Positions 1 through 41,941 of a DNA stretch of 41,941 nt are shown piece by piece. This stretch comes from Blastococcus sp. CCUG 61487 (GTDB taxonomy: Bacteria; Actinomycetota; Actinomycetes; Mycobacteriales; Geodermatophilaceae): positions 1 to 41,941 of the forward strand of contig NZ_LWUA01000044.1 in assembly GCF_005222955.1 (NCBI RefSeq), in the 5' to 3' direction. The position numbers and the translations under genes are program-made. Position 1 is the stretch's first letter, and every line of letters begins with the position of its first letter. The notes under the pieces were generated by a model, which had not been told where the DNA came from, did no database searches, and was given only the letters and a program-made list of their open reading frames with translations.

Positions 1-508
1 CACCCCACGGGGCACGGCCCCCGCCCATCGAGCCGGTCACGTGCTTCCAGCCTCGCCCGGTGAGAAAGCGGTGGTCGCCGCTGGCTACGAGTTCGGTGCC
101 GTCAGCGAGGATCACGCGATACGCGGGCTTGACCGTCGACCAGTGAGCCAGCACCTCTGTCTCGACGTAGTGCCTGTAGGTGCCGCGTCGCTCCGTGCCG
201 ATGATGCGATCCCCGACTCGGAGATCGGCGATCCGCTTCTGGCGTCCGTCGGCCAACAAGATCGACGTGTCGCTCCAGAGGCAGTAGACGCACGAATGAC
301 TACAGCCCCTGTAAGGATTGATCGTCCACGGGAACGGCATCGCGGACTCGCCCGGCACGCGGTTGAGCGCGGACCGCGCCCGGACCTCGTGGAAGGTCAG
401 CCCCGGGAACTCCGGTACCTGCACGCTGCGCAGCAGCCCACGGATGCTGGGCATCCCGGGCAGCGCTCCGGGCTCGTCGAGATCGAGTCGCTGCGCGTCC
501 CACCGCAT
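1..508 (-). CDS. Rv2578c-family radical SAM protein with intein (partial, C-terminus beyond window)
   Basis: The minus strand from the ATG at 508 reads open to the window edge (169 residues), so the gene is incomplete. Residues 1-75 match the N-terminus of the Rv2578c/spore photoproduct lyase-like radical SAM family: MRWDAQRLDLD, LTFHEVRARSALN, then NPYRGCSHSCVYC. C69, C73 and C76 sit where the CxxxCxxC iron-sulfur ligands belong. Directly at C76 the family sequence is replaced by an intein N-terminus: CLWSDTSILLADG and IADLRVGD are splicing block A, and GDHRFLT with H146 is block B. The intein would start at base 283. C76 would be the intein's first Cys, so the third cluster ligand of the spliced protein should come from a +1 Cys of the C-extein, which is outside the window. 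An intein-containing form of this family is, to my recollection, already known. Substrate unknown; a link to DNA damage is inferred from the SOS box upstream. Confidence 0.88.
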   Translation of the reverse strand, partial: MRWDAQRLDLDEPGALPGMPSIRGLLRSVQVPEFPGLTFHEVRARSALNRVPGESAMPFPWTINPYRGCSHSCVYCLWSDTSILLADGRQKRIADLRVGDRIIGTERRGTYRHYVETEVLAHWSTVKPAYRVILADGTELVASGDHRFLTGRGWKHVTGSMGGGRAPWG

Positions 509-514
509 GACCTG

Positions 515-543
515 ATTCGAACACGCGTTCGAGCGGTTGTCCA
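515..543 (-). promoter_or_regulatory. Promoter of the radical SAM gene
   Basis: On the minus strand TGGACA (538-543) and TCGAAT (515-520) are separated by exactly 17 bases. They resemble sigma-70/SigA -35 and -10 hexamers (5/6 and 4/6 matches). The SOS palindrome covers the spacer end and the -10, as expected for a repressible promoter. Moderate confidence because the -10 is weak. Confidence 0.5.
517..532. promoter_or_regulatory. LexA/SOS box
   Basis: The 16-base palindrome TCGAACACGCGTTCGA contains an exact match, on both strands, to the Gram-positive/actinobacterial LexA consensus CGAACRNRYGTTYG. It lies 9 bases upstream of the radical SAM ATG, within the 40-base gap after the Lrp gene, and overlaps the proposed -10. 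LexA binding here should repress the radical SAM gene until DNA damage. As I recall, the M. tuberculosis homologue Rv2578c is a LexA-regulon member. Confidence 0.85.
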
Positions 544-548
544 GTCGG

Positions 549-1034
549 TCAGAGCGGCGGGCGGTCCTCGTAGCAGGTGGACAGGACCACCGTCGTCCGT
601 GTCGAGACGTTCGCCGTGCTCCGGATCTCGCGGAGCAGCGCCTCGAGCGCGTCCGGCGAGGCGACGCGGACCTTGAGGATGTAGCTCTCCTGCCCCGCAA
701 CCGAGTGGCACTCCTCGATGGCCGACAGGTGGGCGAGCAGGGCTGGCGCGTCCTCGGTCTGGACCCCGATCGGTGAGATCGAGACGAAGGCGGTCAGCGG
801 CAGGCCGAGGAGCTTGGGGTCCAGCTCCGCCCGGTAGCCGGTGATGAACCCGCGCTGCTCGAGCCGCCGCACCCGCTGGTGCACCGCCGACACCGACAGG
901 CCCACCCTCTCGGCCAGCTCCGTGTAGCTGGCCCGCCCGTCCCGCGCGAGGGCGGCCAGCAGCGCGCGGTCCACGTCCGGAGCGGGCGACGTGGCCCCAC
1001 CGCCCGGCTCAGCCCGGGAGCTCGACGAGCTCAC
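549..1034 (-). CDS. Lrp/AsnC family transcriptional regulator
   Basis: 161 residues. The N-terminal winged helix-turn-helix (about residues 19-70) shows the family pattern DVDRALLAALARDGRASYTELAERVGLS followed by VHQRVRRLEQRGFI (shown in parts: DVDRALLAALARDG; SYTELAERVGLS). A C-terminal ligand-sensing and oligomerisation domain includes the segment IEECHSVAGQESYILKVRV. Such proteins usually sense amino acids and bind DNA as octameric rings. The GTG start at 1034 overlaps the end of the upstream peptidase gene by 26 bases, suggesting translational coupling; a GTG at 977 is a possible shorter start. Co-transcription with a dipeptidase suggests an amino-acid or peptide link, which is inference. 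Confidence 0.9.
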   Translation of the reverse strand: MSSSSSRAEPGGGATSPAPDVDRALLAALARDGRASYTELAERVGLSVSAVHQRVRRLEQRGFITGYRAELDPKLLGLPLTAFVSISPIGVQTEDAPALLAHLSAIEECHSVAGQESYILKVRVASPDALEALLREIRSTANVSTRTTVVLSTCYEDRPPL

Positions 1035-2154
1035 GGGGACCGACGTTCAGCGAGCGGACGCCGTCGTCGGTGCAGACGACGATGTCCTCGATGCGGGCGC
1101 CGCAGCGGCCGGCCAGGTAGATGCCCGGCTCGACCGAGAACGCCATTCCGGGCTCGAGCGCCAGGTCGTTGCCCTCGACGATGTAGGGCGCCTCGTGGGA
1201 GTCCAGCCCGATGCCGTGCCCGGTGCGGTGGATGAAGTGCTCGCCCCACCCCGCGTCGGCGATGATCTGGCGCGCGGTCGCGTCCACCTGCTCGGCGGTC
1301 ACCCCGGGGCGGACGATCGCGACCGCGGCCTGCTGGGCGGCGTGCAGGACGCCGTACCACTCGGCGACGTCGGACGGCGCGCTGCCGCCGACGACGTAGG
1401 TGCGGGTGCAGTCCGACCGGTAGCCGGTCGCGGTCTCCCCGCCGATGTCGACGACGACGACGTCGCCGGCCTGCACGGTCCGGTCGGAGAGCTCGTGGTG
1501 CGGGCTGGCGCCGTTCGGGCCGGAGCCGACGATCGTGAAGTCCACGCCGACGTGGCCCTCCTCGAGGATGGCGGCGGCGATGTCGGCGCCCACCGCAGCC
1601 TCGGTCCGGCCCACGGTGAGGAACTCCGCCATCCGGGCGTGCACCCGGTCGATCGCCGCGCCGGCCAGCGCCAGCTCCTCCATCTCGGCCGGCGTCTTGA
1701 CCATCCGCAGCCGGTCGAGCACCGGTGCCGCGAGCTCCAGGGCCGCGCCCGGCAGCGCCCGCTGGACGCCCAGCGCGTGCTCGGCCCACGTGCGCGCGCC
1801 CACTGCGACCCGGGCCGGGGTCGCGCCGAGCCGCGCGACGGCCGCGTCCGCCAGCAGGGCGAAGGGGTCCTCGGTCTCGTCCCAGGCCAGGACGTCGAGG
1901 CCGAGCGCCCCGGCCGGGCTGACCTCGACCATGGGCGCCTCCAGCCGCGGCACGACGAGGAACGCCTCGCCGCGTCGCGGGACGGCCAGCGCCGTCAGCC
2001 GTTCCATGGCGTGGGCGTGGTAGCCGGTGAGGTAGCGCAGGTCCGATCCCGGCGTGAGCACCAGCAGATCGGCGCCCGCCTCCGCGGCGAGCGACCGGGC
2101 GGCGTGCACCCTGTCCACGGTCACGAGCGGGCCTGCTGCCGGCGGAGTTCCCAC
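1009..2154 (-). CDS. M24 family Xaa-Pro dipeptidase/aminopeptidase
   Basis: 381 residues. This cytosolic dinuclear-metal peptidase should cleave X-Pro peptide bonds. The C-terminal pita-bread fold has the expected ligand set: D236 (VVVVDIGG), D248 (RSDCTRT), H313 (TGHGIGLDSHEAP), E342 (VEPGIYL) and E356 (ARIED), plus a catalytic-type His pair at 219-220. The N-terminal creatinase-like domain (about 10-150) is intact and the length fits the family. It is positional counterpart of M. tuberculosis Rv2089c (pepE). The GTG start is supported by a TAGTCT box six bases upstream, implying a leaderless mRNA divergent from the exonuclease gene. The exact substrate cannot be told from sequence. Confidence 0.92.
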   Translation of the reverse strand: MGTPPAAGPLVTVDRVHAARSLAAEAGADLLVLTPGSDLRYLTGYHAHAMERLTALAVPRRGEAFLVVPRLEAPMVEVSPAGALGLDVLAWDETEDPFALLADAAVARLGATPARVAVGARTWAEHALGVQRALPGAALELAAPVLDRLRMVKTPAEMEELALAGAAIDRVHARMAEFLTVGRTEAAVGADIAAAILEEGHVGVDFTIVGSGPNGASPHHELSDRTVQAGDVVVVDIGGETATGYRSDCTRTYVVGGSAPSDVAEWYGVLHAAQQAAVAIVRPGVTAEQVDATARQIIADAGWGEHFIHRTGHGIGLDSHEAPYIVEGNDLALEPGMAFSVEPGIYLAGRCGARIEDIVVCTDDGVRSLNVGPRELVELPG

Positions 2155-2160
2155 GCCGGC

Positions 2161-2166
2161 AGACTA
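2161..2166 (-). promoter_or_regulatory. -10 box of the M24 peptidase gene (leaderless)
   Basis: Minus-strand TAGTCT ends six bases before the GTG at 2154, so transcription should begin at or next to the start codon. It is one of twelve TANNNT boxes at this distance in the window. Confidence 0.6.
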
Positions 2167-2207
2167 GCCAGCGCCGCCGCCCCTGCCCGCGCGCGTCGTC
2201 CGACCGC

Positions 2208-2213
2208 TAGCGT
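2208..2213 (+). promoter_or_regulatory. -10 box of the 5'-3' exonuclease gene (leaderless)
   Basis: TAGCGT ends eight bases before the GTG at 2222 and no Shine-Dalgarno sequence is present. The position fits a leaderless transcript divergent from the peptidase gene. Confidence 0.6.
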
Positions 2214-2221
2214 CCGGGCCC

Positions 2222-3148
2222 GTGACCACCATGCTGCTGGACGCCGCGTCGCTGTACTTCCGCGCCTTCTACGGCGTGCCCACCAGCGTCACGAGCCCCG
2301 ACGGCCGGCCGATCAACGCCGTGCGCGGCTTCCTCGACATGACCGCCCGGCTGGTCACGACCCACGGCCCGGACCGGCTCGTGGCCTGCTGGGACGACGA
2401 CTGGCGGCCGGCGTTCCGGGTCGAGGCGCTGCCCTCCTACAAGGAGCACCGGCTGGCCCCGGACGGCGGCGAGGAGACCCCCGACGAGCTCGGCCCGCAG
2501 GTCCCCGTGCTCGTCGACGTGCTGGCCGCGGCCGGCATCGCACGGGTCGGGGCACCCGGCTACGAGGCCGACGACGTGATCGGGACCCTCGCCACCCGCG
2601 CCCGCCGGCCCGTCGACGTCGTCACCGGCGACCGCGACCTGTTCCAGCTGGTGGACGACGAACGGAGCATCCGCGTCCTGTACACCGCCCGCGGCATCGC
2701 CGATCTCGAGCTCGTGGACGAGGCCGCGGTCACCGCGAAGTACGGCATCCCGGGCCGGGCGTACGCCGACTTCGCGGTGCTGCGAGGCGACCCCAGCGAC
2801 GGGCTGCCCGGGGTGGCCGGCGTGGGCGCGAAGACGGCGGCCGCGTTGATCACCGAGTTCGGTGACCTGGCGGGGATCCGGGCGGCGGTCGCGCGGACCG
2901 TCGTCCCGAAGCCGCCGCTGACCGCGGCGGTGCTGAAGAATCTGAATGCGGCGTCGGACTACCTCGACCGCGCGCCGGTCGTCGTCGCCGTCGCCACGGA
3001 CATCGACCTGCCCGCGGTGGAGGGCACCCTCCCCCGCTCGCCGGCCGACGTCGCCGCCCTGGCCGAGCTGGCGGAGCGGCACGGGCTGCAGTCGTCCCTG
3101 GGCCGGCTCGGCGCCGCGCTGGGCTGGGCGCCCGACGTCCTCGGCTGA
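2222..3148 (+). CDS. 5'-3' exonuclease (PolA N-terminal nuclease-like)
   Basis: 308 residues, a stand-alone version of the 5' nuclease domain of DNA polymerase I. Acidic metal-binding motifs are present: LLDAASLYFRAF near the start, EADDVIGTLA about residue 117 and VTGDRDLFQLVD about residue 137. They are followed by the helix-hairpin-helix region GVAGVGAKTAAALI (about 200-213). It should remove RNA primers or flaps at 5' ends in replication and repair. The positional counterpart in M. tuberculosis is Rv2090. The GTG at 2222 fits the -10 box; an ATG at 2231 is a minor alternative. It is convergent with the DUF4333 gene, with a hairpin at the junction. Confidence 0.93.
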   Translation: MTTMLLDAASLYFRAFYGVPTSVTSPDGRPINAVRGFLDMTARLVTTHGPDRLVACWDDDWRPAFRVEALPSYKEHRLAPDGGEETPDELGPQVPVLVDVLAAAGIARVGAPGYEADDVIGTLATRARRPVDVVTGDRDLFQLVDDERSIRVLYTARGIADLELVDEAAVTAKYGIPGRAYADFAVLRGDPSDGLPGVAGVGAKTAAALITEFGDLAGIRAAVARTVVPKPPLTAAVLKNLNAASDYLDRAPVVVAVATDIDLPAVEGTLPRSPADVAALAELAERHGLQSSLGRLGAALGWAPDVLG

Positions 3149-3173
3149 GGATCGCCGCGGCCCTCCTCAGCCG
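3142..3173. terminator. Bidirectional hairpin between convergent genes
   Basis: CGGCTGAGG (3142-3150) and CCTCAGCCG (3165-3173) form a perfect 9-bp stem. It contains the exonuclease stop codon and ends just before the DUF4333 stop. There is no U-tract, as is common in actinobacterial terminators. Confidence 0.6.
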
Positions 3174-3177
3174 CGGG

Positions 3178-3567
3178 TCACTCGATCTCCCACGTGTAGA
3201 CGACCTCGTCCTCGTCGGTGATCGTGAGGACGATCGTGAGCTCCTCGTCGTCGGCGGTGACCGCCTCGCACTCGTGCTCCCGGCCCTCGGCGACGCCCAT
3301 GCGCCGCGGGCAGTCGACCTCGACCCCGACGTCGTAGCGCGCCTCGAACTGCTCGGCGATGTCGCTCTCCACGCGGGCGGTGTCCAGGAACGTCGGACCC
3401 AGGCCGGCCCACCGGGCCACCGCCAGCGCGGCGACGACGGCGGCGACCACCAGCCAGCCGTACAGCGGGCGGAGATGGCGCCGCTTCCTCGGCGGGACCG
3501 CCGCGACGACCGGCTGCTCGGGTTCGCCCATCGCCGGACCCTCCCCGTCCACCGGCGTACCTGTCAT
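3178..3567 (-). CDS. DUF4333 single-pass membrane protein
   Basis: 129 residues. A short basic cytoplasmic N-terminus (RKRRH about 27-31) precedes one transmembrane helix (about 37-54, GWLVVAAVVAALAVA). An external domain follows with the DUF4333 pattern: ARVESDIAEQF, then VDCPRRMGVAEGREHEC with two Cys, then a beta-rich tail ending VVYTWEIE. The two cysteines may form a disulfide outside the cell (inference). Function unknown. It starts one base after helY ends, so it is co-transcribed; the positional counterpart in M. tuberculosis is Rv2091c. Confidence 0.85.
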   Translation of the reverse strand: MTGTPVDGEGPAMGEPEQPVVAAVPPRKRRHLRPLYGWLVVAAVVAALAVARWAGLGPTFLDTARVESDIAEQFEARYDVGVEVDCPRRMGVAEGREHECEAVTADDEELTIVLTITDEDEVVYTWEIE

Positions 3568-3568
3568 C

Positions 3569-6415
3569 TCAGCCTCCCACCGCGACGGCCACGACCCCGC
3601 GCCGGACCCGGGCCACCGCGGCCCGCGCCCTCGACGCGACCGGGTCGTCGGCCACCTTGGCCAGCTGGTCCAGCAGGTCGATGAGCTGGCGCATCCAGCG
3701 CACGAAGTCGCCGCCGGAGAGCTCGGTTCCGGCCTGCTCGGCGCCGGCGAGGACGCGGTCGAGGCTCTGCCCGTCGGCCCAGCGGTAGGCGGCCCACGCG
3801 AAGCCGAGGTCGAGGTCGCGGGTGACCCGTACCCCGTGGTCGGCCTCGACGTCGCCCAGCCGCTCGCGGATCCGGCGCATCTCCCCCACCGCGGCGGCCA
3901 CCGTGCCGGAGGGGATGGCGGGCAGCGAGGGCAGGTCGCGCCGCGACTCGTAGACCAGCGTCGAGGCGGCGGCGGCGAGCTCGGCGGGGCCCAGGTCCTT
4001 CCACGCGCCAGCCCGCAGGCACTCGGCGACCAGCAGGTCGGCCTCCGACCAGATGCGCGCCAGCCGCCGGCCGTCGTCGGTGACCAGCGGCAGGTCGTCG
4101 GCGGCGCCCATGACCGCGGTGTCGGCGGCGACCAACGGCGTGGCCGCCGGCACCAGGTAGCCCAGCTCCTCGAGCACGTCGCAGATGGCGTCGAACTGCC
4201 GGGTCAGCGAGCCGGTGCGCTCGGCCATCGTGCGGTGCAGCGACTCGGCCTCCCGCACCGAGCGCAGCCAGCGCTCGGCCACCCGCACCCGCTCCTCGCG
4301 GTCGGGCAGCGCGTGCACCGGATGGCGGCGGAGCGCGGCCCGCAGGTCGGCCAGGACCGGGTCGTCCGCGGCCGCCGAGCGGCTCTTGCGGACCATGCGG
4401 GCGCCCAGGTCGTGCTCCACGCGGGCGTTGCGCAGGGTGGAGGCGAGGTCGCGGCGGGCGTGCGGGCTGCGGTGGTTGAAGTTCTTCGGCACGCGCACCC
4501 GGGCCAGCGAGGTGACCGGCGTCGGGAAGTCGACCGAGGCCAGGCGGCCGGCCCATTTGTCCTCGGTGAGCACCAGCGGCCGGGGGTCGGCGAGGTCGGT
4601 GATGCCTGGGTCCAGCACCACCGCGAGGCCCTGCCGCCGTCCGGACGGCACCCGGATGACGTCTCCGGGGCGCAGCGCGGCCAGCGCCTCGGCCGCCTCC
4701 ATCCGGCGCTTGGCCTGCGAGTCGCGGGAGAGCTCCTTCTCGCGGTCGGAGATCTCCCGCCGGATCCGGGCGTACTCCCCCACGTCGCCCTGCTTCCGGT
4801 CGTGGCCGGAGTGCATCTCGGCGGCGGCCCGCTCGGCCTCCCGCTCGTGCCGGGCCGCCGCCCGGGCGAGTCCGACGACCGAGCGGTCGGCCTGGAACTG
4901 CGCGAAGGAGGACGCGAGCAGCTCGCCGGCGCGTGCCCGGCCGAACGAGCTCACCAGGTTGACCGCCATGTTGTAGCTCGGCCGGAAGCTCGACCGCAGC
5001 GGATAGGTCCGGGTGCTCGCGAGCCCCGCGACCACGCTCGGATCCATGCCGGGCGCCCAGACGACGACGGCGTGCCCCTCGACGTCGATCCCGCGCCGCC
5101 CGGCTCGGCCGGTGAGCTGGGTGTACTCCCCGGCGGTGACGTCGACGTGTGCCTCGCCGTTCCACTTGACCAGCCGCTCCAGGACGACGGTCCGCGCCGG
5201 CATGTTGATGCCCAGCGCCAGCGTCTCGGTGGCGAACACGGCCTTGACCAGGCCGCGGACGAAGCACTCCTCGACGGTCTCCTTGAACGCGGGTACCAGC
5301 CCGGCGTGGTGCGCGGCGATGCCGGCGAGCAGCCCCTCGCGCCACTCCCAGAAGCCGAGGACGTGCAGGTCCTCCTCCGGCAGCGAGCCGGTCCGCCGGT
5401 CGACGATCTCGGCGATCTCCGCGCGCTCCTCCTCGGTGGTGAGCCGCAGCCCGCTGGCCAGGCACTGGTGGACGGCGGCGTCGCAGCCGTTGCGGCTGAA
5501 GACGAAGGTGATCGCCGGCAGCAGCCCGGCCCGGTCCAGCCGCTCGACGACGTCGGGGCGCGCCGGGGGCCGCCAGCGCGGGCGGTGGGAGTCGCGCCGG
5601 CGGTCGCCGCCCCAGCCCTCGATCCGCCGCTCGTACTCGCGGACGTAGCGGACCAGCTCGGGGTCGACCACCGAGGCGCCGCGCTCCCGGGTGGTGAGCG
5701 TGCGGGGCGCGTCGCCCTGCGCGTCGGAGTGCGCGGCGGGACGGAGCGAGAACAAGTCGAAGACCCGGTTGCCCACGAGCATGTGCTGCCACAGCGGGAT
5801 GGGCCGCACCTCGCTCACGACGACCTTCGTGTCCCCGCGCACGGTGACCAGCCAGTCGGCGAACTCCTCGGCGTTGCTCACCGTCGCCGACAGCGAGACG
5901 AGGGTGACCGACGGCGGGAGGTGGATGATCACCTCCTCCCAGACGGCGCCGCGGAATCTGTCGGCCAGATAGTGCACCTCGTCCATGACCACGTAGCCGA
6001 GGCCGGCCAGCGCCGGGGACTCCGCGTAGAGCATGTTGCGCAGCACCTCGGTGGTCATGACCACCACGGGCGCGTCGCCGTTGACCGCGTTGTCCCCGGT
6101 GAGCAGGCCGACCCGCTGCTCGCCGTAGCGCTCGACGAGGTCGTTGTACTTCTGGTTCGACAGCGCCTTGATCGGCGTGGTGTAGAAGGCCTTGCGCCCC
6201 TCGGCGAGCGCCTTGTGCACGGCGAACTCCCCCACGACGGTCTTGCCGGCGCCGGTGGGGGCGCAGACCAGCACGCCGGATCCCTCGTCGAGCGCCTCGC
6301 ACGCCTCGACCTGGAACGGGTCGAGGGAGAAGCCGAGTCCGGCCGTGAAGTCGGTCAGCGCCGGGTGGGCCGTCCGGCGCCGGGCAGCGGCGTACCGCTC
6401 AGCGGGGCTGGACAT
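3569..6415 (-). CDS. helY: Ski2-like DEAD/DEAH-box RNA helicase (HelY type)
   Basis: 948 residues. Helicase motifs are in order: Q-like LDPFQVEACEAL (31-42), Walker A APTGAGKT (52-59), TPIKALSNQKY (80-90), DEVH box (145-148), SAT (LVSLSATVSN), FVFSRNGCD, and motif VI YTQLTGRAGRRG. The DEVH box plus a long C-terminal region match the Ski2/Mtr4 superfamily and actinobacterial HelY (Rv2092c in M. tuberculosis). It likely unwinds structured RNA, but the bacterial substrate is not well defined. The ATG at 6415 lies six bases after a TAACGT box, supporting a leaderless start separate from the kinase gene upstream. Confidence 0.93.
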   Translation of the reverse strand: MSSPAERYAAARRRTAHPALTDFTAGLGFSLDPFQVEACEALDEGSGVLVCAPTGAGKTVVGEFAVHKALAEGRKAFYTTPIKALSNQKYNDLVERYGEQRVGLLTGDNAVNGDAPVVVMTTEVLRNMLYAESPALAGLGYVVMDEVHYLADRFRGAVWEEVIIHLPPSVTLVSLSATVSNAEEFADWLVTVRGDTKVVVSEVRPIPLWQHMLVGNRVFDLFSLRPAAHSDAQGDAPRTLTTRERGASVVDPELVRYVREYERRIEGWGGDRRRDSHRPRWRPPARPDVVERLDRAGLLPAITFVFSRNGCDAAVHQCLASGLRLTTEEERAEIAEIVDRRTGSLPEEDLHVLGFWEWREGLLAGIAAHHAGLVPAFKETVEECFVRGLVKAVFATETLALGINMPARTVVLERLVKWNGEAHVDVTAGEYTQLTGRAGRRGIDVEGHAVVVWAPGMDPSVVAGLASTRTYPLRSSFRPSYNMAVNLVSSFGRARAGELLASSFAQFQADRSVVGLARAAARHEREAERAAAEMHSGHDRKQGDVGEYARIRREISDREKELSRDSQAKRRMEAAEALAALRPGDVIRVPSGRRQGLAVVLDPGITDLADPRPLVLTEDKWAGRLASVDFPTPVTSLARVRVPKNFNHRSPHARRDLASTLRNARVEHDLGARMVRKSRSAAADDPVLADLRAALRRHPVHALPDREERVRVAERWLRSVREAESLHRTMAERTGSLTRQFDAICDVLEELGYLVPAATPLVAADTAVMGAADDLPLVTDDGRRLARIWSEADLLVAECLRAGAWKDLGPAELAAAASTLVYESRRDLPSLPAIPSGTVAAAVGEMRRIRERLGDVEADHGVRVTRDLDLGFAWAAYRWADGQSLDRVLAGAEQAGTELSGGDFVRWMRQLIDLLDQLAKVADDPVASRARAAVARVRRGVVAVAVGG

Positions 6416-6421
6416 GCCCCC

Positions 6422-6427
6422 ACGTTA
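6422..6427 (-). promoter_or_regulatory. -10 box of helY (leaderless)
   Basis: Minus-strand TAACGT ends six bases before the helY ATG. It gives helY its own promoter, downstream of the large palindrome that follows the kinase gene. Confidence 0.5.
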
Positions 6428-6445
6428 AGCGCTTCCGGCCGTGAT

Positions 6446-6528
6446 GATCAGCTGACCTGATCGAACCGGGTCCTCCCTCGCGGTCGACGGCGAGGGAGGA
6501 CACCGGTTGATCAGGAAGGCTGATCAAC
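6446..6528. repeat. Compound palindromic repeat, family A copy 1
   Basis: A central hairpin GTCCTCCCTCGC (6470-6481) / GCGAGGGAGGAC (6490-6501) is flanked by two GATCAG-n5-CTGATC hairpins (6446-6462 and 6509-6525). The outer arms also allow one long stem from 6456 to 6515 (CCTGATC, AACCGG, then the central arm) with single bulges at 6463 and 6502, so two folds compete. The right-hand hairpin contains the last codons and stop of the diacylglycerol kinase gene. A related element lies after mpa. Probably a terminator or mRNA 3'-end element for the kinase transcript. Confidence 0.75.
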
Positions 6529-7412
6529 ACGGGCGGCGCCGGCGACGGTCAGCGCGCCGGGCACGCACTCGGCCACGATCGGCAGCGCGGCGACCGGTTC
6601 CCCGTCGGCGTAGGCGGTGACGCCGGGGCTGCTCAGCTCCACCCGTGACGCCCGGTACACCGAGACCGACGGGTGGTCGACGTGCGAACCGTCGGCCAGC
6701 CGCGGCCGGGTCCGGACCAGCTCCCGGCGGGTGGTCGGCCCGACCACGGTGAGGTCGAACAGCCCGTCGGCGGGGTCGGCGCCGGGGCAGATCTGCAGGC
6801 CGCCGCCGTACCAGGAGGTGTTGCCGACGGCGATCATCGTGGCCGGCACCGTGCGCACCTCGCCGTCGTCGAGTCGCAGGGTCATCTCGTAGGGCCGCAG
6901 CCGGGCCAGCTCCAGCGCGACCGCCACGTCGTACCGGCGGCGCCCGCGCGGCCAGCGCAGCCGGTTGGCGCGGTCGGTGACGGCGGAGTCGAAGCCGCAG
7001 CACAGCACGGTCGCCCACCACCGCTCTCCCACGCGGCCGGCGTCGACCGAGCGGCTGCGCCCTTCCCGCAGATCGGTGGCGAGCGCACGGGCGGCCGCGA
7101 CCGGATCGGCCGGGATGCCCAGCGCGAGCGCCAGGTCGTTGCCGGTGCCGGCGGGGACCACGCCCAGCGGCGTGCCGGTACCGGCGATCGCCTGCAGGGC
7201 GACGTGCGCGGTGCCGTCACCGCCGACGGCGACCACGCCGGCTGCCCGTCGGCGACCGCCTCCGCCGTGCGCTGCTCGGCCTCGGCGCCCGTCGCGGCGT
7301 CCAGCACCCGCGGGCGCAGGCCGGCGGCGGTCAGCTCCGCCAGCACTGCCTCGGTGAGGCCGCGGGCCCGGCCACGGCCCGCGGCAGGGCTGACCAGCAC
7401 GGCGACGTCCAT
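6511..7412 (-). pseudogene. Diacylglycerol kinase family protein, one-base frameshift
   Basis: The coding signal runs from the ATG at 7412 (MDVAVLVSPAAGRGRARG) to the stop at 6511 but changes frame near 7237-7244. The first 60 or so residues end DGQPA; the family motif VVAVGGDGTAH then continues in the next frame through PAGTGNDLALALG and the C-terminal half. The span is 902 bases, one short of 301 codons, so one base is missing around minus-strand CCGGCGTGG. A GTG at 7236 could start a 241-residue piece, but it lacks the first strand of the nucleotide fold. Intact, the enzyme would phosphorylate diacylglycerol or a related lipid at the membrane. It lies 13 bases after tatC. A sequencing error is as likely as a true mutation. 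Confidence 0.8.
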
Positions 7413-7425
7413 CGGCGGGCGCCGG

Positions 7426-8334
7426 TCAGCCGCGGGTGGACGCAGTGGAGGACCCCTGCGGCTCGTCGAGCCGGGACGGGCGGGCGTCCAGCGGCGAGGC
7501 CTCGTCGTCGTCCAGGTCGTGGAAGTGCTCCACACCGGCCCGGCGGGCGCGGCGCCGGTCGACGAAGCGGGCGATCTGGATGGCCACCTCGAACAGCAGG
7601 ATCATCGGCCCGGCCATGAACAGCATGGTGAACGGGTCCTGCGTCGGGGTGACGAACGCGGCGAACACGATGGTCAGGAAGAAGATCCAGCGGCGGCTGT
7701 GCTTGAGGACGTCGTAGCTGAGGACGCCGGCCAGGTTGAGCGCCACCGCCATCAGCGGGACCTCGAAGCTGACCCCGAAGGCGACCAGCAGCGAGAGCAC
7801 GAAGCCGATGTAGTCCGGCGCGGTGAGCGCGACGATCGTGCCCTCGCCGGCCAGCGACAGCAGCAGCTCCAGGCCGTTGTCCAGCGCCACGTAGGCCAGC
7901 ACCGCACCAGCGGCGAACAGCACGGTGGAGACGGCGACGAAGCCGATCCCGTAGCGCTTCTCGTTGCGCCGCAGGCCTGGGGTGATGAACGCCCAGAGCT
8001 GGTACAGCCACACCGGCGCGGCGAGGACCACGCCGGCCAGGAAGCTGACCTTGAGGCGGATGAACACCCCACCGAACACGTCGGTGATCAGCAGCCCGCA
8101 GTCGTCGCCGCCGTCACCGAAGCGCAGGTCTGGATCCAGGCCGCAGTACGGGGCCCGGATGAAGTCACCGAGGCCGTGCTCGTACCACCAGAAGGCGAAG
8201 GCGGTGGCGAGCAGGATCGCCAGCAGCGACTTCGCGACCCGGTTGCGCAGCTCGGTGAGGTGCGCGACCAGGCTCATGGTCGCCTCGGGATCGCGCGGTC
8301 TGCGGCGCCTGCGCCGCGGCGCCGCCTCGCTCAC
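7426..8334 (-). CDS. tatC: Sec-independent (Tat) translocase subunit TatC
   Basis: 302 residues with six hydrophobic segments. A basic N-terminus leads to MSLVAHLTELRNRV, the conserved cytoplasmic HLxELRxR motif that binds the twin-arginine signal. Next come LYQLWAFITPGL in the first cytoplasmic loop, VSFEVPL with the conserved Glu, and FVTPTQDP before the last helices. The C-terminal tail (about 265-302) is hydrophilic and acidic. TatC is the membrane receptor that, with TatA, exports folded proteins. It lies 23 bases after tatA; the GTG start at 8334 gives the basic N-terminus. Confidence 0.97.
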   Translation of the reverse strand: MSEAAPRRRRRRPRDPEATMSLVAHLTELRNRVAKSLLAILLATAFAFWWYEHGLGDFIRAPYCGLDPDLRFGDGGDDCGLLITDVFGGVFIRLKVSFLAGVVLAAPVWLYQLWAFITPGLRRNEKRYGIGFVAVSTVLFAAGAVLAYVALDNGLELLLSLAGEGTIVALTAPDYIGFVLSLLVAFGVSFEVPLMAVALNLAGVLSYDVLKHSRRWIFFLTIVFAAFVTPTQDPFTMLFMAGPMILLFEVAIQIARFVDRRRARRAGVEHFHDLDDDEASPLDARPSRLDEPQGSSTASTRG

Positions 8335-8357
8335 CGTCGTCCGGTCCTGTGCTGGGG

Positions 8358-8696
8358 TCAGCGGGGGCCGTCGGCCGCGCGGGCCTGCTCGGCGCGCGCC
8401 CGCAGCTCCGTGGCGCGGAGCTCGGCGAGCCGTGCCTCCTCCGCCAGCCGGGCGGCCTCGCCGTTCGCGGCGGGCGTCTCGGGGGCGACGATCTCACCGC
8501 GGACCGGGGTAGCCTGCGCCGGGTCCTTGGTCCGCACCCCCTCCGGAGCGCCGTCGTCCTTCATGCCCTTCATCTCGCCCTTGAAGATGCGCAGCGAGCG
8601 CCCGAGCGAGCGGGATGCCTCAGGCAGCTTCTTGTAGCCGAACAGCAGCAGGACGGCCAGGATGATCAGGCCGATCTCCATCGCGCCGAGATTCAC
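8358..8696 (-). CDS. tatA: Tat translocase subunit TatA
   Basis: 112 residues. The TatA layout is clear: [25 protein letters not shown] is a single N-terminal membrane helix (in parts: [20 protein letters not shown]), followed by an amphipathic helix [19 protein letters not shown] and a variable charged tail with Ala/Glu/Arg-rich helix (about 85-112). The GTG at 8696 is chosen because GGAGG lies four bases upstream and it gives the normal short N-terminus. Longer upstream starts add unrelated sequence. It forms the translocation pore with TatC. Confidence 0.95.
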
Positions 8697-8757
8697 TGGT
8701 CCTCCAGAAGTCGATTCTCCGGTGATGCTACGCCCGCGGGCGCGCTCGGCCGGGACC

Positions 8758-8955
8758 TCAGCCGTCGGAGGCGGTCCTGTCCTGCGCGCGGGCGGCGGTG
8801 CGCTGGAACTCCTCGAGCACCGGGCGGACGTCGCGGTCGAAGGCGGCCACCTCGCGGGCGAGCCGCGCCCGGGCACCGAGGACGCCGTAGGCCAGCACGC
8901 CCAGCACGACGAGGGCGAGCACCACGACGACGAGCGACACCACCAGCACGAGCAC
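8758..8955 (-). CDS. Small membrane protein between pafC and tatA
   Basis: 65 residues. A long N-terminal hydrophobic helix (about 1-28, rich in Val and Leu) is followed by a charged helix, [20 protein letters not shown], likely in the cytoplasm. The GTG at 8955 lies nine bases after the pafC stop and tatA follows within 62 bases. The position in the pafBC-tat run and the clean membrane pattern argue for a real gene despite its size. Topology resembles a TatA-like or phage-shock-like small protein, but no family is recognised and function is unknown. Confidence 0.7.
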
Positions 8956-8964
8956 GGCCCGACC

Positions 8965-9957
8965 CTAGCCGCTGCCCTCGGCGCCGGGCCCGGTGTCGAT
9001 GCCGTAGCGGGCGAGCGCGGCCCGCGCGTCCGAGGCGATCTGCGCCGCCAGCTCGGCCGGCTCGTCGACGGTGGCGCTGCCGCCGAGCGAGGCCACCAGC
9101 CGGCGCGCCCAGGCGAGGTCGGCCGTGCGCAGGGTCACCGCCAGGCCGCCGGGCGGGTCGTCGACCGGCGTGGCCGAGTCCACCGGGTAGTAGTCGGCCA
9201 CCCAGCGTGCGCTGCGGTCCAGCCGCAGCCGGACGGCGGGCGAGCCCGGCTCGGGCTGGTAGATCCCGTTCTCGACGTCGCGGCTGTGCGCCTGCGGCGG
9301 CGGGGCGGCGGCCTCGTCGAGCACCGCGACGTCGTCGACGCGGTCGAGGCGGAACAGCCGGACGCCCTCGACCCGGCGGCACCACGCCTCCAGGTACCAG
9401 CGGCCGTCGACCAGGAGCAGCTGCATGGGGTCGACGGTGCGCTCGGTCCGCTCGTCCCGCGTGGGCACGTAGTAGTGCAGGTGCAGCGCCCGCCCGCGCT
9501 GCAGGGCGTCGCGCACGATCGCCAGCGTCTCCTCGTGGGCGTCGACGCTGACCGCCACCGGCGTCACCTCGGCGGCGTGCCCGGCGGCGGCCGACACCTT
9601 GGCCAGCGCGGTGCTGACCGCCTCGCGCTCCACCAGGCCGGGCAGCTCCAGCAGGGTCTTCAGCGCGACGACCAGGGCGACCGCCTCGTCGGTGGTGAGC
9701 CGCAGCGGCCGCACCATGCCGGCGGTGAAGGTGACCCGGACGCGGTCCCCCTCGAAGGAGAGGTCGATGAGGTCGCCGGGCCCGTGCCCGGGCAGCCCGC
9801 ACACCCACAGCAGCTCGAGGTCCTTGCGCAGCTGGCGTTCCGGCACGCCGAAGTCGCGGGCCGCCTCGGCCATCTCGACGCCCTCGGGGCGGGCGGTCAG
9901 GTACGGGACGAGCGCCAGCAGGCGGGTCATCCGGTCGGTGGTGCCGGCGGACGTCAC
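8965..9957 (-). CDS. pafC: WYL-domain transcriptional regulator PafC
   Basis: 330 residues. The N-terminal winged helix ([17 protein letters not shown], then [19 protein letters not shown]) is followed by the WYL ligand-binding domain, [20 protein letters not shown] with [10 protein letters not shown], and a C-terminal extension. PafB and PafC together activate most DNA-damage genes in mycobacteria as a sigma-adapting co-activator. The start GTG at 9957 overlaps the pafB stop in a GTGA arrangement, so the pair is translationally coupled. M. tuberculosis counterpart Rv2095c. Confidence 0.95.
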
Positions 9958-10934
9958 GCGCTCTCCCCCATCGCGGCCAGCCGGGTCAGCCGGTCTACGA
10001 CGGCGTCGCGGACCTCTGCCGGCGCCTCGACCACGACGTCGGCCCCGTGGCTGGCCAGCCGGTCGGCCAGCGCCCAGGGCTCGGTCGTGCGCAGCTCCAG
10101 CCGGTCCTCCTGCCCGTCCTCCGTCGGCCCGAGGGAGGTGGCCCAGCGGCGCAGCCCGATGGCGGTGCCGGGGCGGGCACGGACGACGACGACGTGCTCC
10201 TGGCGCCCGAACTGACCGGCCACCATCGCGGCCAGATCGAGGTCGGCCGGTGGTTCGAACGCCCCGGCCGGGCCGGTGACCTCGGGCGTGCCCACCACCC
10301 GGGACAGCCGGAAGACGCGGGGCTGCTGCCGGTCGAGGTCCAGGCCGCCGAGGTACCAGCGGCCGTGCCAGGCCACGACGCCCCAGGCCTGGACGTGCCG
10401 GCGGGTGGGCGCGTCCTCGTCGGGGCGCTGGTAGTCGAACTCGACCACCCGGCGGTCGCGGGCCGCGGCGTAGCAGGGGTCGAAGGCCGGCTCCCCGGCG
10501 TCGAGGCGGGGCTGCAGCGGGATGCCGCGCGAGGAGTCGACGGCGACGCCGGCGGCCTTGAGCTTCACCAGGGCGCTGTGCGCGGGGCCGGCGAGCTGCG
10601 CGGACTCCCACAGCCGCAGGGCGAGGCCGACGGCGGCCGCCTCCTCCCCGCTGAGCTGGATCTCGGGCAGCTCGTAGTCGGCCCGCGCGATGCGGTAGCC
10701 GTCCTCGGTGTCGAACACGCTGGTGCGGCCGGTCTCCAGCGGCACGCCCATCTCGCGGAGCTCGGCCTTGTCGCGCTCGAACATCCGCTTGAAGGCCTCG
10801 TCGGCGCGGTCGGTCCCGTCGTCGGCCTCGTAGCCGGGAACCGTCGAGCGGATCCGGGCGGCGGTCACGTACTGCCGGGTGCTCAGCAGCGCGATGACCA
10901 GGTTCACCAGTCGCTCCGCCCGCTTGGCCGCCAT
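9954..10934 (-). CDS. pafB: WYL-domain transcriptional regulator PafB
   Basis: 326 residues, partner of PafC. It has an N-terminal winged helix-turn-helix (KRAERLVNLVIALLSTRQYV, then FERDKAELREMGVPLE) and a WYL domain with RRHVQAWGVVAWHGRWYLGG and VFRLSRVVG. The WYL domain is thought to sense a nucleic-acid damage signal. The ATG at 10934 lies seven bases after a TAGCCT box, so the pafBC-tat run probably begins with a leaderless mRNA, divergent from the DUF3866 gene. Confidence 0.95.
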   Translation of the reverse strand: MAAKRAERLVNLVIALLSTRQYVTAARIRSTVPGYEADDGTDRADEAFKRMFERDKAELREMGVPLETGRTSVFDTEDGYRIARADYELPEIQLSGEEAAAVGLALRLWESAQLAGPAHSALVKLKAAGVAVDSSRGIPLQPRLDAGEPAFDPCYAAARDRRVVEFDYQRPDEDAPTRRHVQAWGVVAWHGRWYLGGLDLDRQQPRVFRLSRVVGTPEVTGPAGAFEPPADLDLAAMVAGQFGRQEHVVVVRARPGTAIGLRRWATSLGPTEDGQEDRLELRTTEPWALADRLASHGADVVVEAPAEVRDAVVDRLTRLAAMGESA

Positions 10935-10941
10935 GCGGTCC

Positions 10942-10947
10942 AGGCTA
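10942..10947 (-). promoter_or_regulatory. -10 box of pafB (leaderless)
   Basis: Minus-strand TAGCCT ends seven bases before the pafB ATG. No PafBC-type element is seen at the required spacing upstream, so autoregulation through that motif is not supported. Confidence 0.6.
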
Positions 10948-10986
10948 TCGGTGCGCGGCCGACCGGCCCCCGCCCGGGACGCTGGC

Positions 10987-10992
10987 TAGCCT
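10987..10992 (+). promoter_or_regulatory. -10 box of the DUF3866 gene (leaderless)
   Basis: TAGCCT ends six bases before the ATG at 10999. With the pafB box 40 bases away it makes a compact divergent leaderless promoter pair. Confidence 0.6.
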
Positions 10993-10998
10993 GCGCGT

Positions 10999-12111
10999 AT
11001 GAGCTCTGCGCCCCCGTCCCGGATCCGCTGGCGGCGCGGGGAGGTGACGGCGGTGGGTCGCGCCTGGCGCGACGCGCTGGAGCTCACGGTGGCGGTGCCC
11101 GACGACGGCGACGTGCGGTCGCTGGCCTACCCCTCCCTGGTCGGGGTCCCGCAGGTGGGCGACACCGTGCTGCTCAACACCACGGCCTGGGCGCAGAACC
11201 TCGGCACCGGCGGCTACGCGCTCGTGGTCGCCGTCCCCGACCGGTTGCCCGACGACCCGGCCGGCCCGGGGCACCTGGTCAAGGCCCGCTACACGCCGCT
11301 GCAGGTCAGCGTGCAGGGCGTGGACGAGCAGGACACCGAGCACCACGCCACCCTCGCGGAGGCCGACTCGCTGGAGGGCATGCCGGTGGTCGTGGCCGAC
11401 CTGCACTCCGCGCTGCCCGCCGTCCTCATCGGGGCGCTGGCCACCGACCCCGATCTGAAGGTCGCCTACCTCATGACCGACGGCGGCGCGCTGGCCGCCG
11501 GGTTCTCCCGCACGATCGACACGCTGAAGCGGTCCCTGGCCGGCGTGATCACGGTGGGCCAGGCCTTCGGCGGGGACCTCGAGGCGGTCACCGTGCACAC
11601 CGGGCTGCTGGCCGCCAGGCACGTGCTGGGCGCCGATCTCGCGATCGTCACGCAGGGCCCCGGGAACCTGGGCACCGGTACGCCGTGGGGTTTCTCCGGC
11701 GTCGCCGCCGGAGAGGCCTGCAATGCGGTGAGCGTGCTGGGCGGGGTGCCCGTGGGTGCGCTGCGCATCTCGGACGCCGATCCGCGGCCGCGTCACCGGG
11801 GGGTGTCCCACCACTCGCTGACGGCGTTCGGCCGGGTCGCGCTGGGCGGCGTGACGCTGGTGGCCCCGCGCGGCCTGGGCTCGGAGCTCGGCGCGCAGGT
11901 GGACGAGGACCTCGCCGGCCAGCCGGAGCGCAACCCGGTGGTGTGGGTGGACACCGACGGGCTGGACGCCGCGCTGGGCCTCTCCCCCGTCCCGCTGCGG
12001 ACGATGGGCCGGGGCTACGAGGAGGAGCGCGCCTACTTCCTGGCCGCCGCCGCGGCCGGCCGCTACGCGGCGCTGGCGGTGCCGGTGGCCGAGGAGCAGG
12101 CAGCCGAGTGA
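10999..12111 (+). CDS. DUF3866 family protein
   Basis: 370 residues, cytosolic (no signal or membrane segments). It matches the actinobacterial DUF3866 family: IRWRRGEVTAVGRAW at the start, AYPSLVGVPQVGDTVLLNTTA, then a glycine-rich central part VTQGPGNLGTGTPWGFSG and HRGVSHHSLTAFGR. The family commonly sits beside pafBC, but no reaction is known. The ending is convergent with the nucleotidyltransferase gene, only seven bases apart. Confidence 0.88.
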   Translation: MSSAPPSRIRWRRGEVTAVGRAWRDALELTVAVPDDGDVRSLAYPSLVGVPQVGDTVLLNTTAWAQNLGTGGYALVVAVPDRLPDDPAGPGHLVKARYTPLQVSVQGVDEQDTEHHATLAEADSLEGMPVVVADLHSALPAVLIGALATDPDLKVAYLMTDGGALAAGFSRTIDTLKRSLAGVITVGQAFGGDLEAVTVHTGLLAARHVLGADLAIVTQGPGNLGTGTPWGFSGVAAGEACNAVSVLGGVPVGALRISDADPRPRHRGVSHHSLTAFGRVALGGVTLVAPRGLGSELGAQVDEDLAGQPERNPVVWVDTDGLDAALGLSPVPLRTMGRGYEEERAYFLAAAAAGRYAALAVPVAEEQAAE

Positions 12112-12118
12112 GCCGTGC

Positions 12119-12946
12119 TCACCCCTCCCGGCGCGGAACCGGCTCGGCGGCCAGGCCCTCGGCGTAGCGGGCGAACTCCAGGGTGCGGGCGACGCTGCCC
12201 GGGCGGGGTGGCGCGTCCCACTGCAGCGGCCGGTCCTCGAGCACCTGGGTGAGCAGCGGCTCCCACTGCGGGTCCAGCGACTCCCGCCCCCACAGCAGCG
12301 CCGCGCGCTTGGAGGTCACCTCGCCGGTGGCCAAGGTCTGCAGCATCCGGCAGTAGGTGGCGACGGCGTACCGCTGCGCCCAGGCGATGTCGAACGACGT
12401 CCAGGTCCGGAGCTCGTCGAGGAACCGCGGGATCTCCGCGCGCATGCGAGCGCGCAGGACGTCGCCCGGCACCTCGTCGACGAGGCTGCGGGCCTCGGGC
12501 CCGACCAGCGTGATGCCCCGCTCGCGGAGGATCCAGCGGACGACCTCGGTGTTGCAGTGCGTCGACCACTGCATCTCCCGGTGCCCGCGGTCGACGTAGA
12601 GCCAGGGCCGGCCGATGCTCGTGAGGCTGCGCAGCTCGTCCACGTCCGGATAGGAGCCCTCGACCTCGGTGGCCCAGTGGCCGGAGCGGGTCGGGAGCTC
12701 GTCGTGCAGCAGGCGCAGCGCGGCCTCCTGGTCGGCCGTGATCGGCCCGCGGACGGGGACGAGGAAGTCGCAGTCGCTGTCCAGGTCGAGATCGCCCAGG
12801 GCGGCCGACCCCTGCAGGTAGGCCCCGACGAAGGTGTCGCCCAGGATGTCGCGGGCGCGCTCGACCAGTTCGACCACGAGCGCGTCGAGCTCGGGGAACG
12901 GCGTGGGGTGCGGCTCGACGGGGCCTCTCGGATCGCCCGGGGTCAT
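12119..12946 (-). CDS. Aminoglycoside nucleotidyltransferase-like protein (ANT(3'')/(9) fold)
   Basis: 275 residues. The N-terminal nucleotidyltransferase domain has GSAALGDLDLDSDCDFLV (about 46-63), the GSx-Gx...DxD metal-binding motif. The C-terminal adenylyltransferase-associated helical domain contains RYAVATYCRMLQTLATGEV and SKRAALLWGRESLDPQW, as in aadA-like and DUF4111 proteins. It would transfer AMP from ATP to an aminoglycoside or a similar hydroxylated substrate. The native role may not be resistance. The ATG overlaps the SDR stop by four bases (ATGA), so the two are one unit. The pair interrupts the usual DUF3866-pafA neighbourhood. Confidence 0.8.
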   Translation of the reverse strand: MTPGDPRGPVEPHPTPFPELDALVVELVERARDILGDTFVGAYLQGSAALGDLDLDSDCDFLVPVRGPITADQEAALRLLHDELPTRSGHWATEVEGSYPDVDELRSLTSIGRPWLYVDRGHREMQWSTHCNTEVVRWILRERGITLVGPEARSLVDEVPGDVLRARMRAEIPRFLDELRTWTSFDIAWAQRYAVATYCRMLQTLATGEVTSKRAALLWGRESLDPQWEPLLTQVLEDRPLQWDAPPRPGSVARTLEFARYAEGLAAEPVPRREG

Positions 12947-13689
12947 CGGCGGAAGCCGCCCTCGGCGTCGATGGTCTGGCCGGTGACCGATCGGGCGTCG
13001 GGGCCGGTGAGCCAGGCGACGACGGCGGCCGCCTCGTCCGGGGTGCCCCAGCGTCCTCGAGGAAGGGCATGCGTCAGCCGCTCCGTCAGCTCAGGGGTCG
13101 CCCAGCCGGTGTCGGTGGGCCCGGGGTTCAGGCAGTTGACCGTGATGTCGCGATCGGCCAGCTCGTCGGCCAGGGTCGCGGTGATCTGCTGCACCGCCCC
13201 CTTGCTCAGCGCGTAGGCGACCTCCCCCGGCATGGGGCCGCGGTGCTGGCCGGAGGTGAACAGCACGACCGCGCCCGGACCGGCTGCCGGCTCGTACTGC
13301 GCCGCGAAGGCCTGGGTGAGCAGGACCGCCGCCCGGGCGTTGACGGCGAACGAGCGGTCCAGCTCGGCGGCGGTGACCTCGGCCAGCCCCGCCGCGGAGC
13401 TGCGCGCGTGGTTGACCACGAGGGTGGTGAGCGGGCCGAGGGCGTCGCGGGCGCTGTCGATCAGCGCGCGGGGTGCGTCCGGGTCGGCGAGGTCGACCTC
13501 GAAGGACGGCGGCCGGCCGAGCTCGTCCAGCACGGCGTCGGCGTCGTCGGCGCCCCAGGACTGCTCGGCGTCGTGCGGGGACCAGGAGCCGACGGCGACG
13601 CGGTCGCCGCGTGCGGCCAGCCGGGTCGCGACGGCGAAGCCGATGCCGGAACGGCGGCTGACTCCGGTGACGAGGACGGTGCGGGTCAC
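12943..13689 (-). CDS. SDR family oxidoreductase
   Basis: 248 residues, classical short-chain dehydrogenase. The cofactor motif near the N-terminus is modified (VTGVSRRSGIGFAVA, TGxxxxxGIG type). NHA replaces the more usual NNA at VVNHARSS. The catalytic Ser lies in FTSGQHRG and Tyr-x-x-x-Lys is YALSK. NCLNPGPTDTGW and a C-terminal GQTIDAEGGF are also typical, as in FabG-like enzymes. It should use NAD(P)H on an unknown carbonyl or alcohol. It is translated together with the downstream nucleotidyltransferase-like gene. Confidence 0.9.
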   Translation of the reverse strand: MTRTVLVTGVSRRSGIGFAVATRLAARGDRVAVGSWSPHDAEQSWGADDADAVLDELGRPPSFEVDLADPDAPRALIDSARDALGPLTTLVVNHARSSAAGLAEVTAAELDRSFAVNARAAVLLTQAFAAQYEPAAGPGAVVLFTSGQHRGPMPGEVAYALSKGAVQQITATLADELADRDITVNCLNPGPTDTGWATPELTERLTHALPRGRWGTPDEAAAVVAWLTGPDARSVTGQTIDAEGGFRR

Positions 13690-13728
13690 ACGGTCACCCT
13701 GCCGTGGGCGGCAAGCGCATTTCCTCTG

Positions 13729-15087
13729 TCACATGCTGGCGATGAGCTTGTCGACCCTGTCGTCGACGGCCTTGAACGGGTCCTTGCACAGCACCGTGCG
13801 CTGGGCCTGGTCGTTGAGCTTGAGGTGCACCCAGTCGACGGTGAAGTCGCGCCGCTTCTCCTGGGCCTTGCGGATGAACTCGCCACGCAACCGGGCGCGG
13901 GTCGTCTGTGGCGGCACGTTCTTCGCCTCGAAGATCCGCGGCTCGTGCGCCACGCGCTCGACCTGACCGGCGCGTTCGAGCAGGTAGTACAGGCCACGGG
14001 TGCGGCTGATGTCGTGGTAGGCGAGGTCCATCTGGGCGATCCGCGGGGAGGACAGCGGCAGGTCGCGCTTGGCCTGGTACCGCTGGAGCAGGCTGAACTT
14101 GATCGCCCAGTCGATCTCGCGGTCGATGAGGCTGAGGTCCTCGCTGTCCACGGCCTTGAGCACCCGGCCCCACAGCTCCAGCATCTGCCGGTGCACCGGG
14201 GAGACGCCCTCGCGGTCGGCGAACTCCAGGGCGCGGTCGTGGTACTCGGACTGGATCTCCAGCGCCGACATCTCCTTGCCGCCGGCGAGGCGGACCTTTC
14301 GCCGTCCGGTCATGTCGTGGCTGATCTCGCGGATCGCCCGGATCGGGTTCTCCAGCGTCATGTCGCGGATGGGGACGCCGGCTTCGATCATCTGCAGCAC
14401 GAGGTCGGTCATCGTGACCTTGAGCAGCGTCGTCGTCTCGCTCATGTTGGAGTCGCCGACGATGACGTGCAGACGGCGGTAGCGCTCGGCGTCGGCGTGC
14501 GGCTCGTCGCGGGTGTTGATGATCGGCCGGCTCCGCGTGGTGGCCGAGGAGACGCCTTCCCAGATGTGCTCGGCGCGCTGGCTGACGCAGTAGATGGCGC
14601 CGCGCGGGGTCTGCAGGACCTTGCCGGCGCCCACGACGATCTGGCGGCTCACGAGGAACGGGATCAGCACGTCGGCGAGCCGGCTGAACTCGCCGTGCCG
14701 GCCGACCAGGTAGTTCTCGTGGCAGCCGTAGCTGTTGCCGGCGGAGTCGGTGTTGTTCTTGAACAGGTAGATGTCGCCGACGACGCCCTCCTCGGCCAGG
14801 CGCTGCTCGGCGTCCACGAGCAGGCCCTCGAGGATGCGCTCGCCGGCCTTGTCGTGGACGACGAGCTCGGTGAGGTCGTCGCACTCGGCGGTGGCGTACT
14901 CGGGGTGGCTGCCGACGTCGAGGTACAGGCGCGAGCCGTTGCGCAGGAAGACGTTGGAGCTGCGGCCCCACGACACGACGCGGCGGAACAGGTAGCGGGC
15001 GACCTCGTCCGGCGACAGGCGCCGCTGCCCCTTGAAGGTGCACGTGACGCCGTACTCGGTCTCGATGCCGAAGATCCGTCGGTCCAC
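13729..15087 (-). CDS. pafA: Pup-protein ligase PafA
   Basis: 452 residues, a carboxylate-amine ligase of the glutamine synthetase-like fold. [12 protein letters not shown] opens the ATP/Mg site, with a Glu at position 9 as in the family. [19 protein letters not shown] holds the conserved Asp, and [19 protein letters not shown] and [19 protein letters not shown] are hallmark segments. PafA phosphorylates the C-terminal Glu of Pup and attaches it to substrate lysines. The GTG at 15087 lies six bases after TAGGCT, giving an independent leaderless transcript downstream of the prcBA operon. Confidence 0.97.
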
Positions 15088-15093
15088 GATCCG

Positions 15094-15099
15094 AGCCTA
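15094..15099 (-). promoter_or_regulatory. -10 box of pafA (leaderless)
   Basis: Minus-strand TAGGCT ends six bases before the pafA GTG. It separates pafA transcription from the pup-prcBA operon that ends just upstream. Confidence 0.6.
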
Positions 15100-15118
15100 G
15101 GCGCCGGGAGCAACCGGC

Positions 15119-15149
15119 GACGGTTCCACGCGCACGTGGAGAGCCGTCA
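15119..15149 (-). terminator. Hairpin at the end of the pup-prcBA operon
   Basis: Just after prcA, GACGG/CCGTC (15119-15123 with 15144-15148) and TCCACG/CGTGGA (15125-15130 with 15135-15140) pair around a CGCA loop, with small bulges. The prcA stop codon is inside the outer stem. No U-tract is present. Confidence 0.55.
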
Positions 15150-16025
15150 GCCCTCGCCGCCGTCCTCGGCGTGCTCGGTGTCGTACTCCGCCCCGCCGGC
15201 GGTGTCCGGGTTGGCCGGGTCCCCCAACCCGGCCGGGGTGCCGGGTTCGGGAACGGACGGGGCGTGGGCCGCCGTGGGTGGCGTCTGGTCCTCCGCCGCG
15301 TCGGGGGCCTGCTCGTCGCCCAGCAGCGACCGGAGCGCGGCGCCGGTGATGCGGCGGAAGGCCCGCTTCGGGCGGCGCCGGTCGAGGACGGCGACCTCCA
15401 GCTGGGCGGCGGTGAGCTGCGTGGGCCCGCCGTTGCCGGCGCCGGCGGTGGCCGGGCTGACCGCGGACAGTGCCCGGACCCCGACCAGCAGGGCGTCAGC
15501 CAGGCCCATGCCCGGCAGGAAGTGCTCGCGCAGGTGGGAGGTGACCGCGTCGGCCTGCCCGCCCATGACCACGAAGTCGGGTTCGTCGACGACCGAACCG
15601 TCGAAGGTGAGCCGGTAGAGCTGGTCGGTCTCGGGGCGGTCGCCGACCTCGGCGATGCAGAGCTCCACCTCGTAGGGCTTCATCTGCTCGGTGAAGATGG
15701 CGCCGAGGGTCTGCGCGTAGGCGTTGGCGATGACCCGGCCGGTGACGTCGCGGCGGTTGTAGGAGTAGCCGCGGACGTCGGCCAGCCGCACGCCGGCCAC
15801 CCGGAGGCTCTCGAACTCGCTGTAGCGCCCGACGGCGGCGAAGCCGATCCGGTCGTAGATCTCGCCGACCTTGTGCAGGGTCGAGCTCGGGTTCTCGGCG
15901 ATGAAGAGGACGCCGTCGGCGTAGGTGAGGACGGCGACGCTGCGGCCGCGGGAGATGCCCTTGCGGGCGTACTCCGAGCGGTCGCGCATGACCTGCTCGG
16001 CGGAGGCGTAGTACGGCAGGGTCAT
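15147..16025 (-). CDS. prcA: Proteasome subunit alpha PrcA
   Basis: 292 residues. It begins [20 protein letters not shown] and [17 protein letters not shown], the alpha-subunit N-terminus with its gating region. Later come [20 protein letters not shown] and [18 protein letters not shown]. The alpha subunits form the outer rings of the 20S core and dock Mpa. The ATG at 16025 is chosen because it matches other PrcA starts and lies five bases after prcB; longer upstream readings run into prcB. The C-terminus carries about 45 extra Pro/Ala/Glu-rich residues, so the chain is longer than the 248-residue M. tuberculosis protein. Confidence 0.97.
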
Positions 16026-16030
16026 GGCGC

Positions 16031-16882
16031 TCAGGCCTCCCGGTCGACGTTGCGGCGGTCGGCCTCGGCCCGCTCGGTGACGATGGTGTCGCTGATCGCG
16101 GCCACCTCGGCGTCGGTGAGCCGGACGGCGCCCTCGGCGTCGACCCGGTAGACGATCGGGTAGAGCCGGCGCACCGGGTCGGGACCGCCGGTCGCGGAGT
16201 CGTCGTCGGCGGCGTCGTAGAGCGCCTCGACCACGGTGCGCGTCGCGGCCTCGGCGTCCAGCGCGCTGCGCCATGTCTTCTTCAGCGAGCTCTTGGCGAA
16301 CAGAGAGCCCGAGCCCACGGCGGCGTAGCCGCGCTCTTCGTAGTTCCCGCCGGTGACGTCGTAGCTGAAGATGCGGCCGGGGCTCGCGCCCTCGGCGGCG
16401 TCGAGGTCGAAGCCGGCGAACAGCGGGACGACGGCGAGGCCCTGGAGGGCCGCGCCGAGGTTGCCGCGGATCATCTGGGCCAGGCGGTTGGCCTTGCCGT
16501 CGAGGGACATCGTGAGGCCCTCGATCTTCTCGTAGTGCTCGAGTTCGACCTGGTAGAGCTTGACCATCTCGATGGCGATGCCGGCCGCACCCGCGATGCC
16601 GATGACGCTGTAGGAGTCGGCCGGGTAGACCTTCTCGATGTCGCGGCTGGAGATGAGGTTGCCCATGGTGGCGCGGCGGTCGCCGCCCATGAGGACGCCG
16701 CCGTCGTAGGTGACCGCGACGATCGTCGTGCCGTGCGGGGCGAGCTCTCCCACGGGCATGGTCGGGATCGGGCGGCGGCCGGGCAGGAGATCAGGCGCCG
16801 TGGAGGACAGGAAATCGGTGAACGAGGAGCCCACCCGGTCCAGGTAGGCGGGCGGGAACCCGCTCCGGCCAGACTCGTTCAC
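16031..16882 (-). CDS. prcB: Proteasome subunit beta PrcB
   Basis: 283 residues. A 51-residue propeptide ends LAPHG, and processing would expose T52 in [19 protein letters not shown] as the N-terminal nucleophile. The lysine and aspartate of the active site are in the family positions (GDRRATMGN with ISSRDIEKV). It forms the two inner catalytic rings of the proteasome. The GTG start overlaps the endonuclease VII-type stop by four bases (GTGA), coupling the two genes; prcA follows after five bases with a purine-rich ribosome site at the prcB end. Confidence 0.97.
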
Positions 16883-17604
16883 CCATCCACCTCTCCCGCC
16901 TGCTCGCGCCGGCGTGACCCGCTGTTCCGCCCGGTGCTTCGCGTGCTGGTGCCGCGCGCTCCTGGACGTCGCTGCGACCCTACCGGCGGCTCCCCCGGCC
17001 GGCTGGCCGCCTCAGCCTCGATGGCCGCCTGCCTCACGACATCGTTCGCGTGCTCCTGTCGGTGGCCTTCGATGTAGAGGGCGGCGACGCGAAGCAGGTA
17101 CGGCTCGTCGCGGAACAGCCCGAGACCGTGGTTGCATCGCTGGCATAGCAAGAGCCGCGTCCGACCGGTCGAATGATCGTGATCGAGGTGCTCCGGGTCG
17201 GGTGTGCCGCAGATCCCGCAAACGTTGCCCTGATCGGCACGCAATTGCTCGACGTCTGCCTTGGTCAAGCCGTAGCGACGAAGCCAGTAGGCATCCTTGC
17301 TGAGACGGTTGTGGCACGCCTTGCAGCGCGTTCCGAAGCCGGACGGCAGGGCGGCGTTCCTGATGTAGTCCGCATGAGCCACCGCCTGCTGACGCGTCGG
17401 GCACCATCGGAAACCCTGAGGCACCCACGACAGGTCCCGGACCTCCTTGCCCAACGAGCGGCGCTGGCGGCGGTACCAGTCGTTGTTCCGAGCACGGTTA
17501 CAGGCGAGGCAGTAGAACGAGAGGCCGTCCGGCAGCGTCTTGTTACGCCCGAAGTCGGAGTGCGGAAGGTGCCTCCCACAGTCTGGGCAGCGCTTCGTCA
17601 TCAC
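16879..17604 (-). CDS. Endonuclease VII-type HNH nuclease in the proteasome operon
   Basis: 241 residues. The centre matches the recombination endonuclease VII family of Holliday-junction and branched-DNA nucleases: C129GIC132, [11 protein letters not shown] (DHDH at 141-144), and C154QRC157NHGLGLF. Two further Cys pairs lie before it, CPDC (6-9) with CLAC (32-35), and C68 with CKAC (94-97), suggesting two zinc-binding units. A basic, disordered tail (about 200-241) ends the protein. It lies 17 bases after pup and overlaps prcB, so it is built into the operon. Base composition looks less GC-rich than its neighbours. As I recall, a similar gene holds this position in other actinomycetes. Its role is unknown; DNA repair is inferred. 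Confidence 0.88.
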
Positions 17605-17621
17605 GCAAAGCGGTCAGGCGG

Positions 17622-17831
17622 TCACTCTCCGCCCTTCTGTACGAATTGACGCACAAAATCTTCGCTGTTCTCCTCTAGGACCTCGTCGATCTCGTCGAGG
17701 ATTGCGTCGAAGTCCTCGGTCACTTCCTTGTGGCGTTCGGCGACCTCGGTGTCGACCGAGGCCTCGACCTCGTCGGTCTCCTCGCGCGAGCGCGTCGCCT
17801 TCTGCTGCCCGCCGGTGTCCCTGGTGGCCAT
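17622..17831 (-). CDS. pup: Prokaryotic ubiquitin-like protein Pup
   Basis: 69 residues, hydrophilic and mostly disordered. The C-terminal half carries the family pattern EDFDAILDEIDEVLEEN, then FVQKGGE. The last codon is GAG, so Pup ends Gly-Gly-Glu and is ready for PafA without deamidation, unlike the Gly-Gly-Gln form of M. tuberculosis. The ATG at 17831 has GGAGG about five bases upstream. First gene of the pup-nuclease-prcB-prcA operon. Confidence 0.98.
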   Translation of the reverse strand: MATRDTGGQQKATRSREETDEVEASVDTEVAERHKEVTEDFDAILDEIDEVLEENSEDFVRQFVQKGGE

Positions 17832-17869
17832 GCTGCCCTCCGGTCCTTCAGGTGACTGCTACTGCCCGC

Positions 17870-17892
17870 AAGCTACCCGTCAGGACTGACAG
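17870..17892 (-). promoter_or_regulatory. Putative PafBC-type (RecA-NDp) promoter of the pup operon
   Basis: On the minus strand CTGTCAGTC (17884-17892) is followed by eight bases and then TAGCTT (17870-17875). The published LexA-independent damage promoter is tTGTCRGTG, eight bases, TANNNT. Seven of nine positions match and the spacing is exact. The upstream part is also a small palindrome, GTCAG-TC-CTGAC. Transcription should start near 17863, about 30 bases before the pup ATG. Confidence 0.6.
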
Positions 17893-17918
17893 TTGGCGGT
17901 CCGCGAACGGGCGCACGG

Positions 17919-19424
17919 TCACGATCCGGTGATGGTGTCGACCAGCTTCTGCGCCGTGGGCGAGGCGTCGAACAGGTCACCGACGTGCTCGCGGGTCCCG
18001 CGCAGCGGCTCCATCGTCGGGATGCGCACGAGGTTCTCCCGGCCCAGGTCGAACACCACCGAGTCCCAGGACGCCGCCGCGACCTGCGCCGGGTACCGCC
18101 GCAGGCACTCCCCGCGGAAGAACGCCCGGGTGTCCTCGGGCGCGTGCACCGTCGCCCGCTCCACCTCGTCCTCGGTGAGCAGCCGCTGCATCGAGCCCCG
18201 GGCGACCAGCCGGTTGTACAGACCCTTGTCCGGCCGCACGTCCGAGTACTGCAGGTCGACCAACTTCAGCCGCGAGTCGCCCCAGTCCGCGCCGTCTCGC
18301 GTGCGGTACCCCTCGAGCAGCCGCAGCTTGGCCGGCCAGTCCAGGCGGTCGGCGCAGCGCATGGGGTCGACGGCGAGGTCCTCGAGCACCTCCGCCCAGC
18401 GGCGCAGCACGTCGTCGGTCTGCTCGTCGCCGTCGCCCTGCTGCGCTACGAACTTCTGCGCCTGCTCCAGGTAGCCCTCCTGGATCTCGAGCCCGGTCAT
18501 CCGGCGTCCGTCCCGCAGGCGCACCGTCTGGGTCAGCGAGGGGTCGTGGCTGATCGCCTGCAGCGCCTCGACCGGCTCGTCCAGCGCGAGGTCGTGGGAC
18601 AGGGCGCGCGCCTCGATCATGGCGAGCACGATCGACGTCGTCCCGACCTTGAGGTAGGTCGCGAGCTCAGCCATGTTGGCGTCGCCGATGATGACGTGCA
18701 GCCGCCGGTACTTGTCGGGGTCGGCGTGGGGCTCGTCGCGGGTGTTGATGATCGGCCGCTTGAGCGTCGTCTCCAATCCGACCTCGACCTCGAAGAAGTC
18801 GGCGCGCTGGGAGATCTGGAAGCCGGCCGTGCGGCTCTCCGTACCGATCCCCACCCGGCCCGCGCCGGCGAACACCTGGCGGGTGACGAAGAACGGGATC
18901 AGCCCGCGGATGATGTCGATGAACGGCGTCCTGCGGTCCATCAGGTAGTTCTCGTGGGCGCCGTACGAGGCGCCCTTGCCGTCGGTGTTGTTCTTGTACA
19001 GCTGGATCGGCGGGGTGCCGGGGATCTGCGCGGCCCGCCGGGTGGCCTCGGCCACCACCCGCTCCCCCGCCTTGTCCCAGAGGACGACGTCGCGCGGGTT
19101 GGTCACCTCGGGCGTGGAGTACTCGGGGTGCGCATGGTCGACGTACAGCCGGGCGCCGTTGGTCAGGATGACGTTGGCCATCCCGGTGTCCTCGTCGAGG
19201 TCGTTGTGGTCCAGCGCCTGCGCCGGGGTGAGGTCGAACCCGCGCGCGTCCCGCAGCGGCGACTCCTCCTCGAAGTCCCACCGCGGACGCCGACGTGTCG
19301 GCGCATCCGCCACGGCCCACGCGTTGACGATCTGGCTGGACAGCGTCGTGGGATTGGCCGTCGGCTGCCCCGGCACCGAGATGCCGTACTCGACCTCGGT
19401 GCCCATGATCCGCCGGACGCTCAT
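17919..19424 (-). CDS. dop: Depupylase/deamidase Dop
   Basis: 501 residues, paralogue of PafA with the same fold. [18 protein letters not shown] opens the ATP site. [14 protein letters not shown] carries the conserved Asp that acts in hydrolysis. [19 protein letters not shown] and [19 protein letters not shown] follow. The insert between the first two motifs (about 40-80) corresponds to the Dop-specific loop. Dop cleaves Pup from substrates; deamidation is not needed here because Pup already ends in Glu. The ATG lies six bases after TAGGGT, so it is transcribed separately from mpa. Confidence 0.97.
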
Positions 19425-19430
19425 GACCCA

Positions 19431-19436
19431 ACCCTA
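19431..19436 (-). promoter_or_regulatory. -10 box of dop (leaderless)
   Basis: Minus-strand TAGGGT ends six bases before the dop ATG, downstream of the three hairpins that follow mpa. Confidence 0.6.
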
Positions 19437-19446
19437 GGCGGCTCGC

Positions 19447-19556
19447 GGGAGGACGGCCGGGACGCCGCTGACGCCGTCCTCCCTCGCCGTGCTGCTACCT
19501 CCCTCACCGCCGACGGTGAGGGAGGTAGCGCGACGATCAGGGAACCTGATCGTCGC
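19447..19556. repeat. Three tandem hairpins after mpa, family A copy 2
   Basis: Nearest mpa: GCGACGATCAGG (19530-19541) / CCTGATCGTCGC (19545-19556), 12 bp with a 3-base loop. Then GCTACCTCCCTCACCG (19494-19509) / CGGTGAGGGAGGTAGC (19514-19529), 16 bp with a 4-base loop. Then GGGAGGACGGC (19447-19457) / GCCGTCCTCCC (19473-19483), 11 bp. The first two match the layout of the element after the kinase gene (GATCAG hairpin next to a CTCCCTC hairpin), with paired changes in the stem. They begin 14 bases after the mpa stop and probably end that transcript. Confidence 0.8.
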
Positions 19557-19569
19557 CGAAGGCGGGTGG

Positions 19570-21351
19570 CTAGAGGTACTGGCCGGTGTTCGTGGCCGTG
19601 TCGATCGCGCGGCCGGACTCGTTGCCCTTGCCGCTGATCAGCGTGCGGATGTAGACGATCCGCTCGCCCTTCTTGCCCGAGATCCGCGCCCAGTCGTCGG
19701 GGTTGGTCGTGTTGGGCAGGTCCTCGTTCTCCTTGAACTCGTCCACGCACGCCTGCATCAGGTGGCCGACCCGCAGGCCGCCGTTGCCCGTCTCCAGGCT
19801 CTCCTTGATCGCCATCTTCTTGGCGCGGTCGACGATGTTCTGCAGCATGGCGCCGGAGTTGAAGTCCTTGAAGTAGAGGACCTCCTTGTCACCGTTGGCG
19901 TAGGTGACCTCGAGGAACCGGTTCTCCTCGACCTCGGTGTACATCCGCTCGACGGTGCGCTGGATCATCCCGGCGATCGTCGCCTCGCGGCTGCCTCCGT
20001 GCTCGGCCAGGTCGTCGGGGTGCAGCGGCAGGTCGGGTGTCAGGTACTTGCTGAAGATGTCGCGCGCCGCCTCGGCGTCCGGCCGCTCGATCTTGATCTT
20101 CACGTCGAGCCGGCCCGGCCGGAGGATCGCCGGGTCGATCATGTCCTCGCGGTTGGAGGCGCCGATGACGATGACGTTCTCCAGGCCCTCGACGCCGTCG
20201 ATCTCGCTGAGCAGCTGCGGCACGATCGTCGACTCGACGTCGGACGAGACTCCGGAGCCGCGGGTGCGGAAGATCGAGTCCATCTCGTCGAAGAAGACGA
20301 TGACCGGCGTGCCCTCGCTGGCCTTCTCCCGCGCCCGCTGGAACACCAGCCGGATGTGCCGCTCGGTCTCGCCGACGTACTTGTTGAGCAGCTCGGGGCC
20401 CTTGATGTTGAGGAAGTAGGACTTGCCCTGCCCCTCCCCCTTGAGCGCCGACACCTTCTTGGCCAGGGAGTTGGCGACCGCCTTGGCGATCAGCGTCTTG
20501 CCGCAGCCGGGCGGGCCGTACAGCAGGATCCCCTTCGGCGGGCGGAGCTGGTACTCGCGGAACAGGTCCGCGTGCAGGAACGGCAGCTCGACGGCGTCCC
20601 GGATCTGCTCGATCTGGCGCGCCAGACCGCCGATGTCCGAGTAGTCGATGTCCGGGACCTCTTCGAGGACGAGCTCCTCGACCTCGCTCTTCGGGATCCG
20701 CTCGTAGACGTAGCCCGACCGCGACTCGAGCAGCAGGGAATCACCCGCGCGCAGCGGCTGGTCGGACAGCGAGTCGGCGAGGTAGACCACGCGCTCCTCG
20801 TCGGTGTGCCCGATGACCAGGGCGCGCGAGGTGACGCCGTCGATCGGCTCGAGCAGCTCCTTGAGCATGACGACGTCGCCGGCCCGCTCGAAGCCGCGCG
20901 CCTCGACGACGTTCATGGCCTCGTTGAGCATGACCTCCTGGCCGGGGCGCAGGTCGTCTCCCTCGACGTTCGGGGAGAGGGTCACCCGCAGCTTGCGGCC
21001 GCCGGTGAAGACGTCCACCGACCCGTCCTCGTGCCGCTCCAGGAAGATGCCGTAGCCGGACGGAGGCTGCCCCAGCCGGTCGACCTCCTCCTTGAGCGTG
21101 ACCAGCTGCTCGCGTGCGTCCCGCAGCGTCGAGGACAGCTTGTCGTTGCGCTCGGAGAGGAACGCGACCCGGCCCTCCGCCTCGGCGATGCGGTCCTCCA
21201 GGGCCCGCGACTGGCGCGGGCTGTCGGCCACCTTGCGGCGCAGCAGGCTGATTTCTTCCTCGAGGTAGGAGATCTGGGTCAGGAGGGCGGCGACGTCGCG
21301 TTCACGCCGTGCCGTCGTCTCGTCGGAACTCTCGATCGGGCCGGGGCCCAT
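19570..21351 (-). CDS. mpa: Proteasomal ATPase Mpa/ARC
   Basis: 593 residues. An N-terminal coiled coil (about 15-95) captures Pup and is followed by two OB-like domains. The AAA+ module has Walker A GPPGCGKT (279-286), Walker [10 protein letters not shown] (FFDE at 353-356) and [20 protein letters not shown]. The chain ends GQYL, the tail that docks into the proteasome alpha ring. The hexamer unfolds pupylated proteins. The ATG at 21351 is preferred because GGAGG lies about six bases upstream; a longer reading to 21396 would cover the promoter. Confidence 0.96.
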
Positions 21352-21385
21352 CGCGCACCTCCGCACATCGGGGAGCCAGGAGCCA

Positions 21386-21408
21386 AATCTATACACGCGG
21401 ACCGACGC
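21386..21408 (-). promoter_or_regulatory. Promoter of mpa, weak PafBC-type element
   Basis: Minus-strand TAGATT (21386-21391) is a good -10, about 35 bases before the ATG. Eight bases upstream, GCGTCGGTC (21400-21408) keeps the GTCRGT core of the PafBC element (6 of 9 positions). The -10 is well supported; the PafBC reading is tentative. Confidence 0.5.
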
Positions 21409-21442
21409 CGCGCTCCGGCCTCGTCCGGCGTGGCGACGTGCT

Positions 21443-21507
21443 GGATCGGCCCCCGACCAGGGCCCCGCCCTGAGCCTGCGAAGGGTGGGGAGGACGGGGC
21501 TCCTTCT
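21443..21507. repeat. 3'-end hairpin repeat, family C copy 1
   Basis: Directly after the trmI stop. The outer stem is GCCCCG/CGGGGC (21462-21467 with 21495-21500). The inner stem CCCT/AGGG (21468-21471 with 21482-21485) closes the loop GAGCCTGCGA. The same element follows metH and the SCO1664 gene. Probably a terminator for trmI. Confidence 0.75.
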
Positions 21508-22483
<976 letters not shown>

Positions 22484-22490
22484 CGGACCC

Positions 22491-23444
22491 ATGACGGTGA
22501 CGGTCGAGACGAACCCGACGCCCGCGCAGGCCTCCGAGCCGGTGGCGGACGCCGCGGCCGAGGCCGCCCAGGCACCGCGGCGGCCCTCGCTCTCCCCTAG
22601 CCGCGCGGCCGATTTCAAGACCTGCCCGCTGCTCTACCGGTTCCGCACGATCGACCGGCTGCCCGAGCGCAAGAGCCTGGCCGCCGTGCGGGGCACCCTC
22701 GTGCACTCGGTGCTCGAGAAGCTGTACGACCTCCCGGCGGCCGGCCGCACGGTCGCCGCCGCCCAGGAGCTCATCGAGCCGGCCTGGGCCGAGCTGCGCG
22801 ACGAGCCGGGCATCGCCGAGCTGTTCGAGGTGGCCCAGGAGGACGGCGCCGAGTCCGACGCCAACGCCCCCGAGTCGCTGGAGGCGTGGCTGGCCTCGGC
22901 AGGGAAGCTGGTCGAGAAGTACTTCACGCTGGAGGACCCGACCCGGATCGAGCCCGAGGGTCGCGAGCAGCTGGTCGAGGTGACGCTGCCCGACGGGTTG
23001 CTGCTGCGCGGGTTCGTCGACCGGGTCGACGTCGCGCCCACGGGCGCCATCCGCGTCGTCGACTACAAGACCGGCTCGATGCCCCGCGAGGCGTTCGAGG
23101 CCAAGGCGCTGTTCCAGATGAAGTTCTACGCGCTCGTGCTCTGGCGCACCCGCGGCGTCGTCGCCGCGCAGCTCAAGCTGATCTACCTGGGCGACGGCGA
23201 CGTGCTGACCTACGCCCCCGACGAGCAGGAGCTCGTCCGCTTCGAGCGCACCCTGCTCGCCATCTGGGCGGCCATCGAGCGCGCGGTCAGCACCGGGGAC
23301 TTCCGCCCGAACAAGACGCGACTGTGCGGCTGGTGCGACCACCAGGCGGTCTGCCCGGAGTTCGGGGGCACTCCCCCGCCGTTCCCGGCCGAGGCCGCCG
23401 CGGCGGCGGGCTGGCAGACGCTCCCGCTCGTCGAGCGCGACTGA
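22491..23444 (+). CDS. RecB-like PD-(D/E)XK exonuclease with iron-sulfur cysteines
   Basis: 317 residues. LSPSRAADFKTCPLLYRFR is the typical N-terminal Cys segment. The nuclease core follows: GTLVHSVLEKLY with its His, FVDRVDVAPTGAIRVVDYKT with the catalytic Asp, Asp and Lys, and the QMKFYALVLW helix. Near the C-terminus LCGWCDHQAVCPEF supplies three more Cys, so four can hold a 4Fe-4S cluster as in AddB and Cas4-like nucleases. It should act in DNA end processing. M. tuberculosis counterpart Rv2119. The ATG at 22491 is preferred over an earlier start at 22431 because the promoter lies between them. Confidence 0.92.
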   Translation: MTVTVETNPTPAQASEPVADAAAEAAQAPRRPSLSPSRAADFKTCPLLYRFRTIDRLPERKSLAAVRGTLVHSVLEKLYDLPAAGRTVAAAQELIEPAWAELRDEPGIAELFEVAQEDGAESDANAPESLEAWLASAGKLVEKYFTLEDPTRIEPEGREQLVEVTLPDGLLLRGFVDRVDVAPTGAIRVVDYKTGSMPREAFEAKALFQMKFYALVLWRTRGVVAAQLKLIYLGDGDVLTYAPDEQELVRFERTLLAIWAAIERAVSTGDFRPNKTRLCGWCDHQAVCPEFGGTPPPFPAEAAAAAGWQTLPLVERD

Positions 23445-23452
23445 GCGGCGCC

Positions 23453-24370
23453 GTGGCTCCGTCGGTACGCGCGGCGGTCGCCGCGGATCTCGCCGCGGTG
23501 CTGTGCCTGTACCGGCAGCTCTACACCGAGCGCGAGCTCGCGGAGACGAGCCGGGTGCGGGCGGCGTGGGCCGCGACGCTCACGACGCCGGGACGTCTGG
23601 TGCTGGTCGCCGAGACGTCCGCCCGCCTTATCGGCACCGTCGACCTGACCGTCCTGAGCAACGTCGCCCGCGGCGGTGACCCGTACCTGCTCGTCGAGAA
23701 CGTCGTCGTCGACGAGTGGCACCGGCGTTCGGGAGTGGGGGCGCTGCTCCTCGACGCCGCACGCCGGCACGGCCGGGAGAACGGGTGCTACAAGCTCCAG
23801 CTCAGCGCCGAGGAGTACATCGGGCTCTTCGGCGCGATCGAACACGTCCACACGGACGACCGCGAGCTGATCGAGCGGCACCTCGCGCCCCTGCCGGGGC
23901 CGGTCCTCGACCTGGGGTGCGGGCCGGGCCAGCTGACCGGGTACCTGCACTCCCTGGGGGTGGAGGTCACCGGGATCGATCCGGTGCCCGAGTTCATCGA
24001 GCACGCGCGGGCCACCCACCCCGGTGCCCGCTTCGAGGTGGGCTCGATGTTGGAGCTGGACCGGCCGGCGGGCTCGATCGCCGGGATCCTGGCCTGGTTC
24101 TCCCTCATCCACCTCGAGCCCGCCCTGGTGGACGACGTACTGGCCACCATCCGTCGGGTGATGAGGCCGGGCGGCGTTCTCGTGGCGGGCTTCTTCGACG
24201 GGGCCGCCGTCGAGCCGTTCGCCCACAAGGTGATCACGGCGCACCGGTGGCCGATCGACGAGATGGCGCGGCGGCTCGTGCTGGCCGGCTTCGTCGTGAC
24301 CGAGCGCCTGCAGCGCGCACGGGCAGGCGAGAGCCGGTCCTCCGCCGCCGTCGTCGCAACAGCCGTCTAG
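23453..24370 (+). CDS. GNAT acetyltransferase-SAM methyltransferase fusion
   Basis: 305 residues. Residues 1 to about 120 are a GNAT domain: motif A is VVVDEWHRRSGVGALLLDAA, then HGRENGCYKLQLS. It stops there, without the final GNAT strands that contain the AHAFYxxxGF region. From about residue 121 (AEEYIGLFGAIEHVH) it continues as a class I methyltransferase: VLDLGCGPGQLTGYL with the SAM glycine loop, TGIDPVPEFIEHARA, FSLIHLEP, RPGGVLVAGFFDG. The methyltransferase seems complete and the GNAT half truncated, so an in-frame deletion joining two genes is likely. Substrates unknown. It starts eight bases after the RecB-like gene and may be damage-induced with it. Confidence 0.82.
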   Translation: MAPSVRAAVAADLAAVLCLYRQLYTERELAETSRVRAAWAATLTTPGRLVLVAETSARLIGTVDLTVLSNVARGGDPYLLVENVVVDEWHRRSGVGALLLDAARRHGRENGCYKLQLSAEEYIGLFGAIEHVHTDDRELIERHLAPLPGPVLDLGCGPGQLTGYLHSLGVEVTGIDPVPEFIEHARATHPGARFEVGSMLELDRPAGSIAGILAWFSLIHLEPALVDDVLATIRRVMRPGGVLVAGFFDGAAVEPFAHKVITAHRWPIDEMARRLVLAGFVVTERLQRARAGESRSSAAVVATAV

Positions 24371-24411
24371 GACCGCCAGTGTGCGCGCACCGGGCCGTCC
24401 GGCCGCGGCCG

Positions 24412-25169
24412 TCAGGGAGCGGAGTACTCCACGTGGCGGGCGGCCAGCACGTCGGCGAGCTCGGGCACGCCTATCCCGGCCAGGGTGTCCACATGCGTGA
24501 GCCCGTTCGCGGGCGGGACCGGCTGGAGGCCGGCGACGCCCAGCACCGCCGCCCCCGCGGCCAGGCCGGCCGTGACGCCGACCAGCGAGTCCTCGATCAC
24601 CACGCTGTCCTCCGGCCGGACGCCGAGCGCGGCCATCGCCTGGAGATAGGGCGCCGGGTCGGGCTTGCGCGCCGGCACCTCGTCACCGCAGACGGTGGTG
24701 TCGAACGGGTCGTCGCCGAGGTCCGCGATCATCCGTGCCAGCACGATGTCGGTGAGCCGGCGCGGCGTCGTCGTCACCAGGGCGCTGCGCAGGCCCGCCG
24801 CGCGGACCGCCGCCACGAGCTCGCGGGCGCCCGGCCGCCACGGGATGCCGCCGCCCATCAGCTCGGCCACCCGCTCCTCCACCCAGCGAGCGTCGGCCAG
24901 CGCCTGCTGCTCGCTGCGGACCACGCCGAGGTCGGCGTGCAGCACGCCGATGGCCCGCTGCATGCTCGTGCCCACCGTGGACGCCCGCGCCTCGGCGGAC
25001 ATCCGCCCACCGAGCGCGGCGGCCAGCTCGAACAGCGCCTCGCTCCAGTACTCCTCGGTCTGGACCAGCGTCCCGTCCATGTCGAAGAGGACACTCCGCA
25101 GCCGACTGGAACGGCCCCGGTGCAGGGACCCGCCCCGAGCCTGCGAGGGGTGGGGGGCAGCGGGGTCCT

Positions 25170-25173
<4 letters not shown>
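24412..25173 (-). CDS. HAD superfamily phosphatase (uncertain start)
   Basis: About 253 residues from a GTG overlapping the metH stop (GTGA). The four HAD motifs are intact: LFDMDGTL (nucleophile Asp), TTTPRR, ARKPDP (Lys) and VIEDSLVG. The cap region between about 45 and 115 fits beta-phosphoglucomutase/phosphoglycolate phosphatase relatives. It removes phosphate from a small metabolite that cannot be named. The start is a puzzle: no ATG, GTG or TTG lies between the family C repeat and the catalytic Asp. Either the repeat is translated as a 30-residue leader or initiation is at a CTG at 25101, which would give the usual N-terminus [10 protein letters not shown]. Confidence 0.8.
25108..25170. 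repeat. 3'-end hairpin repeat, family C copy 2
   Basis: Directly after the metH stop. The outer stem is GGACCC/GGGTCC (25126-25131 with 25163-25168). The inner stem CCCC/GGGG (25133-25136 with 25147-25150) closes the same loop GAGCCTGCGA as copy 1. It overlaps the N-terminal coding region proposed for the HAD gene. Confidence 0.75.
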
Positions 25174-28970
<3,797 letters not shown>

Positions 28971-29166
28971 AGGTGTTTCCCCAGTGGTGCTCGGCAGTGG
29001 TGTGCGGGCTCGTCTGCGGTGCGGGCTCCGGCACGCCGGCGGGTGGGCCCAGGCTTGGGCGGTCCCGATGTCGCCCGTCATCGTCTCACTTCCACGGCCG
29101 GAATCCGACCGGGTGATGCGGTTCACCCGCCGCAGCAGTCGCGCCCGCCCCAGTGGTCCGGCGACG
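28971..29166 (-). other. metH upstream region, nothing recognised
   Basis: These 196 bases before metH contain no gene. GGGTGA/TCACCC (29111-29116 with 29123-29128) forms a small hairpin, and a GCCCA-AGCC-TGGGC hairpin lies nearer the gene. I looked for cobalamin, SAM and SAH riboswitch cores and found none convincing. No clear TANNNT promoter for metH was seen either, so the control of this gene is open. Confidence 0.5.
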
Positions 29167-29172
29167 TAGGCT
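29167..29172 (+). promoter_or_regulatory. -10 box of the PAC2 gene (leaderless)
   Basis: TAGGCT ends seven bases before the GTG at 29180. It decides the start: earlier in-frame starts would lie upstream of the promoter. Confidence 0.6.
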
Positions 29173-29179
29173 CGGAGGG

Positions 29180-30040
29180 GTGATCGACCCGAAGTCCACC
29201 TCCGATGACCTGCCGGATCTCACCGACCCGGTGGTGGTGGCGGCCTTCGAGGGCTGGAACGACGCCGGGGACGCCGCCACCGGTGCGGTCGAGCACCTCG
29301 AGCTGATCTGGGACGCCAAGCCGCTGGCCGCGCTGGATCCCGAGGACTACTACGACTTCCAGGTCAACCGGCCGACTGTCTCGCTGATCGACGGGGTGAG
29401 CCGCCGGGTGGAGTGGCCCACCACGCGCGTGTCGGTGGCCCGCCCGCCGGGCAGCGAGCGCGACATCGTCCTCATCCGCGGCATCGAGCCGAACATGCGC
29501 TGGCGCTCCTTCTGCGAGGAGCTCATCGGGCTGCTGCACGAGCTGGACGCGCAGACGGTGGTCTCCCTCGGCGCCCTGCTCGCCGACACCCCGCACACCC
29601 GGCCCACGCCGGTCACCGGATCGGCCTATGACGAGGAGTCGGCGACGGCCTACGGCCTGGAGACCTCGCGGTACGAGGGGCCCACGGGCATCCTCGGCGT
29701 CTTCCAGGACGCCTGCGTGCAGGCCGGGCTGCCGGCGATCAGCTTCTGGGCCGCGGTGCCGCACTACGTGTCGCAGCCGCCCTCGCCGCGGGCCACCGTC
29801 GCGCTGCTCCAGCGGGTCGAGGAGGTCCTGGAGCTGCCCGTGCCGCTGGGCGCGCTGCCGCAGCAGGCCGAGGACTGGGTCGCGACCGTCGACGAGATGG
29901 CCAGCGAGGACGAGGAGGTCGTCGAGTACGTCCGCTCCCTCGAGGAGCGGCAGACCGAGGTCGACCTCTCCCAGGCCAGCGGCGACCAGATCGCCCGCGA
30001 GTTCGAGCGCTACCTCAAGCGCCGCGGCGGCACCGGCTGA
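29180..30040 (+). CDS. PAC2 family protein
   Basis: 286 residues, cytosolic. It has the PAC2 (proteasome assembly chaperone 2-like) fold: [20 protein letters not shown] near the start, then [20 protein letters not shown] and [19 protein letters not shown]. The C-terminus (about 240-286) is helical and acidic. Family members occur beside proteasome and metH regions in actinomycetes (Rv2125 in M. tuberculosis), but a chaperone role in bacteria is not shown. The GTG at 29180 was chosen from the TAGGCT box. Confidence 0.9.
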
Positions 30041-30086
30041 GCCTGGGTGATCTGCGGTCCTCCGGGCCTCCACTCCGCACGGCGGA

Positions 30087-31112
30087 TCAACGCAGCAGCG
30101 GAACCATCCGTGCGGCCGCGTCGGCGTCGAAGAGCCGGTCGTGCAGGGTGAGGGCGAACCTGTCGGTCATGCCGGACACGTGGTCCACGACCTGGGTGAG
30201 GACGTCGGCGTCGGGGTCCCGGTAGGTGGTGGGGATCTGCTCGGGGTGGGCCAGGTGGTGGTCGACCAGCCGCCGGATGACGTCGATGGCGACCTGCTTC
30301 TGCCCGGCCGCCGTCTCGGAGTTGTAGACCCGCTCGAACATGAAGTCGCGCAGCTCGTGCATGGCCGCGAGCGGTTCGGGGGCCATCACCACCGCCCCGT
30401 CGCCGGCCAGCGAGCCCTCGACGACGGCGTCGATCATCGCGCCGACCATCTGGCTGCCCGGCTCGCCGAAGACGGCGCGGGCGCGGGCCGGCAGGTCGGT
30501 GGGCCGCAGGACGCCGGCGCGCACGGCGTCCAGCGCGTCGTGGGAGAGGTAGCCGATGCGGTCGGCGTAGCGCACGCACTCGCCCTCGCGCGTCGCCGGC
30601 GGCGGGTCGATCTTCCAGCTGTGCGCCCGGACGCCGTCGCGGACCTCCCAGGTGAGGTTGAGGTCCTCCAGCACCTCCACGATGCGGACGCCCTGGGCCG
30701 CGTGGTGCCAGCCCTCGGGCACGTACGGGTCGAACGCCTCCTCACCGATGTGGCCGAACGGTGAGTGGCCGACGTCGTGGGCCAGGGCGATCGCCTCGGC
30801 GAGGGTCTCGTTGAGCCCCAGCGCCCGGGCCAGCGACCGCGCGACCTGGGTGACCTGCAGCGTGTGGGTGAGCCGGGTGACGAAGTGGTCGCCGTCGGGG
30901 TGCAGGAAGACCTGCGTCTTGTGCTTCAGCCGGCGGAAGGCCTTCGCGTGGAGGATGCGGTCGCGGTCGCGCTCGAACGCCGTCCGCAGCGGGTCCTCGG
31001 GCTCCGGGCGGGCGCGCCCCCGGCTCGCGGCGGACCGGCTGGCGGCCGGGGCGAGGGCCTCCTCGTCCCGTTCGCGCGCGGCCCGGTCGGTGAACCGGAA
31101 GGCGGCAGTCAT
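30087..31112 (-). CDS. dGTPase-like HD-domain triphosphohydrolase
   Basis: 341 residues. It shows the deoxyguanosinetriphosphate triphosphohydrolase-like pattern: RDRDRILHAKAFRRLKHKTQ, RLTHTLQVTQVARSLARALG (first metal His), AHDVGHSPFGHIGEEA (HD pair and SPFGH), and RYADRIGYLSHDALDA with the last Asp. It should hydrolyse dNTPs to nucleosides and triphosphate. The ATG at 31112 shares its A with the mshC stop (TGATG), so it is translationally coupled to mshC. The longer open frame upstream is only a shadow of mshC. Confidence 0.92.
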   Translation of the reverse strand: MTAAFRFTDRAARERDEEALAPAASRSAASRGRARPEPEDPLRTAFERDRDRILHAKAFRRLKHKTQVFLHPDGDHFVTRLTHTLQVTQVARSLARALGLNETLAEAIALAHDVGHSPFGHIGEEAFDPYVPEGWHHAAQGVRIVEVLEDLNLTWEVRDGVRAHSWKIDPPPATREGECVRYADRIGYLSHDALDAVRAGVLRPTDLPARARAVFGEPGSQMVGAMIDAVVEGSLAGDGAVVMAPEPLAAMHELRDFMFERVYNSETAAGQKQVAIDVIRRLVDHHLAHPEQIPTTYRDPDADVLTQVVDHVSGMTDRFALTLHDRLFDADAAARMVPLLR

Positions 31113-32362
31113 CAGCAGTCCGCCAGGGCGACGCCGAGCAGTGCGTCCACGGCGTCGCACACCATCGTCGGGGCGTGCTCCTCCTGCTCCCCCGCTCCGG
31201 AGAGCGTGGCCGCGGCCCACGCGTCGACGACGGCGATGGCGCCGGGGCTGTCCAAATCGTCGCCGAGCCGCTCGCGCAGGCCGTGCAGCACCGGCCCGGC
31301 CGGCGCTCCGCTGTCCTGGGTCACCGCCCGCCGCCAGGTGGCCAGCCGCTCCTCGGCCTCGCGCAGCAGGGCCGGCGTCCAGACACGGTCGGTGCGGTAG
31401 TGCCCCGACAGCAGCGCCAGCCGGATCGCCATCGGGTCGACGCCCTCGCCGCGCAGCTTCGAGACGAAGACGAGGTTGCCGCGGCTCTTGCTCATCTTCT
31501 CGCCGTCCAGGCCGATCATCGCCGCGTGCACGTAGGCCCGGGCGAACGGCTTGGTCGCGGTGAGCGCCTCGGCGTGCACGGCGGAGTACTCGTGGTGCGG
31601 GAAGATCAGGTCGCTGCCGCCGCCCTGGACGTCGAAGCCCATGCCGAGGGTGTCCAGCGCGATCGCGGCGCACTCGATGTGCCAGCCCGGCCGGCCGTCG
31701 GTGCCCCTCGGCCCGGGCCAGGACGGCTCGCCGGGCCGGGCGCCGCGCCACAGCATCGGGTCCAGCGGCTGCCGCTTGCCGGCCCGCTCCGGGTCGCCGC
31801 CGCGCTCGCCGAAGAAGCCCAGCATCGTGGCTTCGTCGTACCGCGACCGGTCGCCGAAGCCGGGGGCCTGCGAGATGTCGTGGTAGATGTCGCCGGTGCC
31901 GTCGTCCAGCACGTAGGCCAGGCCCTCGTCGAGCAGGGTCTCGACGTAGCCGACGATCCGCGGGATCGCCTCGACGGCGCCGATGTAGTCCTCGGGCGGC
32001 AGCACCCGCAGCGCGGTCATGTCCTCGCGGAACAGCGCCGTCTCCCGCATGGCCAGGACGATCCAGTCCTCGCCGTCGCGCTCGGCGCGCTCCAGCAGCG
32101 GATCGTCGATGTCGGTGACGTTCTGCACGTAGTGCACGGCGTGGCCGGCGTCCCGCCAGACCCGGTTGATCAGGTCGAAGGCCAGGTAGGTGGCGGCGTG
32201 GCCGAGGTGGGTGGCGTCGTAGGGCGTGATGCCGCAGACGTACATGCGCGCCGTCCGGTCCGGCGCGGTGGCCACGACCTCGCCCCGGGCGGTGTCGTGC
32301 ACCTTGAGCGCGGGGCCGGTCCCGGGCAGGGTCGGCAGGAGCGGAGCGGGCCAGGAGAGCAC
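31112..32362 (-). CDS. mshC: Mycothiol ligase MshC (cysteine:GlcN-inositol ligase)
   Basis: 416 residues, derived from cysteinyl-tRNA synthetase. Class I signatures are [20 protein letters not shown] (zinc Cys and HLGH, the HIGH motif) and [27 protein letters not shown] and [10 protein letters not shown] supply the other zinc ligands. It joins cysteine to 1-D-myo-inosityl 2-amino-2-deoxy-alpha-D-glucopyranoside in mycothiol synthesis. The DATHLGHA context and the short C-terminus separate it from CysRS. The GTG at 32362 lies six bases after TAGGCT. Confidence 0.96.
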
Positions 32363-32368
32363 GAGCCG

Positions 32369-32374
32369 AGCCTA
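32369..32374 (-). promoter_or_regulatory. -10 box of mshC (leaderless)
   Basis: Minus-strand TAGGCT ends six bases before the mshC GTG. At the PafBC spacing upstream, GCGTCAGAG (32383-32391) matches 6 of 9 positions with the core broken; this is noted only as a weak resemblance. Confidence 0.6.
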
Positions 32375-32447
32375 GATCGTGGCTCTGACGCAGCCCCGGC
32401 CAGCACGAGCACACCGTGGTGGGGATCCGCCGGTCCGCAAACCGACG

Positions 32448-32774
32448 TCACGCTTCGACGTCCCGGCTGATCCGCCAGGGAAATCCAGGCCCGTAGCGCT
32501 CGGCGAGGTGGCCGACCGGCAGGTGCGCCAGGGCCGCGAGGTCGTCCGGCCAGCCGTCGAACAGGTGGTGTGCGTGAGTAGTGATCAGGTGGTCCACGTC
32601 CACCGGCAAGCCGTCGAGGAACTGCCAGCTGCCATCGCGTTGGTGCACGACGAGCCGCAGCGGTTCCGATCGATCGACGACGCGCGTGGAGACGATGGAT
32701 AGAGGTTCCCGTCGGCTGCAGGAGTGCTGACGCCGTGGTGTCGGCCGGCGCGTCCTTCGCTTCTTCGGACTCAT
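32448..32774 (-). CDS. Small protein of unknown function
   Basis: 108 residues. A very basic N-terminus (MSPKKRRTRRPTPRR) is followed by a compact part: LRLVVHQRDGSWQFLDG, VDVDHLITTHAHHLFDG, then LAALAHLPVGHLAERYGPGF. The second half resembles small DUF2185/immunity-like proteins with a helix before a LPxGxxAxR turn, but the match is loose. The ATG overlaps the VOC stop by four bases (ATGA), so the two are coupled. No function can be assigned. Confidence 0.65.
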   Translation of the reverse strand: MSPKKRRTRRPTPRRQHSCSRREPLSIVSTRVVDRSEPLRLVVHQRDGSWQFLDGLPVDVDHLITTHAHHLFDGWPDDLAALAHLPVGHLAERYGPGFPWRISRDVEA

Positions 32775-33157
32775 GGCCAGGTCACCGCGTGGCGCTCGAA
32801 CTCCTCGCCGGTCTGGACGCCGACGACACAGAAGACCAGGCCTGCGGGATCGAGCATCTGCCAGAACCTGCCCATGTCCCGGTGCCGGGCCGCGCCGAGC
32901 GCTTCGAGGCGAGCCACCTCCGCGGGGATGTCGTCGGTCTCGATGTCGACGTGCCAGCGGGGGGCCGTCCCCTCCCCGGTCCGCTGGAGCTCGACGTGCC
33001 AGCCGTCCGCGAACGAGCCGAGCGACGCCCACTGTTCGTCGGTCGGATCCGGTTCCGCCGATCGGCCGGTCGCCCCGGCCCAGAAGGCGGTCCCAGCCGC
33101 GTGGTGCTCCGGCGGCAGGTCGAGCAAGAGGATGGACAGGCGGCTGCGATGCGGCAT
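32771..33157 (-). CDS. VOC/glyoxalase-like domain protein
   Basis: 128 residues from the ATG at 33157. The pattern fits the vicinal oxygen chelate superfamily: RLSILLLDLPPEHHAAGTAF (first strand and helix), RWHVDIETDDIPAEVARLEA with HVD metal-type motif, and FWQMLDPAGLVFCVVG at the end. A GTG at 33211 would add a low-complexity leader and is less likely. Members include dioxygenases, isomerases and resistance proteins; the substrate here is unknown. Confidence 0.82.
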   Translation of the reverse strand: MPHRSRLSILLLDLPPEHHAAGTAFWAGATGRSAEPDPTDEQWASLGSFADGWHVELQRTGEGTAPRWHVDIETDDIPAEVARLEALGAARHRDMGRFWQMLDPAGLVFCVVGVQTGEEFERHAVTWP

Positions 33158-33218
33158 GCGCCGGAGTGTGGAGCGCCCCTCTGACACTCCTGCCACGGCG
33201 CCTGCCGTCAACCTCTGT

Positions 33219-34049
33219 TCAGGACGGACGGCGTCGGTAGAGGCACTGGCCGCCGCCGGAGGCGTGCAGCTTCCCGCTCGGCGACCACACGTTCGCGCGC
33301 CAGCCGAACATCCCGCGGGTGGACACCGGCGAGGCGCCGTCGCACAGCAGCCACGGCTCGTCGACGGCGGGCCGGTGGAAGGCGACGTTCAGATCGAGGG
33401 TGGGCGCGGTGAACGGGGGGCGCTGCCACTGGTGCGGGCGGACCGCCGACGGCCAGCTCGGCAGGTCGATCAGCACCACCGAACGGCAGGCGTCGACCCA
33501 CGGGTCCGCGAACGTCGGTGTCGTGCGGAACCGCAGCCACTGCTGCCAGACGGCGGACCGCGGCCCGTCCGGCGGGCCGAAGCCCTCGAAGACGACCGGC
33601 TTGCTCTCGAGGTTGCTCCAGAATCTCACCGGCGGCGCGGAGCCGGGCGGCGCGAGCTCGTCCATCGACTTCAGCTCGTCCGGGCCCGGCACGTCCGGCG
33701 GCACCGACTCGTCGTGCTCCAGGCCCTCGTTGCCGCCGACCGCCCACACCATCGCGTTGAGGATCGGCCTGCCGCCCTGCGTGATCGCGACCGTCGAGGA
33801 GCTGGCCGTGCGGCCCGGCTTGGCGTGCTGCACCTCGATGTCGATCGGCTCGGGCCGGGCCACCCCGAGGTAGTGGCAGGAGAACGCGGCGGGCTCGAGG
33901 TGCCCGGCGGTGGCGCCCACGGCGCGCAGGGCGAAGGACGCGATGTAGCCGCCCATCGGCCCCCAGATGTCCCACTCCGGCGACGGCGTCGCGGTGAAGC
34001 GCCCCTCGTCGACCTGCTCCACCCGCGTGGCCTCGCCCAGATCACCCAT
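33219..34049 (-). CDS. Acyl-CoA thioesterase family protein (double hotdog)
   Basis: 276 residues. The N-terminal hotdog has WDIWGPMGGYIASFALRAVG, where the Gly-Gly loop precedes the main helix, then FSCHYLGVARP and VQHAKPGRTASSSTV. The C-terminal hotdog has TLDLNVAFHRPAVDEPWLLC and STRGMFGWRANVWSPSGKL, as in TesB-like/thioesterase-family proteins of actinomycetes. It likely hydrolyses an acyl-CoA of unknown chain type. It lies after the family C repeat that follows the SCO1664 gene and probably forms its own unit. Confidence 0.87.
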   Translation of the reverse strand: MGDLGEATRVEQVDEGRFTATPSPEWDIWGPMGGYIASFALRAVGATAGHLEPAAFSCHYLGVARPEPIDIEVQHAKPGRTASSSTVAITQGGRPILNAMVWAVGGNEGLEHDESVPPDVPGPDELKSMDELAPPGSAPPVRFWSNLESKPVVFEGFGPPDGPRSAVWQQWLRFRTTPTFADPWVDACRSVVLIDLPSWPSAVRPHQWQRPPFTAPTLDLNVAFHRPAVDEPWLLCDGASPVSTRGMFGWRANVWSPSGKLHASGGGQCLYRRRPS

Positions 34050-34069
34050 GCCGCCGATCTTGCATGGCG

Positions 34070-34135
34070 CCGATCTCGGCCCCCTGCAGGGGCCCGCCGC
34101 GAGCGGGCGAGCGGTGGGGGCAGGGGGTCCTTTCT
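34070..34135. repeat. 3'-end hairpin repeat, family C copy 3
   Basis: Directly after the SCO1664-type stop. The inner stem CCGC/GCGG (34097-34100 with 34111-34114) closes the loop GAGCGGGCGA. The flanks match copies 1 and 2 (for example GGTGGGGG and GGGTCCTT). Both stem strands changed relative to the other copies while pairing was kept. Confidence 0.75.
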
Positions 34136-34884
34136 CAGAAGGGGGGCCAGGGCAGCGCGGGCCACTCGCCGCCGGGCTCGGGGTGCCGGCCGGTGCGCAG
34201 CAGGTCGGCGACCCGCTCCTGGGTGCGCCGCACCTCGCCGCGGGTGAGGTGCTCCTGCAGCTGCTCGCCGAGGTCCCCGCGCAGCTCGTCGGCCAGCCGC
34301 TCCAGCATCCCGACGGCCTCGGCGGGCAGTGACTTCCCCGCCCAGCGCCACAGCAGCGTCCGCAGCTTGGGCTCGACCGAGAAGCAGACGCCGTGGTCGA
34401 CGCCGTACACGTGACCGTCCGGCACGGGGATGATGTGGCCGCCCTTGCGGTCGGCGTTGTTCACGACCGCGTCGAACACGGCCATCCGGCGCAGCGCGGG
34501 GTCGTCGCGGCGTACGAATGCGGCCAGGTCGACGTCGTCGTTCCCGTCGATCCAGAGCTGGACCATGCCCGGGCCGAACGGACCGTCGCGCAGCACCGTC
34601 GGTGGGACGACCCGCCAGCCGCTGGCCTCCGAGACGAGGAACGCGGAGATCTCCCGGCCGGCGAGCGTGCCGTCGGGGAAGTCCCACAGCGGCCGCTCCC
34701 CCGCGACCGGCTTGTAGACGCACTCGGCGCCCAGGTCCCCGGACCGGATGGCCCCGACCAGCGTCACGTTGGAGGCGTCGAGCATCCGGCCCTCGAGGTC
34801 GATCTCGCCGGTGCGCAGCAGGTGCAGCGCCTCGGCGTCGTCGGCGGGGGCCCGGAGGACGGGCTCGGCGGGCTGTTCGCTCAT
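34135..34884 (-). CDS. SCO1664 family protein (kinase-like fold)
   Basis: 249 residues. LLRTGEIDLEGRMLDASNVT and ECVYKPVAGERPLWDFP (likely nucleotide-contact Lys) are followed by EISAFLVSEASGW, FDAVVNNADRKGGHIIP and VYGVDHGVCFSVEPKLRT. The Asn/Asp-rich and DHG segments resemble the catalytic and metal motifs of PI3/4-kinase-like proteins, though activity is unproven. The ATG at 34884 is the family-like start; upstream codons lie in the DUF3090 gene. M. tuberculosis counterpart Rv2133c. Last gene of the uppP operon. Confidence 0.9.
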   Translation of the reverse strand: MSEQPAEPVLRAPADDAEALHLLRTGEIDLEGRMLDASNVTLVGAIRSGDLGAECVYKPVAGERPLWDFPDGTLAGREISAFLVSEASGWRVVPPTVLRDGPFGPGMVQLWIDGNDDVDLAAFVRRDDPALRRMAVFDAVVNNADRKGGHIIPVPDGHVYGVDHGVCFSVEPKLRTLLWRWAGKSLPAEAVGMLERLADELRGDLGEQLQEHLTRGEVRRTQERVADLLRTGRHPEPGGEWPALPWPPF

Positions 34885-34897
34885 CGCACGCCGCCGG

Positions 34898-35449
34898 TCA
34901 GCGGCGGTAGCCGTTCTGCCGCGGGCACACGTGGCCGGTGACGTCGAGGGGCATGGAGCACAGCGGGCAGGACGGGCGGCCGGCCGCGATGACCCGGCGG
35001 GCACGGGCGATGAACGCCCGCGCCGCCATGGGGGTGATCGTCACCCGCAGCGCGTCGGGGCCCTCCTCGCTGTCGGAGAGGATCGCGTCCTCCTCGATCG
35101 GCTCCTCCCCGGCCGCGACCGCCTCGACGACGACGGCCTGGGCCGCGCCGTCCCAGGCCAGGCCCATCGCGGCCACCCGGAACTCCTCGTCCACGGGCGG
35201 GGTGAGCGGTTCGAGGTCGTCGACGGCGGCGTCGGGCGGGATCACCGCGTCGGCGCGGTCGGCGATCTCGTCGAGCAGGTCGGCCATGCGGTCGGCGAGC
35301 ACCTGCACCTGGGTCTTCTCCAACGCCACGCTGACGGTGCGGCCGGCGTCGTCGGACGCCTGCAGGTAGAAGGTGCGGTCGCCCGGCTGGCCCACTGTCC
35401 CGGCGACGAACCGGCTCGGGCGGTCGAAGAGATGGACCTGTCGGGGCAC
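34898..35449 (-). CDS. DUF3090 family protein
   Basis: 183 residues. It begins RQVHLFDRPSRFVAGTVGQP, with FYLQASDDAGRTVSVALEK following, and ends with a small zinc-ribbon-like tail with C161, C164, H173 and C175. The family always travels with the SCO1664 gene and the histidine phosphatase in actinomycetes (Rv2134c), but has no known activity. GTG start 10 bases after the phosphatase stop; 13 bases separate it from the SCO1664 gene. Confidence 0.9.
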   Translation of the reverse strand: MPRQVHLFDRPSRFVAGTVGQPGDRTFYLQASDDAGRTVSVALEKTQVQVLADRMADLLDEIADRADAVIPPDAAVDDLEPLTPPVDEEFRVAAMGLAWDGAAQAVVVEAVAAGEEPIEEDAILSDSEEGPDALRVTITPMAARAFIARARRVIAAGRPSCPLCSMPLDVTGHVCPRQNGYRR

Positions 35450-35459
35450 GCGGCCCAGG

Positions 35460-36158
35460 TTACGCGGGGCCGCCGGTTCCGCCGCCGACCACGGCGTCCG
35501 ACGACGCCTTCCGCTTCCGGCGTCGCCGCGGCGGGGGGATCAGGGCGGAGACGTCGCCGCCGGTGTCGTTGACCCGGACGACGAAGGGACGGGTGTCGGT
35601 GTACGTGACCACCGAGATCGACGCCGGGTCGACGACGATCCGCTGGAACTGGTCGAGGTGCAGCCCCAGCGCGTCGGCGACGATCGCCTTGATCACGTCG
35701 CCGTGGCTGCAGGCCAGCCAGACGGCGTCGGGCCCGAGCTCGGCGTTCCAGGCGCGGACGGCGGCCACCGCGCGTGCCTGCGTCTGCGCCAGCCCCTCCC
35801 CCTCGGGGCCGGGGAAGACCGCCGCGGACGGGTGCTGCTGCACCACCTTCCACAGCGGTTCCTTGACCAGCTCCTTGAGCGTGCGACCGGTCCAGTCGCC
35901 GTACCGCGCCTCGCCGAGCCGGTCGTCGGTGCGCAGGTCCAGGTCCCGCCCGTCGAGCACGGCGGTCGCGGTCTGCACGCAGCGCTCCAGCGGGCTGCTG
36001 ACCACGGCTGCCAGCGGCACCTTCGCCAGCCGCTCCCCCACCGCGGCGACCTGCCGTTCGCCGACGTCGTCGAGCCGGACACCAGGGGTCCAGCCGGCCA
36101 GGATCCCGCCCGCGTTGGCCGTCGTCCGCCCGTGCCGGAGCAGGATCACCGTGGTCAC
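35460..36158 (-). CDS. Histidine phosphatase family protein (MSMEG_4193 type)
   Basis: 232 residues. The phosphoglycerate mutase-like fold is clear: VILLRHGRTTANAGG has the catalytic RHG motif, SSPLERCVQTA the second Arg, EARYGDWTGRTL the acidic residue, and ACSHGDVIKAI the second His. The C-terminal tail is basic (PPPRRRRKRK). It removes phosphate from a small molecule or protein that is not known. Counterpart Rv2135c. Located 11 bases after uppP and before DUF3090 in one operon. Confidence 0.93.
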   Translation of the reverse strand: MTTVILLRHGRTTANAGGILAGWTPGVRLDDVGERQVAAVGERLAKVPLAAVVSSPLERCVQTATAVLDGRDLDLRTDDRLGEARYGDWTGRTLKELVKEPLWKVVQQHPSAAVFPGPEGEGLAQTQARAVAAVRAWNAELGPDAVWLACSHGDVIKAIVADALGLHLDQFQRIVVDPASISVVTYTDTRPFVVRVNDTGGDVSALIPPPRRRRKRKASSDAVVGGGTGGPA

Positions 36159-36169
36159 GACGGCAGAGA

Positions 36170-37012
36170 CTATGCGGCCCCGTTCGGGTCGAGGACGCCG
36201 GAGAAGACGAGCACCAGGATCAGCACACCGAGGGCGATCCGGTAGACGACGAACGGCGTGAACGACCCGCGGTCGAGGTAGCGCAGCAGCCAGGCGATGA
36301 CCGTCAGCCCCACGCCGAAGGCCAGCACCGTCGCGAGGATCGTCGGCCCCCAGGAGACGCCGACCCCGACCCCGTCGCCACCGCTGAGCTCGTCGTACGC
36401 CTGGTAGAAGCCGGAGATCAGCACCGCCGGGATCGCCAGCAGGAACGAGTACCGGGCAGCCGCCGCACGCGAGTAGCCGAGGAACAGGCCCGCGGTGATC
36501 GTCCCGCCCGACCGGGAGACGCCCGGGATGAGCGCCAGCGCCTGCGCGAAGCCGTACCCGATGCCGTGGGGGACGGTCAGCTGGTCGAGCTCGCGCCGCT
36601 TGCTCCCCAGCCGGTCGGCCGCGAAGAGGATCAGCGCGAAGACGATCAGCGTCGTCGCCACGATGCGCAGGTCGCGGAACGTCGTCTCGATGTCGTCCTC
36701 GAAGAGCAAGCCGAGGACCCCGATCGGGATGCTGCCGACGATGATCAGCCAGCCCATGCGGGCGTCGGGGTCGCCCGTGCGGCGCCTCCCGAGCGAGGCG
36801 AACCAGGCGGTGATGATCCGCCAGATGTCGTGCCGGAAGTACAGGAGGACGGCGACCTCGGTCCCGATCTGGGTGATGGCGGTGAAGGCCGCGCCCGGGT
36901 CCTCCCAGCCGAACGCCTCCCCCACGACCCGCAGGTGGGCGCTGGAGGAGATCGGGAGGAACTCGGTCAGCCCCTGGACGACACCGAGGACGACGGCTTC
37001 GAACCAGCCCAT
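36170..37012 (-). CDS. uppP: Undecaprenyl-diphosphate phosphatase UppP/BacA
   Basis: 280 residues with about eight membrane helices. The two family motifs are [17 protein letters not shown] near the N-terminus and [17 protein letters not shown] in the middle. It recycles the lipid carrier for cell wall synthesis at the membrane, and such enzymes give bacitracin tolerance. The ATG at 37012 ([10 protein letters not shown]) fits the family; an in-frame GTG overlapping the -10 box is rejected. First gene of the four-gene minus-strand operon. Confidence 0.96.
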
Positions 37013-37055
37013 CAGGAGACGGAGGTCGGGAGTCGGCAGGCGGCCACGAGCGGTC

Positions 37056-37061
37056 ACCCTA
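37056..37061 (-). promoter_or_regulatory. -10 box of the uppP operon
   Basis: Minus-strand TAGGGT lies 43 bases before the uppP ATG, so this transcript has a leader of about 35-40 bases, unlike most units here. No strong ribosome site was seen in the leader. Confidence 0.5.
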
Positions 37062-37138
37062 GGGGGCGCCTCCCGGGAACCCGCGCCGCGCCGCTCCGAG
37101 GTGGTGGACGGTCGCCGCTGACGGTCCCCGCCCGCCGG

Positions 37139-37144
37139 TAGGTT
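37139..37144 (+). promoter_or_regulatory. -10 box of the aldo/keto reductase gene (leaderless)
   Basis: TAGGTT ends eight bases before the GTG at 37153, divergent from the uppP promoter. Confidence 0.55.
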
Positions 37145-37152
37145 GGCCGGTC

Positions 37153-38133
37153 GTGGAGCAACGGGCACTCGGGCGCAGCGGTCTGGTCGTGAGCCGGCTG
37201 GCGCTGGGCACGATGACCTGGGGCCGGGACACCGACGACGACGAGGCTGCCATGCAGCTGACGGCGTTCCTCGACGCCGGCGGCACGCTGGTCGACACCG
37301 CGGACGTGTACGGCGACGGCGACAGCGAGCGCGTCCTGGGCCACCTGCTCGCCGACGTCGTGCCCCGCGACGACGTGCTCGTCGCCACCAAGGCGGCCGG
37401 CCGCACCGGCACGGGTCCGATGGGCCGCGGCGCCTCGCGCGGGCACCTGCTCACCGCGCTGGACGCCTCGCTGCAGCGGCTGGGGCTCGACCACGTCGAC
37501 CTGTGGCAGGTGCACGCCTGGGACGACGCGACCCCGATCGAGGAGACGCTCGCCGCCTGCGACCTCGCCGTCTCCTCCGGCCGGGCCCGATACATCGGGA
37601 TCAGCAACTTCTCCGGCTGGCAGACCGCCCAGGCCGCCACCTGGCAGCGCGCCTGGCCGGGGCGCACGCCGATCGTCAGCACCCAGGTCGAGTACTCGCT
37701 GCTGCAGCGCGGCGTCGAGCGGGAGGTCGTGCCCGCCGCCGAGGCGCTCGGGGTCGGGGTGCTGGCCTGGTCGCCGCTCGGCCGCGGGATCCTCACCGGC
37801 AAGTACCGGCACAGCACGCCGTCGGAGTCCCGGGGCGCCTCCCCGCAGTGGCAGGCGTTCATCGACGGGCTGCGCTCCCCGAAGTCCGACCGGATCGTCG
37901 AGGCGGTCATCACCGCCGCCGAGGGGCTGGGCACCAGCCCGCTCGGCGTGGCGCTGGCCTGGGTGCGGGACCGCCCCGGCGTCGTCGCCCCCGTGGTGGG
38001 CGCGCGGACCGCCCAGCAGCTGCAGGCCTCGCTGGACGCCGACGGCGTGCGGCTGCCCGCGGCGATCCGGACGGCGCTGGAGGACGTCTCCGCCCCGCCG
38101 TCGGGCTACCCCGAGCGTCGGGCGGACCGGTGA
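37153..38133 (+). CDS. Aldo/keto reductase
   Basis: 326 residues, TIM barrel. Catalytic residues are in place: [13 protein letters not shown] (Asp and Tyr), VATKAAG (Lys) and LWQVHAWD (His). NADPH-binding segments include [23 protein letters not shown] and [13 protein letters not shown]. The closest flavour is the Kv-beta/YajO-like group, but the natural carbonyl substrate is not predictable. The GTG start fits the -10 box. The stop overlaps the helicase start by four bases (GTGA), so the pair is coupled. Confidence 0.94.
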
Positions 38134-40073
38134 CGGCGGCGGTCCGGTCAGCGTCGGGTGACCAGGTCTTCGCCGCCTTCTGCGCGGCGAACCTGTGGCC
38201 GGGGTTGGGACGGCGCACTGCGGCCGAGCTGCCCACCGTCGGCATCGCCACCCCCGACGACGTCACCGCGGACCGGCTGCTGAAGCTGCCGAGGGTCGGA
38301 CGGCAGCGCGCCGAGCGGCTGTTCTCCAGCTTCCTGGCCGCCCAGCCCACGTACGAGGTCGTCGAGATGCTCGTGACCGCCGGGCTGCCGGCGAAGCTCG
38401 CCGCCGGGGTGGCCGACGCGCTGGGCCCCGACGCCGCGCGCCGGCTGCGGGACGACCCGTGGGCGCTGCTCGCGCTGCCGGGCGTCGCGCTCGCGGAGGC
38501 CGACCGGCTGGCCATCGCCGTCCTGAAGGGCGCCGACCGGCAGGACGGCCGCCGGGGCCGCGCCATCGTCGGGCTCACCCTGCGCACCGCCACCCGGGAC
38601 GGCCACACGGTCCTGCCGGCGGACCTCGTGGTCTCCGCCCTCCAGGCGGAGGGCATCACCGATCCTGCGGCCGCGATCGTCGCCGCCGTCGAGTCCGGTG
38701 ACGTGCTGGAGCACGAACCCCCGGAGCCGGAGGACCCCGACCAGGAGCCCGACCCGGCCCTGAGGTCGCTGTCGCTCGCCCGCTACGGCATGGCCGAGGA
38801 GGCGGTGGCCGAGAACGTCGCGCGGCTGACGGCCACCGCGGAGCGGATCGCCGACCCCGCCTCCGTGCGGACCGTCGCCAAGGGGCTCGACGACGCCCAG
38901 AAGCAAGCGGTGGCCCAGGTCCTCGGCGCCGGCGTGAGCCTGCTGACCGGAGGCCCCGGCACCGGGAAGAGCCGCACCGTCGCCGCCGTGGTGAAGCTGC
39001 TGCGGGCCAAGGGCACCGAAGTGGCGCTGGCCGCCCCCACCGGCCGCGCGGCCAAGCGGCTGGAGGAGCTCACCGACCACCCGGCGGTCACGGTGCACCG
39101 GCTGCTCGGCGCGCAGGGCATGACCGGGGGGTTCGCCCGCAACGAGGAGTGGCCGCTGGACGCCGACGTCGTCGTCGTCGACGAGGCCTCGATGCTCGAC
39201 GTCGAGCTCACCGCCGCCCTGCTCGAGGCGTGCTCGGACGGCACCCACCTGCTGCTGGTCGGCGACCCGGCACAGCTGCCCTCGATCGGCCCGGGCCACG
39301 TGCTGGGCGACCTGATCGACTCCGGCGTCGTGCCGGTCACCGAGCTCACCACGCTCTACCGGCAGGCCGAGGGCGGCGCGATCGCCCGGCTGGCGACCGG
39401 GGTGCGCGGCGGCGAGTTGCCGGTGGTCGACTCCCCCGACCGCGAGGTCGTCGTCGTGCCGGCCACCGGCTCTGCCGAGGCGGCCCGCCGGGTGGTGCAA
39501 CTGGTCACCGACTCGATCCCGCGGGCGCTGGGCATCGAGCCCGGCGCGGTCCAGGTGGTCACGCCGGTCCACCGCGGACCGGCCGGCACGATCGAGCTGA
39601 ACAAGGCCCTCAAGGCGGTGCTCAACCCCGGGGACGGCGCGGTGTGGGGCTTCGACGCCGGTGACCGGGTGGTGGCCACGGCCAACCACCTGGAGCTCGA
39701 GCCGATCGGCTTCGCCAACGGCGAGGTGGGCACGGTGACCAAGACCGGGGACGGGACGCTGGACGTCACGTTCGCGTCGGGCCCGGTGACCGTCTCGGGC
39801 AAGGCGATGTCGGACCTCAAGCACGGCTGGGCGATCACCGTGCACCGCGCGCAGGGCTCGGAGTGGCCGGGCGTCGTCGTCGTGCTGCCGCCCGAGGCGG
39901 GCGGCATGCTGTCCCGCCCGCTGGTCTACACCGCGCTCACCCGAGCGCAGCAGCACCTGTCGATCGTGCACGCGAGCGGAGCGGCGCTGGTCCGCGCCGT
40001 GCGGGAGGTCGACGTCCGGCCCCGGCGCACCCGGCTCGCGGTCCTGCTCGCCGAGCACCTCGCCGCGGACTGA
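38130..40073 (+). CDS. RecD-like ATP-dependent DNA helicase (RecD2 type)
   Basis: 647 residues, superfamily 1B. The N-terminal region (about 1-240) is helix-hairpin-helix-like (LLKLPRVGRQRAERLFSSF). Motor motifs follow: LDDAQKQAV (Q-like, about 253), Walker A GGPGTGKS (274-281), APTGRAAKRL, VVVVDEASMLD (DEAS 351-354), GDPAQLPSIGPG, and HRAQGSEWPGVVVVLP near the end, with YTALTRAQQHL. Without RecB and RecC nearby it resembles RecD2, a 5'-3' helicase of DNA repair. The GTG overlaps the reductase stop. Confidence 0.92.
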   Translation: MTAAVRSASGDQVFAAFCAANLWPGLGRRTAAELPTVGIATPDDVTADRLLKLPRVGRQRAERLFSSFLAAQPTYEVVEMLVTAGLPAKLAAGVADALGPDAARRLRDDPWALLALPGVALAEADRLAIAVLKGADRQDGRRGRAIVGLTLRTATRDGHTVLPADLVVSALQAEGITDPAAAIVAAVESGDVLEHEPPEPEDPDQEPDPALRSLSLARYGMAEEAVAENVARLTATAERIADPASVRTVAKGLDDAQKQAVAQVLGAGVSLLTGGPGTGKSRTVAAVVKLLRAKGTEVALAAPTGRAAKRLEELTDHPAVTVHRLLGAQGMTGGFARNEEWPLDADVVVVDEASMLDVELTAALLEACSDGTHLLLVGDPAQLPSIGPGHVLGDLIDSGVVPVTELTTLYRQAEGGAIARLATGVRGGELPVVDSPDREVVVVPATGSAEAARRVVQLVTDSIPRALGIEPGAVQVVTPVHRGPAGTIELNKALKAVLNPGDGAVWGFDAGDRVVATANHLELEPIGFANGEVGTVTKTGDGTLDVTFASGPVTVSGKAMSDLKHGWAITVHRAQGSEWPGVVVVLPPEAGGMLSRPLVYTALTRAQQHLSIVHASGAALVRAVREVDVRPRRTRLAVLLAEHLAAD

Positions 40074-40086
40074 CCCGGAGACGCCA

Positions 40087-40122
40087 CGGGCGCGGCACCC
40101 TCAGCAGAGGATGCCGCGCCCG
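40087..40122. terminator. Bidirectional terminator hairpin
   Basis: CGGGCGCGGCA (40087-40097) pairs perfectly with TGCCGCGCCCG (40112-40122) around a 14-base loop. It lies between the convergent helicase and binding-protein genes, 14 bases after the helicase stop. Confidence 0.8.
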
Positions 40123-40138
40123 GACGCGGGAAGGTCGA

Positions 40139-41062
40139 TCAGCCCTTGAGGGACTCCTCGACGTCGGGGTACTCCTCGAAGAACGCCTCGATCGCCTCGG
40201 GGTACTGGCCCTCGCCGTACTCGTTGACGACCAGGTTCTCCAGCGCGCCGTACTGCTCGTCGGACAGCTCGAAGTCACCCATCATGTCGGCGACCTCGGA
40301 GCAGTCGTCGGAGAAGCCGGTGCGGGCCAGGTTGTGCAGGCCCTCGGACTCGCCGAGCGCACCCTCCGGGTCCTCCAGGTCCTTGACCGGGAACTGGCTG
40401 TTGGCCCAGAACGGACGCCACAGCGTGACGACGATGTCCTCCTCGGCGTCCACGGCCGCCTGGAGCTCAGCGAGCATCGCGGTGGTGGAGGACTCGACCA
40501 GCGTGTAGTCGGTGAGGCCGTAGGTCGGCATCACCTCCTCCTTGGTCGTCCGGGTGAGGCCGGCGCCGGGCTCGATGCCGACGATGCGGCCGTCGAACCG
40601 GTCGGCCTGACCGGCGAGGTCGGCGATCGAGTCGATGTCGACGTACTCCGGCACGGCCAGCGTCAGGACGGCGCCCTCGTACCAGGAGCCGAGGTCCTCG
40701 ATGTCGTCGCCGTACTCGTCCATGTAGTCGGCGTGCGTGACCTCCGACCAAGCCGACGGGTACACGTCGACGTCGCCCCCGGCCAGGCCCGCGTACAGCG
40801 GCGCCGCGTCGGCGATCTCCTGGAAGTCGACCTCGTAGCCCTTGTCCTCGAGGACGTTCTCCCACAGGTAGGCCATGCTCAGGCCGTCGGTCCAGGAGGG
40901 GATGAACCCCAGGTTGACCGTCTCGCAGCTGCTGCTGCCGCCGTTGCCGGAGGCGTTGCTGTCGTCCCCTCCATCGTCGCTGCCGCAGGCGGTGGCCGCC
41001 AGAGCGACCGCGGCCAGTCCTGCTGCCGCCCGCATGCCGCGGCGCTTTCGGTGCAGGGTCAC
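40139..41062 (-). CDS. Glycine betaine/osmoprotectant ABC transporter substrate-binding lipoprotein
   Basis: 307 residues. A basic start and hydrophobic stretch end in the lipobox LAATAC, with C26 as the lipid anchor, then a Gly/Ser/Asp linker. The OpuAC-type domain begins VNLGFIPSWTDGLSMAYLWE, with Trp residues (SWTDG, PSAWSEV, GSWYEG, TLWRPFWA) likely forming the aromatic cage for a quaternary amine. It binds the solute outside the membrane for import. The GTG at 41062 has GAGGAG six bases upstream. It follows the permease gene after a 111-base gap in the same direction. Confidence 0.92.
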   Translation of the reverse strand: MTLHRKRRGMRAAAGLAAVALAATACGSDDGGDDSNASGNGGSSSCETVNLGFIPSWTDGLSMAYLWENVLEDKGYEVDFQEIADAAPLYAGLAGGDVDVYPSAWSEVTHADYMDEYGDDIEDLGSWYEGAVLTLAVPEYVDIDSIADLAGQADRFDGRIVGIEPGAGLTRTTKEEVMPTYGLTDYTLVESSTTAMLAELQAAVDAEEDIVVTLWRPFWANSQFPVKDLEDPEGALGESEGLHNLARTGFSDDCSEVADMMGDFELSDEQYGALENLVVNEYGEGQYPEAIEAFFEEYPDVEESLKG

Positions 41063-41173
41063 GTAGTGCTCCTCTCATCGATGGCGGTCAGCGTCGTTGC
41101 CGACCGCCGTTCGCGTACAGCCGCCGGGTGCCGTGCTGGCTCCCGGTCGGCTCCGTTCAGTTCCGAGACCGGC

Positions 41174-41941
41174 TCACGAACCGGCGCGGGCAGGCACGGG
41201 GGCGTCGTCGGCGCGCTCCGCGGGCTCGGTCACCGGCGTGCCCAGCGCGGGCGCCGTCCGGCGGCGGAGCAGCCAGGATCGCCGCTCGTCGTCGTTCCGG
41301 CGCTCGCCGAAGGAGGCGGTCAGCCGGTCGAGGAAGATCGCCAGGATCACGACCGAGATGCCGGCCTCGAAGCCCAGCCCGATGTTCAGGCGGGAGATGC
41401 TGGTGACGACGATCTGGCCCAGGCCGGGGGCGCCGATGAAGCCGGCGATGACGATCATGGACAGCGCCAGCATGATCACCTGGTTGACACCGGCCATGAT
41501 CGTCGGCCTGGCCAGCGGCAGCTCGATACCGCGCAGGATCTGCCACGGCGAGCTGCCGAAGGCCTGCCCCGCCTCCACGGTCTCGCGGTCCACCTGGCGG
41601 ATGCCGAGTTCGGTGAGCCGGACTCCGGGCGGCAGGGCGAAGATGATCGTGGTGACGACGCCGGGCACCAGGCCGATGCTGAAGAACGTCACGGCCGGGA
41701 TCAGGTAGACGAACGCGGGCATCGTCTGCATGAGATCCAGCACCGGGCGCACCGCTGCGCTGACCCGGGAACTCTTCGCCGCCGCGATGCCGATCGGGAT
41801 GCCCAGGATGACCGCGACCACCGTGGCCACGAGCACGAGGGCGAGGGTCTGCATCGCCGGCTCCCACAGGCGCATGCTCTGGATGAGCAGCAGCCCCGCG
41901 AGGGAGCCCACGGCGAACACGGTCAAGCCCGCGGGCGTGGT
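41174..41941 (-). CDS. ABC transporter permease, glycine betaine/proline type (partial)
   Basis: 256 residues are visible and the frame stays open to the window edge, so the N-terminus is missing; a TTG at 41926 is not the real start. Five or six membrane helices are present. The coupling motif EAGQAFGSSPWQILRGIELP (about 115-135 of the visible part) is the EAA loop that contacts the ATPase. It belongs to the ProW/OpuAB group and should pair with the downstream binding protein. An ATPase gene is expected just beyond the window. The tail (last 40 residues) is hydrophilic and variable. Confidence 0.93.
   Translation of the reverse strand, partial: TTPAGLTVFAVGSLAGLLLIQSMRLWEPAMQTLALVLVATVVAVILGIPIGIAAAKSSRVSAAVRPVLDLMQTMPAFVYLIPAVTFFSIGLVPGVVTTIIFALPPGVRLTELGIRQVDRETVEAGQAFGSSPWQILRGIELPLARPTIMAGVNQVIMLALSMIVIAGFIGAPGLGQIVVTSISRLNIGLGFEAGISVVILAIFLDRLTASFGERRNDDERRSWLLRRRTAPALGTPVTEPAERADDAPVPARAGS

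Follow-up and report, generated by a model that had tools for sequence, protein, structure and literature searches.

The first 508 bases of the window (the whole stretch analysed here, 41,941 bases, which is the entire contig C44 of a genome assembled in 296 contigs) begin a radical SAM protein gene of the Rv2578c family from an actinomycete. In all likelihood they carry the N-terminal portion of a class-1 intein that includes a LAGLIDADG homing endonuclease, set just before the third [4Fe-4S] cysteine of this Actinomycetota gene; an insertion element would have split this intein, leaving a gene that is probably dead, and the SOS box upstream would be a possession of the host gene and not of the intein. 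The value of the case lies in the comparison that it allows at one insertion site, where empty alleles, full homing alleles, partly eroded alleles, endonuclease-free alleles fixed in a genus and the present IS-split allele can be set side by side. Two things surprised us: an IS inside the intein defeats, in this genome, the splicing switch that had been proposed for it, and mobile and fixed forms of the intein contrast at a single site.

The radical SAM gene and its intein

Nothing precedes position 1 in the contig. The minus-strand frame 508..2 is open over 169 codons, and its translation runs through INPYRGCSHSCVY and then CLWSDTSILLADG, at a place where intein-free relatives have GCSHSCVYCFAR around the cluster cysteines. 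The frame is matched by NCBIfam NF038136, "intein-containing Rv2578c family radical SAM protein" (profile positions 1-164, E 2.3e-87). More general models respond weakly: TIGR01445 (intein_Nterm) matches from residue 76 with E 1.4e-4 and 22.8 bits, just missing its cut-off of 24.5, and matches to three Pfam Hint/intein models, starting at residue 72, 76 or 83, all fall below the respective cut-offs. The features of this part of the window are as follows.

517..532, no strand assigned: predicted SOS (LexA) box TCGAACACGCGTTCGA, shortly before the start codon (0 mismatches; with up to 1 mismatch allowed, 0.10 matches would be expected in the window)
284..508, minus: N-extein of the Rv2578c-family radical SAM protein, 75 codons, ending CSHSCVY (NF038135, E 8.3e-31, residues 1-79; NF038136; translation)
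290..304, minus: first two cysteines of the CxxxCxxC cluster motif, Cys69 (302-304) and Cys73 (290-292), the latter being Cys-3 of the intein (codons read on the DNA)
20..283, minus: intein residues 1-88, the N-terminal Hint part, with Cys1 (residue 76 of the frame) at 281-283 and block B SGDH at 71-82 (profile built from 18 relatives, E 1.9e-47; codons read)
20..27, minus: target duplication of 8 bp, TGGGCGGG, with its second copy where contig C24 ends (comparison of contig ends)
1..19, minus: end of a putative IS256-family insertion element, 19 nt, cut by the contig end (exact 19-mer repeated in the genome)

A search of this genome with NF038136 recovered the other half, profile positions 164-574, at the end of contig C24 (38716-40206, minus strand, E 5.3e-165). 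It holds two LAGLIDADG-type motifs, YLTGMIRGD and FLAGIFDAEG, and then DITTGTGDFIANGVISHN/CFARRTHEW (that is, GVISHN/CFARRTHEW, the slash marking the junction) with an open C-extein; LAGLIDADG_3 matches it with E 1.3e-7. Against NF038136 the window part scores 293.6 bits and the C24 part 550.3, together covering profile positions 1-574, and neither reaches the cut-off of 700 alone. Taken together, the halves show the features of a class-1 intein (CLWSDT with Cys1, block B SGDH with Ser where the textbook TxxH has Thr, an SHN C-terminus and Cys+1), placed ahead of the third CxxxCxxC cysteine and followed by a C-extein that starts CFAR, as in NF038136.

The preliminary description of this DNA, made from its letters, had placed an intein with class-1 blocks at the third cluster cysteine, and this is confirmed by the frame, by NF038136 and by the codons read on the DNA. 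Its coordinates hold too, except that bases 1-19 belong to the IS end and not to the intein. It had also expected an endonuclease, blocks F/G and a C-extein beginning with Cys upstream of position 1; these are not in contig C44 but do exist at the end of C24. Its statement that intein-containing members of the family are known was right: this kind of intein is already catalogued (NF038136, type "exception"), with the same host protein, insertion point and intein, the difference being that the gene here is split by an IS. A search of the open-licence literature found no description of the catalogued Rv2578c-family intein.

In intact copies, to judge by this anatomy, Cys1 would attack the Tyr-Cys1 bond, and the acceptor, Cys+1, would be the host's own third cluster cysteine. 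The spliced product would then be the same protein that intein-free species make. When the structure of an intact relative is predicted by AlphaFold (mean pLDDT 75.5, pTM 0.53), Foldseek matches it best to intein and homing endonuclease structures, namely TliVMA (7qsu, E 8.3e-15), PI-PfuI (1dq3, 2.9e-13), PI-SceI (1vde, 2.0e-11) and I-DmoI (9.0e-10). The predicted fold thus resembles VMA-type inteins (TliVMA, PI-PfuI, PI-SceI), a Hint fold with an inserted LAGLIDADG endonuclease, although sequence identity among the matches listed is only 13-16 percent and the host proteins are others.

Upstream of the radical SAM gene, the minus-strand frames 549-1034 and 1009-2154 look by eye like an Lrp/AsnC-type regulator and an M24-type peptidase. 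The genome has a second Hint-N match elsewhere (L004, G000:C157:89282-89560), inside a frame of 896 codons.

Probable turnover and fixation of the intein

Within the genus, the intein is present in 11 of 23 genomes (the window's own included) and the same codon is empty in the other 12; the 700-bit cut-off of NF038136 is passed in 10/23. Its length is 345 aa in eight genomes, 273 in G013 and 164 in G004, and the window's genome has an interrupted copy of 345. On the rpoB tree, presence and absence change seven times, against a mean of 8.0 obtained by shuffling the labels (161 of 500 shuffles were as low), and the extein tree likewise requires seven changes. We therefore rejected the idea that the intein is a stable trait of the genus, its presence being scattered on the rpoB tree. 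In the intein tree G004 and G011 are sisters (100/100), whereas the extein tree groups G004 with the empty G009 (100/99) and rejects a G004+G011 grouping (p-AU 3e-45), the pair having been chosen after the trees were seen. Directly upstream of the insertion, G004 and G011 are identical at 29/30 positions of the N-flank, against 23/30 for G004 and its sister G009; this excess is absent downstream and further out, so that co-conversion would have reached only about 30 bp, on one side. Over pairs of carriers, extein and intein identities are weakly correlated (0.35). Among nine genomes dN/dS is 0.22 for the endonuclease, 0.17 for the extein, 0.12 for N-Hint and 0.19 for C-Hint, values to be read with synonymous sites in this genus near saturation.

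The intein of the genus thus has what is expected of a LAGLIDADG homing element: two such motifs separate its Hint halves, and at a single site it is sporadically present and has moved laterally. Because its presence is scattered, one lateral transfer is well supported and the endonuclease is under constraint, we infer a homing element in active turnover, which at the DNA level would spread by homing into empty alleles. Homing is nevertheless not the whole story, since inheritance of the intein looks vertical in other groups.

Across the phylum, the intein profile matches 31 of 296 Actinomycetota genomes (E <= 1e-10), 29 times in the Rv2578c gene and twice in other radical SAM proteins; in a class draw it matches 33 of 394. 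A set of named loci was formed by the best 80 of 589 confirmed relatives, of which 77 could be parsed (3/80 could not), 47 with the intein and 30 without. Among these best 80 of 589, the nearest relatives of the window's genus are Blastococcus and Geodermatophilus, which probably places it in the Geodermatophilaceae. Carriers in the set include Isoptericola, Micromonospora, Lentzea, Pseudonocardia, Amycolatopsis, Conexibacter and Solirubrobacter, and its Rhodococcus, Mycobacterium and Arthrobacter loci are empty. Together with a second set of 35 inteins, the 47 give 82 sequences (the two sets may overlap), and Cys1, HN and Cys+1 are present in 82/82, as is Cys-3, the latter by construction, the search pattern having required it. 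At least 330 residues are found in 50 of them, 240-329 in 16 and at most 175 in 16; the block B pattern fails in 6/82, and each endonuclease pattern in 7 of the 50 long ones.

The clearest case of the opposite behaviour is genus g234 (L237-L260), in which all 12 genomes examined, every one from the class draw, have an intein of 152 aa without endonuclease. Over 66 pairs, intein identity follows extein identity (correlation 0.92), well-supported branches of the two trees agree, and the intein has a dN/dS of 0.30 against 0.19 in the extein. By these comparisons, the g234 intein is vertically inherited under constraint. In the 22 genomes of its taxonomic family, the intein also occurs in g254 (2/2), g297 (1/1, incomplete) and g258 (2/5), and not in g219 (0/1); one genome had no match. 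Domestication would look like the g234 pattern, and so would a simple failure to excise.

Related inteins occur at the same cysteine of other hosts as well, in two cases (G233 and G120) within the phylum draw. A DUF5131 protein (L192, G233:C135; intein profile E 2.1e-48, PF07505 E 3.3e-95) reads GCDQTSPGCDN/CLAPDT...THN/CYAM, and a protein assigned to the same DUF5131 (Gp37/Gp68-like) type by eye only (L228, G568:C359) reads GCSKISSGCDN/CLAPET...THN/CYAA. A QueE (L223, G120:C4; intein profile E 7.1e-22, TIGR03365 E 1.1e-92) reads GGCDYRCSW/SVTCNT...SRN/CDSKF, with Ser1 and an RN ending. This suggests that related inteins settle repeatedly before the third cluster cysteine (in Rv2578c, DUF5131 and QueE, with MoaA in print), the residue that would supply the +1 nucleophile; we found no report of such repeated settling in the open-licence literature.

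Another mobile element interrupts the same gene family. According to the report on the Samy prophage (PMC12924846), its attB lies in Rv2578c-family genes of Streptomyces, and inactivation had no significant effect. The 12-bp attachment repeat of Samy (L191) fits 11/12 bases near codon 29-33 in the Streptomyces-like loci L074, L076 and L077; this being the best match, we rejected an attB at the intein's cysteine codon.

The SOS box and a possible redox switch

The preliminary description was right about the SOS box (517-532, 0 mismatches) and went on to combine it with splicing as two layers of stress control acting on one enzyme. The box, a predicted LexA site conserved near the start codon, recurs in the rest of the genus (22/22 genomes) with 1 mismatch, 24-25 bases upstream of the start, whether the intein is present (10) or absent (12). 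In a fixed stretch of the best-80 loci, a match with at most 1 mismatch occurs in 58/73 (35/44 with intein, 23/29 without), compared with 2 of 7,300 shuffled stretches, and g234 has the box in 12/12 genomes. For the 29 phylum-draw loci, in which the start codons are unsure, 7 have such a match before the called start (2 provide no stretch). Rv2578c itself is probably among the listed LexA targets, although a literature search did not show this. In our opinion the gene is very likely under LexA in the phylum, regardless of the intein. Since the box occurs with and without the intein, it is, on this distribution, a property of the host gene, and we rejected it as part of an intein control circuit. 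The two layers are therefore not supported as one design, the box being independent of an intein that in this genus is gained and lost like a homing element.

A second argument of the preliminary description was that the unspliced protein cannot bind its 4Fe-4S cluster. This does not follow: in the precursor (Cys69-x3-Cys73-x2-Cys1) the CxxxCxxC spacing is kept, with Cys1 in third place, and the true third ligand, Cys+1, stands 345 residues away in the sequence.

In intact relatives, an alternative that we think unlikely is a redox switch: an oxidised disulfide in the CxxC formed by Cys-3 and Cys1 would block splicing, and an oxygen-labile enzyme, its precursor made under SOS control, would be held back until the cell is reducing. 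The precedent comes from the Pyrococcus abyssi MoaA intein, also in a radical SAM host with an N-extein Cys-3 and a catalytic Cys1, in whose precursor a Cys-3/Cys1 disulfide is reported to block splicing, the enzyme being oxygen-sensitive (Callahan et al. 2011, by way of the reviews PMC10663303 and PMC3922620); that host is of another family and another domain of life, and it is there that redox trapping was reported. Judging from its Cys-3/Cys1 pair, the MoaA intein may itself lie at the third cluster cysteine. By this analogy, redox sensitivity of splicing is plausible in the Rv2578c family, which has the same pair (CVY/C).

Cys-3, Cys1 and Cys+1 are indeed found in 82/82 inteins, but besides being built into the search, Cys-3 is forced by the cluster motif, and its conservation is therefore no evidence of selection for a switch. 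The 152-aa intein of g234, endonuclease-free in 12/12 genomes, inherited with its host (0.92) and constrained (dN/dS 0.30), is what a useful intein would look like; yet inteins are rarely lost by precise excision, so that a mini-intein can be fixed without being useful, and 3 of 5 genomes of g258, a neighbouring genus of the same family, are empty. In the QueE intein, which lies at the homologous cysteine, residue 1 is Ser, so there is no Cys1 trap. The scattered presence in the window's own genus, and a gene split in the window's genome, also speak against a switch. More doubtful still is the broader proposal that related inteins have come to the shared site because the host cysteine serves as +1 nucleophile, that wherever Cys1 is kept the CxxC1 of the precursor's CxxxCxxC1 motif is a redox or iron-sulfur gate on splicing, and that g234 has domesticated this gate under its SOS box. 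Matched intact precursors from these genomes now offer a way of asking whether bacteria really have a Cys-3/Cys1 redox gate at a radical SAM cluster motif.

A probable insertion element within the intein

Read in the coding direction, the window ends with ATGGGCGGG and then 19 bases that match no intein, and C24 opens with 20 foreign bases before TGGGCGGGCCGCACC. The 19-mer is found exactly at 6 places in the genome, all at or near contig ends or running 266-331 bases to one, and the 20-mer, representing the other end of the element, at 4 places including C24. Beside these tails, three pairs of contigs share an 8-bp duplication: C44/C24 with TGGGCGGG, C113/C135 with TCCTGGCC and C168/C227 with GCGGTCAG; in the same comparison three left ends and one right end remain unpaired. 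One tail that extends further codes for the C-terminus of a transposase of Mutator type, the IS256 family (PF00872, profile positions 338-378 of 379, E 5.5e-12), an assignment to family that rests on 41 profile positions of an element seen as contig-end pieces. The likeness to the IS256 family (PF00872) lies in this transposase part and in the 8-bp duplications (8-9 bp are expected); the difference is that no whole element is assembled here. The two ends resemble each other imperfectly (13/19 by eye). Finally, the two halves minus one duplication add up to an intein of exactly 345 aa, a length shared by eight of the ten remaining carriers in the genus.

From the repeated tails, the paired duplications, the transposase end and this sum, we infer that an IS256-family element entered the intein after residue 88, separating the N-terminal Hint part from the endonuclease, with a duplication of 8 bp. 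The break between C44 and C24 is then, on the evidence of these contig ends, biological in origin. Reading the N-half on into the IS end as in the C168 copy gives a stop after 181 codons (the window's own copy is visible for 19 bases, so orientation and stop are borrowed from C168). With the IS inside the intein, the radical SAM gene is probably dead in this genome. The claim that splicing switches the enzyme on is thus probably wrong here, and with the intein split we rejected a regulatory switch for this genome; the case warns that one should check for a working gene before telling regulatory stories. The preliminary description had itself named signs that would count against it: one, a stop soon after block B, does appear (by way of another IS copy), and the other, a lack of blocks F/G and of a C-extein, does not.

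The insertion is likely recent, because the intein is otherwise complete (Cys1, SGDH, both endonuclease motifs, HN, Cys+1) and its endonuclease, compared with eight relatives, has a dN/dS of 0.19, like the overall 0.22.

We considered whether the IS might instead have created a split intein, with N-extein and Hint-N made separately from endonuclease, Hint-C and C-extein and the two joined by trans-splicing. Artificial split inteins are commonly cut at this very place, between Hint-N and endonuclease, the C-half is open from the contig end over 571 codons, and it has an in-frame ATG at intein residue 101. Against this, the 119 nt of IS end examined contain no start codon, no ribosome-binding site is evident by eye before that ATG, the N-half would bear a foreign tail, and a recent insertion would likewise leave an intact C-half; we regard trans-splicing as very improbable. 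An assembly artefact, with chimeric junk for the 19 and 20 nt tails and the gene intact, deserves equally little credence: both contigs do stop here, with no assembled element between them, but exact copies of the tails are present at 6 and 4 places, those that extend further code for the end of a transposase, and we rejected it on the 8-bp duplications shared at these tails by two further, independent contig pairs.

Apart from the intein, further copies of the same IS256-family element end contigs C47, C77, C113, C135, C168, C227, C257 and C265 of this genome (G000), and diverged relatives are present at the ends of C220, C237, C15 and C48. One small contig (L045, G000:C280, 4,034 bases) has long frames resembling tyrosine recombinases, and 43 of its bases are common with the IS end region.
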